From Pseudoxanthobacter soli DSM 19599 (GTDB lineage Bacteria > Pseudomonadota > Alphaproteobacteria > Rhizobiales > Segnochrobactraceae), in NCBI GenBank assembly GCA_945898215.1, contig CAMDHY010000009.1, forward strand, positions 1 through 64,000: 64,000 nucleotides of DNA, given 5' to 3'. The position numbers and the translations under genes were made by a program. Of the stretch, positions 1-64,000 are shown piece by piece. Position 1 is the stretch's first letter, and every line of letters begins with the position of its first letter. Below the pieces are notes generated by a model, which saw only the letters and a program-made list of their open reading frames with translations, was not told where the DNA came from and ran no database searches.

Positions 1-960
1 CACCTCGCCGGCCTGCCGGCCGCCTGGCTCGCCGGCTCGGCTGTGGCGGTGTCGGCCGCGGCGATCGCCGGCTTTCCCGTCGGTCTGCCCGGGCGGCTCC
101 GTGACGTCGTCTTCGTGCTCCTCGGCGTTTCGATGGGCACGGGCGTCACGCCGCAAACGCTCGAGCGGGCGATCCACTGGCCGGTCTCGCTGGCGGTGCT
201 CGTCGTCTTCATCGCCGCCGTGATCGCCACTGGCTTCTTCTACTTCCGCCGCGTCTCCGGCTGGGACCGGGAGAGCGCCTTCTTCGCCGCGATCCCGGGG
301 GCGCTGTCCTACGTGCTCGCGCTCGCGGTCACCTCGCGCGCCGACCTGCCGAAGGTGGCCACCGCGCAGAGCATCCGCGTCTTCGCGCTGGTGGCGGTGC
401 TGCCGCTCGTCATCGGCAGCGTCCAGGACGTCGTGCCGCCGCAACTGCCCCCCGTCGGCGGCCTCGGCGAGATCCTCGCCCTGATCGGCGGCTGCGCCGT
501 CGCCGGCGTCCTCGCCGCGAAGGTGCGCGTCCCGGCGGGGCTGCTCACCGGCGCCTTCTTCGCCAGTGCCGCCGCCCACGGCTCCGGTCTCGTCTCGACG
601 GGGCTGCCGTGGTGGCTGACGGTGCCGTCGTTCGTGGCGCTCGGCGTCGTGATCGGGGCACGCTTCACCGGCACGACACCGCGGACCCTCGTGGCGCTGG
701 CGGGCGCCTCGCTCGGCGGGCTCGCCGTCAGCGTCGCAGTGTCGGTGCTGGCGGCGCTCGCCGTCGTGGCGCTGACCGACACGAGCCCGGGGCAGGCGCT
801 GCTCGCCTTCGCGCCGGGCGGCCTCGAGGCGATGATCGTGCTGTCGCTGCTGCTCGGCATCGACCCGGCCTTCGTGGCCACGCACCAGCTCGCGCGCTTC
901 GTCATCATCGCCCTGACGCTGCCGCTCGCGGCGCGCCTCGCCGGTATCGGGCGATCGTGA
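1..960 (+). CDS. AbrB-duplication family membrane protein, 5' truncated by window edge
   Basis: The reading frame is open from base 1 with no start that makes biological sense, so the gene begins upstream of the window and about 319 C-terminal codons are visible. The product is very hydrophobic, with about nine predicted membrane segments separated by short loops. The pattern of two similar halves, each with glycine-rich helices and a PGA/PGG turn (IPGALSYVLAL in the first, FAPGGLEAMIVLSLL in the second), is that of the Gram-negative AbrB-duplication membrane proteins, often labelled 'AbrB family transcriptional regulator' or 'putative ammonia monooxygenase'. Neither label has good experimental support, and the protein is an integral inner-membrane protein of unknown substrate. 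A GTG at 43 is in frame but lies inside the domain. Confidence 0.75.
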   Translation, partial: HLAGLPAAWLAGSAVAVSAAAIAGFPVGLPGRLRDVVFVLLGVSMGTGVTPQTLERAIHWPVSLAVLVVFIAAVIATGFFYFRRVSGWDRESAFFAAIPGALSYVLALAVTSRADLPKVATAQSIRVFALVAVLPLVIGSVQDVVPPQLPPVGGLGEILALIGGCAVAGVLAAKVRVPAGLLTGAFFASAAAHGSGLVSTGLPWWLTVPSFVALGVVIGARFTGTTPRTLVALAGASLGGLAVSVAVSVLAALAVVALTDTSPGQALLAFAPGGLEAMIVLSLLLGIDPAFVATHQLARFVIIALTLPLAARLAGIGRS

Positions 961-1126
961 GCGCGCGGGGGTTGCGGCGCGGCGGACCCGTCGGTGACCG
1001 TTGCCCGATCCGGAGCGATGCGGCATGGATGGCTGAGCCTAGCCGGGAGCGGCGGCCGGCGAGGGGAGAGTGAGCGTATCGCCCGTTCGCGGATCAGCGT
1101 GCGGCGACCCGGGGAAGGGGAGAGTG

Positions 1127-1417
1127 ATGTCGAACCCGAAGTGCCTGTTGGTTGCGCTCGTCGCCGTGTCGTTCGCCTCGCCCGTGTTCGCCGAGAACAG
1201 CCGCACGCAGCGTGACGTCGCGCTCCAGGCCCTGCAGCTGTCCGACGAGGTTGCGCTGAACACGGCGCGCAAGGGGGGCCTGCCGGCGGGGCTGCCGCCC
1301 GGCGTCTATCCCAACCGCGAGCGCGACGGGCGGGTGGTCTGCGTGCGCGAGCGCGTGCAGTCGTTCGACTCGACCAACCCCGCCCACGTCGAGATCGTCA
1401 CCGTCTGCACGCGCTGA
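1127..1417 (+). CDS. Small secreted protein of unknown function (96 aa)
   Basis: The product starts with a clear Sec signal peptide (MSNPKCLLVALVAVSFASPVFA, cleavage after the last Ala). A short mature part of about 74 residues follows, ending in a CVRERVQSF...VTVCTR segment whose two cysteines could form a disulfide. The ATG at 1127 is chosen because it follows GGGGAGAG and puts the signal peptide at the N-terminus. A GTG at 1070 in the same frame also has a GGGGAGAGTGA element, an exact 11-base copy of the one at 1127, but would add 19 unlikely residues in front of the signal peptide. No family is recognised. A periplasmic or extracellular location is inferred. Confidence 0.6.
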   Translation: MSNPKCLLVALVAVSFASPVFAENSRTQRDVALQALQLSDEVALNTARKGGLPAGLPPGVYPNRERDGRVVCVRERVQSFDSTNPAHVEIVTVCTR

Positions 1418-1544
1418 GGGTCGGCCCCCGGCCGAGGTGTTTCGAGATTGTCAGGGTCGTCCGCCGCCATCGGCGGGGCTCCCCAGTTGGAACGATCCAG
1501 TTCGGAACGACGTTTCCCGGCCGGCCAACGAAGGAGGACTCGAC

Positions 1545-1901
1545 ATGTCCATCGCCCAGAGATCCGCTGTCGCCGGCCTCGCCGCAGCGCTGGCGGTCGC
1601 CTCGTTCGTCTCACCGGCGCTCGCTGACCGGTGGCACAACAATCGCGATGCGAGGATCGCCGCGGGCGCCGCGGCCGGATTCGCTGCCGGCGCGATCGTC
1701 GGGGCAGCAGCATCGCAGCCGGGTTACTACGCGCCGCGTGGCGTATACGTCGCGACCCGCGGCGCCTATGTCGCCCCGGCGCCGCGCGTCTACTACCGCC
1801 CGCCGGCCACTCGTTCCGACTGCGGCGTGCGCAAGGTCGAGGCGTGGGATCCGGTGCAGCGGCGCAACGTGACGGTCCGGAAGACTGTCGTCTGCCGCTG
1901 A
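1545..1901 (+). CDS. Small secreted glycine-zipper protein (118 aa)
   Basis: A Sec signal peptide (residues 1-26, ending SFVSPALA) is followed by a glycine-zipper-like stretch (AAGAAAGFAAGAIVGAAAS) around residues 35-55. Then come a Tyr/Pro-rich linker with repeated GVYVATRGAYVAP units and a C-terminal domain with two Cys residues (SDCGVRKVEAW...TVVCR). Such small periplasmic or outer-membrane proteins are common in Rhizobiales and have no assigned function. The ATG at 1545 follows AAGGAGG with good spacing. The gene is convergent with hemA, and a 13-bp perfect hairpin sits between them. Confidence 0.65.
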   Translation: MSIAQRSAVAGLAAALAVASFVSPALADRWHNNRDARIAAGAAAGFAAGAIVGAAASQPGYYAPRGVYVATRGAYVAPAPRVYYRPPATRSDCGVRKVEAWDPVQRRNVTVRKTVVCR

Positions 1902-1948
1902 GGCGAGACGACCGTGCGCTGTGACCGTTCAGCGCCGCCGTGAACGCG

Positions 1949-1977
1949 ACAGGCCGCCGAGGTGCTCGGCGGCCTGT
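1949..1977. terminator. Bidirectional hairpin between the glycine-zipper gene and hemA
   Basis: Bases 1949-1961 and 1965-1977 are a perfect 13-bp inverted repeat with a three-base loop. It lies between two convergent genes (stops at 1901 on + and 2006 on -). The flanks have only weak T-runs on either side, so this is a strong hairpin in a terminator position rather than a textbook intrinsic terminator. Confidence 0.65.
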
Positions 1978-2005
1978 TCGATTCCCGACCGGAGGCGGAG
2001 ACGTC

Positions 2006-3277
2006 TCAGCCGCCGGCCGCCCGGAAGATCGAGTAGGGGACGAGGGCGGTTTCGCGGACGGAGACGCTGCCGCCGAGCGGCAGGCCGAGCGCCGTCCAGA
2101 CCTCGACGAGTGCCTCGCGCAGGGCCTCGACGAGGGCGTCGTCGTGGAACGGCGTCGGGGTGATGCGAAGCCGCTCGGTGCCGCGCGGTACCGTCGGGTA
2201 GTTGATCGGCTGGATGTAGATGCCGTGCCGGTCGAGAAGCCGGTCGCTCGCCGCCTTGCAGAACTCGGCGTCGCCGACGAACAGCGGCACGATGTGGGTG
2301 TCCGACGGCATCACCGGCAGGCCGGCGCGGCCGAGCGCCTCCTTCGTGTGCCGGACCTGGCGGCGCTGCCCGGCGCGCTCTCGCCACGACCCCTTGAGGT
2401 GGCGGATCGAGGCGGTCGCTGCGGCGGCGAGCGCCGGCGGCAGCGCCGTCGTGAAGATGAAGCCCGGCGCATAGGAGCGCACGGCGTCGATCACCGAGCG
2501 CCGGCCGGCGATGTAGCCGCCGAGCACGCCGATCGCCTTCGCCATCGTGCCCTCGATGACGTCGATCCGGTCCATCACGTCGTCCCGCTCGCAGATGCCG
2601 GCGCCGCGCGGACCGTACATGCCGACGGCGTGCACCTCGTCGATGTAGGTCATCGCGCCGTACTTCTCGGCGAGATCGGCGATGCGGGCGATCGGCGCGA
2701 CGTCGCCGTCCATCGAGTACACCGACTCGAAGACGATCAGCTTAGCCCGCTCGGTGCCCGCGGCTTTCAGCAACGACTCGAGATGCTCGACGTCGTTGTG
2801 GCGGAACAGCTGCTTCGCGGCACCGGAACTCTTCACGCCGGCGATCATCGAAGCGTGGTTGAGCTGGTCGGAGAGGATCAGGCAGTCCGGCAAGAGCCGC
2901 GCGATCGTCGAGATCGCCGCCTCGTTCGAGACGAAGCCGGAGGTAAAGGTGAGGGCGGCTTCCTTGCCGTGCAGGTCGGCAAGCTCGGCCTCGAGCTCGA
3001 CCAGCGGATGATTGGTGCCGGAGATGTTACGGGTGCCGCCGGCGCCGGCGCCCATCCGGTCGGCGGCCTCCTTGAGAGCGCCCACGACCGCCGGATGCTG
3101 GCCCATGCCGAGATAGTCGTTCGAGCACCACACGACGATGTCGCGGGCCTCGCCGTCACGACGCATCAGCGCATGCGGGAAGCGGCCGGCGATGCGCTCG
3201 ATATCGGCGAAGACGCGGTAGCGCTTCTCGTCCTTCAGCGCTGTCAGCGCCGTCTCGAACACCGAATTGTAGTTCAT
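2006..3277 (-). CDS. hemA: 5-aminolevulinate synthase (C4 pathway)
   Basis: The 423-aa product condenses glycine and succinyl-CoA to 5-aminolevulinate, the first step of tetrapyrrole synthesis in alphaproteobacteria. It is a PLP fold-type I enzyme. The aspartate that contacts the pyridine nitrogen is in YIDEVHAVG (Asp213), and the Schiff-base lysine is in [13 protein letters not shown] (Lys247), matching the known Lys248 of the Rhodobacter enzyme. Glycine-rich [12 protein letters not shown] and SVYSMDGD motifs are present. Length is slightly above the usual 400-410 aa because of a C-terminal tail. ATG 3277 is preceded by GGAACGGACGG. Codons upstream in the same frame lack family similarity. 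The gene stands alone, with a FixK/FNR-like site upstream. Confidence 0.97.
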
Positions 3278-3335
3278 CCGTCCGTTCCACCTGTCGGCAG
3301 TCGCGCCGGCTCGCCCCACCCCTGCGCCGCACTCT

Positions 3336-3349
3336 TTGATCTCATGCAA
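3336..3349 (-). promoter_or_regulatory. FixK/FNR-type site upstream of hemA
   Basis: Read on the minus strand, the 14 bases are TTGCATGAGATCAA. This fits the rhizobial FixK/FnrN consensus TTG(A/C)-N6-(T/G)CAA exactly and the FNR consensus TTGAT-N4-ATCAA imperfectly. It lies 59-72 bases upstream of the hemA start. Control of hemA by FNR/FixK-family regulators is established in several alphaproteobacteria. Binding here is inferred. Confidence 0.5.
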
Positions 3350-3564
3350 ATCTAGCGTCCGCCCGCCCGCTTGTCGAAAGCACGCATTGCCGCGCCGCTC
3401 CGGGGGGCGAGAATGACCCTCTGGCTGCGGGCGGCATTGCTCTGGATCAGTTCCAGGGAGACGACCGATCCGGGACTGGACGGTCGACACATCCCGGTAC
3501 GCCGCAGCCGTTGCCCCGCGGCGCGGGCCTGCCATAGTCGGACGCCAGCGAAGGAGCCGCACCA

Positions 3565-3978
3565 ATGTCCAGCCCTGCCCCGTCCTCGATCACGTTCAGC
3601 AATCCCGAGGGCATCGCCTGGCCGGGCGGCTATTCGCTCGTCGTCGACGTGCGCGGACCGGCCCGGCTCATCATGATCGCCGGCCAGATCGGCTTCCGTC
3701 CGGACGGCACGATGCCCGCAGATTTCGAGGGGCAGGCCGTTGCCGCCTTCGAGAACGTCAAGCGCGCGCTCGAGGCGGTGGGCGCGACCTTCGCCGACGT
3801 CGTCAAGCTCAACAACTACCTGGTCGACATCGCCGCCGATCTGGCCACCTACCGCGCCGTGCGCGACCGCTACGTCAACCTCGCGAACCCGCCCGCGAGC
3901 ACCACAGTCGCCGTGCCGGCGCTGGCGATCCCGGGGGCGATCTATGAGGTGGAGGCGATGGCGGTCATCGCCGGGTGA
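3565..3978 (+). CDS. RidA/YjgF/YER057c/UK114 family protein
   Basis: The 137-aa product has the RidA fold signature: an early [11 protein letters not shown] segment, the middle [32 protein letters not shown], and the C-terminal [26 protein letters not shown]. True RidA hydrolyses reactive 2-aminoacrylate and related imines made by PLP enzymes. The catalytic arginine usually found before the PAR/VP region is replaced here by an STTVAVP sequence, so this is probably a different RidA subgroup without proven deaminase activity. ATG 3565 follows AAGGAG. It is transcribed divergently from hemA, with no operon partner. Confidence 0.85.
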
Positions 3979-4096
3979 AATGGCGGCGCGGTCGGTCAGC
4001 CAGCCGGCGCCGCATCTTCCCTTCACTTTCGCCGGCTTGACGCGAATTCAGGTTGCGCTACGAGTTGATATTCAGTTCGCTGCGGCGGAGGGAAGC

Positions 4097-4627
4097 ATGC
4101 GATTGCCAGTGTGCATTCTGACATTGGTATTGCTCTCGACGGGCATTGCACGCGGCGATTGGTCCACCACGGTCGAGGACGACGGTAGCGCTGGGGGCCA
4201 GAAGGCGTCATTGCGTGGAGTGCTATCATCTAGTGCATATGTTTTGGGAACATGCACATCTGGCGGTGTTCAATCGCTTTCCTTTGGATACAAGGGAAAA
4301 TTGAGCAATGCATCTCGTGGAAAAATATACAAATTCACCATGAAGACCGACGGTGGCTACGATGTGTCGAGTGACGCCAGATTTCGCCGACCAAGTGCTG
4401 ACACAAACCTATTTGTCTCTGAGAGTATGGCGTTCGCCTTGCAAATGATCTATGATATTTATGATGCCAAACAATTCGTTCATGCGGAAGCATCAAGTGA
4501 AGCGGCTGGCGTCATTGTTTCGGTGGACGGTAACGTGACGGGAGCGAAGGCCGCCGTCACACGCTTCATCAAGGCATGCTCTCTCCCGACAAGGCAGGCT
4601 GCGCTTTGGCCTCTTGCGGACGGGTGA
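4097..4627 (+). CDS. Orphan secreted protein of unknown function, low GC (176 aa)
   Basis: A signal peptide (MRLPVCILTLVLLSTGIARG) is followed by a mature domain of about 155 residues with repeated Ser/Gly-rich strands (CTSGGVQSLSFGYKGK, YKFTMKTDGGYDVSS) and a C-terminal Cys. The layout suggests a beta-rich periplasmic protein similar in outline to invasion-associated locus B-like proteins, but I cannot assign it. ATG 4097 follows GGAGGGAAGC. Base composition is strikingly different from the surroundings: the central 300 bases are close to half A+T and use codons such as aaa, ttt, tct and ata that are rare elsewhere in the window. Acquisition by transfer is inferred. No mobility gene is adjacent. 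Confidence 0.6.
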   Translation: MRLPVCILTLVLLSTGIARGDWSTTVEDDGSAGGQKASLRGVLSSSAYVLGTCTSGGVQSLSFGYKGKLSNASRGKIYKFTMKTDGGYDVSSDARFRRPSADTNLFVSESMAFALQMIYDIYDAKQFVHAEASSEAAGVIVSVDGNVTGAKAAVTRFIKACSLPTRQAALWPLADG

Positions 4628-4640
4628 CGTCCCGAGCCTC

Positions 4641-4877
4641 TCAGAACGCCTTGAACGTCACGATCGTCTTGGTGTCCTGGATGCCGTCGATGGTGTGGAC
4701 CTTCTCGGCGATGAAGTGGCCGATGTCGGCGGTCTCCTCGACATAGATCTTCACCAAGAGGTCGTAGTCGCCTGCCGTCGAGTAGACCTCGGAGGCGATC
4801 TCGGCGTCGGCGATGCGGTTGGCGACGTCATAGGCCTTGCCGAGCTGGCATTTGACCAGGATGAAGAAGGGCTTCAT
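4641..4877 (-). CDS. Stand-alone Lrp/AsnC ligand-binding (RAM) domain protein (78 aa)
   Basis: The protein matches only the C-terminal RAM domain of Lrp/AsnC regulators: strand MKPFFILVKCQLGKAYDVANRI, the AGDYDLLVKIYVE core and the VHTIDGIQDTKTIVTFKAF end. The helix-turn-helix half is absent, as in known DNA-binding-less 'Lrp/AsnC ligand-binding domain' proteins of alphaproteobacteria. These form beta-alpha-beta-beta-alpha-beta dimers and higher oligomers that bind amino acids or modulate full-length Lrp proteins. ATG 4877 has GGAG eight bases upstream. Longer starts would add a non-conserved arginine-rich extension. It is divergent from the oxygenase gene at 5134. Confidence 0.85.
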   Translation of the reverse strand: MKPFFILVKCQLGKAYDVANRIADAEIASEVYSTAGDYDLLVKIYVEETADIGHFIAEKVHTIDGIQDTKTIVTFKAF

Positions 4878-5133
4878 GGGCAACTCCGGCACGCCCCGGC
4901 GCGGGGCCCCTGCGATCGATCGGACTGAACCGGAAGCCCGGCGAAGGAGCAAGGGGCATGGCCCGCGCGGGCAACCGTGGAGGACCTACCGCTTCTGATT
5001 TTCACTCGCATCTGCCGCGGACTCTTGCCATCTACCCCCCGACGCGCGCAAAAGAGAGGAAAGGCGGATCGTCCGGGCCGCGGACTTCTAGTGGCTGGAC
5101 GAGCGCAACGCCCATAGACCCGGAGCCGATCCG

Positions 5134-5943
5134 ATGCCGTCCCCTGCCAAGACCGCCGCCGCGTCCTCGTCCGTCGTCGTGCCGATGCCACGCTCGCTCA
5201 CGGAGCGCCAGCGCCGCGTCATCGCCCACATGGTGGCCGCCGTCGACCGGGCGGAATCGAGCGACCACCCGTTCTCGTACTTCTATGCCCGGGAGCTGTT
5301 TCCCGCCGACTTCTATCGCGACATCCTGGCGAGCCTGCCGCCGACCACGGTCTACTCGCCGATCAACATCGAGCGCTGGCGCCGGCCGAACGGCGAGAGC
5401 ACCCGCGACCGCTTCTTCCTGTCGCGCGAGGCGCTGGACACGCTGCCGTCGGAGCTCAAGCAGTTCTGGCGCGAGATGACCGAGATCCTGACGTCGCCGG
5501 AGTTGAAGCAGGCGGTGTTCCGCAAGCTCGCCAACGACATCGCGCTGCGCTTCGATACGACCCCGGCCAAGGTCGTCGACATCCAGGCCTGGCCGCGGTG
5601 CACGCTCCTGCGCGACACCGAGGGCTACCGGATCAAGCCACACACCGACGGCCTCGAGAAGATCGTCACGATGCAGATCTACCTGCCGCCGGACGAGAGC
5701 CAGCGTGACATCGGCACCGTTCTCTACGAGGAGGACGGCTCCCTCATCGCCAAGCTGACGCGCCGTTCGCTGAAGAAATACAAGAAGTTCGAGTTCCTGC
5801 CGAACACCGGCTACGCCTTCGCGGTCAACAACAGCAAGAGCAAGAAGAGCTGGCATGGAACGGAGACGCTCGCCGGCTCGGTCGGGACGCGCAACACGAT
5901 CATGAACCTCTACCGCGGCACGTCGGAAGAGGAATATTACTGA
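5134..5943 (+). CDS. 2-oxoglutarate/Fe(II)-dependent oxygenase family protein
   Basis: The 269-aa protein carries a recognisable Fe(II)/2OG jelly-roll core. The HxD iron ligands are in KPHTDGLEK (His170, Asp172), the distal iron histidine is in KKSWHGTE (His241), and the 2OG-binding arginine is in GTRNTIMNLYR (Arg253). The N-terminal half contains an FSYFYARELFPADFYRDILASLP segment typical of uncharacterised bacterial oxygenases of this type that act on large or carrier-bound substrates. The substrate is unknown. ATG 5134 follows a GGAGCCGATCC element. It stands alone between the Lrp-like gene and the thiamine operon. Confidence 0.75.
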   Translation: MPSPAKTAAASSSVVVPMPRSLTERQRRVIAHMVAAVDRAESSDHPFSYFYARELFPADFYRDILASLPPTTVYSPINIERWRRPNGESTRDRFFLSREALDTLPSELKQFWREMTEILTSPELKQAVFRKLANDIALRFDTTPAKVVDIQAWPRCTLLRDTEGYRIKPHTDGLEKIVTMQIYLPPDESQRDIGTVLYEEDGSLIAKLTRRSLKKYKKFEFLPNTGYAFAVNNSKSKKSWHGTETLAGSVGTRNTIMNLYRGTSEEEYY

Positions 5944-6022
5944 ATTCCGAGTACAGGCGCTGGCGCGGACTCGATCGTCGGCCGTGTCGAGTGCAGGGTG
6001 GCTGCGTCCGTCTCCGGGTGCT

Positions 6023-6052
6023 TTGACAGCCCGGCCCTGCCGCAAGTAGGGT
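6023..6052 (+). promoter_or_regulatory. Predicted sigma70 promoter of the thiED riboswitch transcript
   Basis: A perfect -35 TTGACA (6023-6028) is followed after 18 bases by TAGGGT (6047-6052). The expected transcription start, about 6057-6060, coincides with the 5' edge of the TPP aptamer, which supports the assignment. Confidence 0.45.
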
Positions 6053-6056
6053 GCCG

Positions 6057-6139
6057 CCTCCTCATGGGGGTGCCCGTCCGGGCTGAGAGGTCGTATCCGA
6101 CCAACCCCTCGAACCTGAACCGGGTCATGCCGGCGGAGG
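6057..6139 (+). promoter_or_regulatory. TPP riboswitch (THI element) of thiE-thiD
   Basis: The conserved aptamer parts are present in order: GGGGGTGCCC, GGCTGAGAGG, the P3 region, GAACCTGAACCGGGTCATGCC, and the closing GGCGGAGGGAA. P1 can form between CCTCC at 6057-6061 and GGAGG at 6135-6139. That 3' strand is also the only Shine-Dalgarno sequence for thiE, whose ATG is at 6147. TPP binding stabilises P1 in known THI elements, so direct occlusion of the ribosome site is the simplest mechanism. No separate expression platform or terminator fits in the remaining seven bases. Confidence 0.95.
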
Positions 6140-6146
6140 GAATGGG

Positions 6147-6884
6147 ATGGCCGCCCTCCTTGATCAGTCCCCCGGCGCAGCTGTCCGGCCGGGCGGCTCG
6201 CTTCGGCCGGACGCTCCGCGCCGGCGCCGCACCGTCGACCATTCCATCTATGTCGTGTTGGACCCGTCGGCCTCGAATGGCCGGCAGCTGACCGACATCG
6301 CCCGCGCCGCGGTGGCGGGCGGCGCCACGCTCCTGCAGTACCGGGACAAGCACGCGGCGACCGGCACCATGGTCGCTACCACGCGCGCGCTCCTCGCCGC
6401 CCTCGCGGGCTCGGGCGTGCCACTCCTCGTCAACGACCGGATCGACGTGGCGCTCGCCGCCGGCGCCGACGGCGCCCACGTCGGCCAGGACGACATGGCC
6501 GTCGCCGACGCGCGCCGCCTGCTCGGGCCCGACGCCATCCTCGGCCTCAGCCTGAACTCGGTCGCCGAGGCGGAGGCGGCTGAGCTCGACCTCCTCGACT
6601 ATGTCTGCGGCCAGTGCGCCTTCGCCACCGCCAGCAAGGCGGACGCACCGCCGCCGATCGGCGTCGCTGGCATCGCCGCCATCGCCGCGACGATCCGCCG
6701 GCGCGCGGCCATGCCCGTCGGCGCGATTTCCGGCATCACCGCAGCCAATGCCGGTGACGTCATCGCTGCGGGGATGGACGGCGTCGCCGTCATCTCCGCC
6801 GTCTGCGCGGCGCCCGACCCCGAAGCGGCAACGCGGGCGCTGCGCGCCGCCATCGACGCCGCCCGAACCGAGGTCTCCGCATGA
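6147..6884 (+). CDS. thiE: Thiamine-phosphate synthase
   Basis: ThiE joins HMP diphosphate and HET phosphate to make thiamine phosphate. The TIM-barrel signatures are present: LLQYRDK (residues about 64-70), LLVNDRIDVALAAGADGAHVGQDD with the pyrophosphate/Mg ligands, and the MPVGAISGITAANA phosphate-binding loop near residue 190. The usual CGPVFATPTK loop is altered to CGQCAFATASK, which is unusual but keeps the lysine. The 245 aa include a 30-residue Arg/Pro-rich N-terminal extension. No other start exists in frame before the conserved core, so ATG 6147, seven bases after the riboswitch, is used. It overlaps thiD by four bases. Confidence 0.92.
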   Translation: MAALLDQSPGAAVRPGGSLRPDAPRRRRTVDHSIYVVLDPSASNGRQLTDIARAAVAGGATLLQYRDKHAATGTMVATTRALLAALAGSGVPLLVNDRIDVALAAGADGAHVGQDDMAVADARRLLGPDAILGLSLNSVAEAEAAELDLLDYVCGQCAFATASKADAPPPIGVAGIAAIAATIRRRAAMPVGAISGITAANAGDVIAAGMDGVAVISAVCAAPDPEAATRALRAAIDAARTEVSA

Positions 6885-7699
6885 CCGCCGCGACCACCCC
6901 CATCGCCCTGTCCATCGCCGGCACTGACCCGACGGCCGGCGCCGGACTGCAGGCCGACCTCAAGACCTTCTCCGCCCTCGGTGTCTACGGCGCGACGGTG
7001 GTGACGGCGCTCGTCGCCCAGAACACGACGGGTGTGCAGGCGATCCAGGAGATTCCGCCGGCCTTCGTGCGGGCGCAGATGGATTCCGTCTTTTCGGACC
7101 TCGCCGTCGCGGCGGTGAAGATCGGCATGCTCTCGCGGCCGGAGGTGATCGAGGCGGTGGCCGCCGGCCTCGAGGCCTGGCCCGGGCCGCCGATGGTCCT
7201 CGATCCCGTGATGGTGGCGGCCTCCGGGGATCCGCTGATCGCCGATGAGGCGGTGGCGGTGCTGACGCGGCGGCTGTTCCCCATGGCGAGCCTGATCACG
7301 CCGAACCTGTTTGAGGCGGCCCGGCTGCTCGGCCGCGCGCCGGCGGCGAGCGAAGCCGAAATGGTGGCGCAGGGGAGGGCGCTCCTCGATTTCGGCGCGG
7401 CGGCGGTGCTCGTGAAGGGCGGCCACGCTGTCGGGGCCGAATCGGCCGACGTGCTCGTCGAGGCGGGCCGCGACCCCGCTTGGTTCCGGGCCCCGCGGAT
7501 CGCCACCCGCAACACCCACGGCACCGGCTGCACGCTGTCGTCGGCCATCACCGCCGGTCTCGCCAAGGGCGCGACGCTGCGCGAGGCCGTCGGCGCGGGC
7601 AAGCGCTTCATCGCCGCCGCTATCGCCGCGGCGGACCGGCTGACGATCGGCCGCGGCCACGGCCCGGTCCACCACTTCCACGCCTTCTGGCCTGACTGA
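6881..7699 (+). CDS. thiD: Hydroxymethylpyrimidine/phosphomethylpyrimidine kinase
   Basis: ThiD phosphorylates HMP and then HMP phosphate to give the HMP diphosphate used by ThiE. The 272-aa protein is a ribokinase-fold enzyme. The N-terminal IAGTDPTAGAGLQADLKTF motif carries the substrate-binding residues, VLDPVMVAASGDPLI is in the middle, and the C-terminal NTHGTGCTLSSAITAGLA provides the anion hole and catalytic Asp-equivalent region (here GTGC). The normal motif is SGGAGI, and here it reads DPTAGAG, which is frequent in alphaproteobacteria. The start overlaps the thiE stop (ATGA), so the two are translationally coupled and share the TPP riboswitch. Confidence 0.95.
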   Translation: MTAATTPIALSIAGTDPTAGAGLQADLKTFSALGVYGATVVTALVAQNTTGVQAIQEIPPAFVRAQMDSVFSDLAVAAVKIGMLSRPEVIEAVAAGLEAWPGPPMVLDPVMVAASGDPLIADEAVAVLTRRLFPMASLITPNLFEAARLLGRAPAASEAEMVAQGRALLDFGAAAVLVKGGHAVGAESADVLVEAGRDPAWFRAPRIATRNTHGTGCTLSSAITAGLAKGATLREAVGAGKRFIAAAIAAADRLTIGRGHGPVHHFHAFWPD

Positions 7700-7856
7700 G
7701 AGCACGGAGTGCGCGCGTCACAATCCTGAAACCGGAATCGTGTCTTTCGGCGGTCGGGGCGCGCCGGTGCAAGCAGTTCCGGCCCGCTCGTTCTGCCGAG
7801 TCTGCCCTCCGGTGGCGGCGCCCGACAGGTCGGCCGCTGCGAGCAAGGTTTCCGCC

Positions 7857-8657
7857 ATGAGCGACGACGCTCCGACGCGTCTCTGCCGCACCATTTTCCT
7901 GTCCGACGTGCATCTTGGGACTCGCGGCTGCCAGGCTCATCTGCTGCTCGAATTCCTCCGGCACCACGACGCGGAAACGATCTACCTCGTCGGCGACATC
8001 GTCGACGGCTGGCGGCTGCAGCGCGCCTGGTACTGGCCGCAGGAGCACAACGACGTCGTGCAGAAGCTTCTGCGCAAGGCGCGCAAGGGCGCTCGCGTCG
8101 TCTATGTGCCCGGCAACCACGACGAATTCCTGCGGGACTATCTCGGCACCCACTTCGGCGGCGTCGAGGTCGTGGATTCCATCATCCACGAGACGGCGGA
8201 CGGCCGCCGCCTGCTCGTCATCCACGGAGATCAGTTCGACATCGTCGTTCGGCACGCCAAGTGGCTCGCCTTCCTCGGAGATTGGGCCTACACTGCTGCC
8301 CTCGGGGTTAACACATGGCTCAATGTGGGCCGGCGCAAGATCGGCCTCACCTACTGGTCGCTCTCCGCCTGGGCGAAGCTGAAGGTGAAGAACGCCGTGA
8401 GTTTCATCGGGAAGTTCGAGGACGCCCTGACCGCCGAGGCTCGCCGCCGAGCCGTCGACGGGGTGGTGTGCGGGCATATCCACCATGCCGCGTTGCGTGA
8501 CATCGCCGGTGTGAGCTACGTCAACACCGGCGACTGGGTGGAGAGCTGCACGGCCGTGGTCGAATCCCATGATGGAACGCTGGAACTCGTCTACTGGGCG
8601 AGTTCGTCGCAAAGCCTCGTCCCGGTCGCAGCGCCCGGCGCACGCGCCGCCGCATGA
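7857..8657 (+). CDS. Calcineurin-like metallophosphoesterase (LpxH-like)
   Basis: The 266-aa protein has all blocks of a binuclear metallophosphoesterase: DVHLG (Asp17, His19), GDIVDGW, PGNHDEF, VIHGDQFD and CGHIHHA. It looks like UDP-2,3-diacylglucosamine diphosphatase (LpxH). However, the window encodes LpxI, the enzyme that does this step in most alphaproteobacteria, so a lipid A role is doubtful. It overlaps the following glycosyltransferase gene by four bases, and that pairing suggests a joint role in a membrane glycolipid. ATG 7857 is chosen because an upstream ATG at 7740 in frame adds a Cys/Pro-rich stretch with no family similarity. Confidence 0.8.
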   Translation: MSDDAPTRLCRTIFLSDVHLGTRGCQAHLLLEFLRHHDAETIYLVGDIVDGWRLQRAWYWPQEHNDVVQKLLRKARKGARVVYVPGNHDEFLRDYLGTHFGGVEVVDSIIHETADGRRLLVIHGDQFDIVVRHAKWLAFLGDWAYTAALGVNTWLNVGRRKIGLTYWSLSAWAKLKVKNAVSFIGKFEDALTAEARRRAVDGVVCGHIHHAALRDIAGVSYVNTGDWVESCTAVVESHDGTLELVYWASSSQSLVPVAAPGARAAA

Positions 8658-9697
8658 GCCGACTCCTCCTCGTCAGCGACGCCTGGCACCCGCAGATCAA
8701 CGGCGTCGTCAGGACGCTGGAGCGTACCCTCGAAGAGCTCGAGACCTTCGGGGTGGCGTGTGAGACGCTGACCCCGGCGGACTACAAGACGATGCCCTGT
8801 CCGACTTACCCGGAGATCAGGCTGGCGCTCGCCACCCCGGGCTCGGTCGACCGCCGCATGCGCCGCTCGGGCGCCGAACTCATCCACATCGCCACGGAGG
8901 GCCCGCTCGGCGTCCTCGCCCGGCGCTGGTGCGTCAAGAACGGCGTCCGCTTCACGACGAGTTACCACACCCGCTTCCCCGAGTACGTCGAGGCGCGCAT
9001 CCCGGTCCCGCTCGACTGGACCTATGCCTGGATGCGCTATTTCCACGGCGCCGCCGCCGCGTGCATGGTGGCGACACCCACTCTCGAGCGCGATCTCGCG
9101 GCCCGCGGCTTCACCAACCTCGTGCGCTGGAAGCGGGGCGTCGATCACAGCCTGTTCAATCCTGATCACCGTCGCGTTCTCGACCTGCCGCGACCGATCT
9201 TCGGTTATGTCGGGCGCGTCGCGATCGAGAAGAACCTCGGCGCCTTCCTCGAGCTCGATCTGCCGGGCTCGAAGGTGGTGGTGGGCGACGGGCCGGCCGT
9301 CGCCGACCTGCAGCGCCGTTTTCCCAATGTCGTCTTCACCGGCGCGAAGGTCGGGCGCGAGCTTGCCGAGCACTTCACCTCGCTCGACGTGTTCGTGTTC
9401 CCGAGCCTGACCGACACGTTCGGCAACGTCGTCATCGAGGCGCTGGCGAGCGGCGTGCCGGTGGCGGCGTTCCCGGTGATGGGACCGATCGACGTCATCG
9501 GCGAAAGCCGCACCGGCGTGCTCGACAACGACCTGCGCAAGGCGGCGCTGGCCGCGCTGGAGATTCCCCGGTCCCGCTGCCGGGCCTATGCGCTCGGCTT
9601 CTCGTGGGAGGCCTCGGCCCGGAACTTCCACGAGAACATGCTGACAGCGATCGGCCACCAACTGCCCGACCTGCCGCTCAGGGCCGCGGCCGAGTAG
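8654..9697 (+). CDS. GT4-type glycosyltransferase, probably glycolipid-forming
   Basis: The 347-aa protein is a GT-B fold family 4 retaining glycosyltransferase. The N-terminus has the acceptor-side DAWHPQINGVVRTLE motif. The C-terminal half has the FGYVGRVAIEKNL switch and the donor nucleotide motif DTFGNVVIEALASGVPVAAF (EX7E type). The sequence resembles the plant/cyanobacterial SqdX and Agrobacterium diacylglycerol glycosyltransferase group, so a lipid-linked acceptor is likely, though not proven. It is translationally coupled to the phosphoesterase upstream (ATGA overlap). Its 3' end overlaps the convergent ion-channel gene by 20 bases. Confidence 0.82.
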   Translation: MSRLLLVSDAWHPQINGVVRTLERTLEELETFGVACETLTPADYKTMPCPTYPEIRLALATPGSVDRRMRRSGAELIHIATEGPLGVLARRWCVKNGVRFTTSYHTRFPEYVEARIPVPLDWTYAWMRYFHGAAAACMVATPTLERDLAARGFTNLVRWKRGVDHSLFNPDHRRVLDLPRPIFGYVGRVAIEKNLGAFLELDLPGSKVVVGDGPAVADLQRRFPNVVFTGAKVGRELAEHFTSLDVFVFPSLTDTFGNVVIEALASGVPVAAFPVMGPIDVIGESRTGVLDNDLRKAALAALEIPRSRCRAYALGFSWEASARNFHENMLTAIGHQLPDLPLRAAAE

Positions 9698-10130
9698 CGG
9701 CCGCCTCGTTCACGGTCTCGACGGACAGCGCCGTCTGGCGCAGCACCTCGAACAGCGCCGCCGTCGACAGCCCGAACAACATGATCCCGCATCCCGCGGC
9801 CATGGGTCCGAGCAATCTCCAGTCCGAGGTCGGCCGTACGTCGCCGTAGCCGAGCGTCGTGTAGTTGACGGAGGCGAAATAGAACGCGTCGCTCGCCTCG
9901 TTCGTGACGCCAAGCAGCCAGTAGACGGCTGCCCACAGACCGACCTCCAGAAAGTGCGCGAACAACAGCGTCAGCGCGGAGGGCAGCACGGCGCTGACGA
10001 TGCGGAAGAAGCGAGGCCGCGTGACGTCGCGCGCGACGCGCGGCGTCGAGACGATCACAGCCGCGACGACGAAGGTGTGCAGCGTCAAGGCGGTCAGGCC
10101 GGCGAGTGAGCCGATGATCAGTTGCACCAC
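9678..10130 (-). CDS. Two-TM potassium channel family protein
   Basis: The 150-aa product has hydrophobic helices near residues 10-30, 45-73 and 105-130. Between the last two is a pore segment with the selectivity filter TTLGYGDVRP near residue 92, which is the K+ channel TxGYGD signature. No regulator domain (RCK or cyclic nucleotide) follows. The C-terminus is a short cytoplasmic tail. The start is GTG 10130, with a second GTG immediately after it. The gene stands alone, and its tail overlaps the glycosyltransferase gene on the other strand. Confidence 0.75.
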   Translation of the reverse strand: MVQLIIGSLAGLTALTLHTFVVAAVIVSTPRVARDVTRPRFFRIVSAVLPSALTLLFAHFLEVGLWAAVYWLLGVTNEASDAFYFASVNYTTLGYGDVRPTSDWRLLGPMAAGCGIMLFGLSTAALFEVLRQTALSVETVNEAAATRPRP

Positions 10131-10249
10131 GAATTGACCCCTGTTGGATCGTGTTTTCTCGGCGTCGTGCCAATGCCGACGAAGCGTCGCAAGCCCGCCG
10201 CCGGCTTCCTATATCCACAAGTGATGCCGTTCGACGAAGGGTCCCGCCG

Positions 10250-10768
10250 ATGTCCATCCTCCGCCTCGCCGCCACCGCCGTGTTGTCCGTGTTTCTGGCG
10301 GCCCCGGCTCTCGCCCCCGCCCTGGCCGACGGACCCGACGAGATCTTCGAGAAGACGACGGTCTGGCGGATGCTCTCGCCGGACGCCAAGCTCGTCGTCT
10401 ACGGCATCGACGACCCGGCCATCGAGGGCGTCGCCTGCCACTACACGCTGCCCTACATCGGCGGCTACAAGGGCATGTTCGGCCTGGCCGAGGAGGTCTC
10501 CGACATCTCGCTCGCCTGCCGCCAGACCGGCCCGATCTTGTTCAAGGAGAAGTTCGAGCAGGGCGAGGAGGTGTTCAGCCAGCGACGCTCGCTCATCTTC
10601 AAGCGCATGCAGATCGTGCGGGGCTGCGACACCAAGCGCAACGTGCTCGTCTACCTCGTCTATTCCGACCGCATCATCGAGGGCAGCCCGAAGAACTCGA
10701 CGTCGTCGGTGCCGATCATGCCGTGGGGGGCCGCTCCGGCACCCCGCTGTGCGGATTTCGTCGAGTAA
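10250..10768 (+). CDS. creA: CreA family periplasmic protein
   Basis: The 172-aa protein matches the CreA family over its full length. A signal peptide (to about residue 26, ALADGPDE) is followed by the conserved FEKTTVWRMLSPDAKLVVYGIDDPAIEGVACHY-type core, DISLACRQTGPI, and FKRMQIVRGCDTKRNVLVYLVYSDRIIEGSPKNS, where the cysteines are family-typical. The C-terminal PRCADF also fits. CreA is an uncharacterised conserved periplasmic protein. The ATG at 10250 is preferred because an upstream start would precede the signal peptide by 33 residues. It lies about 170 bases ahead of the cellulose cluster. Confidence 0.85.
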   Translation: MSILRLAATAVLSVFLAAPALAPALADGPDEIFEKTTVWRMLSPDAKLVVYGIDDPAIEGVACHYTLPYIGGYKGMFGLAEEVSDISLACRQTGPILFKEKFEQGEEVFSQRRSLIFKRMQIVRGCDTKRNVLVYLVYSDRIIEGSPKNSTSSVPIMPWGAAPAPRCADFVE

Positions 10769-10939
10769 GGTCACGCCGCGGTCGCCGCGGGGAGCCGCCG
10801 CGGCTGGGGATGGTTTGACCCGGCGCGGCATCCGCGCTTGAGCCTTTCGTCCCCGTGCTTTACGCAACCCTTTAATCTCTGCCAGATTGCCTAAAATCGG
10901 GTTAGCGGCGAGCGGTCGGGGTCGCCGGATGGGCGTTGG

Positions 10940-12046
10940 GTGGTTCAGGTGAGGCCCCATGCACTGGGCTTGATTGGCGTGCTCGCCGGAGCGTTGACGC
11001 TCGCCGGCTGCGTCGCGCCCTATGGCGAGCGGGTCGATCCGGAGCCTCTCGCCCAGGACCGCATGCTCGGACCGGAGGCGGCGTTCGTCGCGCCGCCCGT
11101 CGGCGGGCCGCTGGTCATCGGCGTGATCCAGCGGACCTTCCGCAATGCGGTGCGGCAGACGATCATCCTGCAGACCGACGGTAGCGTGTCCGGCGAGAAC
11201 ACCATCGACGTCACATTCTATGGCCCGCTTAAGTCGGCGCCCGATGCCGGCAACCTCAAGCGCGACACCGGTACGCTGACCGAGATCTCTTCCGAGATGC
11301 GGACCAAGCTCCCGGTACCGATGGCGATCTCTCCGGAGTTCGCCCAGAACAGCTAAGGTCCGTTCGGCTTCGCGTTCGGTGGCACGTCGGCGGGTCGCTG
11401 CCTCTACGCGTGGCAGCGCATCCACGCCCAGCGCAACATCTTCCAGGAGCCCAGCGCACGCGGCGAGATCAGTCTCCGGCTGCGGCTCTGCCGCCGCGGT
11501 GTGACGGACGCGCAGCTGCTGGCCTTGATGTACGGCTACGCCTTCGTCGCCACGCTGCCTAACCCGAACTGGAACCCCTTCGGCACGCCGCCGCCCGCCG
11601 ATCCGGCGATCGGTCAGCGCGGTGTCACGATCAATCCGCTTGCGGACGAGGCCGCCGCCGCGCGCGCTGCGGCCGCCGCTCCGCCGCCGATCGGCATCGC
11701 CCCGGCCGTCGCCACCGCGGCGCGTGCGACGCGCCGACCTGAGACCACGCCGGCGGCGGTGCGCCCGGTCCGCGCGCCGACCGATCGCCTCCCGACACCG
11801 GTGGCCGAACCGGCGAGGGTGCGGCAGTCGAGCCCGGCGGCCGCTCCCCAGCAACTTGGCATGCCGCCCGCCCTGAGCGAGGCGTCGCCGGCGGCGTCGC
11901 CCTCGTCGCAGCCAGGCGCCGCCGTTCCCCCGGCCCCCGGCGCGGGTCAGCAGCCGGTCCGCCAGGTCGTTCCGGCGGCGCCGGCGGGCGCCGCGGCGCC
12001 GGCCGCGATCGGCGTCGTACCGGCGGCGCCGAGGGCTGCGCCGTGA
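10940..12046 (+). pseudogene. bcsN: bcsN-type cellulose biosynthesis lipoprotein, split by an in-frame TAA
   Basis: The first part (138 codons) begins with GTG 10940 and a lipoprotein signal ending in LTLAGC. It continues with the BcsN-typical ...GPLVIGVIQRTFRNAVRQTIIL... domain up to SPEFAQNS, then hits TAA at 11354-11356. The same frame then runs on without interruption to 12046: GPFGFAFGG, CLYAWQRI, ISLRLRLCRRG, LLALMYGYAF, and a Pro/Ala-rich tail. In BcsN proteins a residue such as Tyr sits where the TAA is, so one base change (TAC or TAT to TAA) explains the break. The restored length is 368 codons. BcsN belongs to rhizobial cellulose loci and its role is unknown. An error, a true nonsense mutation or readthrough are all possible. 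Confidence 0.75.
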
Positions 12047-12098
12047 GAGCGGCGCTCAGGTTCGGCAGCGGCCGCCGGCCCGCGGCGGGGAGGGCGCG

Positions 12099-14276
12099 AT
12101 GACGGTCGTCTGGGCGCTTCTGTGGATCGTGAGTTCGGTGCTGCTGATCGGGCTCTTGGCGCAGCCGATCAGCATGGCCACCCATCTGGCGGTCGGCCTG
12201 GTGGCGATCGCGGCCATCGCCGTCATCAAGATGTTCCGCCCGATGGGCCTGTGGCGGTCGATCTTCCTCGCCTTCGGCACCGCCGTCGTGCTGCGCTACG
12301 TCTACTGGCGCACCACCTCGTCGCTGCCACCCGTCGAGCCGCTCGCGAACTTCATTCCGGGCATGATCCTCTACGTCGCGGAGATGTACAGCGTCGGCAT
12401 CCTCGCGATCTCGCTCTTCGTCGTCTCCGACCCGCTGAAGCGCCCGCCGGCGCCGCGGCTGCCGGACGCAGACCTGCCGACGGTCGATGTCTTCATCCCG
12501 ACCTACAACGAGGAGAAGGCGCTCCTGGCGATGACCGTCGCCGCCGCCAAGGGCATGGACTATCCGGACGGCAAGCTGACGGTCTATCTGCTCGACGACG
12601 GCGGCACCGACCAGAAGTGCAACTCGGCCAACCGCTTCGAGGCGGAGGCCGCCCGGGAGCGGCGCGAGGAACTCACCGCCCTCGCCACTGGCCTCGGCGC
12701 CGTCTACCTGACGCGCGCCCGCAACGAGCACGCCAAGGCCGGCAACCTCAACGCCGCCCTCGCCGTCACGAAGGGCGAGCTCGTCGCCGTCTTCGACGCC
12801 GACCATGCGCCGACCAGCGACTTCCTCACCGAGACGGTGGGCTTCTTCAATCGCGAGAAGAAGCTCTTTCTCGTGCAGACGCCGCACTTCTTCATCAATC
12901 CGGACCCGGTAGAGTACAACCTCAATACCTTCAACCGCATGGCGTCCGAGAACGACCAGTTCTACGGCATGGTGCAGCGCGGGCTCGACAAGTGGAACGC
13001 GTCGTTCTTCTGCGGCTCGGCGGCGGTGCTGCGGCGCGAGGCTTTGCGGGAGAGCAACGGTTTCTCGGGCCTGTCGATCACCGAGGACTGCGAGACCGCG
13101 CTGGAACTGCATTCGCGCGGCTGGACGAGCGTCTATGTGGAGAAGCCGCTCGTCGCCGGCCTTCAGCCCGAGACCTACACCAGCTTCATCACCCAGCGCT
13201 CGCGCTGGGCGCAGGGCATGATGCAGGTCATGATCCTGAAGAAACCGATGCTCAAGCGCGGCCTCTCCTTCCCGCAGCGCATCTGCTACATGTCCAGTCT
13301 GCTCTACTGGCTGTTTCCGTTCTCGCGATTGGCCTTCCTGTTCTCGCCGCTGCTGTATCTGTTTTTCGGCCTACAGATCTTTGATACGAGCGGATATGAG
13401 TTCTTCGCCTACACGCTGGTCTACATCGTCATCAACCTGCTGATGCAGAACGCCCTGTACGGCAAGTTCCGCTGGCCGTGGATGTCGGAGATCTACGAGT
13501 ACCTGCAGTCGGTCTATCTCGGCCGGGCGGTGCTGTCGGTGCTTGCCAGCCCGCGCCGGCCCGTCTTCAAGGTCACGGACAAGGGCCAGACCACCGACCA
13601 GGACCAGATTTCCTCGCTCGGCTGGCCGTTCTACGGGATCTTCGCGCTGCTCGTCGCCGGTCTGGTCGCGACGGTCTGGCGGGTCGTCACCGAGCCGCTC
13701 TCCAACGACGTCACCCTCGTGGTCGGCGGCTGGAACCTGTTCAACCTGCTGCTCGCTGGCTCCGCCCTCGGCGTCGTCGCCGAGCGCCGCAACCTCAGGC
13801 AGGCACCGCGGGTCGACGTCTCGCGGCCGGGCGAACTGATCGTCGGTGACACCACCGTGCCGGTGATGATCGAGGACGGCTCGATGTCCGGCGTCCGGCT
13901 TCTGGTGAAGCGCGGCGGCGCCGGCGCGCTGACCTCTGGTTCGCGCTGCGAACTGCGGTTCACGCCGTCGAAGCCGCTGCCCTCCGACCGCATGCCGATC
14001 GTCGTGCGCGACGTCGGCGTCATGAGCAACGGCGACGTTCAGCTCGGCTGCAGTTCCGATCCGACCGAGCCGGTGCACGACCGGCTGCTCGCCGACCTCG
14101 TCTTCTCCGACTCGGCCCGCTGGCAGGCGCTGCTGATCAAGCGCCGCGTCGAGGTCGGCGTGATCCGCGGGACGCTGTTCGTCATCATCACCTCGGCCGT
14201 GCACGCCATCCGCGGTATCAGCTACATCTACCGCACCCGCGCCTCCCGCCGAGCCCAGAAGAGGCGGGTGGCATGA
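12099..14276 (+). CDS. bcsA: Cellulose synthase catalytic subunit (UDP-forming), PilZ domain
   Basis: This 725-aa inner-membrane GT2 processive glycosyltransferase polymerises glucose from UDP-glucose. TM helices near the N-terminus are followed by the cytoplasmic GT domain with LLDDGGTDQK (about residue 165), the DxD motif DADHAP (about 233), TEDCE (about 327) and QRSRW (about 366). A second TM block leads to the C-terminal PilZ domain. Its c-di-GMP signature is intact: RQAPR near residue 567 and DGSMSG near 593, so allosteric activation by c-di-GMP is expected. Length matches the Agrobacterium CelA enzyme. GGGGAGGG precedes ATG 12099. It overlaps bcsB by four bases. Confidence 0.97.
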   Translation: MTVVWALLWIVSSVLLIGLLAQPISMATHLAVGLVAIAAIAVIKMFRPMGLWRSIFLAFGTAVVLRYVYWRTTSSLPPVEPLANFIPGMILYVAEMYSVGILAISLFVVSDPLKRPPAPRLPDADLPTVDVFIPTYNEEKALLAMTVAAAKGMDYPDGKLTVYLLDDGGTDQKCNSANRFEAEAARERREELTALATGLGAVYLTRARNEHAKAGNLNAALAVTKGELVAVFDADHAPTSDFLTETVGFFNREKKLFLVQTPHFFINPDPVEYNLNTFNRMASENDQFYGMVQRGLDKWNASFFCGSAAVLRREALRESNGFSGLSITEDCETALELHSRGWTSVYVEKPLVAGLQPETYTSFITQRSRWAQGMMQVMILKKPMLKRGLSFPQRICYMSSLLYWLFPFSRLAFLFSPLLYLFFGLQIFDTSGYEFFAYTLVYIVINLLMQNALYGKFRWPWMSEIYEYLQSVYLGRAVLSVLASPRRPVFKVTDKGQTTDQDQISSLGWPFYGIFALLVAGLVATVWRVVTEPLSNDVTLVVGGWNLFNLLLAGSALGVVAERRNLRQAPRVDVSRPGELIVGDTTVPVMIEDGSMSGVRLLVKRGGAGALTSGSRCELRFTPSKPLPSDRMPIVVRDVGVMSNGDVQLGCSSDPTEPVHDRLLADLVFSDSARWQALLIKRRVEVGVIRGTLFVIITSAVHAIRGISYIYRTRASRRAQKRRVA

Positions 14277-16906
14277 GGGGCGGGGGACGCCGGCTGCGCG
14301 CCGCGCTCGCCGCGGCGGTGCTGTTGGCGGCGACGATGGCCGCCGGCGCGCAGATGCCGTGGCCGTCCCGCGACGGCGAGACCAGCCGCGCCCCTGCCGC
14401 CGGAGTTCCCCCTTCTCTCGCTCCTCCTTCCCTCACTCCTCCTGCGGGCGCGCCGCCCGTCGTCGCCCCCGCCGCCCCTTCAGCCAGCCGGGTTGCGCCC
14501 TTTCAGATGCGCTCGGGCGAGCCTGCGATCCAGCCACCGTCCGCCCCTCCCATCGTCACCACCGCCCCGCCGGCGGTGCGAGCTGGTCCCGCGGCCCCGA
14601 CAGCGGCCGCGCCGTCGGCTGTGGCCGTCGACCGGCCCATTCTCTCCGCGCCCGACATCAGCCTGGCGGGCGAGAAGGCGTCCGTGACGGAGACGGTCTA
14701 TCTCAGCGCCACCGAAGCGGCGCGACCGGCGACGCTGTCGGTCGGGATGCTGTCGGCGGTGGTGGTGATGCCTGAGGCCTCGCGGCTGACGGTGACGATC
14801 AACGGCGAGCCGGTGATGGCTGAGCCGATCACCTCCGCCGGCCGCGTGCGGCGCTATCAGTCCCGGTTGCCGGAGGGCGTGCTGCGGGCGGGCTCAAACC
14901 GGGTCCGCATCGCCGTCGAGCAGCGGCACCGCGTCGACTGCTCGGTACAGGCGACGTTCGAACTCTGGTCGCTCCTGCAGCCGGCCACGACCGGCCTCAG
15001 CTTCGAGGGGGGTCCGGTGACCCTTTCCGGGCTCGCCGACCTGCCCGCCGTCGGCCTCGGCGACACCGGATCGACCAGTCTGGTGGTCTTCGGCCCGTTC
15101 CGGGACGGGCCGCTCGGCGCGCGCTTCTCCGCCGTCTCCGCGGTGACGAGCGCCGCCGCCGTGCTCGGGCGCTTCTCCCATCCGGTCGTCGAGCCCGCGG
15201 TCGGCGACCGGCCAGGCCCGCGGTCGCCAGGCCGGCTCGCCGTCGTCGTCGGCACGGCGATCGCGGTACTGCCGGTCACCGCCGTCGGTGCCGGCGAGGC
15301 CGAGCAGGGCCCGACGGTCGCGTTCGCCACCGACCCCGCCACCGGTGTGCCGACGCTCGTCGTCAGCGGGCCGACCCCGGCCGATGTCCAGACGGCGGTG
15401 CAACGCCTGCGCACGGTCGCGTCTGAGGCCGCCTATCCCGGCGAGGGGGCAGGGCGCTGGCGCTTCCCCGACGTCCTCGAGTTCGACGGCGGCGAGGTGC
15501 GAAGCTTCGCCGAACTCGGGCTGCGCACGCAGGAGGTATCGGGGCGCCGCTTCGCCGAGAGCTTCAGCTTCCTGCTGCCGGCGGACTTCTACGGAGCGAG
15601 CAGCGGCACGGCGCGGCTGCGCCTCGACGCCGCCTTCACCCAGGAGGTCGGACCCGGCAGCGTCATCAACATCCGCGTCAACGGCCAGGTTACGCTCAGC
15701 CTGCGGCTGGCGACGACGCGCGGCGGCTTGTTCGACAAGCGCCGCATCAACGTGCCGATGCAGTTCTTCCGGCCGGGCTACAACCGCGTCGAACTCGAGA
15801 CGGTGCTGGTGACGCAGTCGGACATCGAGTGCCCGCCCGGCATGTCCGGGACGGGCGAAGATCGCTTCGTGCTGTTCGATTCGAGCGTCTTCGAGATGCC
15901 GGACTTCGCGCGCTTCGGTTCCTGGCCGAACCTCGCCGCCTTCTCCGCCGACGCCTTCCCCTACACGGTGCGGACGGATCGCCCGCTCGCCGTCTATCTC
16001 GGGGGCGGCGCCGCCGCGGCGCCGGCGGCGGCGACGCTGCTCGCGCGTCTGTCGGTCGATACCGGCACGCCCATCTTCGCGGAGATCGTTCCCGACGAGG
16101 CCGGCCTCACCGGGCGGCCGGCCCTGATCGTCGCCACCGCCGCCGACGTCCCCGCCTCGGTGGTGACGGCGACCGGTCTGTCGCTGGCGATCGAAGCGTG
16201 GCGGACGGCCGGCGTTCGCCTGCCGCAGCCGGGAGCCTCCCCGGCCTCGACGGGCGCCTTCGCAGAGGCGATGCGGCGCCTCGAGCAGTTGCAGCCGACC
16301 GCGCAGACCGCCGCACCCGCCGGGCCGCCGATCGACATCGGCAATCCCGAGCGCACCCGCGCACTCTACGACCAGTGGCGGCGGCAGGTGGGCGACGACG
16401 CCACCAGCGACGTGCTGCAGTGGCTGCGGCAGTGGCTGAACGAGGCGACGACGATGTTCGGCAGCGCCGACCGCGGCGGCGGGCCCGTACGGCTGTCACC
16501 GCGCAGTTCGCTCGCCCTGGCGCAAGCTCCGGCGTCGACGCCGACGTGGCGCTCGGCCTTCTGGCCCGGTGCCGCCCCGGCGCCCTGGACGCTGCTGGTC
16601 GGAGCGAACGACGCCGCTCTCGCGACCGCGACCGGCATGGTGACGGCACCGCAGGGGTGGCTGCGTCTCGCCGGTGCCACCGCCGTCTACGACGAGGTGA
16701 CGGGTGCGGTCGCGACGTTCCCGCCGGCCACCGTGGTCGACGTTGCGACGCAGCCCTTCTCTATCTCCAACGCAAGGCTGGTGTCAGCCAACTGGTTCTC
16801 GATCAATATCGCTGTTTATGTCTGGGTCGTCGGCACGATGATCCTGTGCGTCGGCGTGACGAGTTGGATGTTCTTGCGCCGGCTCGGTCGGAGGGCCGAA
16901 CCGTGA
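14273..16906 (+). CDS. bcsB: Cellulose synthase periplasmic subunit B
   Basis: BcsB is the periplasmic partner of BcsA that guides the glucan and anchors the complex. The 877-aa product has a signal peptide (to about residue 26), a Pro/Ala-rich linker of about 90 residues, and the paired carbohydrate-binding and flavodoxin-like domains with the conserved ADFYG and IRVNGQ segments (FSFLLPADFYG, INIRVNGQVTLSL). A single C-terminal TM helix (INIAVYVWVVGTMILCVGVTSW) is the one that packs against BcsA. The start overlaps bcsA (ATGA). The stop overlaps the next gene (GTGA), so all three are co-translated. Confidence 0.95.
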   Translation: MRGGGRRLRAALAAAVLLAATMAAGAQMPWPSRDGETSRAPAAGVPPSLAPPSLTPPAGAPPVVAPAAPSASRVAPFQMRSGEPAIQPPSAPPIVTTAPPAVRAGPAAPTAAAPSAVAVDRPILSAPDISLAGEKASVTETVYLSATEAARPATLSVGMLSAVVVMPEASRLTVTINGEPVMAEPITSAGRVRRYQSRLPEGVLRAGSNRVRIAVEQRHRVDCSVQATFELWSLLQPATTGLSFEGGPVTLSGLADLPAVGLGDTGSTSLVVFGPFRDGPLGARFSAVSAVTSAAAVLGRFSHPVVEPAVGDRPGPRSPGRLAVVVGTAIAVLPVTAVGAGEAEQGPTVAFATDPATGVPTLVVSGPTPADVQTAVQRLRTVASEAAYPGEGAGRWRFPDVLEFDGGEVRSFAELGLRTQEVSGRRFAESFSFLLPADFYGASSGTARLRLDAAFTQEVGPGSVINIRVNGQVTLSLRLATTRGGLFDKRRINVPMQFFRPGYNRVELETVLVTQSDIECPPGMSGTGEDRFVLFDSSVFEMPDFARFGSWPNLAAFSADAFPYTVRTDRPLAVYLGGGAAAAPAAATLLARLSVDTGTPIFAEIVPDEAGLTGRPALIVATAADVPASVVTATGLSLAIEAWRTAGVRLPQPGASPASTGAFAEAMRRLEQLQPTAQTAAPAGPPIDIGNPERTRALYDQWRRQVGDDATSDVLQWLRQWLNEATTMFGSADRGGGPVRLSPRSSLALAQAPASTPTWRSAFWPGAAPAPWTLLVGANDAALATATGMVTAPQGWLRLAGATAVYDEVTGAVATFPPATVVDVATQPFSISNARLVSANWFSINIAVYVWVVGTMILCVGVTSWMFLRRLGRRAEP

Positions 16907-19287
16907 GCGCGAGGGAGAGAAAGCCGCAACCGATGACCGCCGAGCCCGCCGCGCGCCGCGTCCGGATCAGTGTGATCGCCGCTGCGGCTGTCGCCATGGC
17001 GATCGCCGCGACGGTTCTCGTCGCGCACGCGCTGGATCAGGCGCCCGACGGGGGAGGATCATCCACGTCCGGCGTCTCCGCGCAGGACCTCGCCCAGGCG
17101 CCCCTCATCGTGCCGCAGCGACAGCCGGCGGCGGGCGACACCGCTTCGCCCGAGCCGTCGGCTGCGCCAGCCGCGGCCGTATCGGCCCCGCCGGCGGCGC
17201 CCGCCGCCGCGCCGCCGTTGACGGCTCCCGCCACGGCGGCGGCCGGAGCGGCTTCCCTCGAAGTCGACGACAGCGCGCTGCGCTACTTCCTGCAGCAGGG
17301 GGACGCCCGGCGGGCCCAGGCGGAGATGCAGCGCCTGCACCGCCTCTATCCCAACTGGGAGCCGCCGGCGAACCTGTTCGACCCGAACGCGCCGATGCCG
17401 AGCGACGTGCAGCCGATCTGGGACCTCTACGGCGCCGGCGACTATGCCGCGGCGCGCCGGGCGGTCGCGGAGCGGCAGGCTTCCGATCCGAGTTGGACCC
17501 CGCCGGCCGATCTCGTCGCCGCACTCGACCAGGCCGGGGAGCGCCAGCGCCTCCTCAACGCCGCCGACGTCGAGCAGTGGGAGAGCGTGCTCTCCATCGC
17601 CGACAGTGCCCCTTCGATCCTCACCTGCGACAACATCGAGGTGCTCTGGCGCGTCGCCGAAGCCTTCGCGCGCACCGGCAAGGAACAGCGCGCCGTCGAT
17701 GCCGAGACCTACATCGTCGAGCACTGTCCCGGCGCCGCTCCGAAGGTGGCGGCCCTGCAGAAGGCCCTCGACTTCCTGCCGGTCCCCCGCATCGAGGCCC
17801 TCCTGGCACGTGCGGTCGATCCGCCGGCGTCCGACCCCGCGTTCTACGTGGTTCGCCTCGAGATCGCCCGACGCCAGGTCGCGGCCGCCAACGACGACCC
17901 GAAGCTCACCGCCCCCGCCGACGCGTTGACGCGTCTCGCGGCCGCGGCGCAGGCGGACGGGGGGGCGAACGACGCCCTGTTGCTCGGCTTCTACGCCTAT
18001 CGTCACGGCGATGCGCAGGGCGCCACCGGCTGGTTCCTCTACGCCCTGCAGCGCGGCGGTGGCGCCAAGGCGGCGGAAGGCTACGTGCTGGCGATGCAGG
18101 AGCTCGGGCGCCAGATCGAGGCCGAGCCGGTCGCCTACGAATGGCGCACGGCCGGACGCGAGAACATGGCCGCCTATCTGACGGCGATCACCACGGCGCT
18201 GACGACCGGGGACGCCTCCCTCGTCGAGCAACCCGTGCTCGACCGCTTCTCCCGCACCGTCGCCGAACAGCGCTCGCCGCTCGGAGCACAGGCACTCGGC
18301 TGGTACGCCTACAACGCCGGCCAGCCGGAGGTGGCCGCTGACTGGTTCTCCGCGTCGCTCGCCTGGCATCCCTCCGAGGTCGCGGCCTACGGCCTCGGCC
18401 TCGCCTACCGGTCCCTCGACGACGGCCCGGCCTTCCAGGACGTCCTGCGGACCTGGGTCGCGACCTTCCCGCGCCTGCCGGAGCTCTACATGCAGGGGGC
18501 AGCGGGAGGGGCGACGGCGCGGGGCAGGACGGTCGGCAGTGCGCCCGGTGGGACCGTCATGTCCGCGGCGGCGGCCACGGTTGCGCGGCGGATGCCGATG
18601 ACCGCCGAGGCCGAATCGATCTTGCGCGAGCTCGGCCTCAGCGCCGACCGCGCCGCCCGCCGTGCCCCGCCGGCCGACGAGGCCCTCCGTCTCGTCTCAC
18701 CGGCGTCCGACCGTGCCGCCATGGCCGCCGAGGCCGGGCCGCTCTCGCTGGACGGCGGCGCTGCGGCGGCCGGTGCCGGTCCGCGCCGGGCCCAGGGCAT
18801 TGGCTGCGGCGGGGCAGGGGCGGGGACGCTCGCGGCGGGCTGGTGCCTGATGGAGCAGGGCCGGCCGTTCGAGGCGGCGCAGGCCTTCTCGCAGGCTGGG
18901 GGCGGCGAAGCGGCCTTCGGCGCGGCGCTCGCCTATCTGCGGATGGGCCTGACGCGGGACGCGGCGCTCGCGGCGGCACGAGCCCCCCTCGACGCGACGC
19001 GACGCCACCAAATCGAGACCAGCCTCGTCACCCAGGTCGCGATCGACGCCTACGAGCGGGGAAAGTTCAAGCAGGCACTGGAGGCGCTCGATCAACGGCG
19101 GGCGCTCGCGCCCGAGCAGAACGACCTGATTATGCTGCGCGGCTGGTCCTACTACGAGATGGGGGACTTGATCTCCGCCCGCCGCATGTTCGAGGCGGTC
19201 GACGCCGTGGCGCCGACCCCGGCGACGCGTCGCGCCCTCAACACCGTCAATCTGCGGATGACGCCGCGCAGCTTCCGCGACCAGTAG
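16903..19287 (+). CDS. TPR-rich cellulose-cluster protein lacking a beta-barrel (BcsK/BcsC-N-like)
   Basis: The 794-aa product begins at GTG 16903 (overlapping the bcsB stop). It has one TM anchor (residues about 22-42), a Pro/Ala-rich linker, then helical repeats typical of TPR/Sel1 proteins throughout (for example ALGWYAYNAGQPEVAADWFSASLAW, LRGWSYYEMGDLISARRMF). It occupies the place of BcsC but ends after the repeats, with no outer-membrane barrel, so it matches the TPR component that replaces BcsC in rhizobial (type III) cellulose operons. A role in periplasmic glucan passage or scaffolding is inferred. The ATG at 16933 is an alternative start. Confidence 0.8.
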   Translation: MSARERKPQPMTAEPAARRVRISVIAAAAVAMAIAATVLVAHALDQAPDGGGSSTSGVSAQDLAQAPLIVPQRQPAAGDTASPEPSAAPAAAVSAPPAAPAAAPPLTAPATAAAGAASLEVDDSALRYFLQQGDARRAQAEMQRLHRLYPNWEPPANLFDPNAPMPSDVQPIWDLYGAGDYAAARRAVAERQASDPSWTPPADLVAALDQAGERQRLLNAADVEQWESVLSIADSAPSILTCDNIEVLWRVAEAFARTGKEQRAVDAETYIVEHCPGAAPKVAALQKALDFLPVPRIEALLARAVDPPASDPAFYVVRLEIARRQVAAANDDPKLTAPADALTRLAAAAQADGGANDALLLGFYAYRHGDAQGATGWFLYALQRGGGAKAAEGYVLAMQELGRQIEAEPVAYEWRTAGRENMAAYLTAITTALTTGDASLVEQPVLDRFSRTVAEQRSPLGAQALGWYAYNAGQPEVAADWFSASLAWHPSEVAAYGLGLAYRSLDDGPAFQDVLRTWVATFPRLPELYMQGAAGGATARGRTVGSAPGGTVMSAAAATVARRMPMTAEAESILRELGLSADRAARRAPPADEALRLVSPASDRAAMAAEAGPLSLDGGAAAAGAGPRRAQGIGCGGAGAGTLAAGWCLMEQGRPFEAAQAFSQAGGGEAAFGAALAYLRMGLTRDAALAAARAPLDATRRHQIETSLVTQVAIDAYERGKFKQALEALDQRRALAPEQNDLIMLRGWSYYEMGDLISARRMFEAVDAVAPTPATRRALNTVNLRMTPRSFRDQ

Positions 19288-19629
19288 GGGCCTTATGGGC
19301 ACCCGTTGCCGACGATCCCGGCAATCGGTGCTCCGGTTCGGATCGACATGAAGCTAGCTTTTCTGTCGCACTGCAGCGCAGTCTGCAAACCATGTGTCAG
19401 TTGGATCGATGTTCGCCAGTTCTGGTTGACGAAAGGTGCAGGGCGAGCATCTCGCGGCGGCCGTGCAAACGATTGCTTGACCGACCCATGCTACGAGAAT
19501 ACTGTCTGTCGATCCAAGCCCGTCGATAGAGCGGGCTCCGCAGGGAGGAGACGGCGCGCCGGCATCGGCGATGGCGTTCACTATTCTCCCTCTAGTGTGT
19601 GAAACGTCCGCCTTCAGGAAGGCTGCGCA
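19288..19629. other. Intergenic region between the cellulose cluster and the ABC importer
   Basis: No protein-coding frame here is convincing. The base composition drops relative to its surroundings between about 19340 and 19510. A possible promoter for the importer is noted separately. No clear terminator for the cellulose genes is visible. Confidence 0.5.
19477..19505 (+). promoter_or_regulatory. Possible sigma70 promoter of the ABC importer operon
   Basis: TTGACC at 19477-19482 is followed after 17 bases by TACTGT at 19500-19505, about 125 bases before the first importer gene. The -35 is good and the -10 weak. Confidence 0.3.
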
Positions 19630-20484
19630 ATGGCATTGGCGAAGACACTATCCGCAGCGGAACCGGGCGCGCACAGTGCAGCTGCGCAACCCGTCATCGT
19701 CGCGAACAATCTGACGATCGGTTACAGCCTGCATCGCGAACGCAAGCTGCTGACGGCTCTGAAGAACATCACGCTCACGGTGAACAAGGGCGAATTCGTC
19801 GTGCTCGTCGGCCCATCGGGCTGCGGCAAGACGACGTTCATCAACGCCATCGCCGGTATCGTCCAGCCCTGGGAAGGTACGGTCGAGGTGAACGGGCAGC
19901 CGGTGACGGGTCCCGGTCCGGACCGCGCGATGGTGTTCCAGGACTATGCGCTGATGCCGTGGCGCACGGTCGAATCGAACATCCGAATGCCGTTCGAGCT
20001 GAAGAATCTTGGACTGTCGAAGCAGGAGATGGACGAGCGTGTCCATCGCTACCTGAAGCTCGTCGATCTCAACGGCTTCGAGAAGTCGTTCCCCTACGAG
20101 CTCTCGGGCGGCATGAAGCAGCGCGTCGGCATCGCCCGGGCGCTGGTGACCGAGCCCGACATCCTCCTCGCCGACGAGCCCTTCGCCGCCATCGACGCGA
20201 TGACCCGCGAGGCGATGCAGAGCGAGCTCGAGCGCTTCGTCACCCAGACGCGCCAGACGGTCGTCTTCATCACGCACTCGATCGACGAGGCGGTGATGCT
20301 CGGTGATCGCGTCGTCGTGATCTCCTACCGGCCGGGACAGATCAAAGAGATCGTTCCGGTCAACCTGCCGCGCCCGCGCTTCGATTATGATGTGAAGGCG
20401 CTTCCCGAATATGGCGAGTTGCGTGAGCACATCTGGCGTCTCGTGAAAGACGAGGCGCTGCAGGCCGCCCGCGGAGGTAAGTGA
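19630..20484 (+). CDS. ABC transporter ATP-binding protein, NitT/TauT (SsuB-like) family
   Basis: The 284-aa protein is the ATPase of a nitrate/sulfonate/taurine-type importer. Walker A is VGPSGCGKTTFINA (about residue 60), the Q-loop is MVFQDYALMPWRTV, the ABC signature LSGGMKQRVGIARAL, Walker B DILLADEPFAAID and the switch histidine FITHSIDEA. The MPWRT after the Q-loop and the LPRPR tail motif are characteristic of the SsuB/TauB group. An extra 20-residue N-terminal extension is present. The stop overlaps the permease start by one base. Substrate cannot be told from sequence. Confidence 0.93.
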   Translation: MALAKTLSAAEPGAHSAAAQPVIVANNLTIGYSLHRERKLLTALKNITLTVNKGEFVVLVGPSGCGKTTFINAIAGIVQPWEGTVEVNGQPVTGPGPDRAMVFQDYALMPWRTVESNIRMPFELKNLGLSKQEMDERVHRYLKLVDLNGFEKSFPYELSGGMKQRVGIARALVTEPDILLADEPFAAIDAMTREAMQSELERFVTQTRQTVVFITHSIDEAVMLGDRVVVISYRPGQIKEIVPVNLPRPRFDYDVKALPEYGELREHIWRLVKDEALQAARGGK

Positions 20485-21356
20485 TGTCGGTCCAGAGCTC
20501 TTCCGCCACCCCCCCGGCCGAGTCCGGCCGGTACACCGACGCCCAGTGGTCGTTCGCCGAGTTCTGGCGGCGCTGGGGGTCGTGGTTCATCACCATCATC
20601 AATCTGACGTGCTTCTTCATCCTGTGGGAACTGTTCGCACGCTCCGGCGCGATCAGTCCGCTCTTCCTGCCGACCGCGTCGGGCATGTTCGAGACGCTGT
20701 ACAACGGCCTGACCACCACGGCCCCGCCGGGATCGGTGATCTCCGGCAGCATCCTCGACCATCTCGGCTACTCGATGATGACCCTGTTCACGGGGCTCGC
20801 CATCGCCTGCGTCATCGGCATTCCGGCGGGTCTGCTGATGGGCGGCAATCGCGCCGTCGAGACGATCCTGAGCCCCTACATCTGGGCGCTCGCCTCGCTG
20901 CCGCGTATCGCGCTGGTGCCGCTGTTCATCCTCTTCATGGGCTTCACCGTGAAGATGCAGATCACCATCATCGTCCTGTCGGCGGTCTTCCCGATCATCA
21001 TCAACGCCTGGGCTGGCGTGAAGACGACGGAGAAGTCGCTGCTCTCCGCCGCGCGCGTCTTCGGGGCCGGCAAGTGGGATCTCTACCGCAAGGTGGTGTT
21101 TCCCTACACGCTGCCCTTCATCATCTCGGGCATCCAGCAGGGCATCGGTCGTGGCCTCATCGGCGTCGTCATCGCCGAAATCTTCGGCGGCTCGCGCGGC
21201 CTCGGCTACCTGATCCAGCGTGCGGCAGACACGTTCAACTCATCGCTGATGTATGCGGTGCTGATGCTGCTCGTCATCGTGTCGCTGTCGCTGATCAACT
21301 TCACGCGCTGGCTCGAAGCCTACGTCGCTCCGTGGCGCCGCCTCGACCGCGTCTGA
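20484..21356 (+). CDS. ABC transporter permease, NitT/TauT (SsuC-like) family
   Basis: The 290-aa inner-membrane permease has six predicted helices and the EAA-type coupling loop in its middle: the region SLLSAARVFGAGKWDLYRKVVFPYTLPFI (about residues 184-212) contains the A..-G...-P pattern that contacts the ATPase. GGAGG at 20473-20477 lies seven bases upstream of ATG 20484, which overlaps the preceding TGA. A GTG at 20481 is an alternative. It forms an operon with the ATPase upstream and the binding protein downstream. Confidence 0.92.
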   Translation: MSVQSSSATPPAESGRYTDAQWSFAEFWRRWGSWFITIINLTCFFILWELFARSGAISPLFLPTASGMFETLYNGLTTTAPPGSVISGSILDHLGYSMMTLFTGLAIACVIGIPAGLLMGGNRAVETILSPYIWALASLPRIALVPLFILFMGFTVKMQITIIVLSAVFPIIINAWAGVKTTEKSLLSAARVFGAGKWDLYRKVVFPYTLPFIISGIQQGIGRGLIGVVIAEIFGGSRGLGYLIQRAADTFNSSLMYAVLMLLVIVSLSLINFTRWLEAYVAPWRRLDRV

Positions 21357-21407
21357 CGCGGTCAGGTAACTGCCAAGAAGGCTCGACCGCGTCCGGCGCG
21401 GTCGAGC
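21341..21407 (+). repeat. Tandem hairpins at the permease-binding protein junction
   Basis: Two related inverted repeats lie in a row. The first spans the permease stop codon (7-bp stem around 21350-21366). The second is a perfect 11-bp stem with a five-base loop (21381-21391 paired with 21397-21407). The two copies share the CTCGACCGCGTC core and look duplicated. There is no T-run, so they fit an mRNA-stabilising or REP-like role rather than a terminator. Confidence 0.6.
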
Positions 21408-21481
21408 ACAAAAGAAGAAGTGCCTCTTGAAAGACGCGCGAAAGCCCGCGTCCAAATATCATCCCTGGGGAGTACGCCAAG

Positions 21482-22540
21482 ATGAAGCACAAGATCACAC
21501 TGCCCCGTCGCGACGTCCTGAAGCTCGGCGCGATGGGCGTGTTCGGCACCATGATCGCCGCCTCGACACTGCCGGGCAAGGTCGGAGCGCAGACGCCCAG
21601 CATCGCGAACATCAAGTCGAACCTGAAGGCGATCCGGTTCGGCGACTTCAACCCGAACTACGCCGCGCAGTGGTCGGTTCGCCTCGCCCAGGCGCTTGGC
21701 TACTTCCAGGAGCACGGCATCGAGGAGTTCGAGGTCATCCTGTCGGAAGAGTACATGCCGGGCCTGATCGGCGGCAGCCTCGACATCACCCACGGCGACA
21801 CCTCGGTGTTCGTCGGTGCCGGTGTGGCGAGCGGCCTGCCGATCAAGATCATCTCGATCTACCGCCACAGCGAGTGGTGGATCATGGGCGTCGGCCCCGG
21901 CATCAACACCGCCGAGGACCTGAAGGGCAAGAACATCACCGGCGGTGGCCTCGCCGGCCGCAACACCTGGGTCCAGAAGCAGCTCGTGGCCAAGCTCGGC
22001 CTGCAGGAGAGCGACGTCAACTTCGTGCCGTCGTCGGGTGGTTCGGACGGCCGTCTCGGCGCGCTCCTTGCCGGCACCGTGCAGGGCGCCAGCCTCTTCC
22101 CGCGCCATCGCAAGGCGCTCGAGGCGGCCGGCGGCAAGTTCATCATCGAAGAGCTCGCGATCGCGCCGCAGGAGGCCTTCGGTGCGATGGGCGGCTGGCT
22201 CGAGGCGAACGAGGACGCGGCCTATGCGTTCACGCTCGCCGACCTCAAGGCGCGCCAGTGGCTCTTCAAGCCCGAGAACAAGCAGAAGGCCTATCAGGCC
22301 ATGCGCGACCTCGGCTATGAGATCCCCGCGACCTTCGAGGATCTCTACCAGGTCGAGCTCGACCAGATCAGCCCGGACGGCGGTTTCGAGAGCGCGGAGG
22401 CGATGGACCGGTTCATGGCGGAAATCGCCATCACCGGCGAAGTTCCGGAGAACGTCGACTGGCGCAAGTACATGGACTTCAAGTACACGTGGGCCGCCCA
22501 GGAGGCCCTCGGCCTGCCGAAGCGCCCGGCCTCGATCTGA
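21482..22540 (+). CDS. Tat-exported substrate-binding protein of the ABC importer
   Basis: The 352-aa periplasmic protein starts with a twin-arginine signal (RRDVLKLGAMG, residues 9-19, then a hydrophobic stretch and a GKVGAQT cleavage region). The mature part is a NitT/TauT-type (SsuA/NrtA) binding fold: IRFGDFNPNYAAQWSVRLAQALGYFQEHGI gives the first lobe, and GGSLDITHGDTSVFVGAGVASGLPIKII the typical middle. Export in folded form through Tat is unusual for sulfonate/taurine binders and suggests a cofactor- or metal-bound ligand, which is inference. GGGGAG precedes ATG 21482. The substrate is unknown; the fold alone does not separate alkanesulfonates, pyrimidine precursors or aromatic acids. 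Confidence 0.88.
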   Translation: MKHKITLPRRDVLKLGAMGVFGTMIAASTLPGKVGAQTPSIANIKSNLKAIRFGDFNPNYAAQWSVRLAQALGYFQEHGIEEFEVILSEEYMPGLIGGSLDITHGDTSVFVGAGVASGLPIKIISIYRHSEWWIMGVGPGINTAEDLKGKNITGGGLAGRNTWVQKQLVAKLGLQESDVNFVPSSGGSDGRLGALLAGTVQGASLFPRHRKALEAAGGKFIIEELAIAPQEAFGAMGGWLEANEDAAYAFTLADLKARQWLFKPENKQKAYQAMRDLGYEIPATFEDLYQVELDQISPDGGFESAEAMDRFMAEIAITGEVPENVDWRKYMDFKYTWAAQEALGLPKRPASI

Positions 22541-22583
22541 GGTCTGCGGAGCGACCGGCGGTCTGACCGCCGGCCACGAGATC

Positions 22584-22619
22584 GAGGCCCGTCGCAGCAG
22601 CGGCGGGCCTCTTTCGTTT
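22584..22619 (+). terminator. Intrinsic terminator of the ABC importer operon
   Basis: A 12-bp GC-rich stem (22584-22595 with 22600-22611, one G-T pair, loop AGCA) is followed by TTTCGTTT. It lies 43 bases after the binding-protein stop and is the best rho-independent terminator in the window. A smaller hairpin (about 22554-22575) precedes it. Confidence 0.85.
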
Positions 22620-22767
22620 CGCGCCGCCGTCCCGCTCGATCGGCGTCGCCGCAGCGACGGCGGTGTCGGAGGCCATCAGGAGTGCGTCGTCCCGAGCCGC
22701 CGCGAGAGCGCCGCGCTCGCGGCGAAGGCGCGCGCTCCGGATGGTCCCGCCGAGGCCGGGTGAGAGA

Positions 22768-23002
22768 CTAGGGACGCTCGTGGCGCAGCCGATCTCGGCG
22801 GCCCCGGGTCGCTTCGAAGGCGAGCGCCTCGAACCGGCCGTGTCGCTCGGCGAAGACGAGCCGCATCGACCGCGCCAGCGCGCGGCGGACCGTCGACTGC
22901 GCCAGTTCCGGCAACTGCGCCGCGTCGTCGAAGCGGCGCAGATGGTGCAGGACGACCACCCGGCCCCCCGGCGTCAGCGCAGGCGCAAGGGGCGCGGCTC
23001 CC
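22768..23002 (-). pseudogene. Possible 3' remnant of a methyltransferase-like gene
   Basis: On the minus strand this stretch encodes a protein-like fragment, ALTPGGRVVVLHHLRRF and about 40 further residues ending in EALAFEATR, with strong third-position GC bias and no stop. The xxPGGRxVVL motif is what follows the substrate pocket of class I SAM methyltransferases. There is no start codon or upstream half, because the frame runs into the hydrolase gene. It looks like the tail of a deleted gene. The alternative is chance coding potential in GC-rich DNA. The rest of 22541-23002 holds only the terminator above. Confidence 0.3.
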
Positions 23003-23821
23003 TCAGTGCGGGGGCGCGACCTGGCGGATGATCGCCCGGAAGATCGGGCTTTCTTCCTTCGCGAGCTGCCGCAGGATGGTGAAGTGGTCTTCGCCTGCGG
23101 CGTAGACGAGGTGTGCTTGGGTGGCGTCCATCGAGAGGAAGTGCAGAAGCGCCTGCCGCTGGTAGCCCTTCGGATCGCGCTCGCCGCAGGCGACGAGCGT
23201 TGGCAACGGCGCCGCGCCGAGCCGGAGGGGGCTGAAGCGCTGCACGAGCTCTTCGGTCAGCTTCAGCTGCTGCGCCGTCCCACGCGCGAGGTGGGGCGCG
23301 AGGTCGTAGAGACCGCTGATCAGCGTCAGGCCGCGGACGCGCCGGAGGATCTCGTCGTTCGTGACGGCCATCGCAGCGAGATTGGCGCCGGCCGAGTGGC
23401 CGACGAGATGCAGCCGCCCGGCATTGCCGCCGAAGTCGCCAGCGCTCGCCGCGAGCGTGCGCACGGCGGAGGCGACGGCGCCCACCATCTCCTCGAGCGA
23501 TGCGTCGGGCGCGAGCGGATAGCCGATCGAGGCGAAGGTGCAGCCCGCCGCGTTGAACGCGGGCGCCGGAAAGCAGCGGTCGTCCGGATGGCCGCGCATG
23601 TAGGCGCCGCCGTGCACCAGTGCGACGATCGGCGCCGCTGCGTCCGAGGCCGGGAAGACGCGGACATACTCGCGTTCGCCCGGCCCGTAGGTGAGCACGA
23701 CGGACGGACGCGAATCGACGACGCTTCGGCTCTCCCTGGCTAGCGCCGCCTGCGTCGCCGGCACGTCGACCGCGGCGCGTTCGACGTCGAATTCTTCCCA
23801 GCTCGCGGCGGTGTTTCGCAT
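23003..23821 (-). CDS. Alpha/beta hydrolase (HSL/kynurenine-formamidase-like)
   Basis: The 272-aa protein is an alpha/beta-hydrolase of the hormone-sensitive-lipase-like type. The oxyanion-hole motif HGGAYMRG is at about residue 70, the nucleophile elbow GHSAGAN places Ser143, and the acid is Asp216 in ERDPKG and the base His246 in GEDHFTI. The N-terminal part (SRPSVVLTYGPGEREYVRVF) resembles arylformamidase/kynurenine formamidase relatives, but no other kynurenine gene is near, so the substrate is unknown. ATG 23821 follows GGACGGCAG. It lies 15 bases after the stop of the small gene upstream, and the two are probably co-transcribed. Confidence 0.83.
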   Translation of the reverse strand: MRNTAASWEEFDVERAAVDVPATQAALARESRSVVDSRPSVVLTYGPGEREYVRVFPASDAAAPIVALVHGGAYMRGHPDDRCFPAPAFNAAGCTFASIGYPLAPDASLEEMVGAVASAVRTLAASAGDFGGNAGRLHLVGHSAGANLAAMAVTNDEILRRVRGLTLISGLYDLAPHLARGTAQQLKLTEELVQRFSPLRLGAAPLPTLVACGERDPKGYQRQALLHFLSMDATQAHLVYAAGEDHFTILRQLAKEESPIFRAIIRQVAPPH

Positions 23822-23836
23822 ATCTGCCGTCCAATT

Positions 23837-24259
23837 TTACGCTGCACGGCCCTGGATGCCGGGCCGCTTCACCGCATTGCCATAGTTGAACTGTTGCCGA
23901 GTGTCGTCGCTCATCTCGATCGGCTCCAGCTCACCGGCGTCGACGCCGAGCACTAGAGCCGCGACCGGCCGCACCCTCTTGAGGTCCGTCGCCTCCGTCG
24001 GCCACACGCCGGGGATGATGGGCAGCGAAACTGGCGCCATCGTATAATCACGGTGTGAGCGCCGCAGCGTAACGAGCATCCGGTCGAAGACGGAGGTCGC
24101 CTTGTCGTCACGCTGGCGCGTGCCGATGGGCTTGGCGCCGCCGGGGATCGCGTGGGCGTCGGCGAGCGTGATGCCGCACGCGGCGGCGATTGCGGCGGGA
24201 TCGAAGCCGCGGCGCCTGAGCACGACGGCGCGGAAGAGTAGGGTGGTCATCGTCGACAT
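23837..24259 (-). CDS. Uncharacterised 140-aa protein with a helix-turn-helix-like segment
   Basis: I do not recognise the family. Near the N-terminus RRRGFDPAAIAAACGITLADAHAI has the spacing of a helix-turn-helix. The rest is polar, without signal peptide or membrane segments, ending AVKRPGIQGRAA. ATG 24259 is preferred over an ATG 15 bases upstream because it has GGAGAG nine bases before it. A nearby second ATG (MSTMTT) is also possible. It is probably co-transcribed with the hydrolase gene that follows. Codon use is mixed, and DNA between this gene and tRNA-Val is AT-richer than the surroundings. Confidence 0.45.
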   Translation of the reverse strand: MSTMTTLLFRAVVLRRRGFDPAAIAAACGITLADAHAIPGGAKPIGTRQRDDKATSVFDRMLVTLRRSHRDYTMAPVSLPIIPGVWPTEATDLKRVRPVAALVLGVDAGELEPIEMSDDTRQQFNYGNAVKRPGIQGRAA

Positions 24260-24429
24260 TCCGGCTCTCCTCATCGGGTGAGGTCGAGCCCGCCAGCGCC
24301 ACCAGCCGAGGCACTCGTGGGAAGCGAATTTCGGGCGCGGTGGTTGCTATTTGGTAGCTAACCGCTGCGGTGTCGTCAAATCCGCGATAGACTCCTCAGT
24401 CGATCTATTTGAAATCGCTTCGCTTTAGC

Positions 24430-24506
24430 TGGTGGGCGGTGAGGGGTTCGAACCCCCGACCCCCTGGGTGTAAGCCAGGTGCTCTGACCAGCTGAGCTAA
24501 CCGCCC
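24430..24506 (-). tRNA. tRNA-Val (anticodon TAC)
   Basis: On the minus strand a complete cloverleaf is visible: acceptor stem GGGCGGT pairing with the CCGCCC end, D arm AGCTCAGCTGGTCAGAGC, anticodon loop CTTACAC (TAC, Val), variable loop, GGTTCGAACC T-arm, and a genome-encoded CCA (24430-24432). A plausible promoter, TTGCCT-N17-TAATCG (24516-24544 on the minus strand), lies just upstream. Confidence 0.95.
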
Positions 24507-24735
24507 GCGTGGCTTCGATTAGAAGTTTCCTCCCCGACAGGCAAGACCGCCCCCGGGCGTGCCGTGTGCGCGTCGCCTTGCGCTCGGCGGTGCGGGCGCG
24601 TATATCCCGCGCCATTCCACACGCGGGATCAGGGTATCGGCTGCTCGCGGCCGACATCCATCCGGTGCACCAAGCGGCCGTCCGGGCCGCCGTCACGACC
24701 CGCGGAGGCACAACCGGTAAAGGAACACCAGAGCC

Positions 24736-25593
24736 ATGTCTCTGCCCGATTTCACGATGCGCCAGCTGCTCGAGGCCGGCGTCCACTTCGGCCACCAGAC
24801 CCACCGCTGGAACCCGAAGATGGCGCCCTTCCTGTTCGGCGCCCGCAACAACATCCACATCATCGACCTCGCCCAGACGGTGCCGATGCTGCACCAGGCG
24901 CTGAAGGCGGTGAGCGACACGGTGGCCAACGGCGGCCGCGTGCTGCTCGTCGGCACGAAGCGGCAGGCGACTGAGTCGGTGGCCGACGGCGCCCGCCGCT
25001 CCGCCCAGTACTTCGTCAACGCCCGCTGGCTCGGCGGCATGCTGACCAACTGGAAGACGATCTCGCTGTCGATCCAGCGCCTGCGCAAGCTCGAGGAGCT
25101 GCTCTCCGGGGACCAGCAGGGTCTCACCAAGAAGGAGCGCTTGAACCTCAGCCGCGAGCGCGACAAGCTCGAGCGCAACCTCGGCGGCATCAAGGAGATG
25201 GGCGGCATTCCCGACCTCATCTTCGTGATCGACACCAACCGCGAGGCGATCGCCATCGACGAAGCCCGCCGTCTCGGCATCCCGGTGGTGGCCATCCTCG
25301 ATTCGAACAGCAATCCCGACGGCATCACCTATCCGGTGCCGGGCAACGATGACGCCGGCCGTGCCATCGCCCTCTACTGCGACCTGATCGCGCGCGCCGC
25401 CATCGATGGCCTGTCGCGCTCGCAGGGGTCGATGGGTATCGACGTCGGCGCCGCTGAGGAAGTGCTCGTCGAGCCGGCGCTGCTGCCGGAGGAAGAGGTT
25501 GCGGCCGAGGCTCCCGCCGAGGAGGTGGCCGAGCTGGCCGAGGCCTTCGGTGAGACGCCGGAGCCGGAGCCGGCGCTCGCCGCCGCGAACTGA
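24736..25593 (+). CDS. rpsB: 30S ribosomal protein S2
   Basis: S2 binds the 16S rRNA head-body junction of the small subunit and is needed for S1 attachment. The family motifs [24 protein letters not shown] at the start and [13 protein letters not shown] in the middle are intact, as is the [29 protein letters not shown] segment. At 285 aa it is about 45 residues longer than E. coli S2 because of a C-terminal tail rich in Ala and Glu ([28 protein letters not shown]), a lineage feature in alphaproteobacteria. It heads the rpsB-tsf operon. Confidence 0.98.
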
Positions 25594-25601
25594 CCGTTCC
25601 G

Positions 25602-25661
25602 CCGGGGTCTCGGCCCCGGACGACCATCACGGCGCACGGGGCGCGGGCCATCGGCCCGCGC
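25602..25661 (+). promoter_or_regulatory. Hairpins between rpsB and tsf
   Basis: Two stems lie in the 126-base gap. The first is a 6-bp stem (25602-25607 with 25614-25619). The second is a perfect 9-bp stem with a three-base loop (25641-25649 with 25653-25661). No T-run follows, so partial attenuation or RNA processing between the two cistrons fits better than full termination. Confidence 0.5.
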
Positions 25662-25719
25662 TTCCGTGTCGTCATGCCGGCAACGCCGGCCGCACCTGAG
25701 AGCCCCGAAGAGGCGAGCC

Positions 25720-26640
25720 ATGAACATTTCCGCGACGATGGTGAAGGAGCTCCGCGAGAAGACCGGCGCGGGCATGATGGACTGCAAGGCGGCCCTCACC
25801 GAGACCGCCGGCGACGTCGAGCAGGCGATCGACTGGCTGCGCAAGAAGGGCCTGTCGAAGGCCGCCAAGAAGGCCGGGCGCGTCGCCGCCGAGGGCCTCG
25901 TCGGCATCGCCGCCGACGGTCCGCGTGCGGCGGTCGTCGAGGTCAACTCCGAGACCGACTTCGTCGCCCGCAACGAGGCCTTCCAGTCCCTCGTGCGCAC
26001 CATCGCGGGCGTCGCCCTCGCCAATGGCGGCGATCGCGACGCGACGGCGGCGGCCGGCTATCCCGGCAAGGGCCACTCGGTCGAGGACGAGGTCCGCGAG
26101 GCGATCGCCACCATCGGCGAGAACATGAACTTCCGCCGCTCGGCGATGCTGTCGGTCAGCGCCGGCGTCGTCGGCAGCTACATGCACGGCTCGACGGCCG
26201 ACGGCCTCGGCAAGATCGGCGTGCTCGTCGCGCTCGAGTCGACCGGCAGGACCGAGCCGCTCGCCGAGGTGGCGCGCAAGATCGCCATGCACGTCGCGGC
26301 CACCAACCCCGTCGCCGTAGACGCCTCGGGCATCGACCCGGCGACCATCGAGCGCGAGAAGGCGATCCTGCTCGAGAAGCACCAGGGCAAGCCCGCCAAC
26401 GTGCAGGACAAGATCGCCGAGTCCGGCCTGAAGACCTACTTCAAGGAGGTCTGCCTGCTCGAGCAGCCCTTCGTCCACGACGGCTCGAAGACGGTCGCGC
26501 AGGTGCTGAAGGAGACCGAGAGCCAGGCTGGCGCGCCGGTGAAGCTCACGGGCTTCGTCCGCTTCGCACTCGGCGAGGGCATCGAGAAGGAGACGTCGGA
26601 CTTCGCCGCCGAGGTGGCCGCGGCCGCCGGCACCCACTGA
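25720..26640 (+). CDS. tsf: Elongation factor Ts
   Basis: EF-Ts exchanges GDP for GTP on EF-Tu. The 306-aa protein has the N-terminal UBA-like module with [16 protein letters not shown], the TDFVAR motif ([13 protein letters not shown], the EF-Tu contact), and the CLLEQPFV region in the C-terminal dimerisation domain. ATG 25720 follows GAGGCGAGCC. An in-frame ATG at 25666 would add 18 basic residues not found in the family. It follows rpsB and precedes pyrH by 20 bases. Confidence 0.98.
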
Positions 26641-26660
26641 CCGGCGCGGGGAGCCGCACC

Positions 26661-27413
26661 ATGGCGGACGCTCTGAAGCTCGAGGCGGCCACCGGTGCGG
26701 CGGCCCTGCGCTGGCACAAGGTGCTCCTGAAGGTCTCCGGCGAGGCCCTGATGGGCGGCCGGGGCTTCGGCATCGATCCGGCCGTCCTCAACCGGATCGC
26801 CTCCGAGGTCGCCGAGGGTGTTCGCCTCGGCGCCCGCATCGGCCTCGTCGTCGGCGGCGGCAACTTCGTGCGTGGCGCGAAGATCGCCGCCGACGGTGGC
26901 GACCGCGTCGCCGGCGACCACATGGGCATGCTCGCCACCGTGATGAACTGCCTCGCCATGAAGGCGGCGCTGGTTCATCGCGGCGTGCCGTGCGTGGTGC
27001 TGTCGGCCCTGGTCGTCCCGGCGATCTGCGAGACCTTCACCCAGCGCGCCGCGGTCGAGCACATGGACGCCGGCCGCGTCGTGCTGTTCGCCGGTGGCAC
27101 CGGCAATCCCTTCTTCACGACCGACTCGGCCGCCGCCTTGCGGGCCGCCGAGCTCGGCTGCGACGCCCTGATGAAGGGGACCAACGTCGACGGCATCTAT
27201 TCGGCCGATCCCCGCAACGACCCGTCCGCCATCCGTTACGAGACGCTGACGCACCAGGAGGTGCTGGCGCGCGACCTCGCCGTCATGGACGCTGCCGCGA
27301 TCGCCCTTGCCCGCGACAACGGCATTCCTGTAATCGTGTTCTCCATCAAGGAGCCGGGGGAGTTCGTCGACGTGCTGCGCGGCGCCGGACGAGCGACCGT
27401 CGTCACCGGATGA
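26661..27413 (+). CDS. pyrH: Uridylate kinase (UMP kinase)
   Basis: PyrH phosphorylates UMP to UDP in pyrimidine nucleotide synthesis. This is the bacterial amino-acid-kinase-fold enzyme. Signatures are [13 protein letters not shown] at the phosphate-binding start, [12 protein letters not shown], the [15 protein letters not shown] contact helix, and [17 protein letters not shown], with [11 protein letters not shown] near the C-terminus. The 250-aa length includes a 20-residue N-terminal extension. ATG 26661 is 20 bases after tsf and has a GGGGAG upstream. It is usually in the same operon as frr. Confidence 0.97.
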
Positions 27414-27544
27414 CGCGAGCCGCCGGACATCCCGTCGCGGGGTGTCGGGAGCCCCCACCGACGGCGGCGGAGTTCCTCCACCGCGCTTCAATCTGCAGCC
27501 ATGAAGCCGGTCTCGCAGAAGACCGCCCCCGAGAGGACGACACC

Positions 27545-28105
27545 ATGAGCGGCGTCTACGATCTCGACGACCTCAACCGCCGTATGCAGGGCGCCATCCA
27601 GTCACTGAAGGGCGAACTCAGCGGCTTGCGCACCGGCCGCGCCTCGTCCTCGATGCTGGAGCCGATCACCGTCGAGGCCTACGGCGGGACCATGCCGTTG
27701 AGCCAACTCGCCACCGTCTCGGTGCCCGAAGCGCGCCTCATCACCGTGCAGGTGTGGGACCGCTCGATGGCGGGCGCCGTCGAGCGCGCCATTCGCGAAT
27801 CGAGCCTCGGCCTCAATCCGGTCGTCGAGGGCACCTCGATGCGGATCCCGATCCCCGAGCTCAACGCCGAGCGCCGGCAGGAGCTCGTCAAGGTCGCCCA
27901 CAAGTACGCCGAGAGCGCCCGCATCGCCGTGCGTCACGTCCGCCGTGACGGCATGGAGACGCTGAAGAAGCTCGAGAAGGACGGTAAGGTCAGCCAGGAC
28001 GATCACCGCGTGCTCTCGGACAAGGTGCAGAAGGCCACCGACGCGGCGATTGCGGACATCGATCATATTGTGGCCCAGAAGGAACACGAGATCAGCCAGG
28101 TCTGA
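27545..28105 (+). CDS. frr: Ribosome recycling factor
   Basis: RRF splits the post-termination ribosome with EF-G. The 186-aa protein has the standard length. Domain I helices ([25 protein letters not shown] at the N-terminus, [26 protein letters not shown] in the hinge) and the C-terminal [25 protein letters not shown] and [14 protein letters not shown] helices are all present. ATG 27545 is 131 bases after the pyrH stop, with a purine-rich GAGAGGACG upstream. It is probably still part of the operon that continues into uppS. Confidence 0.97.
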
Positions 28106-28125
28106 CCTCCGTTCCGGAGGGGAGC

Positions 28126-28926
28126 GTGGCGACCGACTCGGTCGGTAGGAGCCCTTACTTGGCCGCAGGCCACGAACAGTCGCTCGCTCTCGTACCGGCC
28201 GGCCCTGACCGGGACTGGCCGAAGCATGTCGCCATCATCATGGACGGCAACGGCCGCTGGGCCCGCGCCCGCGGTCTGCCACGCGGGGAAGGCCATCGAC
28301 AGGGCGTCGAGGCGCTCCGGCGTACCGTCCGCCACGCTGCCGACCGCGGCGTCGAGATCCTGACGTTGTTCAGTTTCTCCTCGGAGAACTGGTCCCGACC
28401 TCCCGAGGAGGTGAGCACGCTCATGGGGCTGTTGCGCCTGTTCGTGCGGCGCGACCTCGCCGAGTTGCGCGATGCCAACGTCCGTGTCCGCGTCATCGGC
28501 GAGCGGGCCGGGCTCGACGCCTCGATCGCGGCGCTGCTCGACGAGGCGGAGCGGACGACCGCCGGAAACGACGGCCTCGATCTCGTGATCGCCTTCAACT
28601 ACGGCGGACGCAACGAAATCGTCCGCGCCGCGCGCAAGGTCGCCGAGGACGTGGCGGCCGGTCGTCTCGACCCGGCGGCGATCGACGAGGCGGCCTTCGC
28701 CGCGCGCCTCGACACCGCCGGCCTGCCGGCCCCCGACATGCTGATCCGCACGAGCGGCGAACTGCGCATCTCGAACTTCCTGCTGTGGCAGTCGGCCTAC
28801 AGCGAACTCGTCTTCCTGCCGACCTTCTGGCCGGACTTCGACGCGGCCGCCTTCGATGCCGCCGTCGCCGAGTACCTCGGGCGTGACCGCCGGTTCGGCC
28901 GCCTGTCGGCGCGGGTCGGCGGATGA
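28126..28926 (+). CDS. uppS: Isoprenyl transferase (undecaprenyl diphosphate synthase)
   Basis: UppS extends farnesyl diphosphate in cis to C55 for peptidoglycan and O-antigen carriers. The 266-aa enzyme has the catalytic Asp in IMDGNGRWA (Asp40), then [23 protein letters not shown] and the [21 protein letters not shown]-terminal signature. GTG 28126 is used because GGAGGGGAGC lies just upstream and no ATG precedes the conserved region. The N-terminus of about 30 residues is not conserved. The stop overlaps the cdsA start (ATGA). Confidence 0.96.
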
Positions 28927-29756
28927 CCAGGCCGGGGCAGGGCGACCTCGTCCGTCGCGCCGCCTCGGCCGTAGTCCTGGCGCCGATTGTCCTGGTGGCC
29001 GTCTGGCTGGGAGGGCCGCTGTTCGCCGGCCTCGTCGCCGTCGTCGCGGCGATCGTCATGCTCGAATGGTGGGCGGTGACCGTGCCGCGCCGCGCCGGCC
29101 GCGCCAAGGGTCTCGATCCCGCCGCGACCATCGCCGCCGTCGCTGCCGGCGCCGCGCCGCTCGCCATGGTGGCGGCGCAGCCGGTGGTGGCGGCGCTGCT
29201 GCTGGTCGCCGGCGCCGGGCTGGTCGCCCTTCTGCACCGCGATGCCATCGGCGGCTTTCTCTGGCCGGCTCTTGGTGTCGCCTATGCCGGCATTCCGGCG
29301 ATCGCACTAGTGGCCGTGCGCGACGTGCCGGGCGGGCTGTGGTTCGTGCTCGCCCTGATGGTGGTCGTCTGGGTCACCGACAGCGTCGCCTATTTCGGCG
29401 GCCGCGCCATCGGCGGCGCGAAGCTCTGGCCGCGCGTCTCTCCGGGAAAGACGTGGTCCGGGGCGATCTGCGGGTTGGTCGGCGGCGTATGTGCCGGTGG
29501 GGTCGTCGCTGCAGTGGCCGGGGGGCAGGTTCTGTCCGCACTGGCGGTTGCGGCCGTCCTGTCGATTGTCTCGCAGTTCGGCGATCTGGCGGAATCAGCC
29601 ATTAAGCGGCGCTTCGGCGTGAAGGATTCTGGCAAGCTCATCCCCGGCCACGGCGGCGTGATGGACCGGGTCGACGGATTGCTCGCCGCGGCCGTCGCGG
29701 CCGGAATTCTCTGCCTCGCCTTCGGCGCGGTGCCGGCGTTCGCGCCGGCCATCTGA
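28923..29756 (+). CDS. cdsA: Phosphatidate cytidylyltransferase (CDP-DAG synthase)
   Basis: CdsA makes CDP-diacylglycerol from phosphatidic acid and CTP, the branch point of phospholipid synthesis. The 277-aa protein has about eight TM helices and ends with the family signature [21 protein letters not shown] (about residues 240-260), whose aspartates bind Mg. The preceding [12 protein letters not shown] loop is also typical. It overlaps uppS by four bases and lies 13 bases before dxr, so uppS-cdsA-dxr form one unit. Location is the inner membrane. Confidence 0.96.
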
Positions 29757-29769
29757 AGGGATCGGCCCC

Positions 29770-30945
29770 ATGCGTCTTTCTGTTCTCGGCGCGACCGGAT
29801 CGATCGGCCGGTCGACGCTCGACCTGCTGGCACGGGCGCCGGAGCGGTTCGAGGTCGCCGCACTGGTGGGCGGCAGCCGGCCGCTGGAACTCGCCGAAGC
29901 CGCCAAGGCGGTTCGCGCCGAGATCGCCGTCGTCGCGGATGCGGCGGCCGGACCGGCTTTGCGGGAGGCGCTCGCCGGTACCGGCATCGCGTCCGCCGCA
30001 GGCGAGGCGGCCGTCCTCGAGGCGGCCTCCCGTCCCGTCGACATGGTGATGGCGGCGATCGCCGGTTCGGCCGGTCTCGCCCCGACGCTCGCCGCAGCGC
30101 GTTCGGGCAGCACCATCGCGCTCGCCAACAAGGAGTGTCTGGTCTGCGCGGGTGAGCTCTTCCTGACGGAGGCTGAGCGACACGGCGCTCGGGTCCTGCC
30201 GGTCGATTCCGAGCACAACGCCATCTTCCAGGTGCTGGAACAGCGCAACCTCGCTGCCGTCGACACCATCCTCCTCACGGCCTCGGGCGGCCCGTTCCGG
30301 ACCTGGACGCTCGACGAGATGGAGCAGGCGACCGCCGCGCAGGCGCTGAGGCACCCGAACTGGTCGATGGGCGCGAAGATCACCATCGATTCGGCCACGC
30401 TGATGAACAAGGGTCTCGAGGTCATCGAAGCGAGCCTGCTCTTCCCGCAGGTTGCCGACCGGATCGACGTCGTCGTCCACCCGCAGTCGCTGGTGCACGG
30501 CCTCGTCGCCTACGCCGACGGTTCGATGCTGGCGCAACTCGGCAAACCGGACATGCGCACGCCCATCGCCTACTGCCTCGGGTGGCCGGAGCGGATGGCG
30601 ACGCCGGTCGGCCGGCTCGACCTCGCCTCGATCGGGACTTTGACGTTCGAGGCCCCGGACCGCACTCGCTTCCCGGCACTGGGCCTGGCGATGGCGGCGC
30701 TGCGGCGGCGTCAGGGCACCACCACTGTTCTCAATGGTGCGAACGAGGTCGCGGTCGCAGCCTTCCTCGAGGGCCGCATCGGCTTCCTCGACATTGCACG
30801 GGTCGTCGAGAGCGTCATCGAACGGTGCGACGTCCTCGGCATGCTGCAGGAACCGGCCTCGCTCGACGCGGTCTCGGCGCTCGACGACGGGGCCCGGCGT
30901 CTCGCCGGCGAACGCGTGCACACGGTTGCCGCAATGCGGCCCTAA
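29770..30945 (+). CDS. dxr: 1-deoxy-D-xylulose 5-phosphate reductoisomerase
   Basis: Dxr (IspC) rearranges and reduces DXP to MEP with NADPH, the committed MEP-pathway step feeding UppS and ubiquinone. The 391-aa protein starts with the NADPH Rossmann motif LGATGSIGRSTLDLL and has ALANKECLVCAGE, the metal/substrate motif PVDSEHNAIFQ, ASGGPFR, and the HPNWSMGAKITIDSATLMNKGLE stretch. The flexible loop VHPQSLVHGLV is intact. ATG 29770 is 13 bases after cdsA. It is 31 bases before rseP. Confidence 0.97.
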   Translation: MRLSVLGATGSIGRSTLDLLARAPERFEVAALVGGSRPLELAEAAKAVRAEIAVVADAAAGPALREALAGTGIASAAGEAAVLEAASRPVDMVMAAIAGSAGLAPTLAAARSGSTIALANKECLVCAGELFLTEAERHGARVLPVDSEHNAIFQVLEQRNLAAVDTILLTASGGPFRTWTLDEMEQATAAQALRHPNWSMGAKITIDSATLMNKGLEVIEASLLFPQVADRIDVVVHPQSLVHGLVAYADGSMLAQLGKPDMRTPIAYCLGWPERMATPVGRLDLASIGTLTFEAPDRTRFPALGLAMAALRRRQGTTTVLNGANEVAVAAFLEGRIGFLDIARVVESVIERCDVLGMLQEPASLDAVSALDDGARRLAGERVHTVAAMRP

Positions 30946-30976
30946 AGGCCGCACGGGCGCGGAGCAGGAGGGCAGG

Positions 30977-32116
30977 ATGCTCGAGTGGGTGACCGGACTG
31001 GGTTCCGGCTTTTTGAGCTACGCGATCCCGTTCCTGTTCGTCTTGACCGTTGTCGTGTTCTTCCACGAACTCGGCCATTTCCTCGTCGCCCGCTGGTGTG
31101 GCGTGAAGGTCGACGTGTTCTCCGTCGGCTTCGGTCCGGAGCTGTTCGGTCGCAACGATCGCCACGGCACGCGCTGGCGGGTTGCCGCGATTCCCCTCGG
31201 CGGCTACGTCAAGTTCGCCGGCGACGACAACGCCGCGAGCGTGCCCAGTCGCGAGCGCATCGCCGCGATGAGCGACGACGAGCGGCGGACGAGTTTCGCC
31301 GCCAAGCCCGTCTGGGCGCGCGCGGCCGTGGTCGCGGCAGGTCCGATCGCCAATTTCCTCCTGACCATCGTCATCTTCGCGGTGCTGTTCGCCTCTTTCG
31401 GACGTCCGATCACCGAGGCCCGCGTCGATTCGATGGAGCCCGGCAGTGTCGCCGAGCTGGCCGGCTTCCAGACCGGCGACGTCATCCGGTCGATCGACGG
31501 CGAGCCGATCGCCTCGTTCTCCGACGTCCAGCGCATCGTCAGCGCGCACGCCGACGAGCCGCTGGCCGTCACGGTCGACCGCGGCGGCGAACAGCTCGAA
31601 CTCGCGGTGACACCGCGGCTCAGCGAGATCACGGACCGCTTCGGCAACGTCCACCGCGTCGGCGTGCTCGGCATCCGCCGCGACACCAGCGGCGAGGACG
31701 TGCGGACCGAGAGTTTCTCGCCGCCGGCCGCCGTCGTCGAGGGTGTTAAGGAGACCTGGTACGTCGTCACGCGCACGGTCGACTATCTCGTCGACGTCGT
31801 GACGGGACGGGAGCCGGCGGATCAACTCGGCGGGCCGATTCGTGTCGCGCAGATTTCGGGGCAGGTGGCGACGCTCGGCTTCGTCGCGCTGCTCAATCTG
31901 ACGGCGGTCCTGTCGGTGAGTATAGGCCTCCTTAACCTTATGCCCATTCCGATGCTCGATGGCGGCCACCTCGTCTACTACGGCATCGAGGCGGCCCGCG
32001 GCCGGCCCCTCAGCGAGAGGGCGCAGGACGTCGGCTTCAGGATCGGTCTGACACTGGTGCTTTTGCTCATGATATTCGCCACATGGAACGACATTCTTCA
32101 CGTCTGGCCGGCATGA
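30977..32116 (+). CDS. rseP: Site-2 membrane metalloprotease (RseP/RasP family)
   Basis: An intramembrane zinc protease (379 aa) that cleaves anti-sigma factors, remnant signal peptides or both. The catalytic zinc site HELGH is at His30-His34 in the first TM helix, and the third zinc ligand is in the PIPMLDGGH motif near the C-terminus. A single PDZ domain (EPGSVAELAGFQTGDVIRSIDGEPI) lies in the periplasmic loop, where E. coli RseP has two. ATG 30977 follows GGAGCAGGAGGGC. It sits between dxr and bamA, as is usual in Rhizobiales. Confidence 0.95.
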   Translation: MLEWVTGLGSGFLSYAIPFLFVLTVVVFFHELGHFLVARWCGVKVDVFSVGFGPELFGRNDRHGTRWRVAAIPLGGYVKFAGDDNAASVPSRERIAAMSDDERRTSFAAKPVWARAAVVAAGPIANFLLTIVIFAVLFASFGRPITEARVDSMEPGSVAELAGFQTGDVIRSIDGEPIASFSDVQRIVSAHADEPLAVTVDRGGEQLELAVTPRLSEITDRFGNVHRVGVLGIRRDTSGEDVRTESFSPPAAVVEGVKETWYVVTRTVDYLVDVVTGREPADQLGGPIRVAQISGQVATLGFVALLNLTAVLSVSIGLLNLMPIPMLDGGHLVYYGIEAARGRPLSERAQDVGFRIGLTLVLLLMIFATWNDILHVWPA

Positions 32117-32307
32117 TTGCGGTCGCCGTGGCGCATCCGCAACGCCGCGCCGCGATCGCCTTTCTGAGGGGGTTCATCGGCTTGCCACTCCGAAGAAACC
32201 CTGCAATACCCTCGAATGGCATTGCCGTGCGGTGCGCTGTACTCCCGGCGTCCCAGGCGGCATGCCGCGTACCGCGGCCTAGGAAGACGAGAGGACCTCA
32301 AGTCCCC

Positions 32308-34701
32308 ATGCGTAGTTTGGCGACCGTCTTCGAGCGTGCCCTTGTCCGTGGCGCCATCGTCGCTGCCCTGTCGGCGACCGCTCTCGCGACCCCGGCCCTT
32401 CCGATACCGACCGCTCAGGCGGCCGTCGCGTCCTCCGTCGTCGTCGAGGGTAACATCCGCGTCGATGCCGAGACCGTGCGGACCTACGTCACCGTGAAGC
32501 CGGGGCGCCAGTACGGCCCGGCCGACATCGACGAATCAATTCGTGCGCTTTACGCCACCGGCCTGTTTGCCGATGTGCAGATCACCCAGCGAGGCTCCTC
32601 GCTCGTCGTCACCGTCAAGGAGAACCCGGTCGTCAACCGGATCTCCTTCGAGGGTAACCGCCGCATCTCCGACGAGACCCTGACGGGCACGATCGAATCG
32701 AAGCCGCGTTCGGTGCTGACGCGCGCCAGCGTGCAGAACGACGTGCAGCGCATCCTCGACTCCTATCGCCAGAACGGCCGCTTCCGCGCCACGGTCGAGC
32801 CGAAAATCATCGAGCTCCCGCAGAACCGCGTCGACCTCGTCTTCGAGATCAACGAGGGCGACAAGACCGGCGTGTCGCGGATCACCTTCATCGGCAACCA
32901 GTCGTTCAGCGACGGTCGTCTGCGGGACATCATTCGCACGCGCGAATCCGGACTTCTGAGCTTCCTGCGCACCACCGACAACTACGACCCGGATCGGCTC
33001 GCGGCGGACCAGGAGTTGCTCCGTCGCTTCTACTACAACAACGGCTACGCCGACTTCCGCATCATCTCGGCGGTCGCCGACCTCGATCGCGAGCGCAACA
33101 TCTTCTTCATCACCTTCACGCTCGAAGAGGGTGAGCAGTACAAGTTCGGCGAGATCTCCGTCGATACGACCCTCGCCGCTCTCGATCCGGAGAAGCTGCG
33201 TTCCGTGGTGACGACCTCTCCGGGCGCGGTCTACTCGGCCGCAGAGGTCGAGAAGTCGCTCGAGGCGCTGACGATCGAGGCGTCGCGCCTCGGCTATGCC
33301 TTCGCGCAGGTGCGTCCGCGTGGTGATCGTGACTATGAGAACCACACCATCTCGATCGCCTACACGGTCGACGAGGGCCCGCGCGTCTACATCGAGCGCA
33401 TCGAGGTGCAGGGCAATACCCGCACCCGCGACTACGTCATCCGCCGCGAGTTCGACGTCGTCGAGGGCGATGCCTACAACCGCATCCTGATCGATCGGGC
33501 CGAGCGCCGCCTGAACAACCTCGGCTTCTTCAAGACCGTCCGTATCACCTCCGAGCCCGGCAGCGCGCCCGACAAGGTCGTCGTGCTGGTGAATGTCGAG
33601 GAGCAGTCGACGGGTGAAGTGTCCTTCGGTGTCGGCTACTCGACATCGGACGGCGTCATCGGTGACGTCTCGATCACCGAGAAGAACTTCCTCGGTCGAG
33701 GCCAGTACGTGCGCGCCATGATCGGTGGCGGCGAGAGCCAGCAGACGGGCGAGTTCTCCTTCACGGAGCCTTACTTCCTCGGCCGCCGCATCGCCGCCGG
33801 CTTCGACGTCTATGCCCGCGAGTTCGAGCGCAACAGCTATCGTCCCTATGACGAGAGCGAGTATGGTGGCGGCATCCGCTTCGCCTTCCCGATCACGGAA
33901 GCTTTCACCTTCAAGATCTTCAACAACATCGAGCAGCGCGATATCTCCCTGGCGCGCAAGTGGCGGGGTCAAACGTCGATCGCCATTCTGCAGGACGAGG
34001 GTGAGCGCTTCACCTCGATCATCGGCTACGAACTGACGTACAACACCCTGGACAACCTGATCGATCCGCGCGCGGGCATCTTCGGGACGTTCACGCAGGA
34101 GTACGCCGGCGTCGGTGGCGACGTGTCCTTCCTGCGCAACAAGGTGGCCGGCCGGTACTATCGCGAACTGATGCCCGATTGGGGTCTTGTCGGCATGCTG
34201 CGCGGCGAGGCGGGCTACATCAGTGGCATCGGTGAGCGCGTGCAGGTGCCGGATCAGTTCTACATCGGTGGACAGCAGATCCGCGGCTTCCAGTCCGATG
34301 GCATCGGTCCGCGCGACACCCGCTACAAGAACAACGGCAGAGTCAAGTACAGCGACGCGCTCGGCGGCCGGGCCTATGTCGTCGGCTCCGTCGAGGGCGT
34401 GTTCCCGCTTCCCTATGTGCCCTCCGAACTCGGCTTCAGCGGTGCCGTGTTCTCCGACGCCGGCACGCTCTGGGACGCCGACGAGAGCCAGCGCTGGTAC
34501 ACGCGCAAGAACGGCACCCCGCAGAACCGCCCCGTTCGTCTGCGCGGCACCAACGAGGCCGACATCCGCTGGACCGCAGGCTTCGGCCTCGGCTGGAAGT
34601 CGCCGTTCGGCCCGATCCGCGCCGATTTCGCTTGGCCGATCACGTCCAACAAGTTCGACAAGGAGCAGGTGTTCCGGCTCGGCGGCGGAACGCGATTCTG
34701 A
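32308..34701 (+). CDS. bamA: Outer membrane protein assembly factor BamA
   Basis: BamA folds and inserts beta-barrel proteins into the outer membrane. The 797-aa product has a signal peptide (to about residue 37, TAQAAVA), five POTRA domains (the first from VVVEGNIRVD, later ones with the recurring N(R/T)-(I/V) beta strands and FQ/FY motifs), and a C-terminal 16-strand barrel. The barrel contains the conserved IRGF motif of extracellular loop 6 (in QIRGFQSDGIGPR near residue 657), and the protein ends in an aromatic residue (GGGTRF) as barrel signals do. ATG 32308 is used because a start at 32083, overlapping rseP, would add 75 residues without a signal peptide. It precedes lpxD. Confidence 0.96.
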   Translation: MRSLATVFERALVRGAIVAALSATALATPALPIPTAQAAVASSVVVEGNIRVDAETVRTYVTVKPGRQYGPADIDESIRALYATGLFADVQITQRGSSLVVTVKENPVVNRISFEGNRRISDETLTGTIESKPRSVLTRASVQNDVQRILDSYRQNGRFRATVEPKIIELPQNRVDLVFEINEGDKTGVSRITFIGNQSFSDGRLRDIIRTRESGLLSFLRTTDNYDPDRLAADQELLRRFYYNNGYADFRIISAVADLDRERNIFFITFTLEEGEQYKFGEISVDTTLAALDPEKLRSVVTTSPGAVYSAAEVEKSLEALTIEASRLGYAFAQVRPRGDRDYENHTISIAYTVDEGPRVYIERIEVQGNTRTRDYVIRREFDVVEGDAYNRILIDRAERRLNNLGFFKTVRITSEPGSAPDKVVVLVNVEEQSTGEVSFGVGYSTSDGVIGDVSITEKNFLGRGQYVRAMIGGGESQQTGEFSFTEPYFLGRRIAAGFDVYAREFERNSYRPYDESEYGGGIRFAFPITEAFTFKIFNNIEQRDISLARKWRGQTSIAILQDEGERFTSIIGYELTYNTLDNLIDPRAGIFGTFTQEYAGVGGDVSFLRNKVAGRYYRELMPDWGLVGMLRGEAGYISGIGERVQVPDQFYIGGQQIRGFQSDGIGPRDTRYKNNGRVKYSDALGGRAYVVGSVEGVFPLPYVPSELGFSGAVFSDAGTLWDADESQRWYTRKNGTPQNRPVRLRGTNEADIRWTAGFGLGWKSPFGPIRADFAWPITSNKFDKEQVFRLGGGTRF

Positions 34702-34809
34702 GGCCGGCCGCCGACCGGGAGAGCCGTCGCGGGGGTGCGCTTCCGGACGTCGCGGCCTCCCGCAGCGCGGCGACCGGTTCGGGCGGATCCAGGGCGATGG
34801 CGGGACACG

Positions 34810-35901
34810 ATGGCTGAGCCGGAGTTCTTCCCAGCACCGGCAGGGCTGTCCGTGTCGGATATTACCGCGCATGTCGGCGGGCGGCTGACGCGTGGCGACG
34901 CCGGTCGCCTCGTTCGTGGCGTTGCGCCGCTGGACGGCGCGGGCCCTTCCGACATCACCTTCATCGACAATCCCAAGTACCTGAACCTGCTGGCAGAGAC
35001 GCGAGCGGCCGCGGTCATTTGTGCGGCCAAGTTTGCGGCGCGTGTGCCCGATGCCTGCGCCGTGATCGAGGCGGCCGCCCCCTACCGTGCCTTCGCGTCC
35101 GTGGTGGGGTTGCTCTATCCCGGCGCGTTGCGCCCGCCCGGCATCGTCGGCGGCCACGGAATCTCGTCCGCCGCCCACGTCGATCCGAGCGCCCGCCTCG
35201 AGCCGGGTGTCGTCGTCGAGGCGGGGGCCGTCATCGGCCCCCTCGCCGAGATCGGCAGCGGAACCGTCGTTGCTGCCACCGCCGTGATCGGCTCCCACGT
35301 CCGCATCGGCCGTGACGGCTACATCGGCTCCGGATCGACCGTCCAGCACGCGCTGATCGGAGACCGGGTGATCATCCATCCCGGCGTCCGCATCGGCCAG
35401 GACGGCTTCGGCTTCGCCATGGGCCCGCAGGGTCACCAGAAGGTGCCGCAGGTCGGCCGCGTTGTCGTCCAGGACGACGTCGAGATCGGCGCCAACACGA
35501 CGATCGACCGCGGTGCCAACCGCGACACGGTGATCGGACAGGGCACGAAGATCGACAACCAGGTTCAGATCGGCCACAACGTCGTCGTCGGCCGGCACTG
35601 TGTCATCGTCGCGCACGCGGGCGTCTCGGGCTCCACGGTGCTCGAGGACTACGTGGTGCTCGCCGGCAAGGTCGGCCTCTCGGGCCACCTGAGGATCGGC
35701 CGCGGTGCGCAGGTGGCCGGCGGCAGCAATGTCGCCGACGACGTTCCCGCCGGCGAGCGGTGGGTCGGGACGCCCGCCAAGCCGATCCGGCAGTGGATGG
35801 GTGAGATGCGGGCGCTGACCATGCTGGGGCGCGATCGCCGGGCGAAGGCCGGGCCGGACGCGGCGACCGAGCGTGGTCCTGACGAGGAGCCGAAGGCGTG
35901 A
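34810..35901 (+). CDS. lpxD: UDP-3-O-(3-hydroxyacyl)glucosamine N-acyltransferase
   Basis: LpxD adds the second 3-hydroxyacyl chain from ACP in lipid A synthesis. The 363-aa protein has the N-terminal uridine-binding domain ([16 protein letters not shown]), then a left-handed beta-helix built of hexapeptide repeats, with the catalytic His in the [18 protein letters not shown] region and the [15 protein letters not shown] insert typical of LpxD. A charged C-terminal tail ([21 protein letters not shown]) is longer than usual. ATG 34810 follows GGGACACG. The stop overlaps fabZ by four bases. Confidence 0.97.
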
Positions 35902-36386
35902 AGGTGGAAGACGAGGTGAAATCCGGTTCGAGCGACTGTCGCACGCTGGAGTCGGCGGACATCATGCGGGTGCTCGAACTGCTGCCGCACCGCTACCCGT
36001 TCCTGATGGTCGATCGCATCGTCGACATGGACGGCGACGACGCCGGCGTCGGCATCAAGAACGTCACCTTCAACGAGCCGCATTTCGCCGGCCACTTTCC
36101 CGGCAAGCCGATCATGCCGGGCGTGCTCCTCATCGAGGGCATGGCGCAGACCGCCGGCGCCCTCTGCGTCGCCGCCCGTGGCAAGGGTGTGCCGCCCTCG
36201 CTCGTCTACTTCATGACGATCGACAAGGCGAAGTTCCGGCGGCCGGTGGTGCCGGGCGACACCGTCGAGTTCCACGTTCGCAAGGTGCAGCGCCGTATGA
36301 ACATCTGGCGGTTCCGGGCCGAGGCGAAGGTCGCGGGGACCAAGGTGGCGGAAGCCGAGATCAGTGCCATGTTGGTCGATCAATGA
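35898..36386 (+). CDS. fabZ: 3-hydroxyacyl-ACP dehydratase FabZ
   Basis: FabZ dehydrates 3-hydroxyacyl-ACP in fatty acid elongation and so controls the pool used by LpxA and LpxD. The hot-dog fold motif [14 protein letters not shown] is followed by the active-site His and downstream acidic residue in [19 protein letters not shown]. The 162-aa protein begins at GTG 35898, overlapping the lpxD stop (GTGA); the N-terminal 20 residues are acidic and not conserved. It ends four bases into lpxA, so lpxD-fabZ-lpxA are fully coupled. Confidence 0.96.
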
Positions 36387-37216
36387 CCGCGCACCCGGAA
36401 GCCGGAGCCATGCTCCCCGCAACGATTCACCCGACCGCCATCATCGCCGACGGCGCCGTCGTCGGTGCCGGCGCACATGTCGGTCCCTACTGCATCGTCG
36501 GACCGAACGTCGTGCTGGGCGAAGGCGTCACGCTCGAGTCCCACGTCGTCGTCGGCGGGCACACCACTCTCGGCCCACGCTGCCGGGTGTTTCCGTTCGC
36601 CAGCATCGGCCAGCCGCCGCAGGACATGAAGTACCGCGGCGAGCCGAGCCGCCTCGTCATCGGCGCCGACACGGTGATGCGCGAGCACGTCACCATCAAT
36701 CCCGGCACCGAATCGGGCGGCATGCTGACATCGATCGGCGATCGCTGCCTGATCCTCGCCGGCGCCCACGTCGCACACGACTGCCGCCTCGGCAACGGCG
36801 TGCTCCTCGTCAACAACGTCGTGCTCGGCGGCCATGTCCAGGTCGAGGACAACGCCATCCTCGGCGGTGGGTCGGCGGTCCACCAGTACGTCCGCATCGG
36901 CCGCCATGCCTTCCTCGGCGGCATGTCGGGGCTCGAGCACGATCTCATCCCCTTCGGCATGGCGATCGGCAACCGCGCGAGGCTCGCCGGTCTCAACATC
37001 GTCGGGCTGAAGCGCCACGCCTTCCCGCGCGAGCAGATCCACGCCCTGCGCAAGGCCTACCGCATGCTCTTCGCCGACGAGGGCACGCTCGCGGAGCGGG
37101 TCGACGACGTCGCCCGCTCCTTCGAGGACGACGCTCTCGTGCAGGGGGTCGTGGCGTTCCTGCGCAGCGGCGGCGATCGCTCGATCTGCACGCCCCTGAG
37201 CGCCGCGGACGCCTGA
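36383..37216 (+). CDS. lpxA: UDP-N-acetylglucosamine acyltransferase
   Basis: LpxA transfers 3-hydroxyacyl from ACP to UDP-GlcNAc, the first lipid A step. The 277-aa protein is a left-handed beta-helix of hexapeptide repeats followed by a helical C-terminal domain ([21 protein letters not shown]). The catalytic His is in [11 protein letters not shown]. The substrate contact [20 protein letters not shown] is present, and [16 protein letters not shown] precedes the C-terminal helices as in known enzymes. The ATG overlaps the fabZ stop (ATGA). A short gap of five bases precedes lpxI. Confidence 0.97.
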
Positions 37217-37221
37217 GCGCG

Positions 37222-38097
37222 GTGGTGGACCGGCCGGTCGACCAGCCCCTCGCGATCCTGGCGGGTGGCGGCGCTCTGCCGCTCGAGGTGGCCGAGGCCG
37301 CGCGCAGTGCCGGGCGCCGCGTCGTCGTCGTCGGCATCCGCGGCGAGGCCGACGCGGCGATCGAGGCGTTCGGTGCACAATGGGTGGAGTGGGGCCAGGT
37401 CGGCCGCCTGCTCGATCTTCTCGCCGCCGAACACTGTCGCGACCTCCTGCTCGTCGGCGGCGTCGTCCGCCGTCCGGACTTCCGCTCCGTCGCCTCCGAT
37501 TTCGGCACCGTCCGTCGGCTGCCGAAGATCCTCGCCGCCCTCTCCGGTGGCGACGACGGGTTGCTGCGTCGCGTCATCGGCCTCCTCGAGAGCGAGGGCC
37601 TGCGGGTGCTGTCCGTTCCCGAGGTGGCGCCGGCGCTGGTGCTCGCGAACGGGCCCGTCGGTCGTCGCTCCCCGGAGGCCGCCCATCGCGCCGACATCGC
37701 CCGCGGGCTATCGCTCCTCGTCGCTCTCGGCCCCTTCGACGTCGGCCAGGCGGCGATCGTCGCCGGCGGCCGGATCGTCGCGATCGAGGGGGCCGAAGGC
37801 ACGGACGCTCTCATCGACCGCTACCGCGCCGTCCGCACGGCCGGTCGCATCACCCGCGACGCCCAGGGGGTTCTGGTCAAGGCGTCGAAGCCGCAGCAGG
37901 ATCGGCGTGTCGACCTGCCGGTGATCGGGCCCGAGACCGTGCGACGGGCGGCCGACGCGGGGCTCGCGGGCATCGCCGCCGAGGCCGGCCAGGTCCTCGT
38001 CGTCCGCCGTCAGGAGACGCGCGCCGCCGCCGACGCCGCCGGGCTGTTCGTCGTCGGGGTCGATGTCGGTGCGGTCGACGGCGGTCTGCCGCGATGA
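37222..38097 (+). CDS. lpxI: UDP-2,3-diacylglucosamine pyrophosphatase LpxI
   Basis: LpxI (DUF1009 family) cleaves UDP-diacylglucosamine to lipid X by attack on the alpha phosphate and replaces LpxH in most alphaproteobacteria. The 291-aa protein has the N-terminal LAILAGGGALPLEVAEAAR nucleotide-binding motif, and the C-terminal catalytic half has ALGPFDVGQAAIVAGGRIVAIEGAEGTD, KASKPQQDRRVDLPVIGPETV and a metal-binding acidic pattern. The start is GTG 37222 (or GTG 37225). It is tightly packed between lpxA and lpxB and overlaps lpxB by four bases. Confidence 0.95.
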   Translation: MVDRPVDQPLAILAGGGALPLEVAEAARSAGRRVVVVGIRGEADAAIEAFGAQWVEWGQVGRLLDLLAAEHCRDLLLVGGVVRRPDFRSVASDFGTVRRLPKILAALSGGDDGLLRRVIGLLESEGLRVLSVPEVAPALVLANGPVGRRSPEAAHRADIARGLSLLVALGPFDVGQAAIVAGGRIVAIEGAEGTDALIDRYRAVRTAGRITRDAQGVLVKASKPQQDRRVDLPVIGPETVRRAADAGLAGIAAEAGQVLVVRRQETRAAADAAGLFVVGVDVGAVDGGLPR

Positions 38098-39299
38098 GCA
38101 CAGCCGACGCCGCGGCGCCGCTTCGCGTCTTCGTCGTCTCGGGTGAGGAATCGGGTGACCAGCTCGGTGCCGCCCTCGTCGCATCGCTGCGCGCGCGCTC
38201 GGATCGTCCGGTGGTCCTTTCCGGTGTCGGCGGCGAGCGCCTCGCCGCGGCGGGCCTCGTCACGCTGTTCCCGCTGGAGGACATCGCCGTGATGGGCATG
38301 ACGGAGGTGATCGGCCGCCTGCCGACCCTCATCGAGCGCATCCGGCAGACGGTGGAGGCCGCCGTCGCTGCCCGGCCCGACGTCGTCATCCTGATCGACA
38401 GCCCCGACTTCACCCATCGCGTCGGCCGCCGCATCCGCAAACTCGCACCGTCGATCCCGATCGTCGGCTATGTCAGCCCGTCGGTCTGGGCCTGGCGGGA
38501 GGGCAGGGCGCGGAAGATGGCGACGTTCGTCGATCGCCTGTTGGCGATCCTGCCCTTCGAGCCCGCCGTGCACGCGCGCCTCGGCGGTCCGCCCTGCGTC
38601 TATGTCGGCCACCCGCTGCTGGAGAAGATCGGCGTGCTGCGCCCGGCGCCCGGCGAGCGGCGAGCGCTCGGCGATGGCCCGCCGGTTCTGCTGGTGCTGC
38701 CCGGCAGCCGCCGCAGCGAGGTGCGCAGGCTGCTCGATGATTTCGGCACCGCCGTCGCCGCGGTCGTGGCGCGCGTCGGTCCGTGCGAGATCATCCTGCC
38801 GGCGGTGCCGCACCTTTCCGACGACATCCTCCGGCGGACGCAGGCGTGGACGATCCGGCCGCAGGTTGTGGTGAGCGAAGCCGAGAAGCACGCCGCCTTC
38901 CGGCGCGCTCACGTGGCGCTCGCGGCCTCCGGGACGGTCAGCCTGGAACTCGCGCTCGCCGGCGTGCCGATGGTCGTCGCCTATCGGCTCGACGCCGTCT
39001 ATCGATCGCTGAAGCGGCTGAACCGCATCATCCGCATCGCCCGCGTCAGCTCGATGGTGCTGCCGAACATCATCATCGGCGAGAACGCCGTGCCGGAGTT
39101 TCTCGACGAGGACGCCGGGGCGGCGAGCCTGGCGGCGGCGCTGGTGCCGCTCCTGTCCGATAGCCCTGAGCGCGCCGCCCAGCTCGCGGCCTTCTCGCGG
39201 CTCGACGCTGCGATGCGGCTGCCGGACGGCCGTCCGCCGAGCGTCAGCGCGGCGGAGGTGGTGCTCGAGGTGGCCGGGGCGGAGCCCCGGCACGTCTGA
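38094..39299 (+). CDS. lpxB: Lipid A disaccharide synthase
   Basis: LpxB (GT19) joins UDP-diacylglucosamine and lipid X. The 401-aa protein starts with FVVSGEESGDQLGAAL and contains DSPDFTHRVGRRIR, YVSPSVWAWREGRARKM, VGHPLLEKIG and LLVLPGSRRSEVRRLL. The donor-binding ASGTVSLELALAGVPMVVAYR is near residue 280, with the catalytic Glu in the SLELAL segment. ATG 38094 overlaps the lpxI stop (ATGA). The 3' end is only 13 bases from the convergent gltA stop, so lpxB is the last gene of the lipid A run. Confidence 0.96.
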   Translation: MSTADAAAPLRVFVVSGEESGDQLGAALVASLRARSDRPVVLSGVGGERLAAAGLVTLFPLEDIAVMGMTEVIGRLPTLIERIRQTVEAAVAARPDVVILIDSPDFTHRVGRRIRKLAPSIPIVGYVSPSVWAWREGRARKMATFVDRLLAILPFEPAVHARLGGPPCVYVGHPLLEKIGVLRPAPGERRALGDGPPVLLVLPGSRRSEVRRLLDDFGTAVAAVVARVGPCEIILPAVPHLSDDILRRTQAWTIRPQVVVSEAEKHAAFRRAHVALAASGTVSLELALAGVPMVVAYRLDAVYRSLKRLNRIIRIARVSSMVLPNIIIGENAVPEFLDEDAGAASLAAALVPLLSDSPERAAQLAAFSRLDAAMRLPDGRPPSVSAAEVVLEVAGAEPRHV

Positions 39300-39312
39300 T
39301 CTGCGGCCCTGA

Positions 39313-40605
39313 TCAGCGGCGCTGCATGATCGGGACATAGTCCCGCTGCACGGCGCCGGTGTAGAGCTGGCGCGGACGACCGATCTTCTGCGACGGGTCC
39401 TCGACCATCTCCTTCCACTGCGCGATCCAGCCGACGGTGCGCGCCAGCGCGAACAGCACGGTGAACATCGTCGTCGGGAAGCCGAGCGCCCTCAGCGTGA
39501 TGCCGGAATAGAAGTCGATGTTCGGGTAGAGCTTCTTTTCGATGAAGTAGTCGTCGTTCAGGGCGTAGCGCTCGAGTTCCATCGCCACCTGCAGCAACGG
39601 GTCGTCGCGATGGCCGATCTCCGACAGCACCTCGTGACACGTCTTCTGCATGATGCGGGCGCGCGGATCGTAGTTCTTGTAGACGCGGTGGCCGAAGCCC
39701 ATCAGGCGGAACGGGTCGTTCTTGTCCTTGGCGCGGGCGATGAACTCGGGGATGCGGTCCGGCGTGCCGATCTCCTGCAGCATGTTGAGCGCTGCCTCGT
39801 TGGCGCCGCCGTGTGCCGGGCCCCACAGGCAGGCGATGCCGGCGGCGATGCAGGCGAACGGATTGGCGCCCGACGAACCGGCCAGACGCACCGTCGAGGT
39901 CGAGGCGTTCTGTTCGTGATCGGCGTGCAGGATGAAGATCCGGTCCATGGCGCGCGCCATCACCGGGTTGATCTTGTACTCCTCGCACGGAACCGCGAAG
40001 CACATGTTGAGGAAGTTCGACGAGAAGTCGAGCTCATTGCGCGGGTAGATGAACGGCTGGCCGACCGAGTACTTGTAGGCGGCGGCCGCGATGGTCGGCA
40101 TCTTGGCGATCATGCGCAGCGAGGCGATCATGCGCTGCTGCGGATCGGCGATGTCGGTGGAGTCGTGATAGAACGCCGAGAGTGCGCCGACGACGCCGAC
40201 CATGACCGCCATCGGGTGGGCGTCGCGGCGGAAGCCCGAGAAGAACCGCGTCATCTGCTCGTGGATCATCGTGTGATAGGTCACACGGTTGACGAAGTCG
40301 GCCTTCTGCGCCGCCGTCGGCAACTCGCCATAGAGCAGCAGGTAACAGGTCTCGAGGAAGTCGCCGTGCTCGGCGAGCTGCTCGATCGGATAGCCGCGAT
40401 AGAGCAGGATGCCCTTGTCGCCGTCGATGTAGGTGATCTCGGATTCACAGGAAGCGGTCGACGTGAAGCCCGGATCGTAGGTGAACATCCCGGTCTCGGC
40501 GTAGAACTTGGAGATGTCGACGACATCCGGCCCGATGGAGCCCGGTCGCACGGACAGATCGAAGTTCTTGTTGCCGATCGTGAGCTTCGCGGTCTTGTCG
40601 CTCAT
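39313..40605 (-). CDS. gltA: Citrate synthase (type II)
   Basis: GltA condenses oxaloacetate and acetyl-CoA to enter the TCA cycle. The 430-aa protein is the Gram-negative hexameric type: the N-terminal strand [51 protein letters not shown], the active-site His in the [13 protein letters not shown] region and [16 protein letters not shown], and the catalytic Asp in the C-terminal half ([15 protein letters not shown] and following). The final GRPRQLYTG ends typically. It lies next to gltX on the same strand, with a 177-base gap between them. Confidence 0.97.
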
Positions 40606-40782
40606 GGCGCTCGCCCCTTCAGAGCCGTGTCAATGAAGGTCCTTGGCTGCGAGCGTCCGAGCGTGCCGTGGGGCGCCAAGATTTTTGTGTTTTTTTCGAG
40701 GCTCGGTGGGAGGTGCGCGATAGCTTGGGACCTTGAGGTGGTGGGTATCCCATTTGACGCACCGCCGCAAGCGCCGACGGTA

Positions 40783-42204
40783 TTACGCTGCGAGGTCGGC
40801 GATGCGCGACAGGCTCTCCTCCCGGCCGACCACCGCCAGCACGTCGAAGATGCCCGGGGACGTCGTCCGGCCGGTCACGGCGGCCCGCAGCGGCTGCGCC
40901 ACCTTGCCGAGCTTCAGGCCCCGCTCGTCGGCGAAAGCCCGCACCACGGCTTCCGTCGAGCCCGCGTCCCAGGCCTCTGCCGCCGCCAGCCGGACGGCGA
41001 GGGCCGCCAGCATGGCGCGCGTCTCGGCGTCGAGGAGATCGCTCGCCTTGGCGTCGAGGGCGAGCGGCCGGACCGCCCAGAGATAGCGGGCGTTGTCGAC
41101 GAGCTCGACCAGGGACTTGGCGCGCTCCTTCAAGCCCGGCATGGCATCGAGGAGCTTCGCCTCGAGATCGGGCGACCACGCCGCCCGCAGGTCGTCGGCG
41201 CCGTCGAGCCAGGGCAGGGCCGCGACGAGGGCTGCCAGCACCTCCGCCGGCTCGGCGGCGCGCAGATAGATGCCGTTGAGGTTCTCGAGCTTGGCGAAAT
41301 CGAAGCGCGACGGCGAGCGGCCGACGGCGGCGAGGTCGAACCAGGCGACCATGTCTTCCGTCGACATCACGTCGGCGTCGCCGTGGCTCCAGCCGAGCTT
41401 GACGAGATAGTTGCGAAGCGCCGCTGGCAGGTAGCCCATCGCACGATAGGCCTCGACGCCGAGGGCGCCGTGGCGCTTCGACAGCTTGGTGCCGTCGGGC
41501 CCGTGGATCAGCGGGATGTGCGCCATCACCGGCACGCGCCAGCCGAGCGCCTGATAGAGGATTGTCTGGCGGGCGCCGTTGGTCAGGTGGTCGTCACCGC
41601 GGATGATGTGGGTGACGCCCATGTCGTGGTCGTCGACGACCACCGACAGCATGTAGGTGGGGGTGCCGTCGGAGCGCAGGATGACGAAGTCGTCGAGGTC
41701 CTTGTTGGGGAACACGACACGGCCCTGCACCTGGTCCTCGACCGGCGTGTCGCCGGCGAGCGGCGACTTGATGCGGATCACCGGCTTGACGCCCGCCGGC
41801 GCCTCCGACGGGTCGCGGTCGCGCCAGCGGCCGTCGTAGCGCGGCGGCCGGCCCTCGGCGCGGGCGAGTTCGCGCATCTCCGTCAGTTCCTCGGGCGATG
41901 CGTAGCAGCGATAGGCGCTGCCGGCGGCGACGAGCTGTTCGGCGATCTCGCGGTGGCGGGCGGCACGGGCGAACTGGAACACCGGCTCCCCCGTCCAGTC
42001 GATGCCGAGCCAGGTGAGGCCGTCGAGGATCGCCGTGATCGCCCCGTCGGTCGAGCGCTCGCGGTCGGTGTCCTCGATGCGCAGGAGCATCGTGCCGCCG
42101 GTGTGGCGCGCGTAGAGCCAGTTGAACAGCGCGGTACGCGCCCCGCCGATGTGCAGGAAGCCGGTCGGCGAGGGGGCGAAGCGGGTGACGACGGGCTCGG
42201 ACAT
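40783..42204 (-). CDS. gltX: Glutamyl-tRNA synthetase
   Basis: GltX charges tRNA-Glu (and in many alphaproteobacteria also tRNA-Gln through a transamidation route). The 473-aa protein has the class I motifs: [25 protein letters not shown] (HIGH-type, His18) and KLSKRHG (KMSKS-type, about residue 240). The zinc-like region and [17 protein letters not shown] and [33 protein letters not shown] are present. ATG 42204 is chosen because it begins [13 protein letters not shown]; longer upstream starts add a random Arg/Pro stretch. It is divergent from comEC. Confidence 0.97.
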
Positions 42205-42557
42205 TCGGACCTCTCGAGACCGGAGCGGCATCGTGATCACCGGTTCGTCGTCACCGGGCGGCGGGAGCCGCAGGCCGGTTCGGGCTCGGGTGGCGATCCG
42301 ACGCGATGATTGCGACGGCACCCCGGCGTCCACCTCTCGGTGTGGCCGGCTGGTGCCATCGGGGCGCTCGTGTACCATGAGGGCGGGCCGATCCCAAGTC
42401 GTCGAAAGGACGCCGCGCGAGAGCCGGCCGGCGGGGGAGGCGGCGGGCGCCGGGTGCGGCCCGGCCGGGTGCTGCGGACCCGCTCGGACGGCTCGTTCGC
42501 CGTCGGCGACGGCGGGGGTCAGACGGCTCGCCGCTGTAGCAGGGGGAGGGTACGGCC
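42205..42557. other. Intergenic region between gltX and comEC
   Basis: This 353-base divergent region contains no convincing small gene. The reading frames in it are arginine- and proline-rich shadows. The comEC ribosome site (GGGGGAGGG) is at its right end. Promoters for both neighbours should lie here, but none could be picked out with confidence. Confidence 0.4.
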
Positions 42558-44834
42558 ATGCGGCCGGAGACCCGTGCGAGAGAGCCTCCGGTCGGCGGGC
42601 GCAGCAAGCCGCCGGCGAGCTTCCCTGCGCCGCCGCCGCTGCCGTTCATGGCGCGCCTGCGTGCCGTCGGCGAGGCCCTCGCCGCCTTCGCCGCTCACGA
42701 CCAGGCAGCCGGGCGCGGCTTCCTGTGGGTCCCCGTCGCCTTCGCCGCCGGCGTCGCCGCCTATTTCGCGCTGCCGCGTGAGCCTGCCCTGTGGGCCCTC
42801 TTGGCGGTCGGCCTCGCGTGTCTCCTCGCGGCCTGGCGGGTGCGCGAGCGGCCGCTCGCCTTTCCCGCTCTGGCGCTCGCTGCCGCCGTCGCGATCGGTG
42901 CCACAGCCGTCAAGCTCGAGGTGACGCTGGTGGCGGCACCGACCCTCGACCGGGCGCGCACCGCCGACCTTTCGGGCTTCGTCGAGCGGGTCGAGCGGCG
43001 GACCGGCGGGCGGGCCCGCCTGACCATCCGACCGGTCGCCATCGAGGGCGTGCCGGCCGCCCGCCTGCCGCGGCGCATCACGGTCACCGCCGCCGGCGCC
43101 ACCGGCCTGCTGCCGGGCGACGGGGTCGCGATGACGGCGCGGCTCGAACCGCCACGCGGTCCCGACATGCCCGGCGGCTGGGACCCGGCGCGCGCCGCAT
43201 TCCTCGACGGCATCGGCGCCACCGGCTTCGCCTACGGCCGGCCAAGGATGGCCGATCTCGGCCCCGCGCCGTGGATGCTCGCGCCCGCCCGCGCCGTCGC
43301 CGAGGTCCGCCACACCATCGCCGAGCGCCTGCGGGCAGCGCTGCCGGGGCCGCGCGGCGAGGTCGCGGCCGCACTCCTCGTCGGCGATCGCGGCGGCATC
43401 CCCGAGAGCATCGAGGAGGCGATGCGCGTCTCCGGCCTCGCCCACGTGCTGTCGATCTCCGGCCTACACATGGTGCTCGTCGCCGGCACTGTCTTCTGGG
43501 TGGTGCGGGCGCTGTTCGCGGCGGTCCCCGCGCTCGCCCTGACGCGGCCGATCAAGGCGTGGGCGGCGATCGTGGCGCTCGTCGCGGCGACCTTCTACCT
43601 CGTGATCTCTGGGGCCGAGGTGGCGACCCAGCGCGCCTATGTGACGATGGCGGTGGCGCTCGTCGCCGTCCTCGTCGACCGACCGGCGATCTCGCTGCGC
43701 ACCGTCGCGGTGGCGGCGCTCGTCGTCATGGCGCTTGAGCCGAGTGCCGTGCTCGGGGCCGGCTTTCAGATGTCGTTCGCCGCGGTGATCGCGCTCGTCG
43801 CCGCCTACGAGTGGTGGGGCGGGCGGGAGCGCGGCGAGACGACGTCGCCACCGCGCGGGACGGTGCTCTGGCTGGGGCGGGCGGCCCTGTTCGGGGTCGC
43901 CGGCCTCGCCGCGACCTCGCTGATCGCCGGGCTCGCCACCGCGCCGATCGCCGCCTACCACTTCCACCGCGGCGCGCCGCTCGGCCTTCTCGCCAATCTC
44001 GCCGCCATGCCGGCGGTCTCGGTGCTGGTGATGCCGCTCGGCGTGCTGGCGCTCGTGCTGCTGCCGTTCGGGCTGGAGCAGGTGGCGCTGTGGCCGATGG
44101 GGCTCGGGCTTGGCTGGATGTTCGCCGTCGCCGAGAAGGCCACCGCCTGGACCGGCGACGGCGCGATGATCGGCCGCGTGCCGCTCGTCGCCGTCCTGCT
44201 GATGGTGGCGGCGCTCCTCTGGGCAGCGATCGCGCTCGCGCCGTGGCGTCGGCTGGCGGTGATCCCGCTCCTGGCGGGGCTCGCTGTGGCGACGACCGGC
44301 GTCCGTCCGGACCTGCTGGTCTCCAGCGACGGCCGGGCCGTCGCGGCGCGCGGACCGGACGGCAGGCTCGCGGTCGTCGCCGGCGACAGGTCCGCCTACA
44401 CCGTCCGCGCCTGGCTCGCCGCCGATGCCGACCCGCGAGACGCGAAGGCCGCCGCCGCGCCGCCCGCCCATTGCGACGATCTCGGCTGCGTTCTGCCCCT
44501 CGGTGCCGGCGACCTCACGGTCGCCGTCGTGACGAGGCCCGTCGCCCTCATCGAGGACTGCCGGCGCGCCACCGTCGTGGTGGCGCCGGTGCCGCGGCCC
44601 GCCGGCTGCCTCGGCCCCCGGCTTTATGTCGACCGCGCCACGCTCGCCCGGACCGGTGCCCTCGCCGTGACGCTCGACACCGCCGCACCAGACGGTCTCG
44701 GTGACCCCGCCGCGGCCGGCACCAGCGGTCGACCATGGTCACGCGCGGGCGTCGCAGAGGCCGGTCGATCCCGGCAGGGCGCCGCCGAGACCCGCCGTCA
44801 GCAGCGGCCCGAGAACGCTGTGGAGGATCAGTAG
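42558..44834 (+). CDS. comEC: ComEC/Rec2 family DNA-uptake membrane protein
   Basis: ComEC forms the inner-membrane channel that takes up single-stranded DNA in naturally competent bacteria. The 758-aa protein has a long N-terminal region with DUF4131-type TM helices and an OB-like domain, then the competence core with the signature [39 protein letters not shown], then the remaining TM helices and a C-terminal domain. The C-terminus does not show the HxHxDH metallo-beta-lactamase motif seen in Bacillus ComEC, as in many proteobacterial forms. ATG 42558 follows GGGGGAGGG. Its 3' end overlaps lexA on the other strand by seven bases. Confidence 0.88.
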
Positions 44835-45544
44835 CGGCGCAGCAGCGCCACCAGGCGGCCCTGGATGCGGATGCGGTCGGGTCCGAAGATGCGCGTCTCG
44901 TAGGCCGGGTTGGCGGCCTCGAGCGCGATCGAGGCGCCCTTGCGGCGCAGCCGCTTCAGCGTCGCCTCCTCGTCGTCGACCAGCGCCACGACGATGTCGC
45001 CGGTCGTCGCCGCGTCGGTGCGGCGGATCACCACCGTGTCGCCGTCGAAGATGCCCGCCTCGACCATCGAATCGCCGCGCACCTCGAGGGCGAAGTGCTC
45101 GCCGGCACCGGCGAGTTCGACGGGGACCGTGATCGAGTGGGTGTGCGTCTGGATCGCCTCGATCGGCACGCCGGCGGCGATGCGGCCCATCACCGGGATG
45201 CTGACGCCGCCCGCCGTCTCGCCGGGCGCGGAAGGCCGCGGCTCGGCCGGCCGGATGCGCGGCCCGTCGCCGTCGATGACGCTCGGCGTGAAGCCGCGGG
45301 CGCGGGTCGAGGCCGGCCCGCCGGCGACCGACTCCGGCAGCCGGATCACCTCGAGCGCCCGCGCGCGGTTCGGCAGGCGGCGCAGGAAGCCACGCTCTTC
45401 CAGCGCGGTGATGAGCCGGTGGATGCCCGACTTCGAGCGCAGGTCGAGCGCGTCCTTCATCTCCTCGAACGAGGGCGGCACGCCGCTCTCCTTGAGGCGC
45501 TCGTGGATGAACATCAGCAGCTCGTACTGCTTGCGTGTGAGCAT
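44828..45544 (-). CDS. lexA: LexA repressor
   Basis: LexA represses SOS genes until RecA-ssDNA triggers its self-cleavage. The 238-aa protein has the N-terminal winged HTH ([53 protein letters not shown]), a Pro-rich linker, the cleavage site Ala124-Gly125 in GRIAAGVPI, and the Ser159 (RGDSM) and Lys197 (EATLKRL) dyad. ATG 45544 begins at MLTRKQYE; an upstream start would add residues before the HTH. The alphaproteobacterial SOS box lies 73 bases upstream. It is convergent with comEC. Confidence 0.97.
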
Positions 45545-45616
45545 CGTCGTCTCCCGCGCCCCCTCGTCGGTGTCGCGACCCTCGAATCGCGTACAAATCA
45601 CGAACACAAGCTATCC

Positions 45617-45631
45617 GTTCTAGTTGTGTTC
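45617..45631 (-). promoter_or_regulatory. SOS box (GTTC-N7-GTTC) of lexA
   Basis: GTTC at 45617-45620 and GTTC at 45628-45631, with seven bases between, is the exact alphaproteobacterial LexA recognition sequence. It lies 73-87 bases upstream of the lexA start, so autorepression is expected. The downstream gene on the plus strand starts at 45771, so divergent control is also possible. Confidence 0.85.
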
Positions 45632-45770
45632 CTCAAGGGTGAATATTTGGTTGCCGACCCGTGCGGCCCGGTGCGCCGTGGCGACAGGCGCCGCTGGCGG
45701 TTGCGGGCGGGGCTCCGGCGGGGCTAGCCTGCTGGTCCGCGGCCCGAAGGCCAGCGGCAGGAGTGACGGC

Positions 45771-46346
45771 ATGGCCAAGCAGTTCGCCGAGATCGGCAAG
45801 CAGCACCGCGACTTCATCGAGCGGCAGCACATCTTCTTCACCGCCTCCGCGGCGGCGGGCAGCCGGATCAACCTGTCGCCGAAGGACGCCGCCTCGCTGC
45901 GCGTTCTCGACGAGCGCCGGGTCGCCTACCTCGACTGCACCGGCAGCGGCAACGAGACGTCGGCCCACATGCTCGCCGACGGCCGCCTGACGATCATGCT
46001 CTGCGCCTTCCAGGGGCCGCCCCTGATCATGCGCCTCTACGGCCACGGCACCGTCCAGCAGCGGGGCACCGAGGCCTATGCCGACCTCCTGGCCGCGGCC
46101 TTCGACGGCGAGGAGCCGACGGGAGCCCGCCAGATCGTCGTGCTCGACGTCGAGATGGTGCAGACCTCCTGCGGCTACGGCGTGCCGCTGTTCGACTATG
46201 TCGACGAGCGGCCGTCGCTGGTGCGGTGGGCGGAGGCGCAGGGCGAGGCGGGGCTCGAGGCCTACCGTCGCGCCGAAAACACCGTCAGCATCGACGGTCT
46301 GCCGACGGGATGGCCGGCGGAGGCGTCGCCGACCCCGGCGAAGTGA
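45771..46346 (+). CDS. Pyridoxamine 5'-phosphate oxidase-family (FMN split-barrel) protein
   Basis: The 191-aa protein has the flavin-binding split-barrel pattern: RQHIFFTASAAAGSRINLSPKDA, then LDERRVAYLDCTGSGNETSAHMLADGRLTIMLCAFQGPPLIMRLYGHGTVQ. The conserved GNET and RLYG elements match the PPOX class of putative pyridoxamine oxidase-like proteins. Substrate and flavin or haem use are unknown. It lacks the catalytic residues of PdxH. ATG 45771 has AGGAGTGACGGC upstream. It lies just before tRNA-Leu on the opposite strand. Confidence 0.8.
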   Translation: MAKQFAEIGKQHRDFIERQHIFFTASAAAGSRINLSPKDAASLRVLDERRVAYLDCTGSGNETSAHMLADGRLTIMLCAFQGPPLIMRLYGHGTVQQRGTEAYADLLAAAFDGEEPTGARQIVVLDVEMVQTSCGYGVPLFDYVDERPSLVRWAEAQGEAGLEAYRRAENTVSIDGLPTGWPAEASPTPAK

Positions 46347-46370
46347 CGTGCAGTCGGGTCGGCCGGAAGA

Positions 46371-46457
46371 TGGTGCGGACGGCGGGGGTCGAACCCGCAC
46401 GGAGCAAGCCCCGAGGGATTTTAAGTCCCTTGCGTCTACCGGTTTCGCCACGTCCGC
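46371..46457 (-). tRNA. tRNA-Leu (anticodon TAA)
   Basis: The minus-strand cloverleaf is complete: acceptor stem GCGGACG paired with CGTCCGC, D arm with AAACCGGTAGACGC, anticodon loop CTTAAAA (TAA, Leu), a long variable arm typical of class II tRNAs, GGTTCGACCC T-arm and encoded CCA (46371-46373). A TTGTCG-N18-TAAGGT promoter-like sequence lies just upstream. Confidence 0.95.
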
Positions 46458-46522
46458 GAGGCAGTGGCGCACCTTAGTGGCAGGGTGAGGCCGCCGACAA
46501 CCGCGATCCTGCGCGCGGGTTG

Positions 46523-47380
46523 TCACGCCGCCTGCGGCACCGTTTCCTCGCAGAACCGGGCGATCGTCGCCGCGAGTTCGTCCGCCGCCGCGCCGGCGCC
46601 CTTGCGCACCAACAGGGCGAGTTCCGTCGCGGGCACGTCGGGCATGCCGTCGGCGCGGCCGAGCACGCGATGGCCGGCGCGGACCGCCCGCTCTTCGAGG
46701 AGCGCCACCCCGAGGCCGCCGGCGATCGCCACCTGGATGCCCATCAGGTTCGGGCTCTCGTAGGCGATGCGCCAGTCCCGCCCGGAACGCTCCAGAGCGT
46801 GGACCGCCCGCGTGCGGTAGACGCAGCCATGCGGGAAGGCGACGAGGGGCAGCGGATCGGAGGGCAGGGGATGGTCGGCACTGGCGATCCAGACGAGCCG
46901 CTCCGCCCAGACGGCGAGCGCCGGCCCGGCGCCGGGATCGCGCTTCGCCAGCACGACGTCGTACTCGTCGGCGTCCAGCCCCGCCACGAGGTCGACCGAC
47001 AGGGCACAGCGCACCGACAGCCGGCACCCCGGCCGGGCCCGCGAGAAGGCCGCCACCGCCTCCGTCAGCGGCTCCACGGCGAAGTCGTCCGGCACGCCGA
47101 GCCGCACCATTTCGAGGCGCGGCTCGCCGCCGACCGCGGCGCGCGCCTCGGCGGCGAGCGCCAGCAGCCGCCGGGCGTAGCCGATCAGCCGCTCGCCGTC
47201 CTCGGTGAGCCGCACGGCCCGCCCCTCGCGGCTGAACAGCGGCCGTCCCACCGTCTCCTCGAGGCGGCGGATCTGCTGGCTGACGGTGGACTGCGTCCGG
47301 TGCACGCGCTCGCCGGCCCGCGTGAAGCCACCGGAATCGGCGACGGAGACGAAGGAGCGCAGGAGATCGAGGTCCAGCAT
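46523..47380 (-). CDS. LysR family transcriptional regulator
   Basis: The 285-aa protein has the LysR N-terminal winged HTH (LDLLRSFVSVADSGGFTRAGERVHRTQSTVSQQIRRLEETVGRPLFSR) and a type 2 periplasmic-binding-like effector domain with the glycine-rich GLGVALLEERAV end. It is transcribed divergently from an EamA exporter gene, and an ATTG-N7-CAAT site with T-N11-A spacing lies between them. It probably controls the exporter in response to its substrate, which is inference. ATG 47380 starts at the HTH. Confidence 0.92.
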   Translation of the reverse strand: MLDLDLLRSFVSVADSGGFTRAGERVHRTQSTVSQQIRRLEETVGRPLFSREGRAVRLTEDGERLIGYARRLLALAAEARAAVGGEPRLEMVRLGVPDDFAVEPLTEAVAAFSRARPGCRLSVRCALSVDLVAGLDADEYDVVLAKRDPGAGPALAVWAERLVWIASADHPLPSDPLPLVAFPHGCVYRTRAVHALERSGRDWRIAYESPNLMGIQVAIAGGLGVALLEERAVRAGHRVLGRADGMPDVPATELALLVRKGAGAAADELAATIARFCEETVPQAA

Positions 47381-47422
47381 GCGGCACCTCCCATTTGAGA
47401 AGCCACTAGATTAGATCGGAAC

Positions 47423-47437
47423 ATTGAATTTCCCAAT
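47423..47437 (+). promoter_or_regulatory. LysR-type T-N11-A box between the regulator and EamA gene
   Basis: ATTG at 47423-47426 and CAAT at 47434-47437 are a perfect four-base dyad with seven bases between. It has the T-N11-A arrangement typical of LysR regulators and lies in an AT-richer patch in the divergent region. Single-copy, unverified. Confidence 0.4.
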
Positions 47438-47463
47438 AGGAGGCGAGCGGCCTAGCGTTCGGT

Positions 47464-48558
47464 ATGCTCGTTCCAGCGGCCTCCGAATCCTCGATCCTCG
47501 GCGTTCATGCCCTGTCGCTTATCCTGGACGCGGGTTCTGCCGCCGGCGCGTGCCGGCCGACGCTCCCGCCCTCCACTGCCTCGTGCCCTGCGGTGAATTC
47601 TGTGACGGTCTCAAGCCCCGCCTCGCGACCCACCACCGCCGCCCGCGGCCCCTCGCGTCTCGTCATGACGGGGCTCGTCGCGCTCTTCTGCGTGCTGTGG
47701 AGCTCGGCCTTCGCTGCCGCCAAGATCGCTCTCGTCGACTGTCCGCCGCTGACGCTGCTCACCGTCCGCTTCCTCGTCGCCGGGGCGCTGATGGTCGCCG
47801 TCGCCTGGGCGCTCGCCGGCCGGCCGCGGCTGACGCGGCGCGACATCGTCTCGCTCGCCATCCTCGGCGCCCTCAACAACGCCGTCTATCTGGGCTTGAG
47901 CTGGACCGGCCTCACCACCGTCACCTCGGCGTTCGCCGCCGTCATCATCAGCGCCGGCCCGCTGCTCGTCGCGGTGGTCGCCTGGCCGGTGCTCGGCGAG
48001 CGGCTGACGGTGGTGAAGGTCGTCGGCCTGCTGCTCGGCCTCGCCGGCGTGGCGCTGGTGCTGCGCTCGCGGCTGATGGGAAGCGCCGGCATCGGCGGCG
48101 AGGACCCGTTGGGCACCCTTTTGGTGGTGCTCGGCCTGTTCTCGCTCGTCGCCGGCACGCTCGCCTACAAGCGGCTGGCGCCGGGCGGCGGGCTGTGGGT
48201 CGGCAACGGGCTGCAGTGCCTGTTCGGCGGCCTGATGACGCTGCCCGCTGCGCTGCTCCTCGACGACTTCTCGACGGTGCGGCTGACGCCGGGGCTGATC
48301 GGCGGCTTTCTGTGGCTCGTGCTCGCCGTCTCGGTCGGCTGCTACGCGCTGTGGTTCTTCCTGCTCGGTCGCAGTTCGGCGACGAGCGCCAGCGCGCTGC
48401 AGTTCCTGACGCCGCCGCTCGGCCTCCTGTTCGGCTGGCTGATCCTCGCCGAGCCTGTGGTGCCCCTCGACCTCCTCGGCATCGTGCCGATCGCCGCCGG
48501 CATCTGGCTCGTCACCCGCGGCTGGCCGCGCCGCGCCGCGGTCAAGCCGCAGGCGTGA
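47464..48558 (+). CDS. DMT superfamily exporter (EamA domains)
   Basis: The protein has ten TM helices in two EamA repeats: VALFCVLWSSAFAAAKIALV in the first, NNAVYLGLSWTGLTTVTSAFAAVIISAGPLLVA in the middle, and the second repeat from LVVLGLFSLVAGTLAYKRL. EamA exporters remove amino acids and metabolites. The start is uncertain: ATG 47464 gives 364 aa, but the first 65 residues are not typical, and GTG 47593, GTG 47602 or ATG 47665 would begin closer to the first helix. None has a clear ribosome site. The divergent LysR gene and the shared operator-like site suggest substrate-responsive control. Confidence 0.85.
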   Translation: MLVPAASESSILGVHALSLILDAGSAAGACRPTLPPSTASCPAVNSVTVSSPASRPTTAARGPSRLVMTGLVALFCVLWSSAFAAAKIALVDCPPLTLLTVRFLVAGALMVAVAWALAGRPRLTRRDIVSLAILGALNNAVYLGLSWTGLTTVTSAFAAVIISAGPLLVAVVAWPVLGERLTVVKVVGLLLGLAGVALVLRSRLMGSAGIGGEDPLGTLLVVLGLFSLVAGTLAYKRLAPGGGLWVGNGLQCLFGGLMTLPAALLLDDFSTVRLTPGLIGGFLWLVLAVSVGCYALWFFLLGRSSATSASALQFLTPPLGLLFGWLILAEPVVPLDLLGIVPIAAGIWLVTRGWPRRAAVKPQA

Positions 48559-48586
48559 CGCCCCGCAAGGTTCCGCCGGGCAAGGC

Positions 48587-50017
<1,431 letters not shown>

Positions 50018-50040
50018 TCGTCCCGTGTCTTCTGAAAGCT

Positions 50041-50646
50041 TCAGGCGGCGCGCGCGAGCGGGGCGAGCCCAAGCTCCGCCTCGCACCGCGCGATCCAGTG
50101 CCGAACCGCCAGCCGGGCCGAAAGGTCGAAGCCGCCCTCCGGCGCGAGGCGGGTATAGGCGAGAAGCGCAATGTCGGCGACCGACATATGGTCGCCGACG
50201 AGCCATGTCCGGCCCGTCAGCGCCCGTTCCAGGAAGTCGATCGCCTTCTCGCCGCGCGCCACCTTTTCGGCGTCCCGCTCGGCGGCAGATCGGCCTAGAT
50301 AGGCCATGTGGTAGCGGCAGACGGCGACATAGGGCTCGTGGCTGTACTGCTCCCAGAACAGCAACTCGTCGACCTTCGCCTGCTCGTAGGCGTCCGCCGG
50401 CAGCAGCGCGCTGCCGCGGGCGAGGTAGCGGATGATGGCGTTCGACTGGGCGAGGGGGCGGCCGTCGTCGAGCACGACGACCGGCACCTGGCCGGCCGCG
50501 TTCATCACCAGGAAGGCCGAAGTCTGCGTCTCCCCCTTCGTCATGTCGACGTCGATCCACTCATAAGGAACGCCCAGCCGGTCGGCCGTGTAGGCGACCT
50601 TCAGGCAGTTTCCAGAGTTGCGGTCGCCAAAGACGCGCATCACCAT
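50041..50646 (-). CDS. Glutathione S-transferase family protein, between gltB and gltD
   Basis: The 201-aa protein has a thioredoxin-like N-terminal domain: [40 protein letters not shown], with NSGNC in the active-site loop, and the cis-Pro [25 protein letters not shown]. An all-helical GST C-terminal domain follows ([15 protein letters not shown]). Substrate is unknown. ATG 50646 is preferred over 50640 because of GGGAGG just upstream. It sits in the gltBD operon, 23 bases before gltD and 32 bases after gltB, an arrangement that is odd for a detoxification enzyme and could reflect use of glutamate or glutathione pools. Confidence 0.86.
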
Positions 50647-50678
50647 CGCCACCTCCCTCGCACCCGTCCTGCGGCGGA

Positions 50679-55367
<4,689 letters not shown>

Positions 55368-55655
55368 CGCCGTCCTGCTCCTCTATAGAGCCGTTCCAAC
55401 CCCGGCGCCGCGCAAGGCGACGCCCCGTCTTCGTCTCGCTGCCCGCCCGTCGCGCCGGGGCGCAGAGCGGGCAGGCATCTTCCGGGCCAAGTCCGGCCCG
55501 GCCAGACCCGTCCGGTCTCGGTCAGTCCCGTCCCAACCCGTCCCGGTCCGCCGCGGGCTCGGACCCGATCCCGGCCGGGCCTGCGGACCGGGTTCTCGTC
55601 CAGCCGCAACCCGAGGTCGGACCCACCGGCCGTCCGCACCGGCGCGACCGCCCGA

Positions 55656-55683
55656 CCTATAGGCGACGTAGCCAACATCACAA
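55656..55683 (-). promoter_or_regulatory. Candidate promoter of the gltB operon
   Basis: On the minus strand TTGTGA (55678-55683) is followed after 16 bases by TATAGG (55656-55661), in an AT-richer patch of the long leader. It would leave a leader of about 280 bases before gltB. Confidence 0.3.
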
Positions 55684-55843
55684 AGACGGCAAGCCCATCC
55701 GTCGCTCGCAAGCCGGCGCCCCCGGCGCCGGAGCACCCGCCCACAAGCCGGCGCTCCGGCGCCGCAACGCCGATCAGGGCCCTCGCACCGAGAGCCGCCG
55801 GCCGCCCCGAGGGGCGAGCCGTCGGCTCGAATCCGTTCGTGTA

Positions 55844-55873
55844 CCTATGATAGGGCAGTCCTACTGACCTATC
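55844..55873. promoter_or_regulatory. Overlapping dyads downstream of the HupE-like gene
   Basis: ATAGG/CCTAT half-sites occur three times. CCTAT-G-ATAGG (55844-55854) is a perfect 11-base palindrome. It overlaps a longer dyad in which 55849-55859 pair with 55863-55873 (11 bp, one mismatch, three-base loop). Either an operator for the leftward gltB transcript or a hairpin ending the HupE operon is possible. No T-run is present. Confidence 0.4.
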
Positions 55874-55969
55874 CAGAGGGGAAATTGCCAGAACCCGCCC
55901 CGCCGCGCAAGGACGTTTCGGCGATTGCCGCCGCGACGACGGAAATGGGAGGGGGAGGGCCCCCCGCCC

Positions 55970-57112
55970 TTATCCGATCGGCAGGATCTCCACGTCGAGG
56001 GCGCGGCCGACGAACCAGGCCGTACCGATCGCGGCGATCATCACCGCGGCCACCGGCAGCGCGGCGCGGGCGTAGAGCGGGCGGTGGGCGAGGAGGAGAA
56101 GGCCGGGCAGCAGCACCGCGACGATGGCGAGCTGGCCGAGCTCGACGCCGATGTTGAAGGCGACGAGGGCGGTGACGAGGTTCGTCGCCGGCAGGTCGAG
56201 GTCGGCCAGCACGTTGGCGAAGCCGAAGCCGTGGATCAGGCCGAAGCCGAAGGCGAGCAGCCAGAGCCGACGGGTGACGAGCGGGAAGACGAGGTTCAGC
56301 GCCGCGAGCGTGATCGTCGCGGCGATCGCCGTCTCGATCAGCACCGGCGGCAGCCGCACGACGTCGAGGGCGGCGAGCGCCAGCGTCACCGAGTGTGCGA
56401 CCGTGAAGGCGGTGACGACCTTGCAGATCGCGATCAGCGCGTCGCGGCCGCTGCCGACCGCCACCCAACGACCGCCCCGCCGCTCGACCACCGCGCCGAG
56501 CATCAGCGTGATGACGAACAGGATGTGGTCGTAGCCGATCCAGATGTGATGGGCGCCGTGCACGACGAAGCCGAGGAACAGCTTGAAACCGTCGGTGCCG
56601 GCGGCGAGCAGCGTCGCCGTCCGCTCCGATGGCGTCAGCACCAGATTGCGGGTCGCGCCGTCCGTCGAGACGGTGGCGATCAGCCGATGCTGGGCGTCGA
56701 CGTCGAACAGCAGGTCGTAGCCGATCTCGACGTCCCCGCCGGACGCGCCGCCGGCGCAGTCGGCGCGGAACGGCAACACCAGATAGGGCTCGCCGCCGCG
56801 GGTCTCGGTCATCAGCGGCGCGGGCGCGAGCGCGCACGGCTCGCCCGGCGGGCCGAGCCGGAGGCCGGCGAGCACCGTCTCGGCGAGCGCCGCCTCGCGG
56901 CCGCGCACCTCGCCCCAGGTGATCGACCCGTCGGCGTCGGTGTCGAGGCTGAGGGCGGCATCGAGGTCGCGCACCGCGAGCGAAACGGTGCCGTCGATCG
57001 CGTCCCCGGTCGTCGTGACGGTGAGGAACCCGTAGCTCTGGGTGTGCGCCGCGGCGGGGGCGGCGGCGAGCGGCGCCAGCAGCGCCAGAACAGCGAGAAG
57101 GATGCGGTTCAC
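55970..57112 (-). CDS. HupE/UreJ-2 family membrane protein with a periplasmic EF-hand
   Basis: The 380-aa protein has a signal peptide (residues 1-22, cleaved at AAAAH) and a periplasmic domain of about 150 residues. Six or so TM helices follow, with the family motifs HGAHHIWIGYDHILF and FGFGLIHGFGFANVL, whose His/Asp residues sit in the membrane. This is the HupE/UreJ-2 group, often described as hydrogenase or urease accessory metal transporters; no hydrogenase or urease gene is near. The periplasmic domain holds a canonical EF-hand loop, DTDADGSITWGE (residues 57-68), so calcium binding is likely. It overlaps the TPR gene by four bases (ATGA). Confidence 0.8.
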   Translation of the reverse strand: MNRILLAVLALLAPLAAAPAAAHTQSYGFLTVTTTGDAIDGTVSLAVRDLDAALSLDTDADGSITWGEVRGREAALAETVLAGLRLGPPGEPCALAPAPLMTETRGGEPYLVLPFRADCAGGASGGDVEIGYDLLFDVDAQHRLIATVSTDGATRNLVLTPSERTATLLAAGTDGFKLFLGFVVHGAHHIWIGYDHILFVITLMLGAVVERRGGRWVAVGSGRDALIAICKVVTAFTVAHSVTLALAALDVVRLPPVLIETAIAATITLAALNLVFPLVTRRLWLLAFGFGLIHGFGFANVLADLDLPATNLVTALVAFNIGVELGQLAIVAVLLPGLLLLAHRPLYARAALPVAAVMIAAIGTAWFVGRALDVEILPIG

Positions 57113-58323
57113 GGCGTTTCTCCCTCGATCCGGGCGACGAGCGGCAGCACGCGGCGGTCCGCGAGGCCGGTGGACGTGACGAAGGCGAGGACGGGTGCGG
57201 CGGCCTCTGGCCGGTCGGCTGCGACGGCGGCGGCGAGCACCAGGCGGGCGTCGACCTGCTCCCGCTGCACCGCCCAGTTGTCGAGGGCGAGCGCCAGCGC
57301 GCCGGCGGCGTCGTCCATCACGTCGAGGCGGAAGCGCGCCTCCTCGCGCCGGTGCACGCTGACCCCGGCGGCGTTAGCGGCGGCGAACCGCTCGTCGAGG
57401 AGTAGAGCCCAGCCGTCGAGGCGCGGATCGCTGGTGCGCTTCGCCGCCACTGCGCGGACGAGCAGGAGCGGGTCGGCGTCGCCGGCGTTCGCGAGCAGCG
57501 CCAGGGCCTCTGCCGGCCGGCCTGTGGCGACGAGGTGCTCGGCGTGGGCGGCGAGCACCGGCACGTCGGCGCCGCCTTCGGAGGCGGCGGCGAACAGGGC
57601 ATCGGCCTCGTCGTCGCGGCCGAGCCCGGCCGCGAGGTCGGCGAGCACGGCGAGCGCGAAGCGGCGCGTCGCCGGGGCGGCGGCGTCGTCGAAGGCGAGC
57701 GCCCGCTCGAGGTGGGCGAAGCCTTCGGTGCCGCGTCCCGTGAGCGCCGCCGCCCGGGCGAGGCAGGCGGCGGCCGGCAGCGGGCCGGCGGTGGGCGGGA
57801 TCATCCGGCAATCGGCCTCGGCCGCCGCCGCCTCGCCCTGCACCATGCGGACGAAGGCGCGCGTCATCCGCGCCTGGCCGTCGCGCGGGGTCTCGGCGAG
57901 GATGGCGTCGAGGTCGGCGACGGCGCCGGCGAAATCGTGCCGCGCCTGGCGGATGACGGCGCGCAGCACGCGCACCTCCCGCGGCGGCGCCGGCTCGGCC
58001 CACCACGGCGACAGCATCGCCTCGGCACGGCCATAGAGACGTGGGTCGGAGAGGGTGCGGCCGGCCTCGATCGCCGCGCGGGCGTCGGCGACGGCACCGG
58101 TGAGGTCGTTCGGTCGGCGCGGCGTCGCGGAAACGGCGGCGACCCGGCCGGGCGGTACGGTGGCGAGCACGAGGGCGTCGTCGTCGGGGCGGACGGGCTC
58201 GGCGGTCGCCGGCACCGCGCCGGTCAGGGCGACGAGCGAAACGGTGAGCGCGGCGGCGGTGAGGACGGCGGCGCGGGCGCAGCATCGCTGCGAAAATCGA
58301 CGGTGGTCTGATCGGCGGGTCAT
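57109..58323 (-). CDS. Exported TPR-repeat protein of the DUF4331/HupE module
   Basis: The 404-aa protein starts with a signal peptide with a two-Arg/His start (MTRRSDHRRFSQRCC...LTGAVPATA). It continues with helical repeats of TPR type (RAVIRQARHDFAGAVADLDAILAETP, FAHLERALAFDDAAAPATRRFALAVLADLAAGL). Function is unknown; a role as scaffold between DUF4331 and the HupE-like membrane protein is inferred from synteny. ATG 58323 has GGGGAG 9 bases upstream. The same frame is open all the way into the DUF4331 gene because that gene carries a frameshift. Confidence 0.72.
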   Translation of the reverse strand: MTRRSDHRRFSQRCCARAAVLTAAALTVSLVALTGAVPATAEPVRPDDDALVLATVPPGRVAAVSATPRRPNDLTGAVADARAAIEAGRTLSDPRLYGRAEAMLSPWWAEPAPPREVRVLRAVIRQARHDFAGAVADLDAILAETPRDGQARMTRAFVRMVQGEAAAAEADCRMIPPTAGPLPAAACLARAAALTGRGTEGFAHLERALAFDDAAAPATRRFALAVLADLAAGLGRDDEADALFAAASEGGADVPVLAAHAEHLVATGRPAEALALLANAGDADPLLLVRAVAAKRTSDPRLDGWALLLDERFAAANAAGVSVHRREEARFRLDVMDDAAGALALALDNWAVQREQVDARLVLAAAVAADRPEAAAPVLAFVTSTGLADRRVLPLVARIEGETP

Positions 58324-58393
58324 CTCGGTTGCTCCCCTCTGGCAACAGGTGAAGGCGAGGCGGGCGGCGCGAGGCCGCCCGCCGCTTTGCGCG

Positions 58394-59811
58394 TCAGTCG
58401 AGGCTGCCGGCCGGATGGCTGTGCACCCGTCCGTTCTGCGGCGTCGCGGCGTAGGGGAAGACGGTGTTGTAGGTGATGTCGTTCTGCGACACCCGGTCGA
58501 CGTCGACCTGCGAGAAGTCCGGCCCTGGACCGGCGATGCCGAGGGCGATGATGCCGATGTCGAGGACGTCGTCGCCGAAGCGGCGCCCGTTCGGCCAGCC
58601 GCCGGGGATGGTCCCGCCGTTGTCGAACGGATCCTGGACGGTGCTCTGCAGCGTGTCGCCGCCGAACCCCCGAGACGGTTGAAGCCGTCCTGGCCGGCGA
58701 GCCGCGCCGGGCCGGTGGTGAGGTCGACGCGGATGAGATCGGGGATGAAGATCGCCTCGATCAGGCCCGGGATGATCGGCGTGGCGCCGAGCAGCGCCGA
58801 CAGCTCAGGCTTGCGCGCGTACTTGGCGAAACGGGTCTTGTCGACCGTCGGCGGCGTCGCGTTGTAGCGGTCCTTGTCGCGCACCGCGACGAAGGCCTCG
58901 TTGAACAGCGGGTTGCCCTGGCGGCCGACCTGCACGCGCTTGCCGTCGATCTGGCGCGACGTCGTCGCATAGACGCCGGCGATCTTGGCGCCGCCGAGTT
59001 CCTCGAACGGGATCTCCAGCACGATGGTGTGGACGTTGAAGCCGGCCTGGCTGTCGAACGGCTTCGACGGCGTGTCGCGGTCGGCCCCGAAGGTGAAGTC
59101 GAGGTCGAAGATCGACTGGATGTCGGCATAGAAGGCGTCGTCGCGCTGGCCGGCGAAGACGCGGTAGCCGCCCTTCAGGCTGGCGATCGCCTGGCGGGTG
59201 TAGGGATCGAGGCCGGAGGGGCTCGTGGCGCCCGGCAGGGCCGGGCGGTCGCCGTCGCCGTCGATGTTGTAGAACGGCGTGACGCGGCCCTGGTTGTTGG
59301 GCGGGGCGATGCCGGTGCCGAGCACCGTGCGCTTGCCGCCGCGGTCGATGCGGGTGACGGTGTAGGTCTGGCGCAGGTTCTGGTTGGCGGCGAAAGCACC
59401 CTTCCCACCCGGCGTCAGCACGCCGAGATAGGTCTGCAGGATCGTCTTGTCGGTCTGGTACTCGACCTCGAAATCGAAGGCGTAGGTGATGTCGGGGATG
59501 CCGCTCGCCGCCGCGCCGCGGCCGAGGGCGACGTGCAGCTCGTAGTCGACCGCCGGGTCGAAGCGGTAGTTGTTGGGGCCGATGCCGGGCTCCTCGAACG
59601 GATAGACCGACATGCCGATCGTCAGATAGTCGTCCGCCGGCGCATTCGGCCGGCGGCTGACGAAGGCATAGACGTCGGTGATGTTGGCGGGATCGTCGAA
59701 GGAGATCAGCGGCGCGTCCATGTGGCTCGACGCCATGACGCGGGCGGCCGGCGCCGCCACCATCAGAGCGGCGACGGCGACCGTCGCCCCGAACAGGCAT
59801 TTGGTGATCAT
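58394..59811 (-). pseudogene. DUF4331 family secreted protein, one-base frameshift
   Basis: The N-terminal part is unmistakable DUF4331: signal peptide (to ARVMA), then SHMDAPLISFDDPANITDVYAFV, GMSVYPFEEPGIGPNNYRF, and the conserved middle up to AGQDGFNRLGG. At the C5 run 58668-58672 (G5 on the coding strand) the frame breaks. One base later it continues in another frame as FGGDTLQSTVQDPFDN, GWPNGRRFGDDVL and a typical QNGRVHSHPAGSLD end with stop at 58394. Restored length is about 472 aa. A homopolymer deletion is the simplest cause, whether a true mutation or a sequencing error. Function of the family is unknown. It heads the module with the TPR and HupE-like genes. Confidence 0.8.
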
Positions 59812-59823
59812 TGTCCACCCCTT

Positions 59824-59841
59824 TCGCGGGGATCCCCGCGA
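59824..59841. promoter_or_regulatory. Perfect 18-bp palindrome at the DUF4331 start
   Basis: TCGCGGGGATCCCCGCGA is self-complementary over all 18 bases and lies 13-30 bases upstream of the DUF4331 start codon, next to its ribosome site. It could be an operator or an RNA hairpin limiting initiation. A further 8-bp inverted pair (59879-59886 and 59934-59941) lies upstream. Confidence 0.5.
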
Positions 59842-59959
59842 CGATGTCCGGGCGAGCCGGCCAATCCCGGCTGCGCCGGCGTGAAGTTGCCCTCACGAGG
59901 CGGATATCCACGGGGAGGGGTGGCGGATGCAGGCTTCACGCGATCGTGTTCGCAACCCT

Positions 59960-60751
59960 TCAGTGCCCGCCGGGCGGCAGACAGAGGAGGGCTCGGTAGG
60001 CGCAGAGGTCGTCGACGAGCTGCTTCTCGTCGGTGAGGATGGCGGTCGTTTCCGCCGCGCCGAGCATCTGGATGACGTAGCTCTGCTCGGCGTTGCCTTG
60101 GCGGTCGATGAACGGGAACTTGAGGTTCGCGTGGTCGGCGAGGTCGGGCTTCGCGCCGATGTCGGCATTGGTGACGCTGGGCGCGTAGATCATCACGTGC
60201 GGCATCGCCATCGTGCGCACCGCCATGTCCGGCGGCCCTACCGTCCGGAACACCGGCGCCACCATGTATGACACGCCCGTCTTTCCCGGCACCGTGTAGG
60301 TGCCGTCGGCCCAGCGCCCGGCGATCTCTGCCTTTAGCGCCTCGCCGCCGAGGCCCCGCGCGCGCAGCTCCGCCGCATCCATGATCACGGTCAGATAGGT
60401 GCGTCTGCCGGCGGCGTCGTAGCAGAGCGGGATGTAGATATCGTCGCGGTCGTCGGCCATCTCCCAGACGGTGCGCTGCACGAGGCAGGCGACGCCGCTC
60501 GAGCCCTGCCGCGCCAGCCGGAAGCCGGTGCCGGGGTCGAGCAGGAAGACGGTGGCGTCGTCGCGCAGCGCCGGCGGGGCGGCGCTGAGGGCGAGGCGGA
60601 ACTCGAGGTCCGCCGGCATCGCCTCGATCACGGTACCGGCAGCGAACGCCGGCGCAGTGGCGAGGGCGAGTGCAACCAGGGTGGCGGCCGCGGCGGCCCG
60701 GGGCGCCGTGTAGCGCCCTCCATTTGAGTTAGGCACTGCGATGTCCTCCAT
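59960..60751 (-). CDS. Secreted protein of unknown function upstream of the DUF4331 gene
   Basis: The 263-aa product has a signal peptide (AAAAATLVALALATAPAFA at about residues 18-37) and a mature domain with EMADDRDDIYIPLCYDAAGRRTYLTVIMDAA, VPGKTGVSYMVAPVFRTVG and a C-terminal pair of Cys (DDLCAYRALLCLPPGGH). No family is recognised. It is on the same strand as DUF4331, 148 bases upstream, so it could belong to the same regulon. ATG 60751 is chosen. A longer start at 60874 would put an Arg/Ser-rich stretch before the signal peptide. Confidence 0.65.
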   Translation of the reverse strand: MEDIAVPNSNGGRYTAPRAAAAATLVALALATAPAFAAGTVIEAMPADLEFRLALSAAPPALRDDATVFLLDPGTGFRLARQGSSGVACLVQRTVWEMADDRDDIYIPLCYDAAGRRTYLTVIMDAAELRARGLGGEALKAEIAGRWADGTYTVPGKTGVSYMVAPVFRTVGPPDMAVRTMAMPHVMIYAPSVTNADIGAKPDLADHANLKFPFIDRQGNAEQSYVIQMLGAAETTAILTDEKQLVDDLCAYRALLCLPPGGH

Positions 60752-60902
60752 GCAGACGCGGTCCGGCCGTGCCCGCGCCCAGGCGGGCGCCGGCTCAGCG
60801 GGTGCGTAGGGTCGGTCACTGAAGTCGTCTGTCGGCGAGGCGGATGCTGCCCGTCGCCGCGGCAGCGGGCTCACTCGCCGTGTGACTTGCCGGGTGATTG
60901 TC

Positions 60903-61436
60903 TCAGCCCGGCATGCGCCGGTCGTAGGCGTCCTTCAGCGCCACCCAGCCCTCCCAGAAGGCCGGCCGCGCCGTGCCGGCAACGGCCGCCGCCAGGGTGT
61001 CGAGGTGCATGTGCCAGCCGGCGGCGACCTTGAGCAGCATGTCGCGGCTCGGCAGTCGGCGGTGGGTGACGGTGAGCAGCACCTTGGCGCCGACCGGCTC
61101 GAGCTCGAAGGAAACGTCGTCGCTGCCGTTCCAGGTGAACACGAGCTTCTTCGGCGGCTCGCAGGCAATGACGCGGCTCTCCATCCGGTGCTCGTCGGCA
61201 AAACCCTCCGGCCGCTGCGACGGCACGTCGGAGAGCGTCGTGTTGCGCCAGACGAAGGTGAACGGCGCACCCGGCCGCATCTCCATGTCGCCGCTCGCGA
61301 GCCACTTCCGGCGCAGCTCGCTCTCCGTCAGATAGGCCCAGACCCGCTCGATCGGCCCCGGCAGCAGGCGCTGGATGGTGAGCGTCGTCGGCTCGGTCAG
61401 CACGCCATAGGCGTCGGGGGACGCGATCTCGTTCAT
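60903..61436 (-). CDS. SRPBCC/AHSA1 domain protein
   Basis: The 177-aa protein has the START-like/AHSA1 fold pattern: TLTIQRLLPGPIERVWAYLTESELRRKWLASGDMEMRPGAPFTFVWRN at the N-terminus, then VIACEPPKKLVFTWNG and the C-terminal helix GWHMHLDTLAAAVAG. These proteins bind hydrophobic ligands. It overlaps the ArsR gene by four bases, the classic ArsR-AHSA1 pair, and is probably repressed by it. ATG 61436 begins MNEIASPD. Confidence 0.88.
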   Translation of the reverse strand: MNEIASPDAYGVLTEPTTLTIQRLLPGPIERVWAYLTESELRRKWLASGDMEMRPGAPFTFVWRNTTLSDVPSQRPEGFADEHRMESRVIACEPPKKLVFTWNGSDDVSFELEPVGAKVLLTVTHRRLPSRDMLLKVAAGWHMHLDTLAAAVAGTARPAFWEGWVALKDAYDRRMPG

Positions 61437-61912
61437 GGCTGGTCTCCTTCGGGCGAGGGGATGTCTGAGGGGATGGGCTCTGCGAGGGTGGGGTCCGAGG
61501 GGGGCGGAACGGCGTTCGCGTCCGCCGGATCGGGCGCCCGGGTCGGGGACGGGGTCACGTTCGGGGCAGGGGCGGGCGGTGCGCCGGCCTCCTCGCGCAG
61601 GAGCCGCTCGAGGATATCGAGGCGCTCGCTCCAGAAGCGCTGGTAGAAGCCGAGCCACGCGTGGGCGCCGGCAAGCGGTCCCGGCGCCAGCCATAGCCGG
61701 TGGGTGCGGCCGGCGACGGCGCGCTGCACGAGCCCCGCCCGCTCCAGCACCCGGATGTGCTTGGACGCCGCCGCGAGCGAGATCTCGAACGGCGCCGCGA
61801 GGGCGCCCACCGTCAGCTCGCCGCCCGCCAGTGCCCGCAGCATCCGCCGCCGCGTGGCATCGCCGAGGGCATGGAAGACGGCGTCGAGCCGGGCGGGTTT
61901 ATATTCAACCAT
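61433..61912 (-). CDS. ArsR family transcriptional regulator
   Basis: The 159-aa protein has the ArsR winged HTH: ARLDAVFHALGDATRRRMLRALAGGELTVGALAAPFEISLAAASKHIRVLERAGLVQRAVAGRTHRLWL. A helical segment (FYQRFWSERLDILERLLRE) and a Pro/Ala-rich tail follow. The cysteine metal sites of ArsR/SmtB are absent, as is common in the SRPBCC-linked subgroup. ATG 61912 follows directly a promoter and lies inside an operator-like palindrome, so the mRNA is probably leaderless. It is coupled to the SRPBCC gene (ATGA). Confidence 0.9.
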   Translation of the reverse strand: MVEYKPARLDAVFHALGDATRRRMLRALAGGELTVGALAAPFEISLAAASKHIRVLERAGLVQRAVAGRTHRLWLAPGPLAGAHAWLGFYQRFWSERLDILERLLREEAGAPPAPAPNVTPSPTRAPDPADANAVPPPSDPTLAEPIPSDIPSPEGDQP

Positions 61913-61948
61913 GTGGTTGAGTATGCGCGTCGATGGTGGGACAGTCAA
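61905..61948 (-). promoter_or_regulatory. ArsR promoter and operator on the start codon
   Basis: On the minus strand TTGACT (61943-61948), 17 bases, then CATACT (61920-61925) form a promoter ending seven bases before the arsR ATG. That start codon lies in the middle of the palindrome TCAACC-ACAT-GGTTGA (61905-61920). A second dyad, AACT-N4-AGTT (61947-61958), overlaps the -35 edge. Repression by the gene's own product is inferred. Confidence 0.65.
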
Positions 61949-62351
61949 CTGATAAGTTAAGTGATATGAGCAGGGCGTTCGACGCGCATGCGCCGCTACC
62001 GCTCCCTAGCCACCCTCCCGCTCAGAAACGGGTCACCCCCACTTCTCCCTCCGCAACGGTCACCCCACCCCTCGACGGGTCATTTCCGGGCTTGTCCAGG
62101 CAACCCATCCCTCACGGCTCGGCACGCCGGCCGCCGCGTCCTGCTCGCTGAGGCGGGTAGGTTCCCGGCACAAGCCCGGGATTGACCTCGGAGCGGGCGG
62201 AGAGAGAGGCAGGCAGAGCCGCAGGCGGCGGCGAGACGATGGTCGTCGCTGGCTCCGCGACCACCGCACGCCTTGCCGTCGCCGCCGCGCTCCGGCATGG
62301 GTTCGCGGCCGCCGCGCCTCCCGCGGCACGCCCGCACCGGAGCCCCGCTGC
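61913..62351. other. Intergenic region between arsR and the threonine aldolase gene
   Basis: Besides the arsR promoter, this 439-base stretch holds an imperfect inverted repeat (62077-62097 and 62167-62187, sharing CAAGCCCGG and TGACC) about 70 bases apart, typical of a decayed palindromic intergenic repeat. Three short ACGG(G)TCA repeats precede it. No gene is convincing. Confidence 0.45.
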
Positions 62352-63410
62352 ATGAACTTCGCCTCCGACAACTGGGCCGGCGTGCCGCCGGAAGTGGCGC
62401 ACGCGCTCTCCGCGGTGAATGTCGGCGTCAGCCCCGGCTATGGCAGCGACGACTGGACGGCCGCCGTCGAGCGTCGGATCGGTGAGGTGTTCGAGCGCGA
62501 GGTAGCGGTGTTCTTCGTCGCCACCGGCTCGGCGGCGAACGCGCTGGCGCTTTCGGCGCTCGTGCGCCCCGGTGCGCTGGTGCTCGCCGCCGACGAAGCG
62601 CACATCCGCACAGACGAGTGCAACGCGCCGGAATTCCTCACCGGCGGCGCCAAGATGGTGGGCCTGTCGACCACAGCCGGCCGCATCGATCCGGCTGCCC
62701 TCGATGCGGCGCTGCACCGCTATCCGCCGAACGTCGTCCACTTCGGCCGGCCGGACGTCCTGAGCCTCACCCAGGCGACCGAACTCGGCACCGTCTACAC
62801 CGCCGCCGAGATCGCCGCCCTCGTCGCCACCGCCCAGCGGCGCGACCTCGCCGTCCACATGGACGGTGCCCGCTTCTCCAACGCCGTCGCCCGCCTCGGC
62901 GTGTCGCCGGCGGACCTGACCTGGCGCGCCGGCGTCGACGTGCTCTCCTTCGGGCTGACCAAAACCGGCGCCTGGGCGGCGGAGGCGGTCGTCTTCTTCG
63001 ACACGGCCCGCGGCCGCGAGTTCGGCTTCACCCGCAAGCGGGCGGGGCACCTGTTCTCGAAGAGCCGCTTCGTCGCCGCCCAGTTCGAGGCGCTCATCGC
63101 CGACGGCCTGTGGCTGCGCCTCGCCGCCCACGCCAACCAGATGGCTGACCGCCTCGCCGACGGCCTGTCCCGCATCCGCGGCGTCCGCCTGCCGTTTGCG
63201 CCCGGCGCCAACGCCGTCTTCCCGGTGCTGCCGGAGGCGACCTACGAGCGCCTCGTTGCCGCGGGTGCGAAGCTCTACCCGTGGTCGGCGGCGACGCTCG
63301 CGCCGGGCGACCGCCCCGGCCAGGGCGAAACCTACATCCGCCTCGTCACCTCGTTTGCGACGCGCCCCGAGGAGGTCGACGACTTCCTGGAGCTCGTCGA
63401 CCGCGGGTGA
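62352..63410 (+). CDS. Low-specificity threonine aldolase/beta-eliminating lyase family
   Basis: The 352-aa PLP fold-type I protein begins MNFASDNWAGVPPEV, has GYGSDDWTAAVERRI, ATGSAANALALSAL, the AHIRTDECNAPEFLTGGAK substrate-side motif, and the pyridine-N Asp in AVHMDGARFSNAVA. The Schiff-base Lys is in SFGLTKTGAW (about residue 206), whereas E. coli LtaE has SKGLGAP. It probably cleaves L-threonine or L-allo-threonine to glycine and acetaldehyde, but substrate use by this subgroup is variable. ATG 62352 follows GGAG. Confidence 0.85.
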   Translation: MNFASDNWAGVPPEVAHALSAVNVGVSPGYGSDDWTAAVERRIGEVFEREVAVFFVATGSAANALALSALVRPGALVLAADEAHIRTDECNAPEFLTGGAKMVGLSTTAGRIDPAALDAALHRYPPNVVHFGRPDVLSLTQATELGTVYTAAEIAALVATAQRRDLAVHMDGARFSNAVARLGVSPADLTWRAGVDVLSFGLTKTGAWAAEAVVFFDTARGREFGFTRKRAGHLFSKSRFVAAQFEALIADGLWLRLAAHANQMADRLADGLSRIRGVRLPFAPGANAVFPVLPEATYERLVAAGAKLYPWSAATLAPGDRPGQGETYIRLVTSFATRPEEVDDFLELVDRG

Positions 63411-63422
63411 GGCGACGGCGCC

Positions 63423-64000
63423 TCACCCCGCCCGCGCCTCGATCCACCAGCACGCCGCCGTGAAACGCACGACGTCGCCGGCCACGAAAGTCTGGAACGC
63501 CGCCCGCACCGCATCCGTCACGCGCGCCCGGGTCGGCTCGTCGACGTCGCGCAGCAGCGTGCCGAGCGGGCCGAGGCGGGTGAAGTAGAGTGCGAGCGCC
63601 ATCGCCTCGAAGGTGCAGGCGACATCGACCGGCCGCAGCGCGACGTCCCTCCAGCCGCTGTCGGCGAGGATGCCGCGCACCCGATCCTCGTCGGCGAAGG
63701 CGAACTGGCCCGGCGCGCCGGCCGGTCGCGGCGGCGGCGGCTCCGGCAGCATCGGCACGGCGGTGCGCTCGGCCGTCGTCATGAACGGATTGTCGTCGCG
63801 GCTCCGCCAGGCGACGGCGGCGAGCCCGCCGCCTGGCCGCAGTGCGCCACGGATGTTCGTGAAGGCGGCGACGGGGTCGGGGAAGAACATCACTCCGAAG
63901 CGTGACACCGCGAGATCGAAGTGCGCCGGCGGCAGTGCGTGCGTCGTCGCGTCCGCCACCACGAAGCGCGCCGGCGAGCCCTCCCGTTCGGCCCGGGCGC
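63423..64000 (-). CDS. Class I SAM-dependent methyltransferase, 5' truncated by window edge
   Basis: About 192 C-terminal codons are visible; the frame is open through base 64000, so the start is outside the window. The visible part has FVVADATTHALPP, FDLAVSRFGVMFFPDPVAAFTNIRGALRPGGGLAAVAWR (post-I and motif III region) and a C-terminal helical half with PMLPEPPPPRPAGAPGQFAFADEDRVRGILADSGWRDV. Substrate is unknown. It is convergent with the aldolase gene. Confidence 0.82.
   Translation of the reverse strand, partial: ARAEREGSPARFVVADATTHALPPAHFDLAVSRFGVMFFPDPVAAFTNIRGALRPGGGLAAVAWRSRDDNPFMTTAERTAVPMLPEPPPPRPAGAPGQFAFADEDRVRGILADSGWRDVALRPVDVACTFEAMALALYFTRLGPLGTLLRDVDEPTRARVTDAVRAAFQTFVAGDVVRFTAACWWIEARAG

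Follow-up and report, generated by a model that had tools for sequence, protein, structure and literature searches.

What function could unite a protein family of unknown function, DUF4331 (PF14224), with an exported TPR-type protein and a membrane permease is the question raised by a compact locus in the window, i.e. the whole stretch of 64,000 nucleotides analysed here. On the minus strand, the permease gene (55970..57112, GTG start) encodes a HupE/UreJ-2 protein matching PF13795 with 151.9 bits (cut-off 24.5). It is preceded by the gene for the exported TPR-type protein (57109..58323, minus strand), whose matches to Pfam are weak (best TPR_9 with 22.1 bits, below the cut-off of 35) and whose relatives hold the same position between DUF4331 and HupE; the corresponding proteins of other units reach good TPR scores. 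The frameshifted DUF4331 gene occupies approximately 58394..59811 of the same strand and ends with a TGA at 58394-58396. As stated in the preliminary description, the stop of the TPR gene overlaps the start of the permease gene by four bases (57109 versus 57112), and export-type N-termini are predicted for all proteins of the locus. A unit of four genes had also been proposed, and the linkage of DUF4331, TPR and HupE/UreJ-2 was borne out, but the secreted-protein gene upstream (59960-60751) is unrelated: it has no homologue in any related unit, elsewhere occurs without DUF4331, and gave neither a Pfam nor a PHROG match. The conserved set is thus three genes, DUF4331, TPR and HupE/UreJ-2, and not four.

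The assignment of the largest member to DUF4331 proved right (201.8 bits to PF14224, cut-off 27), but a frameshift in the gene had been overlooked. The match is split over two frames, with PF14224 positions 1-317 corresponding to 58717-59730 and positions 361-421 lying in another frame at 58439-58603. The frame breaks at a run of G at 58667-58671, and the GC3 signal leaves the frame at about 58.65 kb and comes back at the start of the TPR gene. Owing to this frameshift, the open frame continues into the TPR gene, and the unbroken reading frame as sequenced (57109-59811) encodes a fusion of the DUF4331 N-terminus and the TPR protein of 900 amino acids. The DUF4331 gene is here either broken or mis-assembled.

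Repeated adjacency in unrelated genomes had been suggested as a test of the grouping, and the result is strongly positive across several phyla. DUF4331, TPR and HupE/UreJ-2 genes recur as neighbours in Pseudomonadota, Acidobacteriota, Verrucomicrobiota, Planctomycetota and Bacteroidota. In a sample of 398 genomes, a HupE_UreJ_2 gene lay within 6 kb of DUF4331 in 12 of the 16 genomes with a full-length DUF4331, while a rough calculation gives a proximity expected by chance of about 0.1% per genome. The linkage between DUF4331 and HupE is therefore far beyond chance and far wider than this lineage. When 49 loci with DUF4331 of the signal-peptide type and at least 4 kb of downstream sequence were tallied, a TPR neighbour was found in 47, a HupE or NicO permease in 32, and a TonB receptor in 16.

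We consider it probable that the unit is a conserved cell-envelope system which captures a divalent transition metal and passes the ion to an inner-membrane permease. The linkage, the gene replacement described below, the N-terminal motifs and the predicted folds are what the analysis shows directly, whereas we infer which metal is bound, the direction of transport, the transfer from DUF4331 to the permease and what the TPR protein does. Several DUF4331-TPR loci without a recognised permease, 12 cytoplasmic DUF4331 loci without a partner and the frameshift in the window's own DUF4331 gene count against this uptake reading.

The N-terminus of DUF4331 provides the first indication of metal binding. 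According to the -3/-1 rule, the signal peptide is predicted to be cut after A27 (RVMA/SSHMDAP), leaving Ser-Ser-His as the first three residues of the mature protein (59722..59730, minus strand). A mature N-terminus of the form Ser-X-His is a new observation for DUF4331 proteins: of 124 relatives, 120 have S[SDH]H placed directly behind A/G/S at the predicted cleavage point of the signal peptide or, in cytoplasmic forms, behind the start Met, and the His is invariant in alignment A2. The ATCUN motif is defined as a free N-terminus followed by Xaa-Zaa-His, with Zaa not being Pro (PMC12929937). This rule predicts that divergent members retain just Ser1 and His3, as they do (SDH, SHH). The cytoplasmic actinobacterial proteins start with M-SSH, so that removal of the Met would give the same N-terminus as in the exported forms. 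Judged from these sequences, the Ser-X-His N-terminus is a predicted ATCUN site for Cu(II)/Ni(II).

Alternatively, DUF4331 could be a secreted enzyme or cuproprotein with the N-terminal His in a catalytic metal site, the TPR protein and the permease then acting as maturation or metal-loading machinery, for which a dedicated permease or scaffold would be suited. The conservation of the whole SSHREAP stretch and of many core residues is in line with this view, as is a confident structure model (pLDDT 85) that found no credible match among solved structures in a Foldseek search (best probability 0.08). However, DUF4331 shows no fold or sequence tie to any enzyme, and the variability of the residue between Ser1 and His3 is more readily explained by a plain chelate than by a catalytic brace, which makes this explanation quite unlikely. 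A sequence match to a solved protein, complement C3 (E 0.4), is not credible.

The permease supplies the second set of metal-related features. Its order is a signal peptide, an extracytoplasmic beta-sandwich starting with His, a linker and the HupE_UreJ_2 membrane domain (aa 182-342). Cleavage predicted by the -3/-1 rule (AAA/HTQSYGF) would make His23 the first mature residue (codon at 57044..57046, minus strand); this His is invariant in 29 of 29 rows of alignment A3, and an A/H junction meeting the rule is found in 31 of 35 HupE relatives. The membrane domain contains an HX5DH motif (aa 189-196; 56525..56548, minus strand) and an FTxAH motif (aa 236-240; 56393..56407, minus strand), in which H189, D195 and H196 as well as F236, T237, A239 and H240 are invariant (29/29). 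In the HGxGFA motif (aa 294-299; 56216..56233, minus strand), H294, G295, G297 and F298 are invariant and A299 is conserved in at least 90%. The EF-hand claimed earlier for this protein corresponds to an EF-hand-like loop, DTDADGSITWGE (aa 57-68; 56909..56944, minus strand), in a helical insert of the extracytoplasmic domain; it is variable or missing among relatives.

In the AlphaFold2 model of the permease (pLDDT 87.8), the extracytoplasmic domain matches anglerase 9GCE (Foldseek E 2.2e-5, probability 1.00, TM 0.60 on the target) and the zinc-binding proteins ZrgA (8F1B, E 1.2e-5) and PA4063, likewise with probability 1.00, and is thus predicted from the model to adopt an anglerase/ZrgA-type metal-binding fold. 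A sequence comparison with 9GCE gave no match, so that the likeness is apparent from the fold search alone. The idea of a locus whose proteins lack known relatives is not supported, since a HupE/UreJ-2 protein of like architecture was characterised in 2025 (PMC12537917). That protein, Ang-1 (RbAng-1a, PDB 9GCE), shares with the permease of the window the signal peptide, the mature N-terminal His, the beta-sandwich whose strands 2 and 3 are separated by helices, the linker and PF13795. The N-terminal His of its extracytoplasmic domain mediates binding of copper with a Kd of 74 nM and of nickel with 220 nM (PMC12537917). In contrast, the window permease carries the EF-hand-like loop, and Ang-1 is reported to lie next to genes for DUF4198, indigoidine-type and PfkB proteins, with no mention of DUF4331 or TPR (PMC12537917). 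ZrgA and PA4063 (8F1B, 7AMX; PMC9820375) have the same fold and deliver metal in the periplasm to a permease, but are free proteins serving an ABC transporter, with neither a fused permease nor DUF4331. The HX5DH and HG motifs are shared with HupE/UreJ nickel permeases of the Rhizobium leguminosarum type (PF04955), a family whose profile is also matched by one short relative of the permease. Unlike the HupE/UreJ proteins of hydrogenase and urease operons, however, the window permease has an extra extracytoplasmic domain and DUF4331/TPR partners, and no hydrogenase or urease adjoins it.

Gene context adds a replacement. The permease gene that follows the TPR gene in Actinomycetota and Chloroflexota encodes a nickel/cobalt-type NicO protein (NicO/RcnA, PF03824) in place of the HupE_UreJ_2 protein present in the window, and an N-terminal His is predicted for 11 of 13 NicO proteins. 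ECF sigma/anti-sigma pairs adjoin many units, and in gammaproteobacteria these occur together with Ig-like lipoprotein neighbours; the window has neither a TonB receptor nor sigma/anti-sigma genes, which also counts against the uptake reading. The gammaproteobacterial neighbourhood would suit a non-metal module for envelope stress or adhesion that recruited the HupE-like protein for another role, but the filling of the same slot by two nickel/cobalt-type permease families, the metal-binding fold match and the N-terminal metal motifs make this very improbable. Detoxification is a further alternative, in which DUF4331 would sequester excess Cu, Ni or Co in the envelope and HupE or NicO would export the ion. 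The NicO family includes RcnA-type exporters, which allows for efflux; NCBIfam names a nickel/cobalt efflux subfamily for NicO, with a match below its cut-off. Sigma/anti-sigma control would also suit a stress response, and Cu(II) is held tightly by ATCUN chelates. We nevertheless regard export as unlikely, given that nickel uptake is the activity of those HupE/UreJ proteins that have been studied to date (Brito 2010, cited in PMC12537917; see also PMC2667541), that the TonB receptors and CbiM-type importers of the units serve import, and that ZrgA and the anglerases are linked to metal acquisition. Regarding the earlier idea of a metal or small-molecule uptake or sensing complex, metal uptake is favoured by the fold, the NicO swap, the TonB and CbiM neighbours and the N-terminal motifs, whereas sensing and small-molecule uptake found no specific support.

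Nickel or cobalt is the most probable metal. In the actinobacterial loci L096, L113 and L137, genes for CbiM and an ECF-type ATPase come after the unit, joined in L113 by a confirmed CbiQ, and CbiM/NicO are the sole metal-transport genes among the 25 neighbour families listed in a Pfam tally, which include no copper-specific family. Copper may also be the substrate, and so may zinc, for which the anglerase fold leaves room because it also matches zinc-binding proteins. The type of TonB receptor was discarded as a clue, as its matches were divided among siderophore, heme and B12 models, all far below cut-off, and no ligand could be named. A further point against the uptake reading is that a search for riboswitches or other RNA control gave no match reaching the gathering threshold in nine related loci, while matches in the window did not rise above chance. 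Consistent with the earlier statement that neither hydrogenase nor urease is nearby, the nickel enzyme urease is encoded on another contig (C39) and no [NiFe] hydrogenase scored above cut-off in the genome; B12-binding proteins (Co) are encoded on other contigs, and together with urease they lend support to the uptake reading.

For the uptake reading, the following route can be envisaged. DUF4331 would be exported, and cleavage would expose the Ser-X-His (ATCUN) chelate, which would bind the metal; passage of the metal or a metal complex over the outer membrane would be the task of a TonB receptor in many Gram-negatives. With the TPR protein serving as a scaffold or docking partner, the metal would go to the N-terminal His of the anglerase-like domain of the permease, and the ion would enter through the HX5DH/AHS/HGxGFA membrane domain. 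In Actinomycetota and Chloroflexota, NicO with its own N-terminal His stands in for HupE, and in some Actinomycetota a CbiM/CbiQ/CbiO-type cobalt importer follows the unit. More tentatively, and with somewhat less than even confidence, we propose that DUF4331 is a carrier of new fold that binds Ni(II), Cu(II) or Co(II) via ATCUN and cooperates with the TPR protein in delivering the ion to a HupE or NicO permease of the His1 type, and that the two mature N-termini form the relay of an undescribed bacteria-wide acquisition system.

This offers a testable function for DUF4331, a family of many phyla for which a search of open-access papers yielded neither a mention nor a study, and connects it with a kind of permease that was first recognised in 2025. 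The chemistry predicted is a transfer from an N-terminal Ser-X-His to an N-terminal His; if true, nickel, cobalt or copper would enter many bacteria by a path so far overlooked. As to the TPR protein, the partner is a lipoprotein in some lineages, and on plasmids its relative occurs only beside a HupE match.

The linkage between DUF4331, the TPR protein and the HupE/UreJ-2 permease is real. Full-length DUF4331 (PF14224) occurs in 16 of 398 genomes sampled across the phylum, and in 12 of these 16, including that of the window, a HupE_UreJ_2 domain (PF13795) lies at most 6 kb away, with the TPR gene between the two. HupE_UreJ_2 exceeds the cut-off in about a quarter of the 398 genomes, so that chance alone would place the two side by side in roughly one case in a thousand. 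Searching the genome collection gave 80 named loci from many phyla, and the repeated adjacency in unrelated genomes that the preliminary description had named as support was found. Where DUF4331 is of the signal-peptide type and the sequence continues downstream for 4 kb or more (49 loci), neighbours were TPR (47/49), HupE (17/49), NicO (15/49) and TonB receptors (16/49). Plasmid-borne TPR proteins of the window's type were all found next to a HupE match; such TPR-HupE pairs occur on two separate plasmids of Lichenicola cladoniae (locus L061; NZ_CP053710.1, about 68.8-71.0 kb), and the unit is therefore present on extrachromosomal replicons. On a Deinococcus proteolyticus plasmid (locus L065, 5604-8077), DUF4331 and TPR are replaced by a 407-aa 'phosphoesterase' without a Pfam match, which adjoins a related HupE permease.

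In the window, the unit runs leftward as DUF4331 (58394-59811), an exported TPR-like protein (57109-58323) and the permease (55970-57112), whose start shares four bases with the TPR stop. While these three genes, their order and the overlap stand as originally described, the DUF4331 frame is broken and the gene upstream is not counted in the unit. PF14224 positions 1-317 match in one frame and 361-421 in another, the break falling at a run of five G (58667-58671), where codon-position GC also switches frame, returning at the TPR start. The C-terminal part is still readable (FGGDTLQ...GGWPNGRRFGDDV...VFPYAATPQNGRVHSHP). The coding signal is intact on either side, which points to a mistake in assembly or to a mutation that arose very recently. 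As a consequence of the frameshift, the 900-aa reading frame joining DUF4331 and TPR as sequenced (57109-59811) is an artefactual fusion; automatic annotation would yield this false protein.

Unit composition varies among phyla. Gammaproteobacteria show ECF sigma - anti-sigma (RskA_C) - DUF4331 - Ig-like lipoprotein - TPR - HupE, Bacteroidota DUF4331 - DUF4331 - TPR - HupE - TonB receptor, and Acidobacteriota, Planctomycetota and Marinobacterium TPR - DUF4331 - HupE, often with an added TonB receptor. Actinomycetota and Chloroflexota carry DUF4331 - TPR - NicO, followed at two Nocardioides loci and one other actinobacterial locus by CbiM and an ECF-type ATPase (CbiQ confirmed in one of the three). 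Two different nickel/cobalt-type permease families thus share the third slot, the strongest genomic hint of function. The window's DUF4331 shares a clade (support 100/100) with Acidobacteriota, Verrucomicrobiota, Planctomycetota and Marinobacterium, whereas its permease falls into the proteobacterial clade (97/96); judged by these trees, the unit is a mosaic and probably passes between lineages.

The most telling feature of DUF4331 is its N-terminus: the conserved S-S-H-R-E-A-P has its first residue precisely where signal peptidase is predicted to cut. S[S/D/H]H is present in 120 of 124 family reading frames; the residue before it is Ala in 102, Gly in 3, Ser in 2 and Met in 13, the last group consisting mostly of cytoplasmic Actinoplanes-type proteins starting M-SSH. 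The start Met is removed from Met-Ser proteins, which would leave these forms with the same N-terminus as the exported ones. Six actinobacterial loci (L080, L081, L082, L084, L089, L092) encode such signal-peptide-less DUF4331s (M-SSHREAP), a cytoplasmic branch of the family with conserved neighbours of its own and no TPR or permease partners. An ATCUN site consists of a free N-terminus followed by Xaa-Zaa-His (PMC12929937). Divergent DUF4331s keep Ser1 and His3 while residue 2 varies (SDH, SHH), as ATCUN requires, and we strongly infer an ATCUN site at the predicted cleavage sites. The model of a Marinobacterium relative is good (pLDDT 85.3, pTM 0.87) yet found no credible match among solved structures, so that the fold looks new.

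The permease adds a member to a known type, the anglerase HupE/UreJ-2 proteins. In its AlphaFold2 model (pLDDT 87.8), an extracytoplasmic beta-sandwich whose strands 2 and 3 are separated by helices is followed by a helical membrane part; the HupE domain has the invariant motifs H189-x5-D195-H196, F236-T-x-A-H240 and H294-G-x-G-F. Foldseek matched the Ang-1 'anglerase' domain, which belongs to a HupE/UreJ-2 protein (PDB 9GCE; E 2.2e-5, prob 1.00), and the zinc-binding proteins ZrgA (E 1.2e-5) and PA4063 (E 2.8e-5). According to the anglerase paper (PMC12537917), the Ang-1 domain uses its N-terminal histidine to bind Cu with a Kd of 74 nM and Ni with one of 220 nM. The window permease has a histidine at the equivalent position, immediately following the predicted signal peptide. 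This histidine is invariant (29/29 relatives), is kept even by Bacteroidota permeases that lack the extracytoplasmic domain altogether, and recurs in NicO partners (HPLGNFT right after the signal peptide). The EF-hand noted previously does exist, as a DxDxDGxIxxxE loop within the helical insert, but varies among relatives.

We consider it reasonably likely that the unit is a metal capture-and-uptake system, in which metal would pass from a TonB receptor, where present, via a DUF4331 carrier and a TPR scaffold to His1 of the permease; the scaffold role is a guess from the constancy of the TPR gene. HupE, NicO and CbiM speak for nickel or cobalt, ATCUN and anglerase chemistry for copper, and zinc is possible given the likeness to ZrgA. 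Other contigs of the window's genome encode urease and B12-binding proteins, and no [NiFe] hydrogenase exceeded the cut-off in this genome. Efflux is less favoured: exporters exist within the NicO family, but the TonB receptors and CbiM in the units point to import. Neither DUF4331 nor PF14224 is named in any of the open-access papers searched, and the text examined of PMC12537917 does not mention DUF4331 or TPR partners; this literature appears to hold no description of the multi-gene system, of the N-terminal motif of DUF4331 or of the exchange between HupE and NicO.

The secreted protein at 59960-60751, previously counted as a fourth member, was rejected: it matched no family, none of the related units contains a homologue, and its relatives in a second genome of the order occur where DUF4331 was not among the matches listed. 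It has an SRPBCC/AHSA1-like reading frame (60903-61436) beside it, and so does a relative of 63% identity from a second genome of the order; secreted protein and frame may therefore belong together. At 60903-61948, an ArsR-family regulator adjoins an AHSA1/SRPBCC protein, a common pairing. At 48587-55367, the glutamate synthase large subunit and a GltD-like small subunit apparently enclose a glutathione S-transferase-like frame.
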